From: Undibacterium sp. Jales W-56
GTDB lineage: Bacteria > Pseudomonadota > Gammaproteobacteria > Burkholderiales > Burkholderiaceae_D
Direction of reading: 5' to 3'
Assembly: GCF_025548535.1 (NCBI RefSeq)
Contig: NZ_JAJLQW010000002.1
Span: 434,001 to 498,000 of the forward strand
Length of the DNA stretch: 64,000 nt
Part shown: piece by piece, positions 1-64,000 of the stretch
How the letters are laid out: the number at the start of each line of letters is the position of its first letter
Numbering within the stretch: the first letter of the stretch is position 1
Position numbers and translations under genes: made by a program
The notes under the pieces: generated by a model
What the model was told of the DNA's origin: nothing
The model's database searches: none
The model's input: only the letters and a program-made list of their open reading frames with translations

Positions 1-2857
1 AAAGAATAGGTACATTCGCCGCATTGCTACGTACCCCGCTCACTGCACCAAGTAAGGTACTGTCAGTCACGTTGACAATAACAGGTACAGAATCAGTCAC
101 ATTGTTGGAGTTATCGGTACTACGCAGCTTGAAGCGATACGTTCCCGTAGGAGCGGCATAGGTATAGTTCAGAGTTAGTGAAGCAGTTGTGCCGGTCGCT
201 GTTTGTATTGGCGTAGCGTCATATCCGCTGCCGGTGTCTTTAAACAATTCCAGTTTAACGACTTGCTGATCGTCAGTTCCAGTTCCTTTAATCACGATAT
301 TCGTCGTGGAACCTGGAGCAATCCTGAAATTGGTGGGCGTAATATTTAATATAGCTGTCGGTGGATTACCTACGGCGGAAACGACACTCACCATCGCAGT
401 GTTTGACGTACTTACCGCATTATTATTGTCATAGGCTTTCGCGACGACGTTGTGATTCCCCAATGCCGGACTGGTCCATGTAAAGGTGTATGGCGCTTGT
501 GTCACCGTAGCCAATAAATTGCCGTCGCCGTAGAACTCCACTTTTTGCACAACACCGTCACTGTCGCTGGCATTAGCAGTGACAGCAATACCACCTGTTG
601 GTGTAGCTTGGGCCGGGGCAGAAAGGGTAATTGTCGGTGGCGCATTGACTCTACCTGTGACAGCAATACTTGTGCCTTGAACACCAAGATTATCTGTCGC
701 TACCGCCGTGACACTATAGTTGCCAATCGGTGGAGTAACCCAACTGAAGTTGTAGGGAGACGTAGTTACGACTCCTATTGATGTGCCACCGTTAAAAAAC
801 TGCACATTGGAAATTGTTGCGCTACCTGCACCAGTCGCAGTTGCACTGAAATTGATTACATCAGAAACGTTATATACGCTGCCGTTGCCTGGCCCGCTCA
901 AAGTGATTGCGGGAACATTCGAAGGTGCCGTTACCGTGACTGTGTACACCGGAGAGTCACCCTGCAAGCCTCCGATAGTGTAAGAACGCAGATAGATTTG
1001 ATGTGTACCGACCGCAAAATTTGCATAGCGTGCGTTATTTCTGGTCGTATTTACAGGTTCTCCAAACTTATAGGTTACCGTGTAAGAAATACTGTCTAGG
1101 ACCGTATTACCTTCTCTGAGTTCGACCTTATTTACAGAATCAGTGCCACTTGTGGCGTTGACGGTATAACTGATGCCAGCATTTAAGGTTCCACCAGCGC
1201 CGGCGACGCCGCCGGTAGTTGTCGCCTGAACGGCAATATAGTTAATATCCGAGGAGCCTGGTGTACCAACCGTCATACTAATTGGACTGGATGTAGTTTG
1301 CGCGCCAAGATCGTCGGTCGCTACTGCGGTAATGCTATAAACACCAACGGGGGCATTGTTCCAGATATAGCTGTATGGACTGGAAGTGGCTGTGCCGATT
1401 AAAACACCACCGTGATAAAACGCGACACTCGCAATGGTTCCATCGCTATCAGTTGCTGATGCAGTCAACAACGGACTTGCTGTTGTACTGAATACAGCGC
1501 CATTTGTCGGTGCGGTAATGCTAACGGTGGGAGGTGTGTTATTCGCAACAATCACCGTTACGGCGTTACTGAGTCCCGTCGCCAATGCATTGTCCGTTGC
1601 TCGCAATTGCAAGGTATGCGTGCCGATTGCCAAATTGACTGGTACATTGATGCTGGCAGCAGAGACAGTAGCGATAACACTGGCACCGTCCAGTAATTCT
1701 AGTTGTGTCACGCTACCATCGGCATCCGAACCCGCCCCTACTACAGTGACGCTCGCGGTGGTGCCTGTCGTTAATACATAGCGAGCATTCGTTAAAGGAG
1801 AACTTATGTTGGCGGTAGGAGCGCTATTGCCGGTAACCGTAATGTTTGCTACTGCGCTCAATCCAGTGACGGATTGATTGTCGGTTGCACGAAGACTGAT
1901 GGCGTGGGCTCCGGTACCCAAGGCAACTGAAGTATTGATGCTCAGTGTAGTTGATATGCCAGAAACAGAGGAGATAGGCGTACCATTGTCTAAGATTTCC
2001 AACAAACTGACTTGTTGATCGTCTGAACTTGTGCCAGAGATGTTGACAAGTGCTTGCCCATTTGCGGCCGCTACAAAAGTTGCGCCATTTCCAGGTGTAT
2101 TTAAGGTTGCCGATGGTGCTGCATTACTGGCCGATACCGTGATGCTGACAGCAGCACTGGTTGTAGCCGCACCTGAATTATCCGTTGCCCGAACCTGGAT
2201 ACTGTGACTACCAATCGCAAAATTCAATGCGACACTAATACTTGCTGCATTGACTGACGTGACTGGACTTCCATTATCTAAGACTTCCATCGTAACGACA
2301 GATCCATCGGAATCACTGCCGAATCCGCTTACGGTCACATTCGCAGTGGTGCCAGCTGTCGTAAATGTAGCGCCATTCCCAGGCGCTGTCAGGGTCGCCA
2401 TAGGCGCCACATTGGAAGGCCCCGTTACCGTCACAGTGTAACTAGGAGAGTCCCCTTGAAACCCTTCGTAGGTATAACCTCTGAGATAAATTACATGAGT
2501 ACCGATTCCAAGATTTGCTGAAAGTGTTCCCTGCCGACCGGTATTAACAGGATCTCCTGCTTTAAAAACCACTACATAGGGGACTGAATTTAAAACCGTA
2601 TCACCTTCCCTTAACTCGATCTTGTTGATCGAGTCCAGTCCAACCGCGTTAGCACCATAAGTAATGCCGGCGCTTAAAGTCCCCCCTATCGCAACCTGGC
2701 CTCCAGCAGTCGTTGCGCTGGAAGAATTAAAACTAGCTTGAGCGAACGCATTTTGCGAAACAAAGATGAACAGCAGACCTGCACAGAACGCAGTAATGAA
2801 CCTCCATATGGAGTCTAAATAGAAACAGGAATATTTACGAACTTGTATGGAAGCCAT
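1..2857 (-). CDS. Large exported protein with bacterial Ig-like repeats (partial, 3' end outside window)
   Basis: A single uninterrupted reading frame of 952 codons runs from an ATG at 2857 to the left edge, so the C-terminus is not visible. The first ~40 residues look like a signal peptide: basic start, hydrophobic stretch, then an AFAQA-like cleavage site. After it come repeated beta-sandwich modules of ~90 residues carrying the APxNGAxF start and the LRATDN/VATDNLG end typical of bacterial Ig-like domains (Big_7/Big_9 type). A second module type, with IELREGDTVL-like and GDSPxYTVTV motifs, occurs twice (about 2720-2410 and 1250-925). Codons for Thr, Ser, Ala, Gly and Asn dominate. It is likely a secreted or surface adhesin-like or RHS-type protein; the missing C-terminus would decide. 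AAAGAG about 8 bases upstream is a plausible ribosome binding site. Confidence 0.8.
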   Translation of the reverse strand, partial: MASIQVRKYSCFYLDSIWRFITAFCAGLLFIFVSQNAFAQASFNSSSATTAGGQVAIGGTLSAGITYGANAVGLDSINKIELREGDTVLNSVPYVVVFKAGDPVNTGRQGTLSANLGIGTHVIYLRGYTYEGFQGDSPSYTVTVTGPSNVAPMATLTAPGNGATFTTAGTTANVTVSGFGSDSDGSVVTMEVLDNGSPVTSVNAASISVALNFAIGSHSIQVRATDNSGAATTSAAVSITVSASNAAPSATLNTPGNGATFVAAANGQALVNISGTSSDDQQVSLLEILDNGTPISSVSGISTTLSINTSVALGTGAHAISLRATDNQSVTGLSAVANITVTGNSAPTANISSPLTNARYVLTTGTTASVTVVGAGSDADGSVTQLELLDGASVIATVSAASINVPVNLAIGTHTLQLRATDNALATGLSNAVTVIVANNTPPTVSITAPTNGAVFSTTASPLLTASATDSDGTIASVAFYHGGVLIGTATSSPYSYIWNNAPVGVYSITAVATDDLGAQTTSSPISMTVGTPGSSDINYIAVQATTTGGVAGAGGTLNAGISYTVNATSGTDSVNKVELREGNTVLDSISYTVTYKFGEPVNTTRNNARYANFAVGTHQIYLRSYTIGGLQGDSPVYTVTVTAPSNVPAITLSGPGNGSVYNVSDVINFSATATGAGSATISNVQFFNGGTSIGVVTTSPYNFSWVTPPIGNYSVTAVATDNLGVQGTSIAVTGRVNAPPTITLSAPAQATPTGGIAVTANASDSDGVVQKVEFYGDGNLLATVTQAPYTFTWTSPALGNHNVVAKAYDNNNAVSTSNTAMVSVVSAVGNPPTAILNITPTNFRIAPGSTTNIVIKGTGTDDQQVVKLELFKDTGSGYDATPIQTATGTTASLTLNYTYAAPTGTYRFKLRSTDNSNNVTDSVPVIVNVTDSTLLGAVSGVRSNAANVPIL

Positions 2858-3207
2858 ATGTTCTCTTTACGCGAAACGCAGCCGAAATCAGAAAAACAGA
2901 GTTCGGAACTATTTAGCAAAAAAGAGCACGGCTTTACATCCTCGTTTAAAAAATGACAAACGGAGGAGACTAGAACTTAGCGATCAGAGCCAAATCGTCC
3001 CAAATGACTCTGTGGAAATTTAGTTGGCGAGAAGTTTATATGGATAAACTAACAACTGTCAAGTTGTTAATAACTAGATGTTGTGTTTTACGGGAAATTT
3101 TATCCATCTTCGTCTATGTCATCAGAAACAGCGAGTGGAAAAACCACATCATCTTGGATATACAAACTCTTCTTAATGCCAAAAGCGATACAGGACACTT
3201 GGACCAA
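2858..3207. other. Intergenic region, no gene supported
   Basis: AT-rich 350-base spacer between the start of the Ig-repeat gene and the end of the broken relaxase gene. It holds a short inverted repeat (AACAAC/GTTGTT, about 3051-3068). The small open frame on the plus strand at 3004-3267 has no recognisable protein features. The left boundary of the mobile element may lie here or further left, but no copy of the tRNA-Ser 3' end was found. Confidence 0.5.
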
Positions 3208-4523
3208 TCAAATTTTCAATCGAGGAAGATGAATCTGCTCAGCACCACCGGTACCACTGTCGTCTGATTTTTCAACGACATAGCTTTTAATCACATTGCT
3301 GTCGTTGGCAATCTTCAGAGTCGGTTTGTAATCACGTATGACTTCAAGATCGGTTTTGCTGGGTGTGTAGCCTGTAATCAGCTCAGGTCGAAATGCGCCT
3401 GACAAAACTGCTTGCAAAAATACTTGGGACTTGAATTCATCACTCCCAGTCAGGTGAAGTCCTTGCCAGCCTTTTTCTATCGCCAACTTGATAGCCGCTT
3501 TAACTTCCTCATCCGTGCCACTCGCTACTTTGATTTGACTGCCGTAGTCATAAACTTTTCCACCGCCATTGAGATTGATTTGAAAGCATGTGCCGATATC
3601 GGTTTCAAGCTCGTCCACGCCAATGCAATGGTCTGCAAATATCTCCAACAAAATCGGAATGTAGGTTCTGGAAAAAATCGCTTCGCGGTATTTTTTATTG
3701 TTCTTTGTATCGGTGGGATTCAAAAATAAATGCCTGGATTTTTTTGTATGAACAATTTCCTCCTGGATTGGGCTGAATTCACCTTCCAATTTCAATGAAG
3801 CGATGAATTGTTTGCTTTTTTCGTTACTCATATTTTTCTCCTTGATCAGTGTGTTGAGTTCCTTTCGTTTTGAGGTGATACCTCGTTTATCCATTGCATG
3901 ACAATTGGCACCAACATGCACGGTAGGTATTTGGTCTAACCCTTGGTCTTGCAGACTGCGATGGTCAATGCGCGATTTACTAGAAGCGATTGACAATCGC
4001 CTATTGCAGTGTTTCGCCCACTGTTCGCGCCATTCATCCAATTGCTCTTTGCTATTCCAGTCACGGTTCTTTTTACCAAAGCCATCATTGGTGATATTGA
4101 TCTCACGAGTGGTCAGCAAAATATGAGCATGGGGATTTCCTTTCTTATTGTGAATAACGACATCTGCAATCATGCCTTTGCTAGTTAGCTGTGTATGTAC
4201 AAATCGTTCAAGCAAAATAATGTGCTGTGAGGGGCTCAACTCAATCGGTAAGGCGACTTCTATTTCACGGGCTAGTGCGCATCCTTTCTGGTTTCTGACT
4301 GTTCTACGGCATTCCAAAGCTGTTCACGGTCTTTCATCCATTGCGGTGTGTTGGGCGGTGTGAAGATACGGCGATAAGTGACTTCCTTTTTTCTGGTGTA
4401 GTCAAAAGTTTGACCAGTGCGGTTGTCGTGGATTTTTTCACCTGTACGATAAGCGGCGGCTGCGGTAGCACTTCTTCCAGTGGTTCGGGTAATGAGTTTT
4501 ACACTCAAGTGGTATATAGCCAT
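3208..4523 (-). pseudogene. MobQ-family (MobA/MobL) relaxase, frameshifted
   Basis: DNA relaxase that would nick oriT and stay attached through a tyrosine. The start ATG at 4523 follows AGGAG. The protein opens MAIYHLSVK and has a tyrosine at residue 25, the position of the catalytic Tyr in RSF1010 MobA. The metal-binding HxH motif (NPHAHILL) lies in the second part. The frame breaks near 4275-4280: the first part ends ...ETRKDAH-stop and the next frame resumes ALAREIEVALP. Adding one base would join them to about 438 residues. The C-terminal part (VYDYGSQIKVA ... LTGSDEFKSQ) resembles the LPD7 domain found in relaxases. It is divergent from the TraD-like gene with oriT between them. The break could be true inactivation or a sequencing error. 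Confidence 0.85.
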
Positions 4524-4561
4524 AGTTATTCTCCTGAACGTTTGGCTTTCAGCTTTGAGCA

Positions 4562-4590
4562 CACGTCGAGTAACGACGTATAAGTGCGCA
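4562..4590. other. oriT: Predicted oriT of MobQ (RSF1010/pIP501) type
   Basis: A perfect inverted repeat, ACGTCG (4563-4568) and CGACGT (4574-4579) with a 5-base loop, is followed one base later by TAAGTGCGC (4581-4589). MobQ-family origins of transfer have this layout: an inverted repeat, then TAAGTGCG with the nick just before the next C. The expected nick lies between 4588 and 4589. The site sits in the 170-base spacer between the divergent relaxase and accessory genes, the usual place. Motif and layout are seen directly; function is inferred. Confidence 0.7.
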
Positions 4591-4693
4591 TTTCGCTGTT
4601 CTGCTCTTGACGTTTCTTTTTTGTTTGTTATTTGTGTACTACAGCGTGAATTTGAAATGTCAACGCTCAAACAATAAAAACAGGAGATAAAAG

Positions 4694-4972
4694 ATGAGCA
4701 AACCGAATTTGAATAAATTACTTCAGCAGAAAGCTGAACTTGAAGCCCGCATTCAGCAAACCAGAAATCGTGAGGCTATGGAGGAAAGGAAACGAGATAC
4801 CAGGCGAAAGATTCTGGCAGGTGCTTATGTGATTAAGCTGGCAGACAATGATTTGAAAAAGCTGGGCAGGGAATTGATTGCAGCAGGAATGCTTGAGCCT
4901 AGGGACTATGCTTTATTCGGAGTGAACAATGATTCTGCTGACTTTGATTCTAATCGTTTGTCTTTGGACTGA
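4694..4972 (+). CDS. TraD-like (MobC-type) mobilization accessory protein
   Basis: Protein of 92 residues with an ATG preceded by GGAGATAAA. It opens with a charged coiled-coil (LLQQKAELEARIQ ... RDTRRKILAGAYVI) characteristic of the small TraD/MobC proteins encoded beside MobQ relaxases, where they are thought to help the relaxase at oriT. The C-terminal ~40 residues are less conserved. It is divergent from the relaxase gene and flanks the predicted oriT, supporting a mobilization role. The frame is intact although its relaxase partner is broken. Confidence 0.75.
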   Translation: MSKPNLNKLLQQKAELEARIQQTRNREAMEERKRDTRRKILAGAYVIKLADNDLKKLGRELIAAGMLEPRDYALFGVNNDSADFDSNRLSLD

Positions 4973-5256
4973 TTAATTCTGACTGCGAGATGAAAAATAC
5001 GTGGACATGAATAACATAGACAAAGCGGTTACTTTTTCAACAATCTGAAGCATACAGCGCTTTTTACTTGTACCAAACTTCAGTGATTCGTGCAGAACCT
5101 GCTTTTTTACCTGAAACACGCATGACTGTTGACTCTTACGGTTCTACTCGCAGGAGAATCAATACCAGCATAGATTTCACAATAAAAGTGTTGCTGGCAT
5201 TGGCTTTCCCGGTTCTGCGCATTTGGCATGATCGAACATGCCTATCCCATAAATGC
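4973..5256. other. Intergenic region between mobilization gene and integrase chimera
   Basis: About 280 bases without a supported gene. Small frames on both strands here have no recognisable features. The region lies between convergent genes and ends in a bidirectional terminator. Confidence 0.5.
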
Positions 5257-5284
5257 AAAAGAGCCTTTCGGCTCTTCGTTTTTT
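5257..5284. terminator. Bidirectional intrinsic terminator
   Basis: Stem AAGAGCC (5259-5265) / GGCTCTT (5270-5276) with a TTTC loop, A-run before and T-run after (5279-5284). It lies between the convergent mobilization gene and integrase chimera and could serve both. Confidence 0.75.
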
Positions 5285-5298
5285 GCAGGTTGAATTGA

Positions 5299-7023
5299 TC
5301 AGGCTTGCTTCTGGAAATTGACGATATTGGATTTGTCGTCATTAGATTTCAAGGTGCTGTCGTCTTCATAGTCAAAGAAAACCATCGCTGGTTCAGCCCT
5401 GCAAATGTTTTGAGCGAATCGCTTCATGCATTCAGCTCGGCTTGGTAACTGATAAAAATAGCCCTGTGTTTTACTCTTCCAGTTGGATCGCCAGTTGGGA
5501 TTATCCTGCTCAAAGGCAAATACCTTGCTCATGGCCTTACCCATTTCGTCTGCACTGGGCATAAAACGAAAGCCAAGGTTTTTGCACCATTCCAAGCAGT
5601 CAGCATAGAAAGCATTGCGATAACAACGGCTCTGGGTGTTATCAGGAGCCTTCACAATCGTTTTATTCTCAACCAAGGCTGAACCATTCAAGACTTCATA
5701 AATAAATCGCTCTGGCATTGGTAAGCTACGAATCATCAATGTCATGCGTGCCTTGGTATTTGGAAAATCTCGTGGTGTGAAACCAGAGATATCACGATTT
5801 TTAAGTGTATGAAAAATCGCTTCACGACCACCGTTTTTAATCCATTCATTGTATTGATAGAAAAACTCACCTGGCTTCGTCTTGCCCTTGTAGCGAGGGT
5901 TACCATCAATCACAAAGAAGCGACGATCTTCTTCGCCCACAGGCACACACCATTCTTCATTGGATGCCACAAAAATACGAGAATAGTTCTTGACTTGAAT
6001 CTCAGGTCGCCCTTTGTCATTAATCGAATTCACGTCTTCAGTGATCATGGCTTTCAATCGTCCTCCCGTGTGTAATCCTAAAAGTGGTAGCCAAAAATCG
6101 GTGGGATTTTTTTGTTTTAAAAAAGTCGCTGGATCAAAAATTCTGGCAAGGTCTTCTTGCGTGAATTCTTTCCAGCTATTTTTTTCTTTCACCTTTTTGG
6201 CGGTAGCTTTGGTAAATAATTTATGCCCAAGCGTAGGATAAGGTTTTTCTTCGTGCCATGCACCAGAGGTTTTTGCCAGTTCAAATAAGCCTGTGATCGC
6301 ACTGAGATACTTTTGCTGAATGGTTTTGCTGGATAAACCTTTTTGCAGAAGTTCGTCTATGAATTCGGACATGTCCTGCCTGCTAATGGCATGAATGGGA
6401 AAGTGCTGACTGTGTTTTCGGACTGCAAGCCAGTCGGAAAAAATCTGCTGATAGTTGCGGTATTCGTACAGGGTTTTGGGTGCGAGGGTGTTTTTCTTGC
6501 GGGTGGCGAACCGTTCAATCAGGTCGAGTAACGGTGTGCCTGCAACGATTCCAGATTCGGCAGCAGCTGTTTGAACAGGCTGTACGGGTGTTGAAGCCTT
6601 TTCCTCTTGTTTAGCTTTTTCCATGTTGAACTTCATGGATTGGCCCAAATCGCTATCCCAAAAATCTTTACTCGCCTGAAGCATGGCTTGAATGTCAGCA
6701 GGATTGTTGGGGTCTGCTTTGATGGTGATATTGTCGCCATTGGGGGGCGTGATTGTGATCTCAAGATTGCGCAGGGATTCTTCTAACTCTTTCTGAGTGA
6801 GGGTATGAATCCATTTGAGAATGTCTTGTTCGTCGTCCATAAAGCCAGCCATTTTGTTTTTGACCATGATAGCGGAAATGAGTAGCGATTTTTGCTTGGC
6901 GACGGTGGGATTTTTAGTTTGCAACGAGATACGACACTCCTTGCGAACGCCTTCAATAGAAAACTGGTGGCGATAGTAATACACACCGTGACGCGATTGC
7001 TGAATTTTGCATGCGAGTTTCAT
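5299..7023 (-). CDS. Chimera: tyrosine integrase N-terminal part fused in frame to DUF5906-type primase/helicase C-terminal part
   Basis: Open frame of 574 codons. Residues 1-60 match the DUF6538-like N-terminus of phage-type integrases. About 160-260 is a SAM-like core-binding domain (TLYEYRNYQQIFSDWLA). About 285-322 is the start of the catalytic domain, ending at the first active-site arginine in LGLHTGGRL. From residue 322 the sequence switches to the C-terminal half of DUF5906/phage primase-helicase proteins: LKAMITEDV, NYSRIFVASNEEWCVPVG, EEDRRFFVID, then a PERFIYEVLNG-like tail. The integrase HxxR and Tyr nucleophile and the helicase Walker A are all absent, so neither activity should survive. 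The best reading is an in-frame deletion between an integrase gene and a co-oriented primase gene of one mobile element; the junction is at about 6055-6066. The gene starts 95 bases from the tRNA-Ser 3' end, the usual place for an integrase. Confidence 0.75.
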   Translation of the reverse strand: MKLACKIQQSRHGVYYYRHQFSIEGVRKECRISLQTKNPTVAKQKSLLISAIMVKNKMAGFMDDEQDILKWIHTLTQKELEESLRNLEITITPPNGDNITIKADPNNPADIQAMLQASKDFWDSDLGQSMKFNMEKAKQEEKASTPVQPVQTAAAESGIVAGTPLLDLIERFATRKKNTLAPKTLYEYRNYQQIFSDWLAVRKHSQHFPIHAISRQDMSEFIDELLQKGLSSKTIQQKYLSAITGLFELAKTSGAWHEEKPYPTLGHKLFTKATAKKVKEKNSWKEFTQEDLARIFDPATFLKQKNPTDFWLPLLGLHTGGRLKAMITEDVNSINDKGRPEIQVKNYSRIFVASNEEWCVPVGEEDRRFFVIDGNPRYKGKTKPGEFFYQYNEWIKNGGREAIFHTLKNRDISGFTPRDFPNTKARMTLMIRSLPMPERFIYEVLNGSALVENKTIVKAPDNTQSRCYRNAFYADCLEWCKNLGFRFMPSADEMGKAMSKVFAFEQDNPNWRSNWKSKTQGYFYQLPSRAECMKRFAQNICRAEPAMVFFDYEDDSTLKSNDDKSNIVNFQKQA

Positions 7024-7082
7024 AGTAGCCTCTAAAATGAAGAGGTACCCCTATGAGTGCCACCAAGTGCGAAAACAAAATA

Positions 7083-7108
7083 AAAAAGCCCTTGATTTTC
7101 AAGGGCTT
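7083..7108 (-). terminator. Intrinsic terminator after tRNA-Ser
   Basis: Hairpin with a 10-base stem (AAGCCCTTGA paired with TCAAGGGCTT). Read on the minus strand it is followed by a run of T. It sits 10 bases beyond the tRNA 3' end, separating the tRNA from the integrase chimera. Confidence 0.75.
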
Positions 7109-7117
7109 ACTTATCTT

Positions 7118-7207
7118 TGGCGGAGAGGGGGGGATTCGAACCCCCGATACGTTTGCACGTACGCCTGATTTCGAGTCAGGTACATTCAACCACTCTGCCA
7201 CCTCTCC
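7118..7207 (-). tRNA. tRNA-Ser (anticodon CGA)
   Basis: Ninety-base cloverleaf with acceptor stem GGAGAGG/CCTCTCC, anticodon stem CCTGA/TCAGG with loop CTCGAAA (anticodon CGA), a long variable arm typical of tRNA-Ser, T-loop GGTTCGAATCC, discriminator G and an encoded CCA. It reads UCG serine codons. It is the likely integration target of the neighbouring element, because the integrase fragment lies directly beyond its 3' end and points away from it. Confidence 0.95.
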
Positions 7208-7286
7208 TGTTTTGCTTTGATGATTAAAAGCAAGCCTGCGATTATAGCAAAGAAACTCTGGATTTGATAGTTTGCATGACCATTTC

Positions 7287-8618
7287 CTAGAGCTTGGCTT
7301 CCATTGCGATGGTGCAGTCACTGCGCGGCAGAGATGCCTTTGTGAGCGCTGGGTTCATTTCCAGCATTGCGGTTTGGGCTTGATTCAGGTCTTTGCTGAA
7401 TTCATTCAGGTAGCGGGAACGTTCCTGGCTTTGCCATTCGGCGTCGGAGAATGTTTTTGTGCTGTAGGTTTTTGAGGTGTATGCCGGACCGACGATACGC
7501 GACATCAGGGCGCGGTCGGGATCGGTATTTTCTTTGAGCAGATACGCGTCGACATCCCTGAGTGTTAGAGGAAAAGCCGGTTCCTGATCGCGCATCAATT
7601 TACCGAATACGCTGAGCTTTATTTCGGTTGCGCCCTGCGGCAATACGTCGTTGAAAGTCGCCAGGGCATACGGCTTGCCTTTGGCATCATCAATCCTGCC
7701 GCTGACTACGTAGCGCCCTGCCTGGCGAATATCGGCTTTCATATAAAAATTCAGGGATCCTTGCTCGACCGCTTCGCGTATCGATCCGGCCCAGGTGGCG
7801 GGAACTTCAGGTGAATAGATCACATCGAAAAACACGATGCCGGCGCGATCCCCGACGTTGTATTTCACTTCCAGCCGTATCGTGCCATTGAATTGGGCGA
7901 AGCCTGTCATGGCCGGCGACAAGCTACCAGTGTAGGTATTGTCACCGGGGATCAGGTCGCCGTTGCTCCCATCGTCACCGAAACTCACCGGGACTTGCGG
8001 CGCTTCTCTGCTGCCCTGAAAAGTCAGGCCGCGGGCGACTGCGCGCGTGACGAATATCGGTAAAGCTTTTCCATCCTCATCGCTGGCCTTGAGCGAGAAA
8101 GTGACGCTCTCACGACTGGCTAAAAAGATATGGGATTGCGAGGTCTGGATCTGCACATGTTTATCTGCCTGTCCGTTCTCTTTGCGCATCGCATGTTTTT
8201 CTTCTACTGGCTGATTGGGGTAAACCTGATCGGGGTGCTCGGCGATCGGCCTGGATTCTTGCGGATACTGGCTGCCCTTGCGATAGCTGCACAGCGTGTG
8301 ATCTGCCAACTCGACTTGTTTGGCCAATTCGGCCAGACGCTGTTCGCGCTCGGCTGCTGACATCAGCACGTCTGAGTTCCCCTGTCCTTGCGGCATTTTT
8401 AAAAAAGTCGAATTCACTGATTTTGGCGCGGCGCTGGCAAGGCCGGATTCCAGTCCCGCAGAAAACCACCAGGCGCCGACAACGATCATTAATACCGATG
8501 CAATCAATGCGGGGCGCCAATGCCGCACCAGCCAGTGACGCCTGCCACTGACTGGTTCAAAAACGGCTCCACGCTTAGGTTTAGCAACCTGCTTGGAGCC
8601 GTCTTTTTTGGAGCGCAT
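7287..8618 (-). CDS. Membrane-anchored protein with choice-of-anchor X-like domain
   Basis: Protein of 443 residues. A basic cytoplasmic start is followed by one transmembrane segment (about 34-58, ALIASVLMIVVGAWWF), so the rest should be periplasmic. About 75-105 is an Ala/Glu-rich helix. The centre (about 165-290) contains VTFSLKASDEDGKALPI and SFGDDGSNGDLIPGDNTYTG, typical of choice-of-anchor X beta-sandwich domains. The C-terminal ~60 residues are helical. It follows the secreted hydrolase-like gene on the same strand by 36 bases, so both are probably one transcript. The layout recalls lipase/foldase pairs, but no foldase motif is recognised and that role is conjecture. Confidence 0.6.
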   Translation of the reverse strand: MRSKKDGSKQVAKPKRGAVFEPVSGRRHWLVRHWRPALIASVLMIVVGAWWFSAGLESGLASAAPKSVNSTFLKMPQGQGNSDVLMSAAEREQRLAELAKQVELADHTLCSYRKGSQYPQESRPIAEHPDQVYPNQPVEEKHAMRKENGQADKHVQIQTSQSHIFLASRESVTFSLKASDEDGKALPIFVTRAVARGLTFQGSREAPQVPVSFGDDGSNGDLIPGDNTYTGSLSPAMTGFAQFNGTIRLEVKYNVGDRAGIVFFDVIYSPEVPATWAGSIREAVEQGSLNFYMKADIRQAGRYVVSGRIDDAKGKPYALATFNDVLPQGATEIKLSVFGKLMRDQEPAFPLTLRDVDAYLLKENTDPDRALMSRIVGPAYTSKTYSTKTFSDAEWQSQERSRYLNEFSKDLNQAQTAMLEMNPALTKASLPRSDCTIAMEAKL

Positions 8619-8654
8619 ATTGAAATCGCGTTTTTAAATCGAATCTAACTGGAC

Positions 8655-9542
8655 TTATATCGCGCTGCTGACCATGGCCGTTCGCACCACCGAGATGATG
8701 CCTTGCCAATTACTGTTGGCGTAGTGATTGTAGGCTTCGGCATCGTCGCGGAACGAGACGGAATGATAACTCCACTTGGTGCTTCCCCCTTCGTTTGCCG
8801 CGGTACCCATGGTCAGGTCATTGCAGAACCAGTCACTCGGATTGCAAAATGCCGCGCCGGCAGAACCGGATACGCCGCCGGAACTATGGTAGGCCACGGC
8901 CTCATCGTCCTGCCCCGGCAAGATACCCGAATAGAATGTGCCTTTAGCCCCGGCATACATATAGAACCAGACGTTGCGCGTTTCATTGTGGTTGTACATC
9001 GCTCGCGCCGTGGTGGTTTTCAAGTCTTTCACCAGAGGCTCTGAGGTTGACCATGATCCCACATCAGATAGCTCAGACCCGCCGCCCGCACCGGATGCGG
9101 CACGCACCCATTTGATGTTCCAGCCGACCTGGGTGCCGGCGCCGGCATCGCCGCATTGACCGGATGCATTGGCGGTAGCATTTTTAACGGTCCTGGTGGA
9201 GCCGCCATAATTCGCCATGGTATAACCCATCATCAAATCGCCTGCGCTATGCGTCGCGACATAGCACCAGTTGGAACCTGTGCAGAAGCAATCGAGCGCA
9301 TCGCGGATTTTGCCGTTCTGGGAAGAAATGCTGTTGTAACCGTCCCAGTTGACGGATTTTTTATTAATGCCTGCCGCCGTGGACGACGGTCCCCAATACG
9401 TGAAGCTATTGTAGTCGCCGACCACACCGCCGCCGGTACGGCCATTGATCCATAAAGTGTAATTGGTCGCGCTGGCAATGCTGGACATCGCACTCAGCGC
9501 CAGGAACAACACCGCTGCAAATAATCGACATAATTTCGCCAT
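8655..9542 (-). CDS. Secreted Cys-rich protein with alpha/beta-hydrolase-like THSAGD motif
   Basis: Protein of 295 residues with a clear signal peptide (LFAAVLFLALSAMSSIASA) and probable cleavage before TNYTLWING. The motif YVATHSAGDLMMGY fits a GxSxG-like nucleophile elbow with Thr in place of the first Gly. Histidine and acidic residues near the C-terminus could complete a triad. Cysteines cluster in DCFCTGSNWC and AFCNPSDWFC, suggesting disulfides and an extracellular location. It is the first gene of a two-gene unit with the membrane-anchored protein that follows. It may be a secreted esterase/lipase or a non-enzymatic hydrolase-fold protein. The substrate is unknown. Confidence 0.55.
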   Translation of the reverse strand: MAKLCRLFAAVLFLALSAMSSIASATNYTLWINGRTGGGVVGDYNSFTYWGPSSTAAGINKKSVNWDGYNSISSQNGKIRDALDCFCTGSNWCYVATHSAGDLMMGYTMANYGGSTRTVKNATANASGQCGDAGAGTQVGWNIKWVRAASGAGGGSELSDVGSWSTSEPLVKDLKTTTARAMYNHNETRNVWFYMYAGAKGTFYSGILPGQDDEAVAYHSSGGVSGSAGAAFCNPSDWFCNDLTMGTAANEGGSTKWSYHSVSFRDDAEAYNHYANSNWQGIISVVRTAMVSSAI

Positions 9543-9938
9543 TTAAATCCCCTCTAGTAAAACATGGACAAGTAAAACCACTTGAAGTAAATCCACCTAA
9601 GAACCATGACGCAGAAACGGGAACAAATTAATCAGCGAAGTCGAAATGCGCGCCAGCTGATCGGAACGCAGTATCTGAACGAGCGGGTGTCATTGTCAAT
9701 TTGCAATGCAACAAAATATGAGGCGGGAAAACGACGTTTCTCCATAGAAGCACATAGACAAACACGCAGATCAAAATCTCATTAGTATAAAAACTCTAAT
9801 GACGACATATGGCGATATAAGAAGGTTCCAATTGAAGTATTCCGAAAAAACGGAGATTGGACAGCGGCAAAAAAATTGCCTGGACCAGATCAAAAGTTCG
9901 ATCAAAATTGCGCTTGAAATTGCTCTTGAATCACGAAA
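9543..9938. other. Intergenic region upstream of the secreted hydrolase-like gene
   Basis: About 400 AT-rich bases holding the presumed promoter of the minus-strand hydrolase-like gene. No gene or clear promoter hexamers could be supported. Confidence 0.4.
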
Positions 9939-9977
9939 AAAACGGCCTGGATGATTGCGCATCCAGGCCGTTTTTTC
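9939..9977. terminator. Strong bidirectional terminator after serS
   Basis: Thirteen-base perfect stem (9941-9953 with 9960-9972, AACGGCCTGGATG) around a 6-base loop, with an A-run before and a T-run after. It lies 13 bases beyond the serS stop. Confidence 0.9.
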
Positions 9978-9989
9978 AGAAATGCACTC

Positions 9990-11411
<1,422 letters not shown>

Positions 11412-11540
11412 TCACGTCCGTCGATCACCCGTTTGATCGACGCATGGCAGGTCAGATTGATACGATCACGGTCGATTCGATTGTCGGCTTTATGGAACAG
11501 CGCCGAGCGTTGGAAAGTAAGCGGGTTTTAAGTTATCTAT

Positions 11541-11629
11541 AATATATACTCCCCATTTTTTCCTAAAAATGTGCCGCGATCCGCACATAAGTATTGCGTA
11601 TATTAAAAAATACTATAGTGGAGTATATT
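11541..11629. repeat. Inverted repeat in AT-rich segment
   Basis: ATATACTCC (about 11544-11552) and GGAGTATAT (11620-11628) form a 9-base inverted repeat around 67 bases of AT-rich DNA. It sits between serS and the 3' rarA remnant. It may be a hairpin or the scar of a small inserted element; function unknown. The flanking 11394-11661 has no gene I recognise. Confidence 0.4.
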
Positions 11630-11661
11630 TTTTCAACTAGAAACTTCAGACGCCGCACAAA

Positions 11662-11820
11662 TCAAGATCCGGATGCTGCTTCATCATCCAGAAAACGTAA
11701 ATAGGCGAGTTTGCCGGTGATTCCCAGTCCACGCGGCACCGGCTGATCCCAAGATTTGAGCCGCGCGCCGTCTTGCTGATTCTTGTTGAAACCTATAACA
11801 AAGCGATGAACGCCGTTACA
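11662..11820 (-). pseudogene. Remnant of rarA: Walker B piece joined to the 3' end
   Basis: The minus strand reads, without a start codon, through a degraded VHRF..FNKNQQD (RarA Walker B region, VHRFNKxQQD), then directly into SWDQPVPRGLGITGKL and AYLRFLDDEA before a stop at 11662-11664. RarA proteins end in a WYxPVPRGLExKIxEKLAxL segment, so this looks like the native rarA C-terminus with most of the gene deleted. It lies on the serS side, where the 3' end of a native rarA would be expected. Confidence 0.6.
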
Positions 11821-11854
11821 AGCAAGAACTGAGAGATTCTAATCCCTGACCTGT

Positions 11855-12166
11855 CTACTTGTTTCGCTGCCCGTCATCCTTCTGGCCTTGCTGTCCGTCA
11901 TCCTTTTGGCCTCGCTGCCCATCGTCCTTTTGGCCTTGCTGCCCGTCATCCTTTTGGCCTCTTTGTCCGTCATCTTTCTGGCCTTGCGGCCCATCATTCT
12001 TTTGGTCTCTTTGTCCGTCGTCCTTCTGGCTATTACCCGCAGAAACAGTGAACTGTTTATCTGCCTTCCGCTGATCCGACAAGATCTGCTGTGCGTCAAC
12101 AAAGGGCGCGTAGATTGGCATACCTAACAGGAGGACGATGCCAGTGACGAGAGTTTTCAAATGCAT
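11855..12166 (-). CDS. Small exported protein with eight-residue tandem repeats
   Basis: Protein of 103 residues. A signal peptide (LVTGIVLLLGMPIYAPFVDA) is followed by ~20 unremarkable residues, then seven copies of an 8-residue unit of type QKDDGQRG/QKDDGQQG to the C-terminus. The repeat is hydrophilic, strongly charged, lacks hydrophobic residues and is surely disordered. ATG 12166 follows an AGGAG-like site. Function is unknown; the tail might bind metal ions or cell wall. It lies within the patchwork between rarA remnants. Confidence 0.6.
   Translation of the reverse strand: MHLKTLVTGIVLLLGMPIYAPFVDAQQILSDQRKADKQFTVSAGNSQKDDGQRDQKNDGPQGQKDDGQRGQKDDGQQGQKDDGQRGQKDDGQQGQKDDGQRNK
11861..12028. 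repeat. 24-bp tandem repeat, seven copies
   Basis: Seven 24-base units encode the QKDDGQ(R/Q)(G/D/N) repeats of the small exported protein. Units 3-7 alternate between R and Q forms, suggesting recent duplication of a 48-base pair of units. Copy number is likely variable between strains. Confidence 0.85.
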
Positions 12167-12257
12167 GATTTGCTCCTTTTTTTGCTTGAATCCAGGGGGA
12201 TATTTGAGGTATTCAAATCCATTCTATGGCAACACAAGGTCAACGACAAGAAAGCCG

Positions 12258-12383
12258 TCAGGATAGAAGAAGTAAGCTACTTCTTTTGTTCGTTTCATCA
12301 CCAAGACTTTTAAGAAAAGCCATCTTCTCAGCGATCTTACCCTCCAAGCCTCTCGGAACTGGTTCATACCCTACAGGGTGCAT
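12258..12383 (-). pseudogene. Second rarA 3'-end remnant
   Basis: A 41-codon stretch encodes GYEPVPRGLEGKIAEKMAFL and then a short tail to a stop. It matches the last ~30 residues of the intact RarA in this window (WYQPVPRGLEIKIAEKLALL) but differs at the DNA level and in several residues, so it is not a simple duplication of the neighbouring gene. It lies just after the stop of the Cys-rich protein gene. It is probably the leftover of another rarA copy. Confidence 0.6.
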
Positions 12384-12405
12384 CTTTACATCTTCTTTTC
12401 CAACA

Positions 12406-12768
12406 CTATTTCAGATTGCTAATGATTGAGCATTTACTCTTCACACAAACAGGATGGGGATTTGGCGGTAGCCATCCTGGAGGACATTGCCTTGAAGCCT
12501 TTCCTTTTGGATCATTTGGGATCTTGTTGTAGTTGTCAGCATATGCTTTGTTGATGGAGAAGGTAGAACACCACCCTTGAACCATCACACATTCGCTGTC
12601 GGTATGACATTTGAAATAGTGTTCAGGTAAGGCACGCTTGAAGGCCGGCGATTCATCGTCTGCTGGCACAGTCGCCTGTGCCGCGCTGCCAGGCATAGCC
12701 AGCATCGTAATCAAGAACAAAAATCCAGCAGGCGCGGCCATCACAACAAGTTTCATTCCGCTTTTCAT
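12406..12768 (-). CDS. Small exported Cys-rich protein
   Basis: Protein of 120 residues. A signal peptide (VVMAAPAGFLFLITMLAMPGSAAQA) is followed by six cysteines arranged FKCHTDSEC...QGWC...RQC...VC..KC, consistent with disulfides in the periplasm or outside. This C..D.DCV...WC spacing recurs in small uncharacterised exported bacterial proteins. An AGGAG lies 6-10 bases before the ATG. It sits inside the rarA-flanked patchwork, directly before the second rarA remnant. Function unknown. Confidence 0.6.
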   Translation of the reverse strand: MKSGMKLVVMAAPAGFLFLITMLAMPGSAAQATVPADDESPAFKRALPEHYFKCHTDSECVMVQGWCSTFSINKAYADNYNKIPNDPKGKASRQCPPGWLPPNPHPVCVKSKCSIISNLK

Positions 12769-12862
12769 AATCTCCTCCTACTCTTCCGTCTGTAATATTT
12801 ACCTTTTCCTTACTTTTGAATTCTGAGGTTCCCTCGATATTTCGTCTGCCATCAGATGAATT

Positions 12863-13752
12863 TTATGCAGCCAGTTTTTCCTGATTTTGGTCACGCTTCC
12901 AGTGATTGAGATACTGCACCGGCGATTGATAGCCGAGCGTTGAATGCTGACGGATTCGATTATAAAAGACTTCAATATATTCGAAGCTGGCTGCCTTCAT
13001 TTCAGCATGGGTAGCGTAACGCACGCCATGGTATCGCTCGTTCTTGAAACTGTTAAACCAGCTCTCGGTCGGCGCATTGTCCCAGCAGTTCCCTTTGCGA
13101 CTCATCGAGCACGTCATGCCATATTTCTTGAGATTGTCCTGAAAGGCCTGGCTGGCGTATTGACTGCCGCGGTCAGAATGATGCATAAGGCCGGCGTCCG
13201 GTCGCCGGCGAAACCAGGCCATCGTCAAAGCATCCGTCACAATATCGCTCGTCATGCGCGGCTTGAGCGACCAGCCGACCACCTCCCGATTGAACAGATC
13301 CAGAACAATTGCAAGATATAACCAACCCTCGGTGGTCCACAGGTAGGTGATATCCGACGTCCAGACCTGGTTGGGGGCGGTCGGCGTAAAATTCCGATTC
13401 AACAGATTTTCCGCCACCGGCAAACCATGTTTGGAGTCCGTGGTGACCTTATAGCGCCGTTTATGACGGGCACGGATACCATTTCTCGCATGAGACGCTC
13501 GACACGCTCCTTGCCAACGGTGAAGCCTCGCTGCCGCAGTTCGCGCACGATGCGCGGACTGCCGTAAGCACCCTTGAGTTCGGCATGAATGGCGCGTATC
13601 AGCGCAAGCATCTGCGCATCCGTCAACCGTTTGCGCTCAGGTGTGCCGCCACGCTTCCACGCCCGATAGCCGCTGATGCTGACGTTGAGGACGACGCACA
13701 TTTCGGTCAACGCATAGCTCTTGATTTGACCGTCCATCCAGGCGTACTTCAC
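12863..13752 (-). pseudogene. IS3-family transposase OrfB, one-base frameshift
   Basis: DDE transposase. The first part (13752 down to about 13484) carries the HTH_21-like region (LTDAQMLALIRAIHAELKGA). The second part carries the rve catalytic core with DDE motifs: TSDITYL, HHSDRGSQY and NCWDNAPTESWF. The frame breaks at about 13481-13484, where CGAGAAATGG lacks one A. Restoring it gives MRENGIRARHKRRYKV and a continuous protein of about 296 residues. Translation starts at GTG 13752, overlapping the orfA stop; programmed frameshifting would normally fuse OrfA and OrfB. The copy should be inactive unless the lost base is a sequencing error. Confidence 0.85.
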
Positions 13753-14042
13753 AGAACATCCTTCGCGAAGTACGCCGCTGCTTTTTTTATGATTTCATTC
13801 TCCCGCTTCAGGCGGGCGTTTTCCGCACGCAGTCTGGAGAGTTCCATCGCCTCTGGCGTCACCACTTTACTGCTGGCGCCTTTGAGTTTTCCTTCGGCGG
13901 CCGCCTTGATCCAGTTTCGCAGCGTCTGGTCGCCCAGCCCCAGCTCCTTGACCACGACCGCAACCGATTCACCATCCTGGACGCGTTTGACCGCCAGTTC
14001 CTTGAACTCGGTTGTGTACGCTTGTTTCGGTATTCTCTTCAT
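13749..14042 (-). CDS. IS3-family transposase OrfA
   Basis: Protein of 97 residues. A helix-turn-helix (YTTEFKELAVKRVQDGES ... LGDQTLRNWIKA) is followed by a leucine-zipper-like coiled coil (LSRLRAENARLKRENEIIKKA), the standard layout of HTH_Tnp_1 OrfA proteins that bind the IS ends. The frame is intact and ends inside the orfB start. Confidence 0.9.
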   Translation of the reverse strand: MKRIPKQAYTTEFKELAVKRVQDGESVAVVVKELGLGDQTLRNWIKAAAEGKLKGASSKVVTPEAMELSRLRAENARLKRENEIIKKAAAYFAKDVL

Positions 14043-14111
14043 TTTCTGTCTTTCTCAAGTAACGTTAATTTTACGTCACCTGTGGCAGACTAAATTTCAG
14101 GGGAAGCTCAT

Positions 14112-14375
14112 TCAACCGTCACAATATTCTGGAAAAAATTTAGAAGCTTCGGAAATTCCCCGACCCGCTTCATCGCCCAAGCCAAGCCCGGATTGTTTGA
14201 TCGCTCTTCGTTGAGGTTGATCAGCTTGTAGCCATAAACGATGTTCAGGATGTCTTTGAAAAAATTCTCAAGGTAGCGGATTCAGATCAAAAAGCTGAAG
14301 ACCAGCCCTGCTCTTGACCGGCTGGGAAACCGCCGTCAGCGCATCGATGATCTGACCAGTGAAATAGCCTCCTGC
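14112..14375 (-). pseudogene. Remnant of a SMEK-domain protein gene
   Basis: Directly after the rarA stop the minus strand encodes GGYFTGQIIDALTAVSQPVK then GLQLFDLNPLP, reaching a stop. One base away the frame continues ENFFKDILNIVYGYKLINLN then EERSNNPGLGDEAGRGI and stops at 14112. Together these match the start of SMEK-domain proteins (GYFxGxIIDxL...LxDLN...ENFFKDxLNxxYGYKLxNLNxExxNxPxxDLGD). The shift, a missing DL before GD and loss of the IAFQVT continuation mark it as dead. SMEK proteins often occur in defence-type accessory regions, but the role of this one is not established. Confidence 0.6.
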
Positions 14376-14377
14376 AA

Positions 14378-15682
14378 TTATTCTTTTCCCGCTTCCTCAT
14401 CCCACTTCTTCAATAAAGCGAGTTTTTCAGCGATCTTGATTTCCAAGCCCCTTGGAACTGGTTGATACCAGCCATGTTCTTCTATGCCGTCAGGAAGGTA
14501 GGTTTCACCAGCAGCATAGGCATTGGGTTCGTCATGAGCATATCTGTACTCATGCCCGTAGCCCAGCTCTTTCATGAGTTTGGTAGGTGCATTGCGTAGG
14601 TGAACAGGCACTTCACGCGACTTGTCCTGCTTCACAAATGCCATTGCCTGGTTGAAGGCGTTGTAACCTGCATTGCTCTTGGCCGCGATTGCCAGATAGA
14701 TCACGGCCTGCCCAAGGGCCAGCTCGCCTTCCGGTGAACCAAGTCGCTCATAGGTAGTTGCCGCATCGTTGGCTAGCTGTATAGCGCGTGGATCGGCCAG
14801 TCCGATATCTTCCCATGCCATTCTAACGATACGGCGCGACAGGTATCGGGCATCGGCGCCGCCGTCCAACATGCGACATAGCCAATAGAGCGCGGCGTCA
14901 GGATTGGAGCCGCGAACTGACTTGTGAAGAGCGGAAATCTGGTCGTAAAAATTGTCGCCGCCCTTGTCAAACCTGCGGGCATTCAGGGTGAGCGCATTCT
15001 GGATGAACTCTGGGGTGATCTGCGTGGTGCCTGCTGCTTTCGCTGCGGTGCTGGTCTGCTCCAGCAGATTGAGTAATCTACGAGCGTCGCCGTCGGCATA
15101 GCCAACCAAGGTATCTATCGCCGCGTCTTCCAGATGAAGATGAGAGAGCGCCTTATCCTGTGCGATCGCTACAAGTTGCTTCAACTCGTCTTCCGTAAGC
15201 GATTTGAGTACATACACCTGAGCACGCGACAGCAAGGCCGAGTTCACTTCAAAAGAAGGGTTCTCGGTGGTTGCGCCAATGAAGGTGACGAGTCCGGATT
15301 CGGCATAGGGCAACAGAGCGTCTTGCTGGGACTTATTAAACCGGTGAATCTCGTCCACGAACAAGATGGTGTGCTTGCCCATAGAAAGATTCTGCTCGGC
15401 CTGCTCCATGGCAGCACGGATATCTTTGACACCGGAAAAGACGGCGGACAAGGCGATGAATTCGCACTTGAAGGCAGTGGCGGTGAGGCGTGCCAAGGTG
15501 GTTTTGCCAACACCAGGCGGCCCCCAAAGGATCATGGAGTGCGGCTTACCCGACTCGAAAGCCAGGCGGAGCGGTTTGCCTGAACCCAGCAGATGCGACT
15601 GCCCGATCACCTCATCCAGGGTCTTGGGCCGGAGCGCCTCTGCCAGTGGCGGGGTAGGCTCCACTTTGAAGAGATCAGACAT
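14378..15682 (-). CDS. rarA: Replication-associated recombination protein A (AAA+ ATPase)
   Basis: Clamp-loader-like AAA+ ATPase (RarA/MgsA/WRNIP1 family) acting at stalled replication forks. Intact at 434 residues, near family length. It begins PPLAEALRPKTLDEVIGQSHLL, with Walker A GPPGVGKTT (about 54-62), Walker B ILFVDEIHRFNK (about 106-117), sensor GATTENPSF, and the C-terminal MgsA domain ending PVPRGLEIKIAEKL. Its start lies inside an ORF holding a separate rarA 5' remnant coupled to lolA, and two rarA 3' remnants lie on its other side. It therefore looks like an acquired copy that replaced or rescued the native gene. The SMEK remnant follows its stop almost directly. Confidence 0.93.
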   Translation of the reverse strand: MSDLFKVEPTPPLAEALRPKTLDEVIGQSHLLGSGKPLRLAFESGKPHSMILWGPPGVGKTTLARLTATAFKCEFIALSAVFSGVKDIRAAMEQAEQNLSMGKHTILFVDEIHRFNKSQQDALLPYAESGLVTFIGATTENPSFEVNSALLSRAQVYVLKSLTEDELKQLVAIAQDKALSHLHLEDAAIDTLVGYADGDARRLLNLLEQTSTAAKAAGTTQITPEFIQNALTLNARRFDKGGDNFYDQISALHKSVRGSNPDAALYWLCRMLDGGADARYLSRRIVRMAWEDIGLADPRAIQLANDAATTYERLGSPEGELALGQAVIYLAIAAKSNAGYNAFNQAMAFVKQDKSREVPVHLRNAPTKLMKELGYGHEYRYAHDEPNAYAAGETYLPDGIEEHGWYQPVPRGLEIKIAEKLALLKKWDEEAGKE

Positions 15683-15884
15683 GATTTCGCCCCGCTGGAA
15701 CAGGGGACATCTCTAAAATCCGCACCATCAGTTTGCTCAACAATTGATCGATAAAGTGTTTGACTGCTTTGTTGAAACGATGGGTTTCATCGCCTAACAG
15801 AGGCCGCTGCCCAATGCCCTCGTCCAGATTGGCTGGGCGCATGCGCTGCGCCAGCGGCACCGGGATGTTACGTGCTGCATTCAT
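15675..15884 (-). pseudogene. 5' remnant of native rarA, translationally coupled to lolA
   Basis: An ATG overlapping the lolA stop (ATGA) opens a 69-codon frame. Residues 10-31 (PLAQRMRPANLDEGIGQRPL) are a classical RarA N-terminus and are followed at once by DETHRFNK, the Walker B region, so the stretch with Walker A is deleted. The remaining residues are not recognised. Tight coupling to lolA is the expected place of native rarA in this cluster. The full-length rarA starts inside the end of this frame. Confidence 0.7.
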
Positions 15885-16555
15885 AGTCGAGAAACATCGG
15901 CTCCGGCAGGCACGATAAATTTGAATTGATCTATTTTGATCGCGGGATTTTTTTCTATGTTTTTCAGTGTCAGCAGGGACACCTGACCAAAACCGTCGCG
16001 CAACTCCAGCGCGACCGGCACACCGTCCTTCATGCCGATACCGATGTGTTCGAAATTAGGGTCTTTTTCCTTAGGTACGGCTTCCAGCCATTCCAGTCCC
16101 TGCTTACTACCGGCTTCTTTGAGATGGAAGCTTTTTTCTATCTCGCCGCCGCCAAACAAAATCGCGGCTGGACTGGCGCTTAAGACACTACCGATCTTTT
16201 TAATCGTGACCTGGTTCAGGTCTTTATCGTAGATATACAGTTGCTCGCCATCGGTCTGCAAGGTCTGTTCGTAAGGTTTGAGGTAGGTCCAGATAAATTT
16301 GCCTGGGCGTGCAAAAATAAAATTGCCGGTCGATGTCTTGGTGACTTTCGGCTTGCCATCAACCATCTTGATTTGTTGCTGGATAAATTCGCCTTTGGCG
16401 CTTTTGCTACCGGCGGCAAAGGTTTTGAATTGCTCAACCGCCGCCGCTTGCGCCAATAACGGCAAACATAACGGCAAACTTAATGCGCTGAGTGTCAGCG
16501 CTGCAAGCCAGCGACCCGGCTTGTCCGATTTGAAATTCATACCATTTTTTTTCAC
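15881..16555 (-). CDS. lolA: Outer-membrane lipoprotein carrier protein LolA
   Basis: Periplasmic chaperone that takes lipoproteins released by LolCDE to LolB. 224 residues (an internal ATG at codon 6 is possible), with a signal peptide ending LPLLAQAAA. The mature part has the LolA half-barrel signature: FIQQQ, GNFIFARPGKFIWTYLKPYEQ, LYIYDKDLNQVT, then the LRDGFGQVSLLTLKNIE hook region. It is followed by the rarA remnant with a 4-base overlap and preceded by ftsK 60 bases upstream, so ftsK-lolA-rarA was probably one transcript. Confidence 0.95.
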   Translation of the reverse strand: MKKNGMNFKSDKPGRWLAALTLSALSLPLCLPLLAQAAAVEQFKTFAAGSKSAKGEFIQQQIKMVDGKPKVTKTSTGNFIFARPGKFIWTYLKPYEQTLQTDGEQLYIYDKDLNQVTIKKIGSVLSASPAAILFGGGEIEKSFHLKEAGSKQGLEWLEAVPKEKDPNFEHIGIGMKDGVPVALELRDGFGQVSLLTLKNIEKNPAIKIDQFKFIVPAGADVSRL

Positions 16556-16615
16556 AGAGATTCCGTTTCATGTACAGAACCAATGCCTTGGTTCCGTTTA
16601 CTGCTGATTTTGTGC

Positions 16616-18949
16616 TTACTCAGTATTCCCGGCTGGTACCAGGATTTCACGATTGCCATTCGATTGCATGGTAGAGACGACGCCGCTGGCCTCCATCTGC
16701 TCCAGCAAACGGGCGGCGCGATTGTAGCCTATGCGCAAATGCCTTTGCACCAGCGAAATCGAAGCACGACGATTTTTAAGTACGATCGCGACCGCCTGAT
16801 CGTATAAGGCGTCCGCCTCGCCACCGCCCTCACCGGGCGCGGCACCGGCTTCGCCGCCTTCTTCGAGAACACCGCCTTCCAGAATGCCCTCAATATAATT
16901 TGGTTCCCCTTGCGCCTTCAAATGCTGCACCACCCTGTGCACCTCTTCATCCGATACAAAAGCACCATGCACGCGTACCGGCAGGCCGGTGCCTGGCGGC
17001 ATGTACAGCATATCGCCCATGCCCAGCAAGGCTTCTGCACCCATCTGATCGAGAATCGTACGCGAGTCGATCTTGCTGCTGACCTGGAACGCGATACGGG
17101 TTGGAATATTCGCCTTGATCAGACCGGTAATCACATCGACCGATGGGCGTTGCGTCGCCAGGATCAGGTGCAGACCAGCGGCACGCGCTTTCTGTGCAAT
17201 ACGGGCGATTAATTCTTCGACCTTCTTGCCGACGACCATCATCAGATCCGCCAGCTCGTCGATGATGATGACGATGGTCGGCAACTTTTCTAAAGGCTCC
17301 GGCGCATCCGGCGTCAGGCTGAACGGATTCGGAATATGCTCTTCACGCTTGGTGGCTTCGGTAATCTTGGCATTGTAGCCGGCCAGATTACGCACACCCA
17401 GTTTCGACATCAATTTATAGCGGCGCTCCATTTCAGCCACGGCCCAATTCAAGGCATGGCCGGCCTGGCGCATATCCGTCACCACCGGTGCCAGCAAATG
17501 CGGAATACCTTCGTATACCGACATCTCCAGCATCTTGGGATCAATCAGTATCATGCGCACATCGTTAGGGTCGGACTTATACAGCAGTGACAAAATCGTG
17601 GCGTTAATGCCGACCGATTTACCGGAGCCGGTGGTACCGGCCACCAACAGATGCGGCATGCGGGCCAGATCGGCCACCACGGCATGCCCGCCGATATCCT
17701 TACCGAGCGCGATGGTCAGGCTCGAGGCGCTGTCGTTATACACTTTCGACCCCAAAATCTCGGTCAGGCGCACGATCTGCCGCTTAGGATTCGGCAATTC
17801 CAGACCCATATAATTTTTGCCGGGAATCGTCTCCACCACACGGATCGAGGTCAGCGACAAAGAACGCGCCAGATCGCGTGCCAGACCAACGATCTGACTA
17901 CCTTTGACACCGGTCGCCGGATCGATTTCATAACGAGTAATAACCGGCCCCGGATAGGCGGCAACCACTTTCACATCTACGCCAAAGTCCGAGAGTTTTT
18001 TCTCAATCAGGCGACTGGTGAATTCCAGGGTTTCTATACTGACGGTTTCTTGCGCCGGCGGCGCATCATCCAGTAACGACAGCGGCGGCAAATGGCTGTC
18101 CGGCATATCGTTGAATAGAGAAACCTGGCGCTCTTTCTCGACGCGCTCGGATTTTTGTACCGACACCACCTGCGGTTCAATACGAATCGGTGGTGCCTCA
18201 ACGATCTTGGCACGCTCGGTCACCACAATTTCTTCACGTTTGACGGCGGCGGTTTGACCGACACGCCGATCTTCGCGTGCCGCATATTTATGTTGAATGA
18301 AGTTGAATGCACCTTCGATACCGGCGCCGATTTTTTCTGCAATCTGCAACCATGAAATATGGAAATACAAACTCAGTCCGAGCGCAAAAAACAGCAGCAA
18401 CAGCAAGGTCGATCCGGTGAAACCAAACGCATTGAAGGCGACAGTCCCGACCAATTCACCCAACACGCCGCCAGGTGCCCGCGGCAGCGGCGTTTTCAGC
18501 GAGTACATGCGCAGATACTCGATCCCCATACTGCCTATCATCAACAAGGTAAATCCTGCTGCCTGGATGAATTTTTCGTACTGGTGGGCTTTTTCGTGAT
18601 CGACTTCCACCAAAAAACGCTTGCTTAGCTGACGATAATCTTCCCATACCAGGCGAATCAGGACGACCGTCCACCACCATGCGGACAGGCCAAAGATGAA
18701 CAGAAACAGATCGGCGAACCAGGCGCCGACTCTGCCGCCGACATTATGAATCTTGGGAACCACGCTGGCATGCGACCAGGCCGGGTCGAGTTTGTTATAT
18801 GTAAACAAGATCAAGACCAGATAAACGCACAACGCGGCAAACACCATCCAGCGCGCCTCGGTCAATAAAATCACCAGGCGATTCGGCAGAGGCGGTGCCG
18901 GGGTTTTATTGCGGTTGCGTGTGTAGGCTTCGTTATTGTTAGTAGTCAT
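16616..18949 (-). CDS. ftsK: DNA translocase FtsK
   Basis: Septal DNA pump that clears chromosome dimers and activates XerCD. 777 residues, a short-linker FtsK. Residues ~25-215 hold four to five membrane segments ([19 protein letters not shown] and others), then a linker of ~100 charged residues. The motor has Walker [13 protein letters not shown] (about residue 440) and Walker [14 protein letters not shown]. The C-terminal gamma winged helix ([20 protein letters not shown]) reads KOPS sites. Start ATG 18949; upstream is the divergent trxB region. Confidence 0.96.
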
Positions 18950-20264
<1,315 letters not shown>

Positions 20265-20282
20265 TCGAGTCGTTTTTCTCCC

Positions 20283-20924
20283 ATGCCTGCTTCATTAAAA
20301 AATTTTGCTGACCTGAAAAGTTTAGGTCAGCAACTAAAACAACGAGAAGAGCTGCGCCAAAAAGAAGTGGCTGAACGCATCAAGCGCGAGCATCAGGCCA
20401 AGCTGGAAGCGAATATTTTCCGCAATAGCGTTGGTGAAGTAGCGCCGCTGAAAACGGCGGCCAAACACAGCGCGCCCATAGTTCACCCACAACCCATTCC
20501 CTTTCAGCACATCGCCGATGAGCGTGCGGCGCTGCACGAGTCGCTGTCAGACGAATTCGACGCCAGCAGCTTGCTCGATACCGATGATGGCCTGAGTTAT
20601 ACAAGGGCGGGGGTCGGTATCGACGTCGCGAAGAAATTGCGCACCGGTCATTGGACGATACAGGCACAACTCGATTTGCATGGCATGCGCCGCGATCAGG
20701 CCAGAGACAGTCTCGGTGAGTTTTTGCGCCGCTGCTTACGCAATGAACATCGCTGCGTCAGGATTATTCACGGCAAAGGCCTAGGATCCATCAACAAAGA
20801 GCCTGTGTTAAAAAACAAGGTAAAAAACTGGTTGATCCAAAAAGATGAAGTATTGGCATTCAGCCAGGCAACTGCGCCGGACGGCGGTTCCGGCGCGCTG
20901 ATTGTGCTGCTGAAGTCTGCCTAA
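20283..20924 (+). CDS. Smr-domain protein (stand-alone, DUF1978/YdaL type)
   Basis: Protein of 213 residues. The N-terminal half is a Lys/Glu/Gln-rich helix (LKQREELRQKEVAERIKREH) and linker. The C-terminal half is a Smr domain, with LDLHGMRRDQARDSLGEFL (about 126-144) and VRIIHGKGLGS (about 158-168) as its two hallmark motifs. Smr domains bind or cut RNA or branched DNA; bacterial stand-alone forms have been linked to ribosome rescue and mRNA cleavage, but this protein's substrate is not known. It lies 18 bases downstream of trxB. Confidence 0.85.
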   Translation: MPASLKNFADLKSLGQQLKQREELRQKEVAERIKREHQAKLEANIFRNSVGEVAPLKTAAKHSAPIVHPQPIPFQHIADERAALHESLSDEFDASSLLDTDDGLSYTRAGVGIDVAKKLRTGHWTIQAQLDLHGMRRDQARDSLGEFLRRCLRNEHRCVRIIHGKGLGSINKEPVLKNKVKNWLIQKDEVLAFSQATAPDGGSGALIVLLKSA

Positions 20925-21076
20925 AATCGCCGTCAATCTGCATGAATCAAAGTCAATAGCAGTACCAATGTCACGAGACTAACGTCGGCCTGGCTTGCGT
21001 CAACGGAGCAATAACATCAAGCCAGCGCCAGGCCCGTCTATGCGGGCAACAGGTCGACCAATCGGTTTATTTGGCA

Positions 21077-21418
<342 letters not shown>

Positions 21419-21469
21419 TTATCCTTGAATTTTGTAACTTGAAATGTGATCGATAAAAATATATTGCAC

Positions 21470-23098
21470 TCAATCACGGAATTTTGAAGTAATCGGGTAG
21501 CGCCAGTCGCGTCCGAAGGCACGATGCGTGACCCTGATGCCGACCGGCGCCTGACGGCGCTTGTATTCATTAATTTTAATCAAACGCGTAATTCGTTCAA
21601 CATCTTCTTCACGATACCCGGCTGCAATAATCTCGGCACGGCTTTGATTTTCTTCCATATAACGCTGCATGATGCCATCCAGCACTTCATAAGGTGGCAA
21701 TGAATCCTGATCCTTTTGATCCGGTCGCAACTCAGCAGAGGGCGCGCGCGTCAGGATACGCTCAGGTATCACCGGCGACAGAGTATTCCGGTAAGCGCAT
21801 AGACGGTATACCAGTGTTTTCGCAATATCCTTGATGACGGCAAAACCACCCGCCATGTCGCCGTACAAAGTGCAATAGCCGACCGCCATTTCACTCTTAT
21901 TACCGGTAGTCAACACGATAGAGCCGTACTTATTCGACAAGGCCATCAGGATAGTGCCACGTATCCTGGCCTGAATATTTTCCTCAGTCGTATCTTCTGC
22001 CAGACCGGCAAATTCCTGACTCAGTGTGTTGCGGAAGGCGCTAAAACAATCTGCGATCGATATTTCATCATAGCGCACGCCGAGGCCCTCCACCATTTCC
22101 CGCGAATCCAGCCAGGAAATCTCTGCCGTATACGGGGAAGGCATCATGACCGCCCTGACCTTGTCGGCACCCAGAGCATCCACGGCAATCGCCAGCACCA
22201 GGGCAGAATCGACCCCGCCGGACAAACCCAGCACAATGCTGGGGAAGCCATTTTTGCCGACATAATCACGCACCCCCAATACCAGCGCCTGATACACCAG
22301 CGCCTCGATGGTGGCTGCATGGCTTTGTTCTGATAGCTTGGCTTTAGTCACAAGCGGTGTGGCACCGTCAAACTCGATGATCTGTAAGTCTTCTTCACAA
22401 TGCTTGAGCTGCGTCAGCAACACGCCTTGCTGATTCATGACGAAAGAATTACCGTCAAAAATCAACTCATCCTGCCCGCCGACCAAATTCGCATAGACCA
22501 AGGACATGCCTTGAGCCGTAACGTTGGCGCGCATGACATCGTAACGCTGATGCTGCTTACTCATATGGTATGGCGAGCCGTTCGGCACCAATAGCACCTC
22601 AGCGCCAGCCTGACGTGCCAGGCCGGGCGCATTGCGATACCAGGTGTCTTCGCAAATATTCACCCCAAAACGGGTGCCCTTCACTTCAAATACTAAGGTT
22701 TCTGTGCCTGACGAAAAATAGCGCTTCTCGTCAAAGACCATATCATTCGGCAGGTCGTGTTTCCAATAGCGGCCGACGATAGCGCCATTGCACAGCACTG
22801 AGACCGCGTTGTAGCGAACACCATTACTCTCCTCTGGATGACCGACCAGCACATACACATCCGGCACGCTCGCCAGACTGTTAGCAAGACTCAGCAAGGT
22901 TTCTTGAGTTTTTGCGTAGAATGCACTGCGCAATAACAGATCTTCAGGCGGATAACCAACCAACGATAATTCAGGCGTGACGACAATATCCGCACCCTGT
23001 TCAAAAGCGCGTTGAACATATTGAATAATTTGCGCAGCGTTACCGGCGAGATCACCGACCACGCTGTTCATCTGGGCGATTGCAACTTTGACTGTCAT
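21470..23098 (-). CDS. nadE: Glutamine-dependent NAD+ synthetase
   Basis: Last step of NAD synthesis: amidation of deamido-NAD with ammonia from glutamine. From ATG 23098 (MTVKVAIAQMNSVVGD) it has 542 residues, normal for two-domain NadE; the frame extends upstream to 23239 without family resemblance. The N-terminal nitrilase domain carries the Glu-Lys-Cys triad in PELSLVGYPPEDL, WKHDLPNDMVFDE and NICEDTWY. The C-terminal synthetase has the P-loop LGLSGGVDSAL and the TTGNKSEMAVGY motif. The PII gene follows, an arrangement common in Burkholderiales. Confidence 0.95.
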   Translation of the reverse strand: MTVKVAIAQMNSVVGDLAGNAAQIIQYVQRAFEQGADIVVTPELSLVGYPPEDLLLRSAFYAKTQETLLSLANSLASVPDVYVLVGHPEESNGVRYNAVSVLCNGAIVGRYWKHDLPNDMVFDEKRYFSSGTETLVFEVKGTRFGVNICEDTWYRNAPGLARQAGAEVLLVPNGSPYHMSKQHQRYDVMRANVTAQGMSLVYANLVGGQDELIFDGNSFVMNQQGVLLTQLKHCEEDLQIIEFDGATPLVTKAKLSEQSHAATIEALVYQALVLGVRDYVGKNGFPSIVLGLSGGVDSALVLAIAVDALGADKVRAVMMPSPYTAEISWLDSREMVEGLGVRYDEISIADCFSAFRNTLSQEFAGLAEDTTEENIQARIRGTILMALSNKYGSIVLTTGNKSEMAVGYCTLYGDMAGGFAVIKDIAKTLVYRLCAYRNTLSPVIPERILTRAPSAELRPDQKDQDSLPPYEVLDGIMQRYMEENQSRAEIIAAGYREEDVERITRLIKINEYKRRQAPVGIRVTHRAFGRDWRYPITSKFRD

Positions 23099-23178
23099 AG
23101 CACTTGGTCTGAATTCGAAAAAATTGATGAAGAAAATTGAATTTGAATTGAATTTGAAATAGGGATAATACGAACAGC

Positions 23179-24333
23179 ATGTCGAAACCAATACATTATC
23201 GCACGCGAGTGCTCGATTCGTTGTCAGCAATATCAGCAAACCAATGGGATGCTTTACTTAGCCAGCAGAGCAACGGCAACCCTTTCCTGTCATACGCTTT
23301 CCTGCACGCTTTACATGAGTCAGGGTCGGCCTCGGCGAACACTGGCTGGCAGCCTCGCTATCTGACGATTTGGGATGCCGGCCATTTGCTTGCCGCTATG
23401 CCGCTATACGAAAAAACGCATTCTTATGGCGAATATGTATTCGATTGGGCTTGGGCCGATGCCTATCAAAGACATGGTTTTCACTATTATCCCAAATTGC
23501 TGTCGGCGATTCCATTTACCCCTGTGACTGGCAATCGCCTGCTCGCCCGGGATCAGGAGGCGCGTACTGCATTACTGGACGCGCTCCAGGCGCAGCAAGC
23601 AAGCGGCGCTTACTCGTCAATCCACATACTCTTCCCCACTCAGTCAGAAGCCGAGCTGTTACAGACAAGAGCTTATTTACTCCGAGCCGGGATCCAGTTC
23701 CATTGGATAAACCAAGATTACCTCCATTTTGAACATTTTCTTTCCCAGTTGGAACAGAAAAAACGAAAAAATATTCGCGCCGAACGTCGCAAAGTGGCTG
23801 AGGCAGGCGTCACGTTCCGCCATATTCCCGGCGAGGAAATGCAGGAGGAAGACTGGCGCTTCTTCAAGCGTTGCTATGACCATACCTATGCCGACCATCA
23901 TTCATCGCCTTACCTGAATCTCGATTTCTTTTTGAGAATCGGGGCCAGCATGCCTCAGCACCTTCATCTTATCTTCGCTGAACGCAATGGCAGGAAAATC
24001 GCGTCATCCCTGCTGGTGTATGATGAATTACGCGTATATGGTCGATATTGGGGCTGTATTGAGCAAGTACCTTGCCTGCATTTTGAAACCGCATATTACC
24101 AGGCGATCGAGTTTTGTATCGCTAAAAAAATCGGCTTGTTTGAAGGCGGCGCCCAGGGTGAGCATAAGATGGCACGCGGTTTCCTGCCGCAAAAAACCTG
24201 TTCCGCCCATTTTTTGGCGCAAGCTGAGTTCTCCGATGCGGTTGCCCATTTTTTAGAGCGCGAGACAAATGGCGTCGCTGATTATTTGAACGAACTCAAT
24301 GATCGCATCCCTTTTAAAAGCCCAAAGGAATAA
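23179..24333 (+). CDS. FemAB/GNAT-like N-acetyltransferase (PF04339 type)
   Basis: Protein of 384 residues of the family formerly called DUF482. It begins VLDSLSAISANQWDALL and NPFLSYAFLHALHESG and ends KMARGFLPQKTCSAHFLA, with WAWADAYQRHGFHYYPKLL and FFKRCYDHTYADHHSSPYL in between. This matches two tandem GNAT folds related to FemAB peptidyltransferases. The substrate is unknown, although peptidoglycan-related or amino-acyl transfer is often suggested. It is divergent from nadE and followed by a kinase gene 51 bases later. Confidence 0.8.
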   Translation: MSKPIHYRTRVLDSLSAISANQWDALLSQQSNGNPFLSYAFLHALHESGSASANTGWQPRYLTIWDAGHLLAAMPLYEKTHSYGEYVFDWAWADAYQRHGFHYYPKLLSAIPFTPVTGNRLLARDQEARTALLDALQAQQASGAYSSIHILFPTQSEAELLQTRAYLLRAGIQFHWINQDYLHFEHFLSQLEQKKRKNIRAERRKVAEAGVTFRHIPGEEMQEEDWRFFKRCYDHTYADHHSSPYLNLDFFLRIGASMPQHLHLIFAERNGRKIASSLLVYDELRVYGRYWGCIEQVPCLHFETAYYQAIEFCIAKKIGLFEGGAQGEHKMARGFLPQKTCSAHFLAQAEFSDAVAHFLERETNGVADYLNELNDRIPFKSPKE

Positions 24334-24384
24334 TTCGTTTTATAAACACTTGAATTTCTTCTCCGTCCAAGGCATGCTGTATTC

Positions 24385-25422
24385 ATGACTTCTTCTTCGA
24401 CTACTCCATCCAGCGTTCAAAGCTCTGCACAGGGATTGCCTATGCGCCGAATTGGCCGTTTTTATCTGACCGACAAGTTAGGTAAAGGGTCGAATGGCGC
24501 CGTATTTCTAGGTCATGATCCAGTGATTGATCGCGCCGTTGCCATCAAAATACTCGGCACCAGCCACGGTGTTGCGGATAAAAAACAGCGGGAACAGCAA
24601 TTCATTAACGAAGCCCGTGCCGCCGGCCGGCTGTCTCATCCCAACATCGTCACGATTTTTGATGCCTCCAGCGAGGGAGGCACGACCTTCATCGCGATGG
24701 AATTTTTGCAAGGTCAGGATTTGCGGGAATTGCTGGCAAGCGGCAAACGTTTCGACAGCATCGAGACCGCGAATATCATCCACAAAATCGCCGAAGCACT
24801 CGCCTATGCCCATGATAATGGCGTGATACACCGCGACATCAAGCCGGCGAATATTTTCATACTGCCGAACAAACAACCGAAAGTCGTGGATTTCGGTATT
24901 GCCCGTGCGCCGAATCGCATCCTGGCTGACCCGAATAATCCCCAGCAAACCTTATTCAATAATAATATTCTGGGCACACCGAATTACATGTCGCCGGAAC
25001 AAGCCATGGGTCAACAGGTCAACGCCTTGACCGATGTGTATTCGCTGGGTGCAGTAATGTACGAGATGCTGACGCAACAAAAACCGTTTCAATCGAACGA
25101 CCTGGACAAACTCCTGCACCAGATCGCGCACAAACAAGCCAAACCGCCGTCTGAGCTGAATCCGAATGTTTCTGTCAGTCTGTCGAATATTGTATTAAAA
25201 GCGATGCAAAAAAATCCCGCGGATCGTTATGCGAGCGCTGCAGAAATGGCGCAATCCTTGCAAAAAGTTCTGGAACGGGATCAACGCTTAAAACGTAAGC
25301 GCAAACAAGGCGGCAATGACAGCAGTAGCGCCAGCGTGGAGGACAAACCTACTATTTCCTGGATCAGTTGGGTCGCATTGTTCGCAGCAATCGCACTGGT
25401 TGCGGCGTATCTGCTGAAATAA
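24385..25422 (+). CDS. Tail-anchored Ser/Thr protein kinase (Hanks type)
   Basis: Protein of 345 residues. The kinase domain (about 25-300) has every key motif: Gly loop GKGSNGAVFLG, VAIKIL lysine, catalytic HRDIKPANIF, DFG as VDFGIA, and activation-segment GTPNYMSPEQA. A basic linker (QRLKRKRKQGGN) is followed by one C-terminal membrane segment (SWVALFAAIALVAAYLLK) with almost nothing beyond it. The kinase should therefore sit in the cytoplasm anchored by its tail, without an external sensor domain. Targets are unknown; no phosphatase is encoded nearby. Confidence 0.92.
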   Translation: MTSSSTTPSSVQSSAQGLPMRRIGRFYLTDKLGKGSNGAVFLGHDPVIDRAVAIKILGTSHGVADKKQREQQFINEARAAGRLSHPNIVTIFDASSEGGTTFIAMEFLQGQDLRELLASGKRFDSIETANIIHKIAEALAYAHDNGVIHRDIKPANIFILPNKQPKVVDFGIARAPNRILADPNNPQQTLFNNNILGTPNYMSPEQAMGQQVNALTDVYSLGAVMYEMLTQQKPFQSNDLDKLLHQIAHKQAKPPSELNPNVSVSLSNIVLKAMQKNPADRYASAAEMAQSLQKVLERDQRLKRKRKQGGNDSSSASVEDKPTISWISWVALFAAIALVAAYLLK

Positions 25423-25436
25423 ATCCATCGTCCAAT

Positions 25437-25464
25437 AAAAAGGCACAGAAAACTGTGCCTTTTT
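25437..25464. terminator. Bidirectional terminator between kinase gene and ppa
   Basis: Stem AAAAAGGCACAG (25437-25448) / CTGTGCCTTTTT (25453-25464) with an AAAA loop. It lies between convergent genes. Confidence 0.9.
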
Positions 25465-25514
25465 GTTATTCGTGAATACCAATTATTAATGGGCGTTCAA
25501 ATTCAAGATGCCGG

Positions 25515-26048
25515 TTATTTTGCCTTGGCGTAGTTGGCGACGCCGTCCATGATTTCTGCGTGCGCTTCATCTGGACCGCCCCAGCCTTCGACTTTGACCC
25601 ATTTACCTTTTTCCAGATCTTTGTAATGCTCAAAGAAATGCTGGATCTGGCGCAAACGCAATTCGTTCATGTCTTCCGGTTTTTGCCAATGTGAGTAGAT
25701 CGACAGGATTTTATCCACAGGCACCGCCAATACTTTGGCATCGTTACCAGCTTCATCGGTCATTTTTAACACGCCGACCGCGCGGCAACGCACAACCACG
25801 CCAGGGATCAAAGGGAAAGGTGTGATCACCAACACATCTACCGGATCGCCGTCGCCGGCGATGGTTTGCGGCACATATCCGTAGTTGCATGGATAGTGCA
25901 TTGCCGTACCCATAAAACGGTCGACAAAAATCGCGCCGGTATCCTTATCGACTTCATATTTGATCGGATCAGCATTCATCGGGATTTCAATAATGACATT
26001 GAAGTCTTTCGGCAAGTCGCGGCCGGCAGGAACGTTATTCAAGCTCAT
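25515..26048 (-). CDS. ppa: Inorganic pyrophosphatase
   Basis: Soluble family I pyrophosphatase, 177 residues, hydrolysing PPi to drive biosynthesis. The signature DGDPVDVLV with its three metal-binding aspartates is present, as are [34 protein letters not shown] and [16 protein letters not shown]. Upstream hemY ends on the same strand 110 bases away; it is probably transcribed separately. Confidence 0.97.
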
Positions 26049-26158
26049 AGTGCTCTTTCAAAGTAAAAATCAAAACTGTGATGGGGATGGATTATAGCCG
26101 TTTTCAGGCGCAATTCGTGCTTCGGATTGTGCGCAGCAACATCCTCAAATCGATTGCT

Positions 26159-27355
26159 CTATAACAATGTTGCAATCGCGCACTGGCGATAATGTTGCGC
26201 TGCTTCTTCAGCCTGGCCCAAGGCCTCGTGAAGTTGTGCGAGTTTCAGATTGGCTTCGCGCACGGTCCTGGATTCAATCGCATCCGACAGCGCTTGCTCC
26301 ATATGACGTTGTGCTTTGCCCCATAATTTTTGTTTCAGGCACAAAGTACCCAAGGTCAGAGCCAGCTCAGGATCGGTAGGTCGTTGCTCGGTCCAGCGCT
26401 CGCAATGTTCAATCTGCGATAACAAGGCGGCAGAACCTTCGGCGGCCGAAGCATCGCGATACACGCGCATCAAGCGGTCGTCCCACTCTTCTACCAGCGT
26501 CTTCTCGACAATGGTTCTGGCATCTTCATGCAAACCGCGGGCGTTGAATGTCTTCGCCGCAGTGAAGGCAACGAAGCGATTTTTTCTGTCGGCGGCAGGG
26601 ATTTCATACCAGACGCGCCGGATGGATTCGACATCATGGCCGTGATCCTTGAGCAAATCCTCATAAGCGAGTTCACGCAAACGATTCGATAATGCCGGAT
26701 GCAGTGCGCGATGCTTGTCCAAAGTGCGCACCAGTTTTAATACTTCAGGCCATTTCTTGGCTTGCTGATTGGCTTTCAAAGCCCAGCGCAGTACCTGGAT
26801 ATGGCGCGTGCCGCTGGCGTTCAATTCCTTGACGGCTTCCAGGGCTTGCTCGGCCTGATGCTGATCGACCAGCAATTCCGTCATGCTGACCAGGCGCGCA
26901 GTTTTATGTGGAGCATCGTCTTCGATGCTGGCAAACCAGGCATCGCGCCGCTCGAACTGGCCCATATGATGTGCAGCGCGCGCACCGATCAATGAGGCGA
27001 CGCCGGTGTTTTCCGGCAATTCGATGGCACGCAAGGCCGCTTTTTCAGCATGCCCGAAACGCCCTTCAAATAAGGCTTTCAGCGATTCCCGCAAGGCTTT
27101 ATTTCCGTCGCGCTCACGCTTGCCCTGACGATAGGCTGCAACTTTGCGCGGCATTGTTTGCGTTGTGACGATGGTGCGGATGACCAGGTACAGCACCACA
27201 AACAAGACCAGCATCAAGAACAGGAAAAAATTCAGCGACAGATCGATCCTGTACGGCGGATAAAACAACACCACATTGCCGGGATTGAAGCGCGCACCGA
27301 CAGCCAGGCCAACTGCCAGCGAAAATAAAATCACAAGCCGGATAAAAAGACGCAT
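26159..27355 (-). CDS. hemY: HemY-like membrane protein with tetratricopeptide repeats
   Basis: Protein of 398 residues. Two membrane segments at the N-terminus (LVILFSLAVGLAVG and LNFFLFLMLVLFVVLYLVI) are followed by an arginine-rich start and helical TPR-like repeats to the end (ELALTLGTLCLKQKLWGKAQ). This is the proteobacterial HemY_N family, encoded with hemC, hemD and hemX and unrelated to protoporphyrinogen oxidase HemY of Gram-positives. Its role, perhaps organising late haem enzymes, is not settled. It lies 14 bases after hemX and is last in the hemCDXY cluster. Confidence 0.88.
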   Translation of the reverse strand: MRLFIRLVILFSLAVGLAVGARFNPGNVVLFYPPYRIDLSLNFFLFLMLVLFVVLYLVIRTIVTTQTMPRKVAAYRQGKRERDGNKALRESLKALFEGRFGHAEKAALRAIELPENTGVASLIGARAAHHMGQFERRDAWFASIEDDAPHKTARLVSMTELLVDQHQAEQALEAVKELNASGTRHIQVLRWALKANQQAKKWPEVLKLVRTLDKHRALHPALSNRLRELAYEDLLKDHGHDVESIRRVWYEIPAADRKNRFVAFTAAKTFNARGLHEDARTIVEKTLVEEWDDRLMRVYRDASAAEGSAALLSQIEHCERWTEQRPTDPELALTLGTLCLKQKLWGKAQRHMEQALSDAIESRTVREANLKLAQLHEALGQAEEAAQHYRQCAIATLL

Positions 27356-27369
27356 ATTCTCAAATACCC

Positions 27370-28533
27370 TTAAGGCTTCACTTTGTAATTACGAACCGCA
27401 TTCAGGCTATCTGACAAGGTCGGCATCTCTATCGACAAATTACTTCCCTGAACCTGTCTCAGCAAAGCCTGCACGGCTTGCGTCTGCTTGGCACGCGTAT
27501 CAAAATATTTGGTGATCGCATCTTGCGCCGCAATCATGTCACTGCGGAAGGTGCTTTCATTCCTCGACAACAGCGCCAGGCGAGCATTCAGCAAACGTAA
27601 TTTCAAATTCTCACGCGCAAAATAACTTTGCGAAGGATTCAGCAACAAGGCATCAGGTGATTCAACATTGCGCACGCGTATCAACTGTTTGACCTCATTC
27701 CACATCTCGCTCGAAAAACTTTGCCAGGCATCCTGTGCACGCATGCTCCAGGTGTTTTCCGGGATCTCATCTGCTGCGGTTTTCTTGCCGCTTTTGCTCA
27801 CGCTGGACGATCTTGGCAAGACCCGTAACGGCGCCTTCGGCGGCGTTGCTGAGACCACCGATTTTTCATCCGCCCACAAAGGAATGTGATCGACCTGCGC
27901 AATGACGCTATCGAGTCGCAAAGCAATACCCGTCAAATCAAGCACAGGCAAAGCCTTGAGTTTCTCTATATCTTTGGCGATGGCCCGGCGTATCGTGATG
28001 AATTGCGGTTTTTCGGATTTCGCCAGGCGGCTATCCGCGTTTTGCAAAGCGATCAAGGCGCCCTGCACATTGCCCGCCAGTTGAAGCTGTTGGCTGGCGG
28101 TCGCCAGCACTTGCTCGATTTCAGCCAGAGCCCATTCGTCGCGATTTTTGGACAAGTCCTGATACAACTGCTCCAGAGCCAACTGCTGTCCCTGCGCTTC
28201 AGTCTGTTTGCCTTCCAGTAAAGTGACCTTGGCTTGAATTTCTTTGCTGGTCTCTTGCACCGTCCTGGCCAGGACTTTGGTTTCGCTGCTGGTGCTGTCT
28301 GCCGTTTGCAGGCGCTTGGCGACTTCTTCGCGCAAGGCGCTGATCTGATTTTGCGAAGACCACCAGCTAGCGGCCAACAACACGGCCAATACGCCTGCCA
28401 CGATGTAGGCTGGCTGGGTCCAGCCCAGGGTTTTCGCACCATCAGGCTGAATCTGGGGCAAAGTCTGTGATGTAGATGTTTCAGGCGTTTTATCCATCGA
28501 TATGGTGTCGGATGATGAGTGCGTGTCGTTCAT
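27370..28533 (-). CDS. hemX: HemX-like inner-membrane protein
   Basis: Protein of 387 residues. A Ser/Thr/Gln-rich cytoplasmic start, one membrane segment (YIVAGVLAVLLAASWW, about 43-60), then a long periplasmic helical region (ISALREEVAKRL, VTLLEGKQTEAQGQQLALEQL) and the HemX domain (EQVLATASQQLQLAGNVQGA). It is often labelled uroporphyrinogen-III C-methyltransferase but lacks any methyltransferase motif. Its start overlaps the hemD stop (ATGA), indicating translational coupling. Confidence 0.88.
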   Translation of the reverse strand: MNDTHSSSDTISMDKTPETSTSQTLPQIQPDGAKTLGWTQPAYIVAGVLAVLLAASWWSSQNQISALREEVAKRLQTADSTSSETKVLARTVQETSKEIQAKVTLLEGKQTEAQGQQLALEQLYQDLSKNRDEWALAEIEQVLATASQQLQLAGNVQGALIALQNADSRLAKSEKPQFITIRRAIAKDIEKLKALPVLDLTGIALRLDSVIAQVDHIPLWADEKSVVSATPPKAPLRVLPRSSSVSKSGKKTAADEIPENTWSMRAQDAWQSFSSEMWNEVKQLIRVRNVESPDALLLNPSQSYFARENLKLRLLNARLALLSRNESTFRSDMIAAQDAITKYFDTRAKQTQAVQALLRQVQGSNLSIEMPTLSDSLNAVRNYKVKP

Positions 28534-29324
28534 AGACGAGATTGTAACGCGACAAGCAGATGTTCGTCGCCAGAACCTGAGAGAGTGATCGATTTAAAAC
28601 CTAATTGTTGCGCAGTTTCAGCAATACGAACGTGCGGCACAATTAAATGTTGGTGTTGCAATTTTGCCACGAAATTAATGTGGCCTAGCTGCTGCGCCCA
28701 AACCATTGCCGTCTGCAATGCTTCGGAACTTGTGACGATCCAGTCATTTTGTGATTCCAGCATCTCCGTCAGCAGTTGGCGGCGCGCCGACGTGAAAACA
28801 GGTGCGGCACGGCGGTAAGCTGCGACCTGCGTGACATCAATGCCATGCGCACGCAAACGTTCTGCCAGCAATTCACGTCCGGTCTCGCCGCGCACGATCA
28901 ATACTTTTTTGCTTTGTAACGCCGGGAGATCCAATTCATCGAGCAAGGTTTCTGAATCGGTACGCTCAGGATTGCGTGGATAAAAGATCGTCGTCTTGTT
29001 TGTGTTTGCATTACTCGTATCGTTCGCCTGGACGCCAAATTCAGCAAGCGCCGCCAGACTGCCTTGCCCCATCACCGCTACCGCGAGTTGCGGAGGCAAA
29101 CTCTTGATGCGGGAAAAAACAGCACGGATCGCATTCGGGCTGACGAAAGCAATCAAGGCAAAATCGGCTAAATTTGCCAAGACACGGTCCAGCTCGGCGT
29201 AGTCATCCAGGCCGTGAATTTCCAACAGGGGAAAGGGAATCACAACACGTCCCATGGCGGAAATGCGCGCAGCAAAATCTGCTGCCTGCTCGGCAGGACG
29301 GGTAAGAACGACAGGATTCGGCAT
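28530..29324 (-). CDS. hemD: Uroporphyrinogen-III synthase
   Basis: Cyclises hydroxymethylbilane to uroporphyrinogen III. From ATG 29324 (MPNPVVLTRPAEQAADFA) it has 264 residues, the normal length. The longer frame to 29495 overlaps hemC and is not HemD-like. Two-lobed family features are visible: LTRP near the start, FVSPNAIRAVF, and IVTSSEALQTAMVWA. The middle contains an Asn/Thr-rich insertion (NDTSNANTNKTTIFYP). It starts 14 bases after the hemC stop. Confidence 0.9.
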   Translation of the reverse strand: MPNPVVLTRPAEQAADFAARISAMGRVVIPFPLLEIHGLDDYAELDRVLANLADFALIAFVSPNAIRAVFSRIKSLPPQLAVAVMGQGSLAALAEFGVQANDTSNANTNKTTIFYPRNPERTDSETLLDELDLPALQSKKVLIVRGETGRELLAERLRAHGIDVTQVAAYRRAAPVFTSARRQLLTEMLESQNDWIVTSSEALQTAMVWAQQLGHINFVAKLQHQHLIVPHVRIAETAQQLGFKSITLSGSGDEHLLVALQSRL

Positions 29325-29337
29325 AGCGGAAGAATTA

Positions 29338-30342
29338 TTAGCCAGCGGTGTCAAGGGGTTCCACTTTACACGCAGCCAAAATCGCTGCGGCATCCTGGTC
29401 GGCCAGCGCCTGCGCGACCTGCTGCCCCAAAGCCTGCGCAGTCGCCACATCATGCACGGCCCCGCTGACGCCGGCAGTCGCAATGCGGCTGCCATCGGGC
29501 GTCGCGACCATCGCGCGCAACTGCATCACGCCGCCCGACATGGTGGCGAATGCCGCCAGCGGAATCTGGCAGCTACCGCCAAAGGCTTTAGACACGGTAC
29601 GCTCTGCACTGACGGCCTGCTCGGTTGGCGCATGGTTCAAAGCGGCCAGCCAGGCCGCCAGCTCCGGTCGATGCGCCGGGATTTCAATCGCCATGGCACC
29701 TTGCCCAGCCGCCGGCAAGCTTTGCGCAGGTTCGAGGCAGGCGCGAATTCTCTCTGGCAAACCCAGGCGTTTTAAACCGGCCGCCGCCAAAATAATCGCG
29801 GCATATTCGCCGCTATCCAACTTGCGCAAACGCGTATCCAGATTGCCGCGCAGAGGGCGAATAATCAACTGCGGGAAACGTGCCGCAATCAAAGCCTGAC
29901 GACGCAAGCTACTGGTGCCGACGACAGCGCCGGCAGGCAAAGCATCCAGACCGGCATAATCGTTGGACACGAAGGCATCACGCGGATCTTCCCGTTCCAG
30001 CACGGCGGCCAAGGCAAAACCTTCGGGCAAATCCATAGGCACGTCTTTCAGCGAGTGCACTGCCAGATCGGCACGTCCTTCTGCCATCGCCACTTCAAGT
30101 TCTTTCACGAACAAACCTTTGCCACCGACCTTGGACAAAGCGCGATCCAGAATCTGGTCGCCACGTGTGGTCATACCGAGGATTTCGATTACACAATCGG
30201 GGTACAGTGCCGCCAGGCGATCGCGGACATGCTCTGCCTGCCACATGGCGAGCCGGCTTTCGCGCGAAGCAATGACTAATTTGGTGGGATGAGATGCGTT
30301 CAAGACAACAACCTTCAGTAAAATAGTGCCGAATTTTATCAT
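29338..30342 (-). CDS. hemC: Hydroxymethylbilane synthase (porphobilinogen deaminase)
   Basis: Polymerises four porphobilinogens to hydroxymethylbilane. The dipyrromethane cofactor cysteine is in [13 protein letters not shown]-terminal [16 protein letters not shown] and the SLKDVP and [10 protein letters not shown] motifs are present. ATG 30342 gives 334 residues; a TTG at 30303 preceded by GAAGG would give 321 and fits better with family starts, so the true start is uncertain. First gene of the hemCDXY cluster, divergent from trpS. Confidence 0.95.
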
Positions 30343-30530
30343 GCGTACACCACTAGACTATGGTGCAGATCACGCATACGGATCGGCCAACTTGACAAAA
30401 TATTGAGGCTGGCGGCATCATGGCGCAGCAAAAATGACTTATCCGATATGGTAAGCTAGCGGCACGCTAAAGTAACGAATCCACCGAACCAATCTGCCCC
30501 TGAAAGCAATACCGAATACAGTCCATCACC

Positions 30531-30558
30531 ATGCCGCCCCAATGCGCGGCATTTTTTA
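30531..30558 (+). terminator. Terminator-like hairpin in the trpS leader
   Basis: ATGCCGC (30531-30537) pairs with GCGGCAT (30546-30552) and is followed by TTTTT. It lies 73 bases before trpS on the same strand with no gene upstream to terminate. A six-codon frame ATG-ACT-TAT-CCG-ATA-TGG-stop at 30434-30454 upstream has a Trp codon but no good ribosome binding site. An attenuator is possible. Confidence 0.4.
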
Positions 30559-30630
30559 TGTGCCAATGAAGCGGGCAAACGCTCGCTTGATTAGCCGACA
30601 AGAACCAGTACAGCATATACAAAGCACACT

Positions 30631-31686
30631 ATGAGCGATATCAATCAAGCAGCAGAAAATTCGAGCAGCACCATACTCGAAGCCGGCAAACAGCATCTGA
30701 TCCTGACCGGCGACCGCCCTACCGGTCCATTGCACCTCGGCCATTTCGTCGGCAGTTTGCGTAACCGCGTCAAATACCAGCATGAATACCAGCAATACAT
30801 CATGCTGGCCGATGCCCAGGCCCTGACCGACAACATGGATGATCCCGCCAAAGTGCATAACAATGTGCTGGAAGTCGCACTGGATTATCTGGCGGTGGGT
30901 ATCGATCCGGCCAAGTCGACGATTTTTATCCAGTCGCAAATTCCCGAGTTGACCGAACTGACTTTTTACTACCTGAATCTGGTCACGGTAGCGCGCCTGG
31001 AACGCAATCCTACGATCAAGCAAGAAATCGTCTTGCGCAATTTTGAGCGCGATATTCCAGCCGGCTTCCTGACCTACCCGGTCAGTCAGGCTGCCGATAT
31101 CACCGCATTCAAAGCCAGCCTGGTGCCGGTCGGCGACGATCAGATTCCGATGATAGAACAGACCAACGAGATCGTGCGCCGCTTCAACCGTCTGGCGAAA
31201 AAAGACATCCTGGTTGAATGCCAGGCACTGGTTCCTGAAATCGGTCGCTTACCAGGCATCGACGGCAAAGCCAAAATGAGTAAATCGCTCGGCAATACCA
31301 TCAACCTCGGCGCCAGCGTGGCAGAGATCAAGGCGGCAGTCAAAAACGTCTATACCGACCCGCTGCATCTGCGTGTAGAAGACCCCGGCCATCTGGAAGG
31401 CAATGTCGCCTTTATCTATCTCGATGCATTTGATGCCGATAAAATCGCGCTGCAGGAAATGAAGGATCACTATGTACGCGGCGGCCTGGGCGACAGCAAA
31501 GTCAAAGCCCGTCTCGAAAGCATTTTGCAAGACATGCTGGCACCGATACGGACCCGTCGCGAAGAGTTCGCCAAGGACCGGGGACAAGTTCTGCAACTCC
31601 TGAAACAAGGCACAGAAAGAGCCAGAGAAGTTGCTGCCAGGACCACCGATGAAGTCAAAGCAGCCATCGGCCTGAAACATTTTTAA
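30631..31686 (+). CDS. trpS: Tryptophanyl-tRNA synthetase
   Basis: Class I synthetase charging tRNA-Trp, 351 residues. The HIGH motif appears as [10 protein letters not shown] at about 35 and the KMSKS motif as [10 protein letters not shown] at about 215. TGDRPTG and the [10 protein letters not shown] segment are typical of this TrpRS subfamily. The start is an ATG after an A-rich leader. The YciI-like gene follows in 18 bases, so trpS may head a short operon. Confidence 0.96.
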
Positions 31687-31703
31687 CGAATTGAGATTAA
31701 ACG

Positions 31704-32003
31704 ATGAACTTGTTTGCTGTGCGTTTTCATGACAAACCAGATAAATTAGCGACTCGTAGTCAATTTTTGCAAGCACACCTAGATTGGTTAAATATACATA
31801 AAAATACGATTTTAGTAGCTGGCTCTTTGCGATTATCTCCAGATCAAGGGGCTATTGGTGGATTGTGGATTGTACAAGCTGAAGAGAAAAATCAAATAGA
31901 ACAACTCTTGGTAGAAGATCCTTTTTGGAAAGCAGGGCTGAGAGAACGAGTTGAAATTTCATTTTGGTCAAAAGCTTTTCCTGACCGAATGACATTAATT
32001 TAA
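31704..32003 (+). CDS. YciI-family protein
   Basis: Protein of 99 residues with a ferredoxin-like alpha/beta fold of the YciI family: LFAVRFHDKPDKLATRSQFL, a His-containing helix HLDWLN, VLVAGSL-like ILVAGSLRLS, and VEDPFWKAGL. YciI-type proteins share a His-Asp pair, but their reactions are mostly unknown. Its codons are notably AT-rich compared with trpS before it and the YcaQ gene after it, suggesting a different origin. It sits 5 bases before the YcaQ gene. Confidence 0.8.
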   Translation: MNLFAVRFHDKPDKLATRSQFLQAHLDWLNIHKNTILVAGSLRLSPDQGAIGGLWIVQAEEKNQIEQLLVEDPFWKAGLRERVEISFWSKAFPDRMTLI

Positions 32004-32007
32004 ACAC

Positions 32008-33240
32008 ATGACAATCCTCGATCCCGGTCCCGACCTCAGCCTGGCATCCGCACGCGCACTGCATCTGGCCGCCCAAGGCTTGCTTGACGCGCCGCGCCGG
32101 CCAGCCACCAAGCAAGATGTGCTGCAACAGATACGCAATATGTCGGCACTGCAAATCGACACCATCAGCGTGGTCGCCCGCAGCCCTTATCTGGTGCTGT
32201 GGAGCAGGCTCGGCCATTATCCGCATGCCTGGCTGGAGGAGCTGCTGGAAGAAGGCAAAATCTTTGAATACTGGTCGCATGAAGCCTGCTTTTTACCGAT
32301 AGAAGATTACGGCTGGTACCGCCACCAGATGATCTCGCCGCACAAGATGGGCTGGAAATACAATCAGCACTGGCTCAGCGAAAACCAAGAGCAGGTCACG
32401 CGCGTCAAACAACATATCAAGCAGCACGGCGCAACCCGTTCGGCAGATTTTGAACGCACCGATGGCAAGGCCGGCGGCTGGTGGGAATGGAAACCCGAAA
32501 AACGCGCCTTAGAAGTCTTGTTCACGACGGGCGAAGTGATGGTCGCCAGACGCCATAATTTCCAGCGGATTTACGACCTGCGTGAACGCGTCCATCCCAG
32601 CTGGAAAGACCAGCAGCATCTGCTGTCGCAGCATGATTGCCATCAGCAGCAAGTGCTGCGAGCGGTACGCGCACTCGGTGTCGCCAAAGCGAGCTGGATC
32701 GCCGACTATTTCCGGATGGCCAAACTTGACAAACGCCTGCAGCCGGAAATCCTGGCAGAACAAGGCTTGCTGCTCAAAGCCACCGTCGCTGGCTGGGATC
32801 AGGCGGTGTACGTGCACCCCGACCATGCCGCTCTGCTGGAGCGTGCCGTCGCAGGTAAACTCAAGGCAAGCAACACGCGTATTTTGTCGCCCTTCGATCC
32901 CGTGGTCTGGGACAGGAAACGGGCGATCGAGCTATTCGATTTCGACTACAAACTGGAGTGCTATACCCCGGCACCGAAGCGGCAATACGGCTATTTCACC
33001 TTACCGATCTTGCGTAACGGTGCGCTGATCGCCAGGATGGATGCCAAAGCCCATCGCAAAGAAGGCCGGTTCGAGATCAAGGCCTTGCATCTGGAAGCCG
33101 GCGTCCGCATCAGCCAGGCGCTGGCAACCGATATCGCCAGAGTCGTCCAGGAGTTTGCGGGCTGGCACGCCTGCGATCAGATCGAGGTCGTCTATTGCAA
33201 GCCTGAACCATTGCATGCGCTGCTAGCGCATTGTTTTTGA
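32008..33240 (+). CDS. YcaQ/AlkX-type DNA glycosylase (winged-helix HTH_42 family)
   Basis: Protein of 410 residues of the PF06224 family of tandem winged-helix DNA glycosylases acting on bulky alkyl lesions or interstrand crosslinks. The motif MSALQIDTISVVARSPYLVLWSRLG contains the QxD catalytic motif of the YcaQ branch. FEYWSHEACFLPIEDYGWY and LSPFDPVVWDRKRAIELFDFDYKLECY are characteristic. The start ATG overlaps the end of the YciI gene region by spacing only. Some fungal and actinobacterial relatives protect antibiotic producers; here a general repair role is more likely. Confidence 0.85.
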   Translation: MTILDPGPDLSLASARALHLAAQGLLDAPRRPATKQDVLQQIRNMSALQIDTISVVARSPYLVLWSRLGHYPHAWLEELLEEGKIFEYWSHEACFLPIEDYGWYRHQMISPHKMGWKYNQHWLSENQEQVTRVKQHIKQHGATRSADFERTDGKAGGWWEWKPEKRALEVLFTTGEVMVARRHNFQRIYDLRERVHPSWKDQQHLLSQHDCHQQQVLRAVRALGVAKASWIADYFRMAKLDKRLQPEILAEQGLLLKATVAGWDQAVYVHPDHAALLERAVAGKLKASNTRILSPFDPVVWDRKRAIELFDFDYKLECYTPAPKRQYGYFTLPILRNGALIARMDAKAHRKEGRFEIKALHLEAGVRISQALATDIARVVQEFAGWHACDQIEVVYCKPEPLHALLAHCF

Positions 33241-33515
33241 TGACGTGTTTTGATGATGCGTATTGATGATGCATTAACTGATCTGGCGAAAGATTCGCCG
33301 CCAAAGCAGGCGTGGTTTTTGGAAGAATTTAAAATCTATCCGCAATCTGCATGCGGCTTTCAGACCGATATTGCTCTGTAAGCCTCATAGATGCTGCGTC
33401 TCTGCGTTGAACAATTTTCTTGGTTTTGCATAACCCTATTATTGTAAGGATTCTCCCACCCAGTCGACTTATCTGGACATAGCTTGTTGCGATTGATATG
33501 CCAGAAGGAGAGAAT

Positions 33516-33911
33516 ATGGTGCAGGCGATTGGCTCATCCGCTTCCGGCGCTATCAATGCGACGAACCCGACCAATTCCGCCGCGCTTGCGGCCAGCCTGC
33601 AAGCGCAGTTGGCCATCTACCAACAACAGCTATCCGATTGCGTCAATTGCGCTTCATCGAAAACCATAGAAGGCAAAGAGCAAATCCAATCCCTATCCGC
33701 CAAAATTAGTGGCGTCAGGGCCCGTATCGATCAGGTGAGCAGTACCAATGCGAATAGGCAAACAGTTCCATCAGCAACGAATCAGGATGCCGATATTGAT
33801 CCCGGTAAGGTCTTGAACATATCGTCAGGTAAAGAAAATAATAGCGGGACGGGAGCGATCGCCTCTACCGCGAATCCGCATCTCGGCAGCAACGTCGATA
33901 CTCTGGCCTAA
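33516..33911 (+). CDS. Small Ser/Ala/Gln-rich protein, FlxA-like
   Basis: ATG 33516 follows AAGGAGAG at ideal spacing, giving 131 residues. The N-terminus is low complexity (Ser, Ala, Asn), followed by a helical stretch LAIYQQQLSDC and KEQIQSLSAKISGVRARIDQV, then a polar tail. Layout and coiled-coil composition resemble FlxA-like proteins, but similarity is weak. No signal peptide. It stands alone between the YcaQ gene and the LytTR pair. Confidence 0.5.
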   Translation: MVQAIGSSASGAINATNPTNSAALAASLQAQLAIYQQQLSDCVNCASSKTIEGKEQIQSLSAKISGVRARIDQVSSTNANRQTVPSATNQDADIDPGKVLNISSGKENNSGTGAIASTANPHLGSNVDTLA

Positions 33912-34071
33912 CCGAATTCGGCACGTTTACTGATTGGTCAAAGACGGCAAAATCAACAGCAAAGCAGGCAGGAATGACGCGCTTTACGGATCGCTCTATT
34001 TTCTCTTGCCCGCCAAATGCGCCACATCTTTCGTCGTATTTAACTACCGGATTAATAATATGTTTTTAAAG

Positions 34072-34911
34072 TTAGCGCACCAATGCCTTAATCACCGGCC
34101 ACTGGCGGCGGGAAATCGGTAACCGCTCGGTGCAATCGCGCACGATCACTTGCCAGGATTCGGAAATTTTTTCATTCTCGCTATCGGCATCGACGATGCT
34201 GGTCGCCCGTTCTACGCCCATGATGGCGTTGCGCGCCACCAGCGCATTGCGGTGTACCCGGACTAACCGGTCCGACATTTCCTCTTCTAAAGAAGTCAGC
34301 GATTCTTCCAGCAGATAATTACGTGCTCTGGTATGTACAGTCACGTATTTTTGTTCGGCTTTTAAAAATAAAACCTCGGCAACCGGCACCAGTAGAACCC
34401 GGTTGCGCTCAAGCACCGAGAACGCCTGGCGTCTGGTCGGCAGGACGAGTGCGGGCTGGGTCGCGGCATGATTGACAGACAGCGTTGCCGCATTTTGCAT
34501 GTGACTGACGCGCTGGATAGCTTCGGCCAGACGGGTGGCGCGCACCGGCTTGAGCAGATAATCCATGGCATGGACTTCGAAGGCTTTCAGCGCGTATTCA
34601 TCATAGGCCGTGACAAAAATAATCGAGGGAGACGCAATCACGGCCTGCGACGACAGTGCTGATTTTTTCGATTCCAGCGCCCTCTGTCGCAGATGCTGCG
34701 CCAGTTCCAATCCCGTCATGCCCGGCATCTGTACATCGAGCAGCACGATATCGGGCTGATGCGCCTGTATCCCGTCCAATGCCGCTTGCGCCATGCTGGC
34801 TTCGCCGACTAATTCGCAGGGACACTCGGCCTGGATGTCCGTCAATAGCGTGGTCAGCCTTTGTCTTGCGGGCGCCTCGTCATCGACTATGAATATTGTG
34901 GGTTTAGTCAT
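34072..34911 (-). CDS. LytTR response regulator (AlgR-type)
   Basis: Protein of 279 residues. The receiver domain (1-125) has IVDDEAPAR, phospho-acceptor Asp in DIVLLDVQMPGMTGLEL, and the FVTAYDEYALKAFE and DYLLKPVRA motifs. The C-terminal LytTR DNA-binding domain runs about 170-279 (VLFLKAEQKYVTVHTRARNY, LVRVHRNALVARNAIMGVE). Such regulators bind two direct repeats 21 bases apart. It overlaps the upstream kinase gene by 4 bases, so the two act together. The pair is divergent from argH, as algZ-algR is in other Burkholderiales. Confidence 0.9.
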   Translation of the reverse strand: MTKPTIFIVDDEAPARQRLTTLLTDIQAECPCELVGEASMAQAALDGIQAHQPDIVLLDVQMPGMTGLELAQHLRQRALESKKSALSSQAVIASPSIIFVTAYDEYALKAFEVHAMDYLLKPVRATRLAEAIQRVSHMQNAATLSVNHAATQPALVLPTRRQAFSVLERNRVLLVPVAEVLFLKAEQKYVTVHTRARNYLLEESLTSLEEEMSDRLVRVHRNALVARNAIMGVERATSIVDADSENEKISESWQVIVRDCTERLPISRRQWPVIKALVR

Positions 34912-35957
34912 TTTTTATACGGAAAATACAATTGCACTACAAAGTGATCATCGACAATGTAATTCGTCATTTGCGCCTCGATATCGTAGAGCAGGCGCAG
35001 GCGCTGTCGTATGTTCTCCAGTGCCATTTGATTGCCGCCAGGCACATCCGCATCCGTGTGAAAAGGATTGCTGATGCGGATTTCTATTTTATCCAAACTA
35101 CGCTGTATCGTGATACTGATCAGGGCAGCGCTCTGGGACGGTTCTACACCGTAATGTACGGCGTTTTCCAGCAAAGGTTGCAGCAGCAAACTGGCTATTT
35201 TTGTGTCGCGCAATTCTTGCGGCGTTAGGTTGACGGTATTCCATTCCACTTGCAGGCGATCGCCGAGCCGGATTTTTTCGATCGCCAGATATTGCCGACA
35301 CAAATCGATCTCTTCCTTCAAGGTCGTGATGTCGCGGGTATCGCGCATCAGCACCCGGAACAAATCGGCCAGATCCTCCAGGGCGGTCTCGGCACGACGC
35401 GGTTCGACCCGGATCAGCGACAACACGGCATTGAGGCTATTGAATAAAAAATGCGGCCGTATTCTGGCCTGCAAAGCCTGCAAACGCGCTTCGCCCAACG
35501 CCGGAGAATAGGCACGGCTGCGCAATTCAAAATAATGCTGGAACGCGAGGCCGAACACAAAACACAATACCGTCGTGAAGATATCATTCAGGCGAGGAAA
35601 GCTGAAGACAAACCATTCAAAAGGTTCCAGCGCGCGTAACAACAAGATCGCCACCATCGCCGGCACCAGGCCGCAAGCCAGGCGCTGCAGCCAGGCCGGC
35701 GGCTTGTGCTGCCGGGTGTCGCGCTCGGCCAGTCGTCGCACGCCGCAGAGCACGAACAGCGACAACAGGCTGATCATTTCCACCAGCATGGCGGTTTCGA
35801 TAAAATCTTGCAAATTCAGCAGCCAGCCCTGTCCGCGCGCCAGCAAGCTCAGCAATACCGAGAAATTGACGACGATTAAGACGCGAAATACGATGCCGAT
35901 ATTGCAGCAATCGGGAATCAGCCAATCCGCCGACGTGTACTTTGTTTGTTCATGCAT
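34908..35957 (-). CDS. LytS/AlgZ-type sensor histidine kinase
   Basis: Protein of 349 residues. Four to five membrane segments (about 20-145: VLIVVNFSVLLSLLA, MISLLSLFVLCGV, PAMVAILLL, FTTVLCFVFGLAF) precede a His_kinase domain, ARIRPHFLFNSLNAVLSLI, with the phosphorylated His in PHFLFN. A degenerate ATPase region follows (LLLQPLLENAVHYGV). There is no separate sensor domain; the signal is probably perceived in the membrane. Its ATGA overlap with the LytTR regulator shows coupling. Confidence 0.88.
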   Translation of the reverse strand: MHEQTKYTSADWLIPDCCNIGIVFRVLIVVNFSVLLSLLARGQGWLLNLQDFIETAMLVEMISLLSLFVLCGVRRLAERDTRQHKPPAWLQRLACGLVPAMVAILLLRALEPFEWFVFSFPRLNDIFTTVLCFVFGLAFQHYFELRSRAYSPALGEARLQALQARIRPHFLFNSLNAVLSLIRVEPRRAETALEDLADLFRVLMRDTRDITTLKEEIDLCRQYLAIEKIRLGDRLQVEWNTVNLTPQELRDTKIASLLLQPLLENAVHYGVEPSQSAALISITIQRSLDKIEIRISNPFHTDADVPGGNQMALENIRQRLRLLYDIEAQMTNYIVDDHFVVQLYFPYKK

Positions 35958-36036
35958 AGGGGAAAACAGCCTCGGTGTTTTATAATCGGGGGATCCGTCG
36001 AATGTACGTCGACTCGCTTTTCATTAACTTTCTGCT

Positions 36037-37437
36037 ATGACATCACAATTCTCGAAAAAAAGCGAGGCATGGTCTGCCCGTTTCTCCGAACCTGTCTCTG
36101 ATCTGGTAAAACGTTACACGGCATCGGTGTTCTTTGATAACCGCATGGCGTCCTTCGATATCCAGGGTTCTCTGGCGCATGCGGAAATGCTGGCGGCCCA
36201 AAAAATCATCACGGCCCAAGATTATGCCGATATCCAGCGCGGCATGGCGCAGATTCAGGCAGAAATCGAGTCCGGCAAATTTACATGGCTGCTCGATCTG
36301 GAAGATGTGCACCTGAACATCGAGAAGCGTCTGACCGAACTGGTCGGCGACGCCGGCAAGCGTCTGCACACCGGTCGTTCGCGCAACGATCAGGTGGCGA
36401 CCGATATCCGCCTGTATGTGCGCGCTGCGATTGACAATATCGTCGGTCTGCTGGGTGATCTGCGCTCTGCCCTGCTGGATCTGGCAGAGAACAATGCAGG
36501 CACGATCTTACCCGGCTTCACTCATATGCAAGTGGCTCAACCGATCACCTTTGGCCATCATATTCTGGCGTATGTCGAGATGTTCAGCCGCGATGCCGAA
36601 CGCATGATCGATTGCCGCAAACGCGTAAATCGCCTGCCGCTTGGTGCCGCAGCCCTGGCAGGCACCACCTTCCCTATCGATCGCGAGCGGGTCGCCAGGA
36701 CCCTGGGCTTCGACGATGTCTGCCACAACTCGCTGGACGCGGTATCCGACCGGGATTTTGCGATTGAATTCTGCGCCGCATCGGCCTTGATCATGACGCA
36801 TATCTCGCGCATGTCGGAAGAACTGGTGATCTGGATGAGTCCGCGGGTGGGATTTATCGACATTGCCGATCGTTTTTGCACCGGCTCATCGATCATGCCG
36901 CAAAAGAAAAATCCTGATGTACCTGAGCTGGCGCGCGGCAAAACCGGGCGCGTGAACGGTCATCTGGTCGCCCTGCTGACCTTGATGAAGGGCCAGCCGC
37001 TGGCCTACAACAAAGACAATCAGGAAGACAAGGAACCGCTGTTCGATACCGTCGATACGATTACCGATACCCTGCGGATTTTTGCCGACATGGCAGGCGG
37101 CATCACGGTCAAGCCGGAAGCGATGCGCGCGGCGGCCTTGCAGGGCTATGCAACAGCCACCGATCTGGCCGACTACCTGGTCAAGCGCGGCCTGCCGTTC
37201 CGCGATGCGCATGAGGCAGTGGCGCATGCGGTCAAGACCTGCGTCGATAAGGGCTGCGATCTCAGCGATATGAGTCTGCAAGATTTGCGCGCCTTCTCGA
37301 CCTTGATTGAAGACGACGTGTTTGCGGTGCTGACGCTGGAAGGCTCGGTCGCCGCCCGCGATCACATCGGCGGCACCGCGCCGAATCAGGTCAAGGCCGC
37401 GATCGCCCGCGCCCGTAGCAAACTGGCGGCTTCGTAA
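36037..37437 (+). CDS. argH: Argininosuccinate lyase
   Basis: Last step of arginine synthesis, splitting argininosuccinate to arginine and fumarate. 466 residues. The fumarase/aspartase signature [19 protein letters not shown] is present, as are [13 protein letters not shown] and [15 protein letters not shown] 36037 is preceded by TTAACTTTCTGCT, a weak ribosome binding site. It is divergent from the AlgZ/AlgR-type pair. Confidence 0.97.
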
Positions 37438-37458
37438 CAGGATCAATCGACTGGGAGA

Positions 37459-37481
37459 GGTGCGCTTAGTGACAGCGCACC
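37459..37481 (+). terminator. Possible argH terminator
   Basis: GGTGCGCT (37459-37466) pairs with AGCGCACC (37474-37481) around a 7-base loop, 22 bases after the argH stop. The following T-run is short, so termination may be weak. Confidence 0.4.
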
Positions 37482-37805
37482 GCCTTGTTTCAGCTCACAT
37501 CATCATTGCTGTCAGCGCCTCAACGCCAGCGCAATCAAGTGCATTTCCCGACCTGAAGATAAGCGACCAATTACTTTGGGATGCCTGAATAAAAATACTG
37601 CTTTTATCTCTTTCAGGCATCCAAACTCCACCCGGCTCCTTTATACTCGTTACGGCTTTTGACGCCGTGACGCCACGGAGCAGAAATCTGCTCATCGCAG
37701 TTGATATATCTGGCGTACTTTTGAGCGCCCTCGATCATGTCATGAGTGCCGTTGTTTAGCTTTCGTAATACCTATAAAAAATAAAACAAACACTGGAGAT
37801 ATCAC
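37482..37805. other. Intergenic region before dctQ with a long inverted repeat
   Basis: 324 bases without a gene. GGATGCCTGAA (37579-37589) and TTCAGGCATCC (37612-37622) form a perfect 11-base inverted repeat around 22 AT-rich bases. It could be an operator, a leader hairpin or a remnant terminator. CTGGAGATATC just before dctQ is the ribosome binding site. Confidence 0.45.
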
Positions 37806-38348
37806 ATGCAAGTATTTCTGCGCCTGTCCAGATGGATCGACGTGATGAATGAGCGTCTCGGCAGCCTGGCCAACTTGATGATTTTGTTGTCATGCGTCGT
37901 CAGCGCCTCCAATGCGTTAATACGCTATGGATTTGACTGGAGCGATAACTGGCCATTGGAATTGCAATGGTATTTATTCGGCGCCTCGGTCATGCTGGGC
38001 GCTTCGTATACTTTTCAAAAAAATGAACATGTCAGGGTCGATCTGATCTATGCCCACGTATCGGATCGCACCCGTCTGTGGATCGATATCTTCGGCATCG
38101 TGCTGTTTCTGTTCCCGTCTTGCATCCTGTTCTCGTGGCTGGCCTGGAAATCACTGTTCCTGCCATCCTGGGAGATCCTCGAGCAATCCAGTAACTCGGG
38201 AGGCTTGCCGCGTTATCCGATCAAATTGATCGTGCCGCTCGGCTTTGCCTTACTGAGCTTACAGGGCCTGTCTGAACTGATCAAACGCATTGCCTCGCTG
38301 GCTGGCAAGACGCATCTGGAAGCGCAATACGAAAGGCCAGTCCAATGA
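37806..38348 (+). CDS. dctQ: TRAP transporter small permease (DctQ)
   Basis: Protein of 180 residues with four membrane segments: LANLMILLSCVVSASNALI, LQWYLFGASVMLGASYTF, IFGIVLFLFPSCILFSWL, and LIVPLGFALLSLQGL. NEHVRVDLIY after the second helix is the DctQ hallmark. It works with DctM in the inner membrane to import organic acids using a periplasmic binding protein. Its stop overlaps the dctM start (ATGA). The matching binding protein is encoded 5 kb away on the other strand. Confidence 0.92.
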   Translation: MQVFLRLSRWIDVMNERLGSLANLMILLSCVVSASNALIRYGFDWSDNWPLELQWYLFGASVMLGASYTFQKNEHVRVDLIYAHVSDRTRLWIDIFGIVLFLFPSCILFSWLAWKSLFLPSWEILEQSSNSGGLPRYPIKLIVPLGFALLSLQGLSELIKRIASLAGKTHLEAQYERPVQ

Positions 38349-40105
38349 TCGCTTTAGAATACATGCCGCCACTGATGTTTGCCGGCCTGGTGGTATTTAT
38401 GCTGGTCGGTTTTCCCGTGGCGTTTTCCTTGCTGGCGGTCGGGCTCTCGTTCGGCATATTATCGATACAGCTTGGTTTTTTTAATGTCGCATTTCTGCAG
38501 GCGGTGCCGCAACGTATTTTTGGCAGCGTGCTCGCCAACGACTTATTGCTGGCGATTCCCTTCTTCACCTTCATGGGGGCGATCCTTGAAAAATGCGGAT
38601 TGGCCGAAGACATGCTCGACTCCATTGGGCAATTATTCGGTCCTGTCCGCGGCGGCCTGGGTTATTCCGTGATCATCGTCGGTTTTATTCTGGGTGCGAT
38701 CACCGGCACGGTCGCGGCCCAAGTCATCGCGATGGCAATGATCTCGCTGCCTGTCATGATGCGCTACGGCTACAACATGCGCTACACCACCGGCGTACTG
38801 GCAGCATCCGGCACGATTACCCAACTGGTGCCGCCATCGCTGGTACTGGTAGTGCTGGCCGATCAGTTGAAAACGCAAACCTCCAGCGCTGACGTCGGCA
38901 GCATGTATCTCGGTGCCTGGGGTCCGTCGCTGGTGCAGATTTTCCTGTTTATTCTTTACACCTTCATTCTTGCCCGCATCAAGCCTGACTGGCTGCCAGC
39001 CGTGCCGAAAGAAGCCAGAACCTTGCAAGGATGGGCTTTATGGAAAAAATGCCTGCAAGGGATCATTCCCTCAGCCGTGCTGATTTTCATGGTGCTCGGC
39101 ACCATGATGCTGGGGATTGCAACGCCCACTGAATCCGGCGCGATGGGGGCACTTGGCGCAATCATTCTGGCGGTATTGCGGGATAAGGAATTCACCCAAA
39201 AAGATCGCTGGGCTTTCCGTTTTGGATTGATCGCCATCGGTGTCGCTGTGACTATCGGCCTGTTCTTTTACTCGGATGAGGCCGGTCTTAGCAAGCCGCT
39301 CAAATCCCTATTGCAAATTGCCTTGCTGGTGGTCTACGCCGCCATCGTCTGGCTGATCGCACGCGCTTACAGAATCAGCGAATTGCGCCGGCTGATCACG
39401 CTCGGCTACCAGTCGACTATGCGTATCACCGCGATGGTGGTGTTCATCCTGATCGGCTCCACCTGCTTTTCTGTCGTGTTTCAAGGTGTGGACGGCGGTC
39501 CCTGGGTTGAGCATCTGTTCACATCATTACCTGGCGGCTGGATAGGATTTCTGCTGATCGTGAACCTGTTCATTTTTTTCCTGGCGTTCTTCCTGGATTT
39601 TTTTGAAATCGCCTTTATCGTGGTGCCGATGCTGGCCCCGGTTGCTGAAAAAATCCTGTCGCCGGTGCTGCTTGACAGCATGGGCAGTCCGCAAGCCGCG
39701 TCCTCTGCGGCGCTGGTCTGGTTCGGCGTCATGTTATGCGTGAATATGCAAACCTCGTTCATGCATCCGCCTTTCGGCTTTGCCTTGTTCTACCTGCGTG
39801 GCGTGGCGCCGAAAGAAGTCAAGAGTTCCGATATTTACTGGGGCGCGTTACCCTGGGTCGGCCTGCAATTGATCATGGTCGCGCTGGTCATGTGCTTCCC
39901 GGTGATGGTCACGGCGCTGCTTGACAAGGGAGTCAACCAACCTGTCTCGGATAATCTGCTGATTGAACAGCAACGGGAAGAACCGGAGGCCGAGATCAAG
40001 CCGCCTGTTTTTAGTGCGGAAGCCCGCAAACCCGCCGCCCAGGCACCTGCATCGATCCCGGAAGAGGAGCCGCCAAAATTCCAGTTTCAGGAAGCACCGA
40101 AATAA
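38345..40105 (+). CDS. dctM: TRAP transporter large permease (DctM), extended form
   Basis: Protein of 586 residues, much longer than the usual ~430 residues. The core is typical: GFPVAFSLLAVGLSFGIL, IPFFTFMGAILEKCGLAEDML, GAITGTVAAQVIAMAMISLP and ITQLVPPSLVLVVLADQL, and later FLDFFEIAFIVVPMLAPV and MQTSFMHPPFGFALFYLRG. The extra length comes from an insertion near residues 280-350 with additional membrane segments and a polar Pro/Glu-rich tail of ~60 residues. This larger form occurs with TakP-type binding proteins that carry 2-oxo acids. Confidence 0.92.
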   Translation: MIALEYMPPLMFAGLVVFMLVGFPVAFSLLAVGLSFGILSIQLGFFNVAFLQAVPQRIFGSVLANDLLLAIPFFTFMGAILEKCGLAEDMLDSIGQLFGPVRGGLGYSVIIVGFILGAITGTVAAQVIAMAMISLPVMMRYGYNMRYTTGVLAASGTITQLVPPSLVLVVLADQLKTQTSSADVGSMYLGAWGPSLVQIFLFILYTFILARIKPDWLPAVPKEARTLQGWALWKKCLQGIIPSAVLIFMVLGTMMLGIATPTESGAMGALGAIILAVLRDKEFTQKDRWAFRFGLIAIGVAVTIGLFFYSDEAGLSKPLKSLLQIALLVVYAAIVWLIARAYRISELRRLITLGYQSTMRITAMVVFILIGSTCFSVVFQGVDGGPWVEHLFTSLPGGWIGFLLIVNLFIFFLAFFLDFFEIAFIVVPMLAPVAEKILSPVLLDSMGSPQAASSAALVWFGVMLCVNMQTSFMHPPFGFALFYLRGVAPKEVKSSDIYWGALPWVGLQLIMVALVMCFPVMVTALLDKGVNQPVSDNLLIEQQREEPEAEIKPPVFSAEARKPAAQAPASIPEEEPPKFQFQEAPK

Positions 40106-40174
40106 ATTGAATGCCGGTTTATACATTTCATAGCGATAATTTTTTCGGAAATGAAATAGCCCATCCCATTAGTA

Positions 40175-40207
40175 AAATGCCTGAAGTATGGTTTGCTTCG
40201 GGCATTT
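40175..40207 (+). terminator. Terminator after dctM
   Basis: Twelve-base stem AAATGCCTGAAG (40175-40186) / CTTCGGGCATTT (40196-40207) with one G-T pair, 70 bases after the dctM stop. T-run is short. Confidence 0.6.
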
Positions 40208-40448
40208 CTTATTTGGCGCACTTACATTTGTTCTGTTTAGCAAACCATAAGCTGTTGCTCTCTGATACTGAACAACAATTAAGCAATAAATCGATCAACT
40301 CTATGACATTATTTCCTCATCAAATTTCGTGATGCTGACAATCCGCATTTGCATAGTGTCAATATTTAACGTTGGAAGAAATTGGCTTTTTTACTAAAAA
40401 TATTTAATTTAGTATACATCTCTACAAATAAGTAAAATAATCTACCTT
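40208..40448. other. AT-rich region upstream of chrB
   Basis: About 240 strongly AT-rich bases, likely holding the chrB promoter. No gene or clear operator was recognised. Confidence 0.4.
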
Positions 40449-41399
40449 ATGAAATGGATATTACTTATCAGCAGTCTCCCCACCGGGAACGCAACCGTCA
40501 GGATGCGCGCCTGGCGGGCGCTTAAAACTTCCGGCGCAGTCGTCTTGCGTGATGGCGTTTATCTGATGCCCGACCATGACTTCTGTAAAGCAGCGCTTGA
40601 TGCTATCGCCACTGATGTGATTTCTGGCGGGGGTAGCGCATCAATCTTGCGTGTTGAAGAGCCGGATGCAACTGATTTTGCCAGTCTGTTTAAGCGTAAT
40701 GAAGAATTCACTGCCTTATTAGCCGATGTCGCTAAAGTGCAAGACAGCCTATCCAATGACACCGTGCAGGAAACATTGAAGCAAACGCGCAAGCTACGCA
40801 AAGTATTTGCCACGATTGCAGAAATCGATTTCTTTCCGGGAGAAGCCCAGGCGCACGCCAATGCCGCCTTACAAGAACTGGAACTCAATATTGCCCGCGT
40901 TCTAACTCCTGATGAGCCTCACGCTATGACAGGATCCATTTCTCGTCTCGCTATCAGCGATTTTCAAGGACGCCGCTGGGCGACACGCTGCCGCCCTTGG
41001 GTAGACCGTCTTGCCTGTGCCTGGCTGATACGGCGCTTTATTGATCCACAGGCCCAACTTCTCTGGTTGACGTCGCCTGACGACTGTCCGGCAGATGCAT
41101 TGGGTTTTGACTTTGATGGCGCGACATTCAGTCACGTAGCGAATCGCGTCAGTTTCGAGGTGTTGTTGGAAAGCTTTGGTCTGGACTCCCCCGCTTTACG
41201 GCAATTATGCGCATTAGTGCATTACCTTGACGTAGGCGGCATACAACCACCTGAATCAGTAGGGATAGAAAGTGTGCTGGCTGGCATGCGTACCACCATC
41301 ACTGGCGATGACCAGCTCGTACTTGCTGCAAGCAGCGTGTTTGATGGTTTGCTGGCGACTTTTCAATCGAGCAAAACACAGGAGAATCCAGGTGGCTGA
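40449..41399 (+). CDS. chrB: Chromate resistance protein ChrB
   Basis: Protein of 316 residues with two ChrB parts. The N-terminal ~150 residues read LLISSLPTGNATVRMRAWRALKTSGAVVLRDGVYLMP, and the C-terminal part DFQGRRWATRCRPWVDRLAC, AWLIRRFIDPQAQLLW, GIQPPESVGIES. ChrB proteins sense chromate and control, or assist, chrA expression. The stop overlaps the chrA GTG start by 8 bases, so translation is coupled. It differs in composition from the flanking TRAP genes. Confidence 0.88.
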   Translation: MKWILLISSLPTGNATVRMRAWRALKTSGAVVLRDGVYLMPDHDFCKAALDAIATDVISGGGSASILRVEEPDATDFASLFKRNEEFTALLADVAKVQDSLSNDTVQETLKQTRKLRKVFATIAEIDFFPGEAQAHANAALQELELNIARVLTPDEPHAMTGSISRLAISDFQGRRWATRCRPWVDRLACAWLIRRFIDPQAQLLWLTSPDDCPADALGFDFDGATFSHVANRVSFEVLLESFGLDSPALRQLCALVHYLDVGGIQPPESVGIESVLAGMRTTITGDDQLVLAASSVFDGLLATFQSSKTQENPGG

Positions 41400-42606
41400 C
41401 CTCATTCCATCGGCTAATTCAGCGTCCCCGACTAATTCAGATCAACCGTTCAAGCCGGCCTATACCTTGTGGCAACTCCTTGTGTATTTTTTGCGTTTGG
41501 GCACTCTCGGTTTTGGCGGACCGGTCGCATTGGTGGGTTATATGCACAGGGATCTGGTCGTTGAACGTGACTGGATTACCGAAGAAGATTACAAAGAAGG
41601 TTTAGCCCTGGCACAACTTGCGCCAGGGCCACTGGCGGCACAATTAGCGATCTATCTGGGCTATGTCCACTATCGCATTCTCGGTGCAACAGTGGTGGGT
41701 ATCGCCTTCGTACTTCCTTCATTTTTGATGGTAGTGGGTTTGGGCTGGGCGTACGTGCATTTCGGCGGTTTGTCCTGGATGCAATCGGTATTTTATGGTG
41801 TGGGTGCGGCAGTCATCGGTATCATCGTCATGAGTGCAAAAAAACTGACGCAAAAGAGTGTGGGTAAAGATAAATTGCTGTGGGCGATTTACCTGTTGCT
41901 TGCCACCGTGACGGCGATTACCGAATCGGAAATTGCCTGGTTGTTTATTGCAGCAGGTGTCTTAGTGTGGCTCATGCGTGCGCCGCCGAAATGGCTCAAT
42001 TCAGGTAAATTGCATGCGGCGGGTTTGGCGCAAGCGCCGTTAGCATTCGCTCTGCTGGATGAAGTCGAGTTGTCAGTGTTGTCGCAGATCGCCGTGTTCT
42101 TTGCCAAAGCGGGGGCATTTGTTTTTGGCTCGGGGCTCGCTATCGTTCCCTTCTTGTATGGCGGCGTGGTAACAGAACACCACTGGCTGACCGATAAACA
42201 ATTCGTTGATGCAGTTGCCGTTGCCATGATTACGCCAGGTCCTGTCGTCATTACCGTCGGCTTTATCGGCTATCTGGTGGCGGGCTTGTCAGGGGCAACG
42301 GTTGCGGCTTTAGCGACTTTCTTGCCCTGCTATCTATTCACCATTATCCCGGCACCATACTTTAAGAAATACGGCAAAGTCCCCGGCGTACTTGCCTTTG
42401 TCGATGGGATTACGGCCGCCGCAATAGGCGCGATTGCAGGCTCTGTGTTTGTGATCGCGAAACGCTCGATTATTGATATTCCCACTGCACTCATTGCACT
42501 AACGACGATCGTGTTGTTATGGAAATTTAAAAAACTTCAAGAACCGCTCGTGGTCGCTGTTGCGGCGGTTCTTGGCGTTTTGATTTATCCGTTACTTCCT
42601 CACTAA
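41392..42606 (+). CDS. chrA: Chromate efflux transporter ChrA
   Basis: Long-chain CHR-family antiporter of 404 residues that exports chromate. The GTG at 41392 with AGGAGA 9 bases upstream is the likely start; the longer frame to 41272 lies inside chrB. Two homologous halves are visible: RLGTLGFGGPVALVGYMHRD with LALAQLAPGPLAAQLAIYLGY, and FFAKAGAFVFGSGLAIVPFL with VAVAMITPGPVVITVGFIGY. About ten membrane segments. It forms a two-gene chromate resistance unit with chrB. Confidence 0.92.
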   Translation: MADLIPSANSASPTNSDQPFKPAYTLWQLLVYFLRLGTLGFGGPVALVGYMHRDLVVERDWITEEDYKEGLALAQLAPGPLAAQLAIYLGYVHYRILGATVVGIAFVLPSFLMVVGLGWAYVHFGGLSWMQSVFYGVGAAVIGIIVMSAKKLTQKSVGKDKLLWAIYLLLATVTAITESEIAWLFIAAGVLVWLMRAPPKWLNSGKLHAAGLAQAPLAFALLDEVELSVLSQIAVFFAKAGAFVFGSGLAIVPFLYGGVVTEHHWLTDKQFVDAVAVAMITPGPVVITVGFIGYLVAGLSGATVAALATFLPCYLFTIIPAPYFKKYGKVPGVLAFVDGITAAAIGAIAGSVFVIAKRSIIDIPTALIALTTIVLLWKFKKLQEPLVVAVAAVLGVLIYPLLPH

Positions 42607-43017
42607 TCTCACTTTATCCCCCTCACGCAAAAAATTCCGCAGATCGACGATAAAGACCGCAGTTGCTCTTGTATTTTCTCCGTGTCTCGGTGGTGGAAAG
42701 TGTTAATTTTTGCATCACGCCTAAGTTTAATAGAACGGCTTGAGAAATGACGAAGCTTTTTTGAAACAACTGCTCGTCATTACATTCGTCGTCCAATGCC
42801 AGAAAACGACAATACAATAGTCCTTGAGTGAGCTAAACAGCAATGATTTGCTCAATTTCCTAAATAAAACATCAAAAAAAAATCAAGGTACGAAAAATCC
42901 TTCATACTTCAAAGCAATTCTAGTGTTGAATAGGTCAATCATTTCAATATCGTTTTATGAACAACTGATAGCTAAACATAGCTACTTGGTTTGCCAGGAT
43001 TCATTCACTTTAATTTC
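42607..43017. other. Intergenic region between chrA and the orphan histidine kinase
   Basis: About 410 AT-rich bases. A small plus-strand frame (42824-43021) has no recognisable features. No terminator was seen directly after chrA. Confidence 0.4.
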
Positions 43018-45285
43018 ATGACGACATTTAAACCAATTCCGCTATTGCGACTACCTGCGTTATGGACAATCAGTATATTTTCTGCGGTCCTGCTGACGGT
43101 ATTGTCGTTGCTATTATTAGTAAGTCAATTTACCTTTAGCTATGCTCAAAACGAGGCCGAGCAACGACTTCAACGACTCGCATGGCAAATGCGCGATTCG
43201 CTGGATCTGGTGATGCAAAAAGCCGTCGGGGATGTGCAGTTAGTATCGAATCTAAAAGAAATCAAAGATGCCAATGATCTCAAGGAAACCCGCAACATCC
43301 TCGACAGCTTGCAAAAAACTTTCCCCTCCTATGCATGGATAGGGTTAGCTGATCCCAAAGGCACGGTATTAGCGGCGACACAAGGATTATTAGAAGGCCA
43401 GGATGTCAGTCAACGGCCCTGGTTTCAGCAAGGTCAGCAATCGCTGTATATGGGCGACTATCATCCCGCATTATTATTGGAAAAAAAACTCCCCTACAGT
43501 GCCGAACCCTGGCGCTTTGTCGACGTATCTATTCCCATTACCAGGAGCGACGGCAGCTACCGTGGTGTCATGGGCGTGCATCTTAGCTGGGCATGGGCAA
43601 GGCAAACCGCGCAGAATCTGCTTACCCCCGCCGGAAATCAGTATGCTGCCGATATTCTGATCATCCGCGAGGATGGGACCGTTCTGCTGGGACCAAAATC
43701 GATGGAAGAAACAAAAATAGATCTTGCTAAATTAAAACTATCGCTTGCAGATAAAAACGACACGAAAAGGGAACATTGGGCAGACGGTCATACCTATCTG
43801 ATGAGCTATGCAACGACCGACCAAGCCCTCAGCCATCCCAATTTGCACTGGACCATTTTGGTCCGTCAGCGCGAAGAGCTTGCCATGGCGGCCTCTTATC
43901 AATTACAAAAAAATATCATGCTGCTTGGTGGCTTGCTGGGCCTGATCATGGCGCTGCTTGCCTCCCTCTTATCGCGACGCCTGTCAAAGCCGCTGAACCA
44001 GCTCAGCGCGGCAGTTGAGGCGCGGGCTGATAATCAAAATGCCACCGCCATCCCCTTGGTGAGCGGCTTTTATGAGGCCCGCTTATTATCCAAGACCTTA
44101 TCTGAAATGATTGCCAGCGAGGAAAAAAACCGGCTTGCACTGGTAGAAATCAATGAACACCTGGAATCCACTGTAGCGCAACGAACCGGAGAAATTGCGA
44201 AAAAGGCCAATGAATTGGAACTCTCTCTGAGGGAGCAAAAAAATGCACAGAACAGGCTACAAGCGATAGCAGATAATCTGCCCTCCATCATCACCTATAT
44301 CGATGCTAACGAACGTCACGTTTTCGTGAATGCCTACGTCACCACCATGTACGAGATAGCACCGCAAGACCTGATAGGCAAAACGGTCAGAGAAGTCAAC
44401 GGCGACGATATCTATGCAGAACTCGCCCCTTATGTACAGGCGGCGCTTCGTGGAGAAGCCGTGAATTTTGAGAGTGAGCGCACCGTAGGCGAACTGCGCC
44501 ATTTCTATCAATTTAACTACATACCGGCAAAAAATCCGGCCGGCGACGTTGAAGGATTTTATGCCATGACGTTCGATATTACCGAACGAAAGCGCATAGA
44601 ACTGATGAAGAGTGAATTCGTGGCGACTGTCAGCCATGAATTGCGCACCCCGCTGACCTCCATCAACGGCGCGCTACGGCTTATCGGTGCAGGATTAGCG
44701 GGTGACATCTCCAAAAAAACGCAAGACCTGGTCGATATCGCCACCAGAAATTCCGAACGATTGCTGAGATTGATCAACGACATCCTGGATATGGAAAAAA
44801 TTGAATCGGGCAATATGGAATTTACAATTCACCCGGTCAACCTGATATCGCTGATACAAGAATCGGTGGCATCTACTATGTCATTCGCCGAGCAACACCA
44901 TATACGCCTGCTTTTTCAGTCAGTCGAACCAGAGTTCATCGCCCAGGTCGATAAAGACCGTCTGTCACAAGTCATCACCAACCTGATATCGAATGCCATC
45001 AAATTCTCTCATTCCGGTGGCGAAGTGCGCATCAGCATCGAGCATAGAAATCAAGCTGTGCGCATCAGCATCAGCGATCGGGGTTGCGGCATACCCAGGG
45101 ATTTTTATGACAAGATTTTTCAAAAATTTTCGCAAGTCGACAGTTCAAATATCAAGAAAAAGGGAGGCACCGGTTTAGGACTCAGCATCTGCAAAACGAT
45201 CATTGAACAAATGCACGGAAAAATTGGCTTCACTTCTGAGGTCAATGTAGGTTCGACCTTCTATGTCGACCTCCCCTTGACTTGA
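43018..45285 (+). CDS. Orphan sensor histidine kinase (dCache-HAMP-PAS-HisKA-HATPase)
   Basis: Protein of 755 residues from ATG 43018; a TTG 27 bases upstream is also in frame. First membrane segment about 17-37, then a periplasmic dCache-type sensor (PSYAWIGLADPKGTVLAAT, RPWFQQG, RGVMGVHLSW) to about 290, second membrane segment (IMLLGGLLGLIMALLASL), HAMP, coiled coil, PAS (LPSIITYIDANERHVFVN), HisKA with phospho-His in VATVSHELRTPLTSI, and the ATPase domain with NLISNAIKFS, DRGCGIP and GTGLGLSICK. No response regulator is encoded nearby. The ligand of the dCache domain is unknown. Confidence 0.92.
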   Translation: MTTFKPIPLLRLPALWTISIFSAVLLTVLSLLLLVSQFTFSYAQNEAEQRLQRLAWQMRDSLDLVMQKAVGDVQLVSNLKEIKDANDLKETRNILDSLQKTFPSYAWIGLADPKGTVLAATQGLLEGQDVSQRPWFQQGQQSLYMGDYHPALLLEKKLPYSAEPWRFVDVSIPITRSDGSYRGVMGVHLSWAWARQTAQNLLTPAGNQYAADILIIREDGTVLLGPKSMEETKIDLAKLKLSLADKNDTKREHWADGHTYLMSYATTDQALSHPNLHWTILVRQREELAMAASYQLQKNIMLLGGLLGLIMALLASLLSRRLSKPLNQLSAAVEARADNQNATAIPLVSGFYEARLLSKTLSEMIASEEKNRLALVEINEHLESTVAQRTGEIAKKANELELSLREQKNAQNRLQAIADNLPSIITYIDANERHVFVNAYVTTMYEIAPQDLIGKTVREVNGDDIYAELAPYVQAALRGEAVNFESERTVGELRHFYQFNYIPAKNPAGDVEGFYAMTFDITERKRIELMKSEFVATVSHELRTPLTSINGALRLIGAGLAGDISKKTQDLVDIATRNSERLLRLINDILDMEKIESGNMEFTIHPVNLISLIQESVASTMSFAEQHHIRLLFQSVEPEFIAQVDKDRLSQVITNLISNAIKFSHSGGEVRISIEHRNQAVRISISDRGCGIPRDFYDKIFQKFSQVDSSNIKKKGGTGLGLSICKTIIEQMHGKIGFTSEVNVGSTFYVDLPLT

Positions 45286-45443
45286 TTCACGCAAAAAGCA
45301 AAACCTTTCACCGCAGAGACACGGAAAAAAAGGCAAATGAACCCGCAAGCTGGGTGCGCCTGTTGGCGCGAAATGTCTCTGAAAGCCGCATCCAGCCTGC
45401 GGTCTCGATCTAAATATATCTGAATGAAAGCCTGAACGAACAT

Positions 45444-45472
45444 AAAAAAACCGCACATCATGTGCGTTTTTT
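45444..45472. terminator. Bidirectional terminator between kinase gene and dctP
   Basis: CGCACA (45452-45457) pairs with TGTGCG (45461-45466), flanked by A-run and T-run, between convergent genes. Confidence 0.75.
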
Positions 45473-45490
45473 CCGTCAGGCCGATTCCAA

Positions 45491-46576
45491 TTACTTCAAC
45501 GCCCGTACCATGTTGAAGCGGGCGAATGATTGCTCTGCCACGTTGAACCATTGACCTTGATTGTTGCGGAACACGACCCAATCGTCATAGACTTTTTTGA
45601 ATTTCGGATTCTTGGCAGCTTCTTCCGTGAAAGCCTCTTGAGCCGCCTTAAAGCAGGCATCCATCACCGGTTGAGGGAAAGGTTTCAGAACAATTTTATT
45701 TTGCAGCAAGCGTCCAAGCGCGGCCGGATTTTTTGCATCATACTTGGCCTGCATATCGGTATGCGCCTCAAAACTTGCCACCTCGATTGCCTGTTGAAAC
45801 AGCTTAGGCAACTTGTCCCATTCTTTTTTGCCGACGTAGAAAGACAATTGCGCGCCGCCCTCCCACCAGCCTGGATAGTGATACACCTTCGCCACTTTAT
45901 AAAAACCCAGTTTTTCGTCATCGTAGGGGCCCACCCATTCCGCCGCATCGATCGTACCTTTTTCCAAAGCGGGGTAAATATCGCCGCCGGGAATTTGCTG
46001 AGGCACGGTACCAAGTTTCGCCATGACCTTGCCGGCAAATCCGCTGATACGGAATTTCAAGCCTTTCAGATCTTCCAGTGTTTTGATCTCTTTACGGAAC
46101 CAGCCGCCCATTTGCGTACCGGTATTGCCACCCAAAAAATTGACCACGTTGTAATCGGCATAAAACTCGCGCATCAATTTCATGCCGTTGCCATGCAACA
46201 TCCAGGCCGTCTGCTGACGCGATGTCAGGCCAAACGGCACCGCTGTATCAAACGCGAATGTCGCGTCTTTACCGTAATAGTAATAACCTGCCGTATGTCC
46301 GATCTCTACGGTGCCATTTTGCACAGCATCGAGAACCTGCCCGCCCGGCACGATCTCTCCAGCGGCAAAAGGCCGAATATTTAATTTCCCTTCGGTCAGT
46401 TCTTTGACGCGGTTGCAAAATAGTTCGGCGGTGCCGAAAATGGTATCCAAACTTTTGGGGAAACTGGACGCCAGTCGCCAGTTGAGTATTGGGGTATCCG
46501 ATGCCATTGCGGGTAAGCCCGCTGCGCCGGCAGACGCACCTACTGCAGCTTTTTTTAGAAAGGAACGACGTTCCAT
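45491..46576 (-). CDS. dctP: TRAP transporter substrate-binding protein (DctP, TakP-like)
   Basis: Protein of 361 residues. A twin-arginine-like start (MERRSFLKKAAVGASAGAAG) and AMAS cleavage region point to export to the periplasm. The mature part has the DctP signature: ASSFPKSLDTIFGTAELFCN, VEIGHTAGYYYYGKDATFAF, KGLKFRISGFAGKVMAKLG and TIDAAEWVGPYDDEKLGFY. It is closest in feel to TakP, which binds 2-oxo acids, and that agrees with the long DctM. It probably serves the dctQM pair 5 kb to the left, which has no binding-protein gene beside it. Confidence 0.9.
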   Translation of the reverse strand: MERRSFLKKAAVGASAGAAGLPAMASDTPILNWRLASSFPKSLDTIFGTAELFCNRVKELTEGKLNIRPFAAGEIVPGGQVLDAVQNGTVEIGHTAGYYYYGKDATFAFDTAVPFGLTSRQQTAWMLHGNGMKLMREFYADYNVVNFLGGNTGTQMGGWFRKEIKTLEDLKGLKFRISGFAGKVMAKLGTVPQQIPGGDIYPALEKGTIDAAEWVGPYDDEKLGFYKVAKVYHYPGWWEGGAQLSFYVGKKEWDKLPKLFQQAIEVASFEAHTDMQAKYDAKNPAALGRLLQNKIVLKPFPQPVMDACFKAAQEAFTEEAAKNPKFKKVYDDWVVFRNNQGQWFNVAEQSFARFNMVRALK

Positions 46577-46878
46577 ACCATCTCCGATATGTTAATAATG
46601 ACCGGAACCATTTCCGGACTCAACAAAACCGAAATCATTCTATGGGGCTAATTAGTCGCTCGCAATAAATGTTCGTATTGCAACGCAACATCTGTTCAGG
46701 AAAACAAAAATAATCCTCCCGGTATGATTTGTTTTTTTACGCGCTCTGGTGCGGACTGGTAACTTTGTTTCTACAATTGGGCAAAACGAGATACTGTTTC
46801 GCTTTAAAATTGTGAACAAGTTAAAAATCTCACGCCAGTACCCTCTCAATCACGCACAGATCCGGTAAAAAATAATTC
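46577..46878. other. Divergent promoter region of dctP and terC-like gene
   Basis: 302 AT-rich bases. A Mn-sensing yybP-ykoY riboswitch was looked for because of the TerC-like gene; its conserved sequences were not seen. No gene is supported. Confidence 0.4.
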
Positions 46879-47565
46879 ATGGATATCACCAGTCCGCAAT
46901 TCTGGTTCGCAGTCTTTCAAATCATGACCATCGACATCTTGCTGGGCGGTGATAATGCGGTGGTGATTGGTCTTGCATGCCGCAGACTTCCTGAGCGTCA
47001 GCGCAAGCTGGGTATTTTCTGGGGAATGGTGGGGGCGATTGCATTGCGCACCGGCTTGATTATGTTCGCCCTGAATTTGCTGGCCATTCCGTATTTGAAA
47101 ATTGCCGGCGCCTCGCTATTGCTATGGATAGGCGTAAAACTATTGATGCCGGAATCCGCTGAAGAACCGGAGATCGACGGCGGCACAACCCTATTCACCG
47201 CGATCAAAACCATCATCATTGCCGATGCCGTGATGAGCATGGACAACGTCATTGCGATTTCAGGCGCTGCCGGCGACAACAATGTGCTGGTGATTTTCGG
47301 TTTATTGCTCAGCGTACCTATCATTGTCCTTGGCAGTCAACTGGTGCTGAAATTGATGGACCGTTTTCCGCTGGTGATTTATATAGGCGCTGCCATGCTG
47401 GGCTGGATTGCCGGCGCGATGTTCACAGAAGATGCGGCGATCAGCGACTGGATCAAACACCATATTCCAGCAGCAATCCCGTATGCGCCGATCGCGGGCG
47501 CTTTATTCGTCGTTGCATTCGGAGCGCTGCTTGCATCGAGAATAAAAGGGAACCCTGACAAGTAA
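46879..47565 (+). CDS. TerC/Alx-family integral membrane protein
   Basis: Protein of 228 residues with about seven membrane segments. The conserved acidic motifs IDILLGGDNAVVIGLACRRL and IADAVMSMDNVIAISGAAG sit in the two halves, as in TerC/YkoY/MeeF proteins that export manganese or act at the membrane during metal loading of enzymes. The metal is inferred from family only. It stands alone, divergent from dctP. Confidence 0.88.
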   Translation: MDITSPQFWFAVFQIMTIDILLGGDNAVVIGLACRRLPERQRKLGIFWGMVGAIALRTGLIMFALNLLAIPYLKIAGASLLLWIGVKLLMPESAEEPEIDGGTTLFTAIKTIIIADAVMSMDNVIAISGAAGDNNVLVIFGLLLSVPIIVLGSQLVLKLMDRFPLVIYIGAAMLGWIAGAMFTEDAAISDWIKHHIPAAIPYAPIAGALFVVAFGALLASRIKGNPDK

Positions 47566-47587
47566 TCAAGGTTCCGCTTAGTTCCGT

Positions 47588-48940
47588 TTAATTACCGGCA
47601 ACCATCATACTCTCAATCAAAATCGAACCGGTCTGCTTGGTACCGCGTGTCAGGGTATCGGCACCAATGGCGACGATCTGCCGGAATATCTCGCGCATGT
47701 GGCCGGCGATCGTGATTTCTTCCACCGGGTATTGGATCACGCCATTTTCTACCCAATAGCCGGAGGCACCGCGTGAATAGTCGCCTGTCACATAATTCAC
47801 GCCTTCGCCCATCAATTCGGTGACCAGCAAGCCGGTACCCATTTTTTTCAGCATCGCTTTGAAATCGTCGGTGCGTTGCGTAAGCGCCGAAGTCATCGAC
47901 AAATTATGCGAGCCGCCTGCATTGCCGGTGGTTTTCATTCCCAACTTGCGTGCTGAATAAGTGGACAGGAAATATCCTTGCACCACGCCGTTCTTCACCA
48001 CATCGCGCCGCTGCGTTTTGACGCCTTCATCATCGAAGGGCGATGAGCCTACCGCGCCGATCACATGCGGATCTTCCAAAATCTCGATATGCGATGGAAA
48101 AACCTGTGTGCCCAGACTATCCAGCAAGAAGCTTGATTTGCGATACAGCGCGCCGCCGGATACCGCCTGCACAAACGTTCCCAGCAAGCCTGCTGCTAAG
48201 GGTGCCTCGAACAATACCGGGCACTTGCGGGTACCGAGCCTGCGTGCATTCAGGCGCGCCAGAGCGCGTTCTGCGGCATAACGACCGATGGCTTCCGGGG
48301 AGGCGAGTTTTTTGGCATTGCGTTGTGATGAATACCAGTCGTCACGCTGCATGCGTGCGCCTTTGCCGGCAATCGGCGCAACTGAAATCGTATGACGCGA
48401 AAACGGATAGCCGCCCATGAAACCGCGCGAATTTGCCGCGACAAAATGCGATTGCTGCGCATGGACGCTGGCGCCCTCGCTGTTCGTGATGCGCTTATCG
48501 ACCGCAAAGGCAGCCGCTTCGGTGCGCGCGGCGAGGTCGATCGCTTCTTCTGCGCTGATCAGCCAGGGATAGCAGAGCTTTAAATCCTGCGGATGTTTTT
48601 CCAGCAATTCAGCCTCCGGCAAACCGGCGCAATCATCTTCAGCGGTAAAGCGGGCGATGTTGTAGGCCGCATCCACCGTCGCTTGCAGCGATGCACCGGA
48701 AAAATCGGAGGTACTCGCGTTGCCGCGCTTTTGGCCGATATACACGGTCACACCGATGCCTTTATCGCGGTTCTGTTCGATAGTTTCAACCTTGCCTTTA
48801 CGTACGCTGATCGACAAACCGCCGCCTTCGCTGATTTCTACAGCGGCGTCAGTAGCGCCTTTTTCGCGCGAAAACCGCAAAACATCTTGTGCAATTTGCT
48901 TTAATTGATCTTGCGTATGGGTAAAAACTGGCTTGCTCAT
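47588..48940 (-). CDS. pmbA: PmbA/TldE metalloprotease subunit
   Basis: Protein of 450 residues. PmbA (TldE) pairs with TldD to form a heterodimeric protease that processes microcin B17 and CcdA in enteric bacteria. The N-terminal LRFSREKGATDAAVEISEGG and ISVRKGKVETIEQNRDKGIGV, and C-terminal TGDYSRGASGYWVENGVIQY and EITIAGHMREIFRQIVAIG, are family hallmarks. PmbA lacks the HExxxH of TldD. Its tldD partner is not in this window. Divergent from yjgA. Confidence 0.95.
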   Translation of the reverse strand: MSKPVFTHTQDQLKQIAQDVLRFSREKGATDAAVEISEGGGLSISVRKGKVETIEQNRDKGIGVTVYIGQKRGNASTSDFSGASLQATVDAAYNIARFTAEDDCAGLPEAELLEKHPQDLKLCYPWLISAEEAIDLAARTEAAAFAVDKRITNSEGASVHAQQSHFVAANSRGFMGGYPFSRHTISVAPIAGKGARMQRDDWYSSQRNAKKLASPEAIGRYAAERALARLNARRLGTRKCPVLFEAPLAAGLLGTFVQAVSGGALYRKSSFLLDSLGTQVFPSHIEILEDPHVIGAVGSSPFDDEGVKTQRRDVVKNGVVQGYFLSTYSARKLGMKTTGNAGGSHNLSMTSALTQRTDDFKAMLKKMGTGLLVTELMGEGVNYVTGDYSRGASGYWVENGVIQYPVEEITIAGHMREIFRQIVAIGADTLTRGTKQTGSILIESMMVAGN

Positions 48941-49023
48941 AGGCTGGGTTTCTTTGGAGTCGAAGATAAAAAGGGTATCATAGCAGCCGTTTCATTAGTT
49001 TATAGAATAAAGGCGCATACATT

Positions 49024-49674
49024 ATGCCAAATCCAAACAGGGGCTCGTGCGGCTACCAATCCAGCGAATTCGAGCAAGAATACGAACGCCCCTCCAAATC
49101 CCAGCTCAAACGCGAGAGCGACGCCCTGCAGAAACTCGGGCAAGAATTGATCGACCAGCCGCGTGATCGCGTTAAACGCGTGCCGATGCCGGAAGACGTG
49201 CGCGATGCGATCCTGGAATGCCAGACCATCAAGGACCACGAAGGTCGCCGCCGTCAGCTGCAATTCGTCGGTAAAAAAATGCGCACCCTGGATGAAGCGG
49301 AAGTCGCGCTGATCCAGAAGACCATCGATAGCTGGAAAGGCAAATCCAAATCCGATACCGCCGCCATGCACGCGCTGGAGCGCAAGCGGGAAAAACTGCT
49401 GACGGACGATAAAGCCTTGACCGAACTGCTAGAGCAAAATCCAGAACTCGACGTCCAGCATCTGCGCACGCTGATCCGCAATGCGCGCAAAGAACAAGCC
49501 GAGAACAAACCGCCCAAAGCCTATCGGGAGATTTTCCAGATTCTGAAAGAAATTCAGATGGCGCAGCGTGCCGCCCTGAAAAAAGCTTCCGGTGATGCCA
49601 GCGACGCTGACGATGCGGAAGATGAAGACGATCTCGATGATGCCGACAGTGATCACGAGCAACATGAAGACTGA
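49024..49674 (+). CDS. yjgA: YjgA (DarP) 50S ribosome assembly factor
   Basis: Protein of 216 residues of the DUF615 family. The core reads KSQLKRESDALQKLGQELID, VRDAILECQTIKDHEGRRRQ, QFVGKKMRTLDE and LRTLIRNARKEQAENKPPKAY. YjgA in E. coli binds late 50S precursors. The C-terminus adds a strongly acidic tail (Asp/Glu with His). The downstream molybdenum-cofactor gene overlaps its end by 11 bases. Confidence 0.93.
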   Translation: MPNPNRGSCGYQSSEFEQEYERPSKSQLKRESDALQKLGQELIDQPRDRVKRVPMPEDVRDAILECQTIKDHEGRRRQLQFVGKKMRTLDEAEVALIQKTIDSWKGKSKSDTAAMHALERKREKLLTDDKALTELLEQNPELDVQHLRTLIRNARKEQAENKPPKAYREIFQILKEIQMAQRAALKKASGDASDADDAEDEDDLDDADSDHEQHED

Positions 49675-50299
49675 TATGCTCAATAGCGCTGCCAGCAATG
49701 CACCGGACCATCTGAAAATCGGCCTGGTGTCCATCTCTGACCGCGCTTCGGCGGGCATCTATCAAGACCAGGGCTTACCCGCCCTGCAAGACTGGTTTGG
49801 CAATGCCCTCAGCAGCTCATGGAGCATGGAAACCCGTCTGATTCCCGATGAGCGTGCTGCGATAGAGCAGGCCTTGATTGAACTGGTCGATCAGGCCAGA
49901 TGCCATCTGGTGATCACGACTGGCGGTACCGGCCCATCGCGCCGCGATGTCACGCCGGAAGCCACGCTGGCCGTTGCAACTAAAGAGATGCCAGGTTTTG
50001 GCGAGCAGATGCGGCAGATCAGCCTACAGTTCGTACCGACCGCGATTTTATCGCGTCAGGTCGCGGTGATCCGCGAAGCCGGCGATCATGCTGCCTTGAT
50101 CCTGAATTTGCCGGGCCAGCCGAAATCGATCAAAGAAACGCTGGAAGGCTTGAAAGACGCTGACGGCAAGCAACTGGTGTCCGGTATTTTTGCCGCCGTC
50201 CCGTATTGCATCGACCTGATAGGCGGACCTTACATCGAGACGCATGAGGCGGTGTGCAAGGTGTTTCGCCCGAAATCCGCATTGCGCGTGAAGCCATAA
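49664..50299 (+). CDS. mog: Molybdopterin adenylyltransferase (MogA type)
   Basis: Adenylylates molybdopterin before molybdate insertion. About 211 residues from ATG 49664; ATG 49676 with GAAG upstream is an equally possible start. Family motifs: [51 protein letters not shown] and [30 protein letters not shown]. Some homologues act as MoaB. It overlaps yjgA and is followed by an esterase gene. Confidence 0.9.
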
Positions 50300-50352
50300 T
50301 CTCCCCTTCCCGCTTACAGGAAACGAGTCCAAGCAAGCTGACACCGGCAACC

Positions 50353-51150
50353 ATGAGCGACAGTAAAATCAACGCCATCAGACGCAGCGCCCTGACCGCG
50401 ATTCTGGCGCTCATCACGACCAACAGTTTTAGCCAGTCCCCAGCCACCACCAAATCCACACCCAACTCCAAATCCAAAATGACATCCTTACTCGACACCA
50501 TTGAACTCGAAAGCGCCCCGAATCCGACCGTCGCGATTATCTGGATGCACGGTCTGGGAGCCGATGCAAACGACTTCGTGCCTATCGTGAAAGAGCTGAA
50601 TCTCAAAGGCTGTCCGGCGATCCGCTTCGTCTTCCCGAACGCTCCCAGCATGCCGGTGACCATCAACGGCGGCTATGTGATGCGCGCCTGGTACGATATT
50701 CTGGGCACTGACATCGCACGGCGTGAAGACGAAAAAGGGCTGCGCAGGTCCCAAACCGCGATCGAGCAATTGATTGCGCGTGAAAAAGCGCGCGGCATCC
50801 CGGCCAGCCGCATCATGCTCGCCGGCTTCTCGCAAGGCTGTGCGATGACCTTGCAAACCGGCCTGCGTTATCCGGAAAAACTCGCGGGCCTGCTATGCCT
50901 GTCTGGCTATGTGCCCTTGCGTGAAGTGGTCGCCAGCGAGCGTCATGCATCGAATCAGCACACGCCGATCTACCTTGCACATGGTCGCGCTGACCCCGTC
51001 ATTCATATCGACCGCGCCGAACAATCACGCGATCTGCTGAAGACTCTGGGTTATCCGGTCGAATGGCATGAATACATGATGCAGCACTCAGTCTGCCAGG
51101 AAGAAATCGACGACATCAGCGCCTGGTTAAAACGTGTGTTGACGGCGTAA
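50353..51150 (+). CDS. Carboxylesterase/phospholipase (Abhydrolase_2), possibly exported
   Basis: Alpha/beta hydrolase of the acyl-protein-thioesterase group: WMHGLGADANDFVPIVKEL, nucleophile Ser in LAGFSQGCAMTLQTGLRYPE, Asp in GRADPVIH and His in MMQHSVCQEE. From ATG 50353 the product has 265 residues with a ~40-residue N-terminal extension that looks like a signal peptide (RRSALTAILALITTNSFS). An ATG at 50479 begins MTSLLDTIELE, where most cytoplasmic homologues start. One gene could therefore give a periplasmic or a cytoplasmic enzyme. Confidence 0.85.
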   Translation: MSDSKINAIRRSALTAILALITTNSFSQSPATTKSTPNSKSKMTSLLDTIELESAPNPTVAIIWMHGLGADANDFVPIVKELNLKGCPAIRFVFPNAPSMPVTINGGYVMRAWYDILGTDIARREDEKGLRRSQTAIEQLIAREKARGIPASRIMLAGFSQGCAMTLQTGLRYPEKLAGLLCLSGYVPLREVVASERHASNQHTPIYLAHGRADPVIHIDRAEQSRDLLKTLGYPVEWHEYMMQHSVCQEEIDDISAWLKRVLTA

Positions 51151-51305
51151 TTCGCTCGACAGGACACGCTGATGAGCCGGGCTAGCGGAACTCAATGAAA
51201 CATATACTCCGATAGAGTATTTTTAGATGACGCGATAAATAATGCGGGAATGAACATGTTTTTACCTATACTCCCGCATTTCTTATACTCACGGAAAGAC
51301 AGCGC

Positions 51306-51986
51306 ATGACCGGACCCGCGACCAGGCAAGTCCCCCGGCAAACCCAGGTGCTGTTCGTGCACGGCATGGGGCGTACGCCGCTATCGGCATTTCCTTTGCT
51401 GTCGCGCTTGCGCGAGCATGGCTTGCAAACCTATAGCTTTCATTATTTCGTTGCGCTGGAAAATTTTGCAACGATACAAGCCAGACTGGTCAAGCAACTC
51501 TGCGCGATCGCCGCCAAGGGCGAGTATGTCTTGATTGGTCATTCGCTGGGTGGCGTATTATTGCGCGCCGCGCTCAATGCATTGCCAGCGGGCACGCGCC
51601 AGCCTGATCAATTATTTTTGCTCGGCTCTCCCATCACTGCCTCGCGGATAGCCGGCCGCATCCGCGATCTGTTGCCGTTTCAAATCATCAGCGGCGACTG
51701 CGGGCAATTGCTGTCGAGTCCAGAGCGCATGTCAGCCATAGGCAGCGTCAGCACGCCCACGATTGCGATTGTCGGCAATAAAGGCATCAAGGGAAAATAC
51801 AGTCCGTTTGGCGACGAAGATAACGATGGCGTCGTCTCGATTTCGGAAGCCTATGCAGCGTGGGCGGAGCAGGAAATTCTGTTACCTGTGATGCACACGC
51901 TGATGCCGTCGAGTCGCCTGGTGAGCGAGGCGCTGATTAAGAATCTACGCCGGACTGACAAAGGTGCTCAACGGCAGGAGGCCTGA
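51306..51986 (+). CDS. Alpha/beta hydrolase (lipase-like)
   Basis: Protein of 226 residues. VLFVHGMGRTPLSAFPLL carries the oxyanion HG and YVLIGHSLGGVLLRAAL the GxSxG nucleophile. Candidate acid and base are in FGDEDNDGVVS and LPVMHTLMPSS. No signal peptide. The family matches PGAP1/lipase-like hydrolases; the substrate is unknown. ATG 51306 has GGAAAG upstream. Two small hairpins lie in the spacer before it (51204-51220 and 51241-51280). Confidence 0.75.
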   Translation: MTGPATRQVPRQTQVLFVHGMGRTPLSAFPLLSRLREHGLQTYSFHYFVALENFATIQARLVKQLCAIAAKGEYVLIGHSLGGVLLRAALNALPAGTRQPDQLFLLGSPITASRIAGRIRDLLPFQIISGDCGQLLSSPERMSAIGSVSTPTIAIVGNKGIKGKYSPFGDEDNDGVVSISEAYAAWAEQEILLPVMHTLMPSSRLVSEALIKNLRRTDKGAQRQEA

Positions 51987-52019
51987 TTCGTCGGATGTGC
52001 GCTCAACCACAGAATTAAG

Positions 52020-52787
52020 TCACTCCGCCAACTGTGATTTCATCCATTGCTTCAGTCCATCCACCCAGGCTTTGGCACGCAAATTATATTTTTTCCTGAT
52101 CATGCCGGCACGTTCATACAGCTCGCTGAAATCTATTTTCGGCGCATTCTTGAACGCGATGACGACCAGGTTCTCATCATCGACGGCGGGCAGCCAGACT
52201 ACCGCATCAAAGACCAATTCCATCGCCTGAATATTTTTTTCGTAGCTGGCGTAATCACCGAATACATTGGTCGTCATGATGCCGTCTGGCGCCATGCAAT
52301 CAAAGCACGCCTGATAAAACTCCGGACTATCCAGCACCGGACCGTTCGAAATTTCGTCATACAGGTCAACTTGCAATATGTCGATCGCGCCATGATTGGC
52401 CTGATCGAGCACGAACGCCAGGGCGTCGGCATTGAGCACGCGCAGCCGCTCATCGTTCGGCGGCAGGGCAAACATAGCTTCGCAGGTACTGATCACGGCG
52501 GGATTCAACTCCACCGCGGTGACCCTGCTCGCGGCGAATTGACGATAGCTGAATTTGGTCAGGGCTGCCGAGCCGAGGCCGAGTTGCACGATATGCGCTG
52601 GCGCATGTTGAAACAACATCCAGGCCATCATGTTCTGTACGTATTCCAGTTCGATCGCATCCGGCTTGCTCAACCGCATCGCGCCTTGCACCATCGGCGT
52701 CCCGAGATGCAGAAAACGTACGCCATCGTCTTCGGATGTCGTGACGATTGGCAGAACGGATGGAAAATGCATACAGCGATCCGGCAT
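52020..52787 (-). CDS. Spermidine synthase-like protein
   Basis: Methyltransferase-fold protein of 255 residues from ATG 52787 (five bases after the yaeQ stop). It contains HIVQLGLGSAALTKFSYRQF, an AdoMet-type glycine loop, then VTAVELNPAVISTCEAMF, LDQANHGAIDILQVDLYDEI and GIMTTNVFGDYASYEKNI. These match spermine/spermidine-synthase-family proteins without the canonical GGGDG motif, so the reaction is uncertain. It is transcribed with yaeQ. Confidence 0.8.
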   Translation of the reverse strand: MPDRCMHFPSVLPIVTTSEDDGVRFLHLGTPMVQGAMRLSKPDAIELEYVQNMMAWMLFQHAPAHIVQLGLGSAALTKFSYRQFAASRVTAVELNPAVISTCEAMFALPPNDERLRVLNADALAFVLDQANHGAIDILQVDLYDEISNGPVLDSPEFYQACFDCMAPDGIMTTNVFGDYASYEKNIQAMELVFDAVVWLPAVDDENLVVIAFKNAPKIDFSELYERAGMIRKKYNLRAKAWVDGLKQWMKSQLAE

Positions 52788-52791
52788 ACGG

Positions 52792-53331
52792 TTAATCTGC
52801 CTTGAAGGTTTCCAGATCGATCTGCACCGAGTCCTCACCCGCCGTCATCCAGATTTGTCCATCCTGGATCGTGCATTGGAGTTGCATATTTCTTTGCGCC
52901 ATTTTTGCCAAGGCCTGACTGGCAGCGGCAGGCACATTCATCACGCGCAGATTTTTTGCGCGATCGAGACGGCTATTCATCTGCTTCCACCAGATGTCGC
53001 TGGTGCTGGCATAACTATAGGCGAGTACCTTATCGGAGCGGCCGCAGGCTTTAAGCAGGCGGCGGTCGTCCGGCTGTCCCACTTCTACCCATAACTGGAT
53101 CGCGTCGGTGTAATCTTTTTCCCATAAATCGGGTTCTTCGGTATCGGAGATGCCTTTGCCAAATGTCAGTTTTTCACTGGCATGGATAGCGAATGCCAAC
53201 ACCCGTATCATCATGCGCTCGTCTGTTTCGGATGGATGACGGGCAATAGTCAGACTATGGTCGGCGTAATAGCCGCGATCCATGTCGGAAATGTTCAAGT
53301 CGGCTTTGTAAATAGTGGATTTGAGTGCCAT
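52792..53331 (-). CDS. yaeQ: YaeQ family protein
   Basis: Protein of 179 residues with a restriction-endonuclease-like fold and no proven activity. It begins MALKSTIYKADLNISDMDRG and has ARHPSETDERMMIRVLAFA, PDLWEKDYTDAIQLWVEVGQP, all typical. An RfaH-suppressing role was once reported for an E. coli relative but was disputed. It precedes the spermidine-synthase-like gene and is separated from purU by 90 bases. Confidence 0.92.
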   Translation of the reverse strand: MALKSTIYKADLNISDMDRGYYADHSLTIARHPSETDERMMIRVLAFAIHASEKLTFGKGISDTEEPDLWEKDYTDAIQLWVEVGQPDDRRLLKACGRSDKVLAYSYASTSDIWWKQMNSRLDRAKNLRVMNVPAAASQALAKMAQRNMQLQCTIQDGQIWMTAGEDSVQIDLETFKAD

Positions 53332-53420
53332 ACAACTTCTACTTTAAAAAAACAAATGGGGCGGCGTATGCAGCCCGCCATCGGTGGCATTGTCAGTGCG
53401 CCTGGTACGATTGGTGTTGT

Positions 53421-54287
53421 TTATTTAAAAACCACGGTCTTATGACCGTTCAACAAAATACGATGTTCAATAAAACATTTGACCGCGCGTGCCAACACCA
53501 CACATTCGACGTCACGTCCGATCGCTGTCAGCGTCTCCGGTTCCATTGCGTGGTCAACGCGCTCTACGTCCTGCTCAATAATCGGGCCTTCATCAAGATC
53601 GCCGGTCACAAAGTGGGCAGTGGCTCCAATCAATTTGACGCCACGTTCATGCGCCTGATAGTAAGGCTTGGCGCCTTTAAAACTTGGCAAGAACGAGTGG
53701 TGAATATTGATCGCCTTACCCTTCAAGGCATTGCATAATTCGGGCGACAGGATTTGCATATAGCGTGCCAGCACCACCAGTTCGATCTCATTGCTCTCGA
53801 CGATATCGAGCACTTTTTGCTCTTGCGTACGCTTGGCATCCGCGCCGGCGCCGGCAGCGAGTGGCAGGTGGTGAAAAGGAATATTGTAACTGGCGGCGAG
53901 CTGATAAAAATCGGTGTGATTCGACACAATCGCCTTGATCTCGACCGGCAGCAATCCGCTCTTATAGCGGAACAGCAAATCGTTCAGACAATGGCCAATT
54001 TTCGATACCATCAACATCACACGCGGTTTGTGGCGTGCATCATGCAATTGCCACTCCATCTGAAACTGCGCTCCCAGCATCGCAAAGTCGGCACGCAATA
54101 CCGCATCGCCAAAGCTGGCATCTTCTGCCGCGAAATGGACGCGCATAAAAAACAAGGCTGACTGTGCATCGCCAAACTGGGCAGAATCAATAATATTGCA
54201 ACCGTGATTGACTAAAAAACCGGAAACGTTATGGACAATACCGCGTTGATCAGGACAAGAGAGCGTGAGGATATATTCTGGGTGCAT
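53421..54287 (-). CDS. purU: Formyltetrahydrofolate deformylase
   Basis: Releases formate from 10-formyl-THF, balancing one-carbon pools. 288 residues. The N-terminal ACT domain (YILTLSCPDQRGIVHNVSGFL) is followed by the formyltransferase-like domain, with NHTDFYQLAASYNIPFHHLP and INIHHSFLPSFKGAKPYYQ, and the Asp in GDLDEGPIIEQDVERV. Standalone gene; ATG 54287. Confidence 0.96.
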   Translation of the reverse strand: MHPEYILTLSCPDQRGIVHNVSGFLVNHGCNIIDSAQFGDAQSALFFMRVHFAAEDASFGDAVLRADFAMLGAQFQMEWQLHDARHKPRVMLMVSKIGHCLNDLLFRYKSGLLPVEIKAIVSNHTDFYQLAASYNIPFHHLPLAAGAGADAKRTQEQKVLDIVESNEIELVVLARYMQILSPELCNALKGKAINIHHSFLPSFKGAKPYYQAHERGVKLIGATAHFVTGDLDEGPIIEQDVERVDHAMEPETLTAIGRDVECVVLARAVKCFIEHRILLNGHKTVVFK

Positions 54288-54608
54288 AATGCGTAGTTAA
54301 TAATTCAATATGAATGAGGTGGGTCTCAGTTCAGAACATTGACGGGTAAGTCAATCGTCCTGTCGGCCGCGCAACATTGTCCGCAAGCATAGGCGCGGCA
54401 ATGAAGGTTTTGTGTTGATCCCGATTATCTTGTGCATAGCAGGAAACGCGGTAGCGCCACACCGTATTGTCGCATGAGCGGACGACAATCGAATTAAAAA
54501 GCACGACCGTTCTAATTAAGGTATAGTGGTGCACCTCAAATTTAATTGAGCTTTTACCGCCACGCTATTACCGGCCACTGTATTTGCGCTTTCAATCCAG
54601 GAGACATC
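54288..54608. other. Divergent region between purU and the oxidoreductase gene
   Basis: 321 bases. A TATAGT at about 54522 on the plus strand may be a -10 box for the oxidoreductase gene. No other feature is supported. Confidence 0.35.
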
Positions 54609-55637
54609 ATGACAACAGCACTCATCAATCAGCAATTTAGACTAGCAGCACGCCCAGTAGGCTCGCCCAAGCATAGCGACTGGACATTTACCTCTGAGCC
54701 GGTACGCGAAATTGCCGACGGCGAAATCGCGGTGCAAGCGATTTATCTGTCATTGGATCCGGCCATGCGCGGCTGGATGAACGAAGGCAAGTCGTATATC
54801 CGTCCGGTTGCGATCAATGAAGTCATGCGTGCCGGCGGGCTGGGCAAGGTCATCGCATCCAAATCACCGCGCTTTGCGGTCGGCGAATATGTCTCCGGCA
54901 GTATCGGCGTGCAAAATTACTGGGTCGGCGCAGCCGACGATAAAGCGGCGGGCTTTTATAAAGTCGATCCGAAACTCGCCCCCCTACCCAAATACCTGAA
55001 CGCCCTCGGCATGCCAGGCATGACCGCCTACTTCGGCTTGCTCGATGTCGGCATGCCCAAAGCCGGTGAAACGGTCGTCGTCTCCGGTGCCGCAGGTGCG
55101 GTAGGCCAGACCGTCGGCCAGGTCGCCAAGCAAAAAGGTTGCCGCGTGGTCGGCATCGCCGGCGGCAAAGACAAATGCGATTTCGCGGTCAAGGAATTGG
55201 GTTTCGACGCCTGCATCGACTATAAAAACGGCTCAGTCAAAGACGGCTTGAAAGAACATTGCCCGAACGGTGTGGACATTTATTTCGACAATGTCGGCGG
55301 CGAAATTCTGGACACGGTACTGACCCGTATCAATATGAAAGCCCGTATCATCATTTGCGGCGCAATCTCCCAGTACAACAACACCACGCCAGTCAAAGGC
55401 CCGGCGAATTATCTGTCCTTGCTGGTCAATCGCGCCCGCATGGAAGGCATCGTGGTATTTGACTATGCAGCGCGCTACGGCGATGCCGTCAAAGAAATGG
55501 GTGCGTGGATGGCGCAAGGCAAATTCCACACACGCGAAGATATCGTCAAAGGTATCGAAACTTTCCCGGATACTTTGATGATGCTGTTTGAAGGCAAGAA
55601 CTTCGGCAAACTGATTTTGCAGGTGGGCGAAGAATAA
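54609..55637 (+). CDS. NADP-dependent oxidoreductase (MDR/CurA-like)
   Basis: Zinc-free medium-chain reductase of 342 residues from ATG 54609 with AGGAG 9 bases upstream; the frame extends in front but not as family sequence. Motifs: LDPAMRGWMN, VVVSGAAGAVGQTVGQVAKQ (NADP loop), GCRVVGIAGGKDKCDFAVKE, VDIYFDNVGGEILDTVL and ARIIICGAISQYNN. The family reduces alkenals, 2-alkenones and curcumin. A strong terminator follows. Confidence 0.92.
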   Translation: MTTALINQQFRLAARPVGSPKHSDWTFTSEPVREIADGEIAVQAIYLSLDPAMRGWMNEGKSYIRPVAINEVMRAGGLGKVIASKSPRFAVGEYVSGSIGVQNYWVGAADDKAAGFYKVDPKLAPLPKYLNALGMPGMTAYFGLLDVGMPKAGETVVVSGAAGAVGQTVGQVAKQKGCRVVGIAGGKDKCDFAVKELGFDACIDYKNGSVKDGLKEHCPNGVDIYFDNVGGEILDTVLTRINMKARIIICGAISQYNNTTPVKGPANYLSLLVNRARMEGIVVFDYAARYGDAVKEMGAWMAQGKFHTREDIVKGIETFPDTLMMLFEGKNFGKLILQVGEE

Positions 55638-55668
55638 TGAGTGCAAATACTTGAGCGCCTGAATTGAA

Positions 55669-55702
55669 AAAAGCCCTTATTTGATATGAATAAGGGCTTT
55701 TT
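55669..55702. terminator. Bidirectional terminator
   Basis: Stem AAAAAGCCCTTATT (55669-55682) / AATAAGGGCTTTTT (55689-55702), between convergent genes. Confidence 0.9.
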
Positions 55703-55718
55703 AATTTGCACTGTTAGC

Positions 55719-56513
55719 TTATTTGACGAGCCAAGGTCGTAACCAGCCCAGTCCGGCAGAAGTCGCTGCTTTCGGTCGATATTCACAGCCTATCCAGTCT
55801 TGATAACCGAGCTGGTCAATCAGTTCAAATAAATACGGGTAGTTGATTTCTCCGAGATCCGGCTCGTGACGATCCGGTACGCCAGCGATCTGAATATGTC
55901 CTATGCCGCCATGTTGACGCTGCATATCGCGCCGCAGTTTGACTGCGACATCGCCTTCAACGATCTGGCAATGATAGATGTCAAATTGCACTTGCAAATT
56001 CTCCACGCCGATTTCGGCGCAAATCTCCTGCGCCTCATCCTGACGATGTAAAAAATAGCCAGGCATGTCGCGCGTATTGATAGGCTCTATCAGGATCGTG
56101 ATCTGTTCTTTGGCAGCGAGTAAGGCCGCATACGCGAGATTTTTTAAATACACTGCGCGATGGCGCGCCCTGTCGTTCTCGTCATGCAGCAGACCTGCCA
56201 TGATATGCAGCTTGTGGTTGCCCAATATCCTGGCATACGCCAGCGCCTGTTCAAGTGACTGTTTAAATTCGTCTTCGCGACCGGGTAGAGACGCGATGCC
56301 ACGCTCGCCTTTTGCCCAGTCCCCCGGCGATAAATTGAATAAGACTTGCTGCAAGCCGTTATCGTCGAGTTGCTGGCGCAATTGCGGTGCTGGAACCTCG
56401 TATGGAAACAGAAACTCGACTCCCGTAAATCCATCTCTGGCGGCAGCCGCGAAACGCTCGATGAATGCATGCTCGTTGTACATCATACTGAGATTAGCGG
56501 CAAAACGCGGCAT
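55719..56513 (-). CDS. Hydroxypyruvate isomerase-like (Hyi/OtnI) sugar isomerase
   Basis: TIM-barrel isomerase of 264 residues. It begins [20 protein letters not shown] and contains [27 protein letters not shown] and [15 protein letters not shown], with metal-binding Glu, Asp, His and Glu in the usual places ([25 protein letters not shown]). Family members interconvert hydroxypyruvate and tartronate semialdehyde, or 2-oxo-tetronates. No glyoxylate genes are near, so the substrate is open. It overlaps or nearly abuts the BASS gene (2-base gap). Confidence 0.88.
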
Positions 56514-56515
56514 CT

Positions 56516-57517
56516 TTACTCCTTCGCATTATGATGGTTTTTTTCGGCAGTTCTTTGTGCATAGCGTTGCGCCATCACCGCACAGACCATCAGTTGCAAT
56601 TGATGGAACAACATCAAAGGCAGCAGTACCATGCCGACAGCCTGGCTGGCAAATAAGACTTTTGCCATGGGCACGCCACTGGCAAGACTTTTTTTCGATC
56701 CGCAAAATACCACGGTAATTTCATCTTCTTTGCTAAAGCCAAAACGTCGACTGACATAGGAAGTCAGCAGCATGATAATCGCCAGCATCACTGCGCTGAT
56801 CAACAGCAGACTCAGCAACATCACGGGCGGCAATTGCTTCCACAAGCCCTGCTCTACCGCTTCGCTGAAAGCGACGTAGACCACCAGCAGGATAGAGCTT
56901 TGATCGACCATCTTCAATACGCTTTGATGGCGGGTAATCCATGCCGCGATCCAGGGCCGGACGATTTGTCCGAGCACAAACGGCACCAGTAGCTGATACA
57001 CAATCTTTAAGACCGCATCGAGAGAAGAATGACTATCGCCATGCGCGACCACGATCAGGCTGACCAGCATCGGCGTCAAAAAAATTCCCAGCAGATTCGA
57101 GGCCGACGCACTACATACAGCAGCGGGAACATTGCCGCGCGCCAGCGAGGTGAATGCAATCGACGATTGTACGGTCGACGGCAATACGCATAAAAATAAA
57201 ATACCGACGTACAGCTCTGGCGTGATCATCCATAACATCAGGGGTTTTAGCAGCAAACCGAGCAGAGGAAAAACAGCGAAAGTGAATAGCAAGACCGTCA
57301 GATGCAAACGCCAATGGGTAATCCCGGCGACCACCGCTTCACGCGACAGCTTGGCGCCGTGCATGAAGAACAGCAGGCCTATCATCAGGGTCGTAAGATA
57401 ATTGAAACCGACCGCGATTTTGCCGGTACAAGGGAAGATGCTGGCTGTCAGAACAACAGCGAATAACAACAAGGTCATGTTGTCAGGTAAAAAACGGGGT
57501 CGCTTCATAATTGGCAT
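56516..57517 (-). CDS. BASS-family transporter (bile acid:Na+ symporter, YfeH type)
   Basis: About 333 residues with ten membrane segments. Motifs: [60 protein letters not shown] (the substrate-site loop), and [18 protein letters not shown]. The start is likely ATG 57517 or 57508; the frame to 57625 adds an implausible leader. Homologues carry organic anions with sodium. It precedes the hydroxypyruvate-isomerase-like gene in one unit, so the transported compound may feed that enzyme. Confidence 0.88.
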
Positions 57518-57951
57518 CGCATAACTGGGCTCCCGATTGTACTGTAATACCGCAGGAAAAATGCCTGACGTAGCCTGGATGAACTCCGTACAGCGCAGCA
57601 AACAACACCTGCGCCGAGATGGCAAGAGAACGCATTGCGCTTCTATTGCCCCAGCGATGGTGACTACAGGATATCTATTTGCGACCTTGTTCGACTGCGT
57701 CGTTCAGAATGCGGAGTCATAGTGCTAAAAAATAAAATGATCATAAAAACCATCGATGTTTTAGCGATTGATTAACAAAGCCCGCGCATTCCAGCCGGAC
57801 TTTAGCCTGCTTTATCCCTGAGTTTATGCATTTCATCGCATACAACTGGCAAGACCAAGTGCGCTTGCCTAAAGTGCTGACATCGCAACACCAGATGTCC
57901 ATTCGAGTACTTAAATTCTACTTAATTTCCAATTCAGACAGGAGCATTACC
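57518..57951. other. Intergenic region, no gene supported
   Basis: About 430 bases between the BASS gene and the small exported protein. The plus-strand frame that continues upstream of 57952 is not protein-like. CAGGAGC just before 57952 is the ribosome binding site of the next gene. Confidence 0.4.
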
Positions 57952-58272
57952 ATGAGCGCATTCAATAAATTCAGCAGCACAGTCATCTGTTCCAGCGCAT
58001 TGATCGCCAGCGTTCTGGCACTATCGTCGGCTTACAAGGCGCCGGTCTCCACCGCCATTAACGACACCATCCCTACCGTCACCATTATCGCGAAGCGTCT
58101 GAATGCCGAGCAAAAACTCGCGTATGATTTGCAGTCAACCCAAGATATCCAGACCGTGATGATTTCGGCTAAACGTTTGAGCGCTGAACAAAAACTGGCG
58201 ATGGACAGAGATGCCATCGAGCAACGTCAGGCTGCTGCGAAATACGCAAAAACCATACAACAGTCGGTATAA
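57952..58272 (+). CDS. Small exported protein with duplicated AKRLxAEQKLA motif
   Basis: Protein of 106 residues from ATG 57952 (AGGAGC upstream). Signal-peptide-like start (VICSSALIASVLALSSA). The mature part contains two copies of VxIxAKRLxAEQKLAxD (about residues 46-62 and 70-86) separated by a Gln/Thr-rich spacer, then a basic amphipathic helix. The short repeat looks like a helical binding motif. Function unknown. Another small exported protein gene follows within 110 bases. Confidence 0.65.
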   Translation: MSAFNKFSSTVICSSALIASVLALSSAYKAPVSTAINDTIPTVTIIAKRLNAEQKLAYDLQSTQDIQTVMISAKRLSAEQKLAMDRDAIEQRQAAAKYAKTIQQSV

Positions 58273-58378
58273 GTGTTGCCTCACGATTTAACTGGAAGCA
58301 AGTTCTGAAAAGTTTTGTAACAAAATTTTGCAATCAGGCTTTTCATTGGTCGCAATTCATTTAAAATAGCAGGCAATC

Positions 58379-58693
58379 ATGTTAATAAAACACTCCACCT
58401 ACTTCGGCGCTGCAATGCTGGCATTTTTGGCTGGCATCACGTTCAGCCAGAGTTCTGCCTGCATGGCAATTTCTGCGCCGACGGTTCAATCCAGCAGCCA
58501 GGTACAAGAAGGTTCGGCAGCCAGCGCCTCTGCGCGCTCATCGATGATGCTGGAGCGCGGCGGCATGGACAGAGCGTCTGTGCATTTACAGATTCTGCAG
58601 CAAACTTCACCGCATTTTGCCGATAGCAATACGCCTAAAAAATTACCGGGCGACGATAAAAAAACCACCTTAAAGCCGGCAAACAATTCTTAA
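58379..58693 (+). CDS. Small exported protein, uncharacterised
   Basis: Protein of 104 residues. Signal peptide with AMLAFLAGITFSQSSACMAISA; the cysteine is not in a convincing lipobox. The mature part is short, Ser/Ala-rich, then basic (KKLPGDDKKTTLKP). Not recognised. It may be paired with the preceding small exported protein by orientation and spacing. Confidence 0.5.
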   Translation: MLIKHSTYFGAAMLAFLAGITFSQSSACMAISAPTVQSSSQVQEGSAASASARSSMMLERGGMDRASVHLQILQQTSPHFADSNTPKKLPGDDKKTTLKPANNS

Positions 58694-58951
58694 ATTTGCC
58701 TTAAGCATTGTCCGTCCTTGGTCAGCTTCCTGCTCATTTGCTGCTTACTTCACTACTCGCGCGACAATTTACTGCGCCAATTCGTTGAAACGCTATTTCC
58801 TTCTTGGCTGACGATGTCTGCTGTACCTGCGATATCAATAACACCAAGGAAAACAGCATACTCCCCGATTAATCTAAAAAAACAGCCCTGTTTCCGCCTA
58901 TCTGTCTGCCTACACTGAAAATACACCCACTCAGTATATTATCAGTATCAA

Positions 58952-59398
58952 TTACAAAGCACTCCTGTCTATACGCTTGCTCAGGATAATCGAAGTCGAA
59001 GTTTGCCTGACGCCGTCTTGCGCACCAATCTGATCGAGCAATTTATCCAGCACTTCGGTCGTCGCGCAGCGCAAGGTCAGCATATAGTCGATCGCGCCGC
59101 TGACGGCACACAAGGTCTCGACTTCGGGTAACTGCTGCAAATATTTCATCAGGCCCGGTGCCATGCGGGCCTCAACCGACAGCCCGACATAGGCGCGCAC
59201 CGCGGGCTGATACATGGTCTGGCTCAATTTCAAGCCATAACCGGCAATCACGCCCCGCTTCTCTAGTGCGCTGATGCGGGCAATCACCGTGGTTCTGGCG
59301 ATGCCGACTTGCCTGGCAATCGTGCTGACCGGCAACCGCGCATTGTCCATCAATAAGGCAAGAATTTTATTGTCGATATCATCCAGAGTCGGCTTCAT
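58952..59398 (-). CDS. Lrp/AsnC-family regulator
   Basis: Protein of 148 residues. N-terminal HTH (DDIDNKILALLMDNARLPVS, ARQVGIARTTVIARISALEKRGVI) and C-terminal RAM/ligand-binding domain (VRAYVGLSVEARMAPGLMKYL, VSGAIDYMLTLRC). Divergent from the lysine dehydrogenase gene, with two direct TTTAGTCAA boxes beside its start. It is therefore a likely local regulator of lysine breakdown and of itself. Confidence 0.88.
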   Translation of the reverse strand: MKPTLDDIDNKILALLMDNARLPVSTIARQVGIARTTVIARISALEKRGVIAGYGLKLSQTMYQPAVRAYVGLSVEARMAPGLMKYLQQLPEVETLCAVSGAIDYMLTLRCATTEVLDKLLDQIGAQDGVRQTSTSIILSKRIDRSAL

Positions 59399-59408
59399 TT
59401 ATGCACCA

Positions 59409-59438
59409 TTTAGTCAATTAGTATCAAATTTTAGTCAA
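59409..59438. promoter_or_regulatory. Candidate Lrp-family operator, two direct repeats
   Basis: TTTAGTCAA occurs at 59409-59417 and again at 59430-59438, 21 bases start to start, two turns of the helix, just upstream of the Lrp-type gene. The surrounding DNA is AT-rich as in Lrp sites. Confidence 0.5.
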
Positions 59439-59564
59439 AATGTAGTTATACAGTTCATTATGACGATAATTTACACTCTATTATCTGACAAAACTTGCTT
59501 TTACACTTACTCCATCGATTCGTTTTGATTTAAACCCCAACACCCAACAATCACTGGAGACACC

Positions 59565-60656
59565 ATGACAACCAAACTCATTCTGCTAGGCGCGGGCAAA
59601 ATCGGCGACGCCATTCTGAATCTGTTGTCGCATACCGGCGACTACCTGATCACTGTCGCTGACCGCGATATCGAACGCCTGAAATATGTCGACCAGGCCG
59701 GTTTCCCTAATGTAAAAACCGTACAACTCGATCTCGGCGATAAAACCGCCGTCACCGAATTGATCCGTGGTCATCAGGTCACTTTGTCAGCCTGCCCTTA
59801 CTTCCTGACACCGATCATTGCGAATGCCGCTAAAACTGCGAATTCCCACTATTTCGATCTGACCGAAGACGTAGAAAGCACACGCATCGTCAAGCAGCTC
59901 GCGGAAGGCGCGGATTGCGCCTTCGTCCCGCAATGCGGCCTGGCACCTGGCTTTATCTCGATTGTTGCGAACGATGTCGCGAAACGTTTCGACAGCCTGC
60001 GCGACGTCAGCATGCGTGTCGGTGCTTTGCCAACCTTCCCTAACAATGCGCTCAAATACAATCTGACCTGGAGCACCGACGGTCTGATCAACGAATACTG
60101 CAATCCTTGCGAAGCGATCGTTGACGGCCAACTGCGCGAAACAGCGGCTTTGGAAGAAATCGAACATTTCTCCTTGGACGGTATCGACTACGAGGCCTTC
60201 AATACTTCCGGCGGTCTGGGCACTTTGTGCGAAAGTCTGCAAGGCAAAGTACAAAACCTGAACTACAAAACCGTGCGTTACCCGGGTCACCGCGACATCG
60301 TCAAAATGCTGATTCGCGATCTAGAGCTGGGCAAACTCGAACGTCGCCCTATCCTGAAAGACGTGCTGGAAACCTCGATTCCAATGACCAAGCAAGACGT
60401 GGTGCTGGTGTTCGTCAGCGTGGTCGGCATGCGCGACGGCCGTCTGGAACAAGAATCCTATGCGAAGAAAATCTACGCCCAGGTCGTCAATGGCCAGTTG
60501 CTGTCAGCGATCCAATTGACTACTGCTTCCGGCATCTGTGCGATGGTCGATATGGTCGTCAACGGCCAGTTGCCTAAGCACGGCATGGTACGTCAGGAAC
60601 AAGCCAATCTGGCTGACTTCCTGGCAAACCGTTTCGGCAAATACTACGCGCTATAA
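59565..60656 (+). CDS. Lysine 6-dehydrogenase-like protein (saccharopine dehydrogenase family)
   Basis: Protein of 363 residues. Rossmann start LILLGAGKIGDAILNLL, then ADRDIERLKYV, ACPYFLTPIIANAAKTANSHYFDLTEDV and VPQCGLAPGFISIVANDVA, typical of the saccharopine dehydrogenase fold. Length and partner genes fit lysine 6-dehydrogenase, which oxidises lysine to aminoadipate semialdehyde. The aldehyde dehydrogenase 195 bases downstream would oxidise that product. Family members with saccharopine reductase activity are an alternative. ATG 59565 follows TGGAGACACC. Confidence 0.8.
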   Translation: MTTKLILLGAGKIGDAILNLLSHTGDYLITVADRDIERLKYVDQAGFPNVKTVQLDLGDKTAVTELIRGHQVTLSACPYFLTPIIANAAKTANSHYFDLTEDVESTRIVKQLAEGADCAFVPQCGLAPGFISIVANDVAKRFDSLRDVSMRVGALPTFPNNALKYNLTWSTDGLINEYCNPCEAIVDGQLRETAALEEIEHFSLDGIDYEAFNTSGGLGTLCESLQGKVQNLNYKTVRYPGHRDIVKMLIRDLELGKLERRPILKDVLETSIPMTKQDVVLVFVSVVGMRDGRLEQESYAKKIYAQVVNGQLLSAIQLTTASGICAMVDMVVNGQLPKHGMVRQEQANLADFLANRFGKYYAL

Positions 60657-60717
60657 AGCTAGAGCGACGGATCAACTAGCGATCAAAGCTCATTAACGAT
60701 TACAATATCGCAGCTAA

Positions 60718-60746
60718 GGGTGGGCACTGTTTTACACTGCCCACCC
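60718..60746 (+). terminator. Terminator-like hairpin after the lysine dehydrogenase gene
   Basis: GGGTGGGCA (60718-60726) pairs with TGCCCACCC (60738-60746), followed by a TTATTTT-rich stretch. It lies before the aldehyde dehydrogenase gene, so expression of the two may be only partly linked. Confidence 0.55.
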
Positions 60747-60851
60747 TGCTTATTTTGACGCAGCTTTTGACAAGTCATTTTAAGAACACTCATCACAGCG
60801 CGCCTTATCCAGACGCGCTGCTGGAACCAGATAGGCCATTTGGAGACCAAT

Positions 60852-62363
60852 ATGGAAAACATGAATATCGTCACTGTCCTGAACCAGCTCGGCGTCAATC
60901 TCGCCGACTATCAAGGTCAGGACATCCCTAGCATCTCACCGGTCAACGGCGCGCCTCTAGCGACTTTGCGCGCAGACAATGCCGATCAGGTCAATGCCAA
61001 AATCACCCGGGCGCAAGCGGCTTTTTTGCAATGGCGTAATGTACCGGCACCCCGTCGCGGCGAGTTAGTCCGATTGTTCGGCGAAGAGCTGCGCCAGCAT
61101 AAAGAAGCGCTTGGCCTGGTCGTCACCATGGAAGCCGGCAAAATCCTACAAGAAGGTCTGGGTGAAGTGCAAGAGATGATCGACATCTGCGATTTCGCAG
61201 TCGGTTTGTCGCGTCAATTGTATGGCCTGACGATCGCGTCCGAACGTCCTGGGCACCGCATGATGGAAGTCTGGCATCCGCTCGGCGTCGTCGGCGTGAT
61301 CTCCGCGTTCAACTTCCCGGTCGCAGTGTGGGCCTGGAACGCAGCACTGGCCTTCGTCTGCGGCAATAGCGTAACCTGGAAACCGTCGGAAAAAACACCG
61401 CTGACGGCATTGGCAACGCATGCCTTGTTCATGAAAGCCGTCGCTAAATTTGGCAGCGACGCACCGGAAGGTTTGGCAGAACTGATCATCGGCGACCGCA
61501 GTACCGGCGCCCAAATGGTCAACGACAAACGCGTGGCCTTGGTCAGCGCAACGGGCAGCACCCGCATGGGTCGCCAGGTCGCAGAAGCCTGTGCCAAACG
61601 CCTGACACGCACGATTCTGGAATTGGGCGGCAATAACGCCATGATCGTCACAGGCAGCGCCGATCTGGAAATGGCCGTCCGCGGCATCACCTTCTCGGCC
61701 GTCGGCACTGCAGGTCAGCGCTGCACCACGTTGCGCCGCCTGTTCGTCCACAACAGCGTGTACGACACGCTGGTGCCGCGTCTGAAAAAAATCTACGCTG
61801 GCCTGCCTATCGGCAATCCGGGCAGCAAATCCACGCTAATCGGCCCATTGATCGATAGCGCTGCATTTGATGCAATGCAAACCGCATTGGCAACAGCCCG
61901 CGCCGAACAAGGCCAGGTCTTCGGCGGTGAACGCGTGATGGTAGACGGTTGCGAAAACGGTTTCTACGTCAAGCCGGCTTTAGTAGAAATGCCGACGCAA
62001 ACCCAGAGCATGCACCATGAAACCTTCGCGCCGATTATGTATATTGCGCGTTACACCGATCTGCAACAGGCGATCGACTGGAACAACGAAGTACCGCAAG
62101 GCTTGTCCTCGTCGATCTTCACCACCGACATGCGGGAAGCAGAACGCTTCATGTCCGACAGCGGCAGCGATTGCGGCATCGCCAACGTGAATATCGGCCC
62201 TTCCGGCGCAGAAATCGGCGGTGCCTTTGGTGGTGAAAAAGAAACCGGCGGCGGTCGCGAATCCGGCTCCGATTCCTGGAAAGCCTACATGCGCAGATCG
62301 ACCAATACGGTCAATTACAGCAATGCCTTACCGCTCGCACAAGGCATCAGTTTCGACATCTGA
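60852..62363 (+). CDS. Aldehyde dehydrogenase, probable aminoadipate-semialdehyde dehydrogenase
   Basis: Protein of 503 residues from ATG 60852 (GGAG 7 bases upstream; a TTG at 60840 is also in frame). NAD-binding VSATGSTRMGRQVAEACAKR, catalytic Glu in LELGGNNAMIV, catalytic Cys in TAGQRCTTLRRLFVH, and GVISAFNFPVAVWAWNAALA are ALDH hallmarks. It resembles the ALDH7 (antiquitin/AmaB) group, which oxidises alpha-aminoadipate semialdehyde. With the upstream dehydrogenase it would turn lysine into aminoadipate. Confidence 0.9.
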   Translation: MENMNIVTVLNQLGVNLADYQGQDIPSISPVNGAPLATLRADNADQVNAKITRAQAAFLQWRNVPAPRRGELVRLFGEELRQHKEALGLVVTMEAGKILQEGLGEVQEMIDICDFAVGLSRQLYGLTIASERPGHRMMEVWHPLGVVGVISAFNFPVAVWAWNAALAFVCGNSVTWKPSEKTPLTALATHALFMKAVAKFGSDAPEGLAELIIGDRSTGAQMVNDKRVALVSATGSTRMGRQVAEACAKRLTRTILELGGNNAMIVTGSADLEMAVRGITFSAVGTAGQRCTTLRRLFVHNSVYDTLVPRLKKIYAGLPIGNPGSKSTLIGPLIDSAAFDAMQTALATARAEQGQVFGGERVMVDGCENGFYVKPALVEMPTQTQSMHHETFAPIMYIARYTDLQQAIDWNNEVPQGLSSSIFTTDMREAERFMSDSGSDCGIANVNIGPSGAEIGGAFGGEKETGGGRESGSDSWKAYMRRSTNTVNYSNALPLAQGISFDI

Positions 62364-62385
62364 CCAGGCCGAAATTGCAGCAATA

Positions 62386-62422
62386 AAAAAACCGTCACGT
62401 TCATAGGAACTGACGGTTTTTT
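62386..62422. terminator. Terminator after the aldehyde dehydrogenase gene
   Basis: AAAAAACCGTCA (about 62386-62397) pairs with TGACGGTTTTTT (62411-62422), with a 13-base loop, 22 bases beyond the stop. Confidence 0.85.
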
Positions 62423-62529
62423 ATTACTTACAACAAATAACGACATACGACATAGTTAGGCCCCACGAGTTCGATTGCATACACTAAAATAAGCGGAGGC
62501 ACGACACAACCGTCATGGATGGGGACAAA

Positions 62530-63411
62530 ATGACTATCAGGCAGTTGCGGAAATTATTATCAATGATCGCTATGCTGTTCTGCCTGACTGCGCCAGTAAT
62601 CGCCGAGCCTGCTAAAGTCATACGCTACCCTCGCCTGTCCGCCATCGCCGATCCTCACGGCGACTACATTCTGGAACTACTGCAACTGGCGATTCAATAT
62701 AGTGGCCAGCCTTTCCAGCTAGTACCGAACTCCGACCCTATGCAGCAAGCACGGGCTATCTATGAGATGGTGTCAGGGCTAGGTGGCATTGACGTCATGT
62801 GGACGATGACTACCGACGAGCGGGAAGCGCAACTCATCCCGATCCGGGTGCCCATCGATAAAGGCTTGATTGGGTGGCGCATCCCCTTGCTGACTCAGAC
62901 TAACGCCGAGCTATTTTGCGATATCAAATCCATCCAAGAGTTAAGTCGTTTTTCGGCGGGACAAGAATTTGACTGGCCCGATGTGCGTATTTTAAAAGCC
63001 AATCATCTGCCGGTCGAAACCTCGACCTCTTATGAACCTTTATTCAGGATGTTAAAGGCCGGTCGGTTTGATTATTTTCCACGCTCCATTTTTGAAATCA
63101 ACAAAGAACTTGAGATTCATCAAGATCTGAACTTGCACATCGATAAATACATTGTTTTACACTATCCATCGGCCCTATATTTTTTCGTCACGCCAAGAGA
63201 GCCCAAAATGGCAAAGGCATTGCAAAACGGGTTTGAAGAAATGATCAAGAATGGTAGTTTCGAAAAAACTTTCCAAAAACATTTGGGTTCCGCCATAAAA
63301 AAGGCCAACATCAAACAAAGAATCGTGATTGAACTGAAAAACCCTTTGCTTAAAACCGACAAAGCACCATTTAACCGGCCAGAACTCTGGTACCGACCAG
63401 AAGCTAAATAG
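62530..63411 (+). CDS. Periplasmic substrate-binding-like protein (SBP_bac_3 type)
   Basis: Protein of 293 residues from ATG 62530, which has GGGGA upstream; ATG 62515 is also in frame. Signal peptide (LSMIAMLFCLTAPVIAEPA). The mature part has the fold of family 3 solute-binding proteins: YILELLQLAIQYSGQPFQLV, GGIDVMWTMTTDEREAQL, RFDYFPRSIFEINKELE. No transporter genes are adjacent, so it may be an orphan sensor or binding protein. It is followed by a small HhH protein gene. Confidence 0.75.
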   Translation: MTIRQLRKLLSMIAMLFCLTAPVIAEPAKVIRYPRLSAIADPHGDYILELLQLAIQYSGQPFQLVPNSDPMQQARAIYEMVSGLGGIDVMWTMTTDEREAQLIPIRVPIDKGLIGWRIPLLTQTNAELFCDIKSIQELSRFSAGQEFDWPDVRILKANHLPVETSTSYEPLFRMLKAGRFDYFPRSIFEINKELEIHQDLNLHIDKYIVLHYPSALYFFVTPREPKMAKALQNGFEEMIKNGSFEKTFQKHLGSAIKKANIKQRIVIELKNPLLKTDKAPFNRPELWYRPEAK

Positions 63412-63449
63412 GCCGGTGAGCAATCAACTACGCCACCCATCAATACCGC

Positions 63450-63743
63450 ATGAAAAAAGTCAAACACCATCAGGACGCGCAACAACTTGAGCAGATTCCC
63501 AATATCGGTAAAGCCTGCGCAGCAGATTTGCGCTTGCTGGGCATTCATCAGCCCGGCCAACTGAAAAGCTGCGATCCATATGCGATGTACCACGATCTCT
63601 GCATCCTGACCAATGCCAGACATGATCCCTGCGTGATCGACACCTTTATTTCTGCAGTACGATTCATGGAAGGCGCTCCTGCCCTGCCATGGTGGGATTA
63701 CACTGCGGAACGCAAAGCACATTTACTGACTCTTCCATCATGA
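63450..63743 (+). CDS. Cdd1-family helix-hairpin-helix protein
   Basis: Protein of 97 residues. QLEQIPNIGKACAADLRLLG is a helix-hairpin-helix DNA-binding motif of the Cdd1 family (PF11731, sometimes called pathogenicity locus or mitomycin-resistance-like), followed by CDPYAMYHDLCILTNARHDPCVIDTFISAV and WWDYTAERKA. DNA binding is inferred from the motif; the role is unknown. Its stop overlaps the start of the glutathione S-transferase gene. Confidence 0.8.
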   Translation: MKKVKHHQDAQQLEQIPNIGKACAADLRLLGIHQPGQLKSCDPYAMYHDLCILTNARHDPCVIDTFISAVRFMEGAPALPWWDYTAERKAHLLTLPS

Positions 63744-64000
63744 TGATTAAAATTTACGGCGACATTTATTCCGGCAACTGCTACAAAATCAAACTGGCAG
63801 CAACTCAACTTCAGATCCCCCACGAATGGATCAAAATCAATATCCTGAACAAGGAAACCGAGACCGCGAGTTTTTTACAGAAAAATCCTAACGGCAAAGT
63901 CCCTTTACTCGAACTCGAAAATGGCACCTGCCTGTCTGAATCGAATGCGATTTTGCATTACCTGTCAGAGGGTTCTGCGCTGCTGCCAACCGAACGCCTG
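63740..64000 (+). CDS. Glutathione S-transferase family protein (partial, C-terminus outside window)
   Basis: The frame opens at ATG 63740 (or 63743), overlapping the previous stop, and is still open at the window end after ~87 codons. The N-terminus is thioredoxin-like: MIKIYGDIYSGNCYKIKLA, FLQKNPNGKVPLLELENG with cis-Pro, and LSESNAILHYLSEGS. This is the glutathione-binding domain of GST family enzymes; the helical domain is not visible. Confidence 0.9.
   Translation, partial: MMIKIYGDIYSGNCYKIKLAATQLQIPHEWIKINILNKETETASFLQKNPNGKVPLLELENGTCLSESNAILHYLSEGSALLPTERL

Follow-up and report, generated by a model that had tools for sequence, protein, structure and literature searches.

Beside a tRNA-Ser gene of Undibacterium sp. 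Jales W-56 lies an open reading frame that begins as a tyrosine integrase and ends as a DUF5906-type helicase, and the question it raises is whether this protein is retained for a new role or is the by-product of a young deletion. The window, as the term is used here, is the whole stretch of 64,000 nucleotides that was analysed. A first-pass annotation had placed the chimera at its present coordinates, had described the frame as open over its entire length and had offered both of these explanations. The position and the open frame are confirmed by translation, and, with a probability that we put at roughly 0.85, the chimera is a young, non-functional by-product of a recent deletion in a decaying mobilizable element. 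If so, the locus would be a clean example of how one deletion can leave an open chimeric frame that automatic annotation could call either an integrase or a primase.

Architecture of the chimera and its parental genes

The chimera is real and is not a misread open reading frame. Its 574 codons contain no stop, and domain searches give an integrase before residue 321/322 and a DUF5906-type protein after it. The integrase family phrog_1 matches residues 161-323 (E 1.4e-12) and the DNA primase family phrog_1156 matches residues 321-532 (E 1.9e-17). The SAM-like core-binding domain is present (PF02899, 27.4 bits against a cut-off of 22.3), whereas Pfam gives no match to Phage_integrase (PF00589), a domain that is matched by the complete integrase of a second Undibacterium genome, G187. 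The integrase part ends inside TGGR, which we take to be box I of tyrosine integrases, the last residue of this motif being the box-I arginine; after this residue, Arg322, helicase sequence stands in place of the integrase catalytic domain. The match to DUF5906 (31.4 against a cut-off of 27.6) covers residues 321-368 and only positions 67-114 of the 114 in the profile, whereas the G187 helicase matches all of them (1-114). GTQGIGKGS in the G187 helicase is presumably the P-loop (Walker A); it is located in the deleted part of the helicase and is absent from the translation of the chimera. The earlier label of “primase/helicase” survives in its second half only: in the G187 protein of 545 amino acids Pfam finds DUF5906 and a sub-threshold VapE-like match and no primase (AEP) domain, which makes “helicase” the safer name.

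Table 1. Positions of the chimera and its surroundings in the window, and of the parental genes in G187
Feature	Position	Strand or placement	Basis
Chimeric ORF of 574 aa, its N-terminal part from an integrase and its C-terminal part from a DUF5906 helicase	5299..7023	-	Translation, domain and homology searches
Integrase part (residues 1-321), comprising the N-terminal region and, at 178-251, the SAM-like core-binding domain	6061..7023	-	
Helicase part, 254 codons, Gly321 to native C terminus	5302..6063	-	Homology
Join GGACGA, found in the G187 integrase and helicase genes alike (on the helicase side 6064 fits too)	6058..6063	-	DNA comparison
tRNA-Ser(CGA), with the element abutting its 3' end	7118..7207	-	
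Terminator-like hairpin separating the tRNA from the chimeric ORF	7086..7108	-	
Gene for a small TraD-like protein (Pfam match below threshold), 86% identity with its G276 counterpart	4694..4972	+	
MobA/MobL relaxase gene, broken by a 1-bp deletion near 4275	3208..4670	-	Comparison with G276
Distal limit of DNA similarity to other elements (in G276, and the remnant on contig C1 of the same genome)	3193..3207	-	
G187 integrase	L035 7047-8636	Adjoins tRNA-Ser	
G187 helicase	L035 10957-12591	Same strand as integrase	

The likely layout before the break can be seen in G187, where a complete integrase beside tRNA-Ser is followed on the same strand of one contig, 2.3 kb downstream, by a complete helicase, with three small open reading frames of 235, 167 and 108 amino acids between them, the first on the opposite strand. 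The integrases of G187 and G368 (71-72% identity), and more distantly those of G292, G285, G174, G701 and G467, resemble the N-terminal 321 residues of the chimera, and those of G187, G368, G285, G174 and G701 likewise lie beside tRNA-Ser, but the relatives run on through the catalytic part (tested as a Pfam match in G187) that the chimera lacks. Its C-terminal 254 residues are shared with the DUF5906 helicases of G187, G276, U. flavidum (G218) and U. fentianense (G227), at 88-92% identity; compared with the G187 helicase, residues 1-291 are missing. The elements of U. flavidum and U. fentianense have the helicase and a relaxase in common but are sited near tRNA-Arg, and the 19-20 kb fetched for them contained no such integrase.

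The join, the probable deletion and the element around them

DNA similarity to the G187 integrase extends to window position 6058 and that to the helicase starts at 6064, so that the switch falls, as had been claimed, at a Gly-Arg pair (residues 321-322). The first-pass annotation had further suggested that a short DNA match seeded the deletion. GGACGA is indeed present in both G187 genes, a match of 6 bp that grows to 7 bp when the A before it, on the helicase side, is included, and the two sites are separated by 3802 bp on G187 coordinates; both the length of the repeat and the size of the deletion hold by analogy only, because G187 stands in for the actual parent and its integrase is only 71-72% identical to that of the chimera. 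The match itself is unremarkable. Between the G187 integrase and helicase genes there are 1084 six-mer pairs in common, of which 424 (39%) are in frame, as well as 267 seven-mer pairs, and their exact repeats reach 11 bp, so a six-mer match at the join is expected by chance and the coincidence of Gly-Arg in both families is one of many possible short repeats.

We propose that a direct repeat of 6-7 bp in the integrase and helicase genes led to a deletion of about 3.8 kb, probably by replication slippage or end joining. This would have cost the integrase its catalytic half and the helicase its ATP-binding half, and would have taken out the small genes as well. The reading frame would have been carried on by chance, as it would be for about two in five of such repeats.

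That the join is instead an assembly error is very unlikely. It is judged from the assembly alone and in comparison with an element that is not its true parent, but it lies well inside a contig of 713 kb, and the missing integrase and helicase halves are absent elsewhere from the assembly, which is listed as 100% complete in 20 contigs. An overlap of 6 bp is, moreover, far too short for usual assemblers to join reads. The frameshift in the nearby relaxase gene could be a sequencing error, and this would have no bearing on the join.

A gap of 94 bp separates the start of the chimeric reading frame from the tRNA-Ser(CGA) gene at its 3' end, and a hairpin sequence similar to the one between them is visible in eight related loci. 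On the far side of the chimera lie the TraD-like gene and the relaxase, which is of the MobQ type as judged by its intact relative in G276; its two aligned pieces are 85% and 65% identical to this protein of 449 amino acids, the lower value including the out-of-frame tail. In both G187 and G276 cargo sits between the helicase and the TraD-like gene, and in the window there is none, the two regions of similarity being about 70 bp apart. Measured against the definition of an integrative mobilizable element, the locus has an integrase gene at a tRNA gene, and neither its integrase nor its relaxase is intact. An integrative mobilizable element would once have occupied tRNA-Ser(CGA). Judging from G187, it probably began with the integrase, followed by three small genes, the DUF5906 helicase, cargo, the TraD-like gene and the relaxase. 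As it stands, the element would be unable to excise, to replicate or to be mobilized by its own proteins.

No convincing second copy of the tRNA 3' end, as expected of an att repeat, was found near 3193. The sole strong copy in the stretch searched lies 31 kb away (C12:409886-409952 of the same genome, G000), beside another remnant. We considered a 31-kb island between the two copies as a single element and rejected it, as by eye the stretch carries pilus-type and Rhs/YD-repeat genes. A protein of 3302 amino acids looks Rhs/YD-repeat-like by eye, and just downstream its C-terminal part recurs as a second near-copy bearing a different tip (L081:4949-14857 and 1271-3310, minus strand; the window below about 2857). 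A small open reading frame at 11855-12166 (minus strand) consists mostly of KDDGQxGQ-like repeats, and 12863-14042 (minus strand) resembles by eye an IS3-like insertion sequence with two open reading frames.

The genome contains two further remnants of the same integrase family, with 82 and 94 residues matched. Of these integrase N-terminal remnants, one (C1:453098-453385) adjoins tRNA-Ser(GGA) and the other (C12:409595-409952) adjoins a tRNA-end-like sequence without a whole tRNA.

Two known kinds of element invite comparison. PICMI phage satellites, as described in PMC10803314, combine an integrase with a DUF5906-type replication gene, as here, but its relaxase and TraD-like gene set the present element apart; the PICMI model given there makes AlpA and Fis mandatory. 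Grounded prophages, as described in PMC6379469, are fixed in place by loss of recombinase function and are prone to deletions, much like the element in the window, although the grounding set out there concerns prophages and not relaxase-bearing elements such as this one.

The same junction in other genomes, plasmids and phages

The same fusion was sought elsewhere, in genome collections that hold one genome per species and among viral contigs, plasmids and phages. Searched with the whole protein, 80 of 392 genomes of the family gave matches (at most three candidates being scored per genome in most), and among the candidates scored only that of the own genome reached deep into both halves. None of the other integrase-type matches went more than 28 residues beyond residue 321, and none of the helicase-type matches started before residue 314. 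No second example of the junction was found in these 392 genomes or in 350 genomes of the class; genome contigs gave two loci, both helicase only, and in viral contigs neither the whole protein nor residues 1-160 had a relative. Among 72,556 plasmid records there were five matches, none covering 80% of the chimera, and among 50,697 phage records there were 176, with none covering 80% among the best 20. Residues 1-160 alone found matches in 4 of 43 genomes of the genus and 6 of 399 of the order, a search that lists integrase starts and does not show the helicase half. Nor did we find a report of this fusion among the papers listed on integrase-primase fusions, on DUF5906 with integrases, on fusions by short-repeat deletion or on remnants of truncated integrases.

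One group of phage matches required closer attention. Among the best 20 of the 176, tblastn matches in Vibrio phages of the VP2 group span residues 185-484 (to 510 in JSF9), and the genes concerned are annotated “integrase” or “DNA primase”, as might be expected if the chimera belonged to a known fused family. In a control with 20 shuffled integrase halves the overhang never reached residue 185, the furthest extending to 278; some overhang was, however, seen in 11 of the 20. The stretch before the join adds only 0.8 bits, the helicase half alone scoring 61.6 and the whole chimera 62.4. Residues 1-322 of the integrase alone gave a best E of 0.20 against the VP2 group and the G187 integrase a best E of 1.3, whereas the G187 helicase scored 162 bits. 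The phage record's own note describes the gene as similar to a “putative integrase” of another phage. The proposed overlap with the integrase part was rejected on the 0.8 bits and the non-significant matches of both integrases; the shuffle control supports this incompletely (278 versus 185). The matches that span both halves are best read as alignment overhang. Membership of a known fused family is accordingly extremely unlikely, and the first-pass annotation's own concern that the architecture might be that of a single well-known family is not borne out, no plasmid or phage match among those listed covering 80% of the chimera. The VP2-group primase/helicase, annotated “integrase” in several records (for example NC_005879.1 24673-26961, L057), shows no significant similarity to integrases in pairwise comparison.

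Age, function and the fate of related integrases

The helicase part of the chimera carries the marks of constraint, with a dN/dS of 0.071-0.088 against its four relatives, which among themselves range from 0.046 to 0.103. At codons of this part where the four other sequences agree, the window has nine synonymous and two nonsynonymous changes, the same count giving 15/3 for G187, 15/2 for G276, 5/2 for G227 and 5/0 for G218. Any statement about selection is limited to this half, pairwise dS of the integrase half being saturated in several comparisons. The broken relaxase is constrained to the same extent (0.061-0.087, with 0.069-0.090 among its relatives). Selection as proof of function of the chimera was therefore rejected: with a frameshifted gene showing an equally low dN/dS, the low ratio and the open frame neither show nor exclude a retained function. 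The low dN/dS can be a relic from before the breaks, which fits youth. Young age also suffices for the open frame, the chance of no nonsense mutation over 574 neutral codons being 0.45 at 1% divergence and 0.09 at 3%. Together, the layout in G187, the 6-bp repeat where the two genes meet, the failure to find the missing halves in the genome and a relaxase that is frameshifted yet still constrained support the very young deletion inside an integrated element that had been put forward.

The other proposal of the first-pass annotation, retention for a new role, has found no positive evidence. In its most concrete form, the DNA-binding part of the integrase and the C-terminal part of the helicase would serve together as a binding protein, for which the chimera is kept, blocking the att site or disturbing related elements, whether these are resident or newly arriving. 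The core-binding region is intact, AGAGG is kept before the ATG of the long open frame, and the two other remnants in the same genome may mark repeated invasion; expression of the chimera is possible, and so is continued binding to DNA. Against this, no sigma-70-like promoter was found in 6950-7300, and an AlphaFold2 model built on nine sequences (mean pLDDT 40, pTM 0.25) is too poor for the folding of either part to be read from it. With the junction seen in no other genome searched with the whole protein and the relaxase as constrained as the chimera, we regard such a role as very improbable.

A further argument for it comes from another genus of the family, where G246 has an independent in-frame integrase-helicase fusion of 271 amino acids (L045:8547-9362, plus strand). 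Like that of the window, it joins an integrase of the same family beside tRNA-Ser to the C terminus of a helicase, and downstream of it lie a TraD-like gene and a broken relaxase. It differs in its breakpoints, the integrase being kept only to about residue 131-137 (around residue 150 of its own reading frame), and in the type of helicase, which matches phrog_864 DNA primase (E 1.9e-5) and, below the cut-offs of Pfam, Pox_D5 and RFX. Both parents of this fusion lie about 4.5 kb apart in G368 (L039 9789-10152 and 14653-15005). A candidate-defence ATPase follows the G246 fusion: between it and the broken relaxase, as cargo of the element, is a protein of 746 amino acids that matches the candidate-defence family PDC-S06 (L045:9545-11785, plus strand; E 1.3e-287).

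From these two independent cases one might propose that elements of this family repeatedly become, through in-frame deletion, stationary remnants that still make the DNA-binding part of an integrase joined to the C terminus of a replication helicase. By sitting on att and replication sites, such a hybrid would protect the tRNA-Ser site, or the host, against relatives of the element. We consider this very improbable. If the in-frame fraction of 424 in 1084 holds for both, two in-frame joins out of two would occur by chance with a probability of about 0.15, which makes the pair suggestive only. Were the parallel with G246 to exceed chance, element-blocking proteins would have one of their origins in broken integrases.

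A census covered the window and 17 related loci that were fetched, leaving out weaker partial matches (G197, G082, G225, G059, G722 and others). Seven loci have an integrase that includes the catalytic part, three are without one (G276, G227 and G218), and eight are broken, namely the window, G246, G142, G032, G265, G594 and the two remnants in G000. Only three of these eight (the window, G246 and G142) run in frame into a recognisable partner, that of G142 being sub-threshold, with the frame examined for six of the eight (G265 and G594 were left out), and no enrichment of in-frame fusions is seen among the eight broken loci of the fetched set. The broken integrases of G032, of G000:C1 and of G000:C12 at 409.6 kb end in short tails. 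In G142 (L044:5015-5707, minus strand), residues 1-121 of the integrase pass in frame into an OmpA-like tail, a sub-threshold Pfam match.
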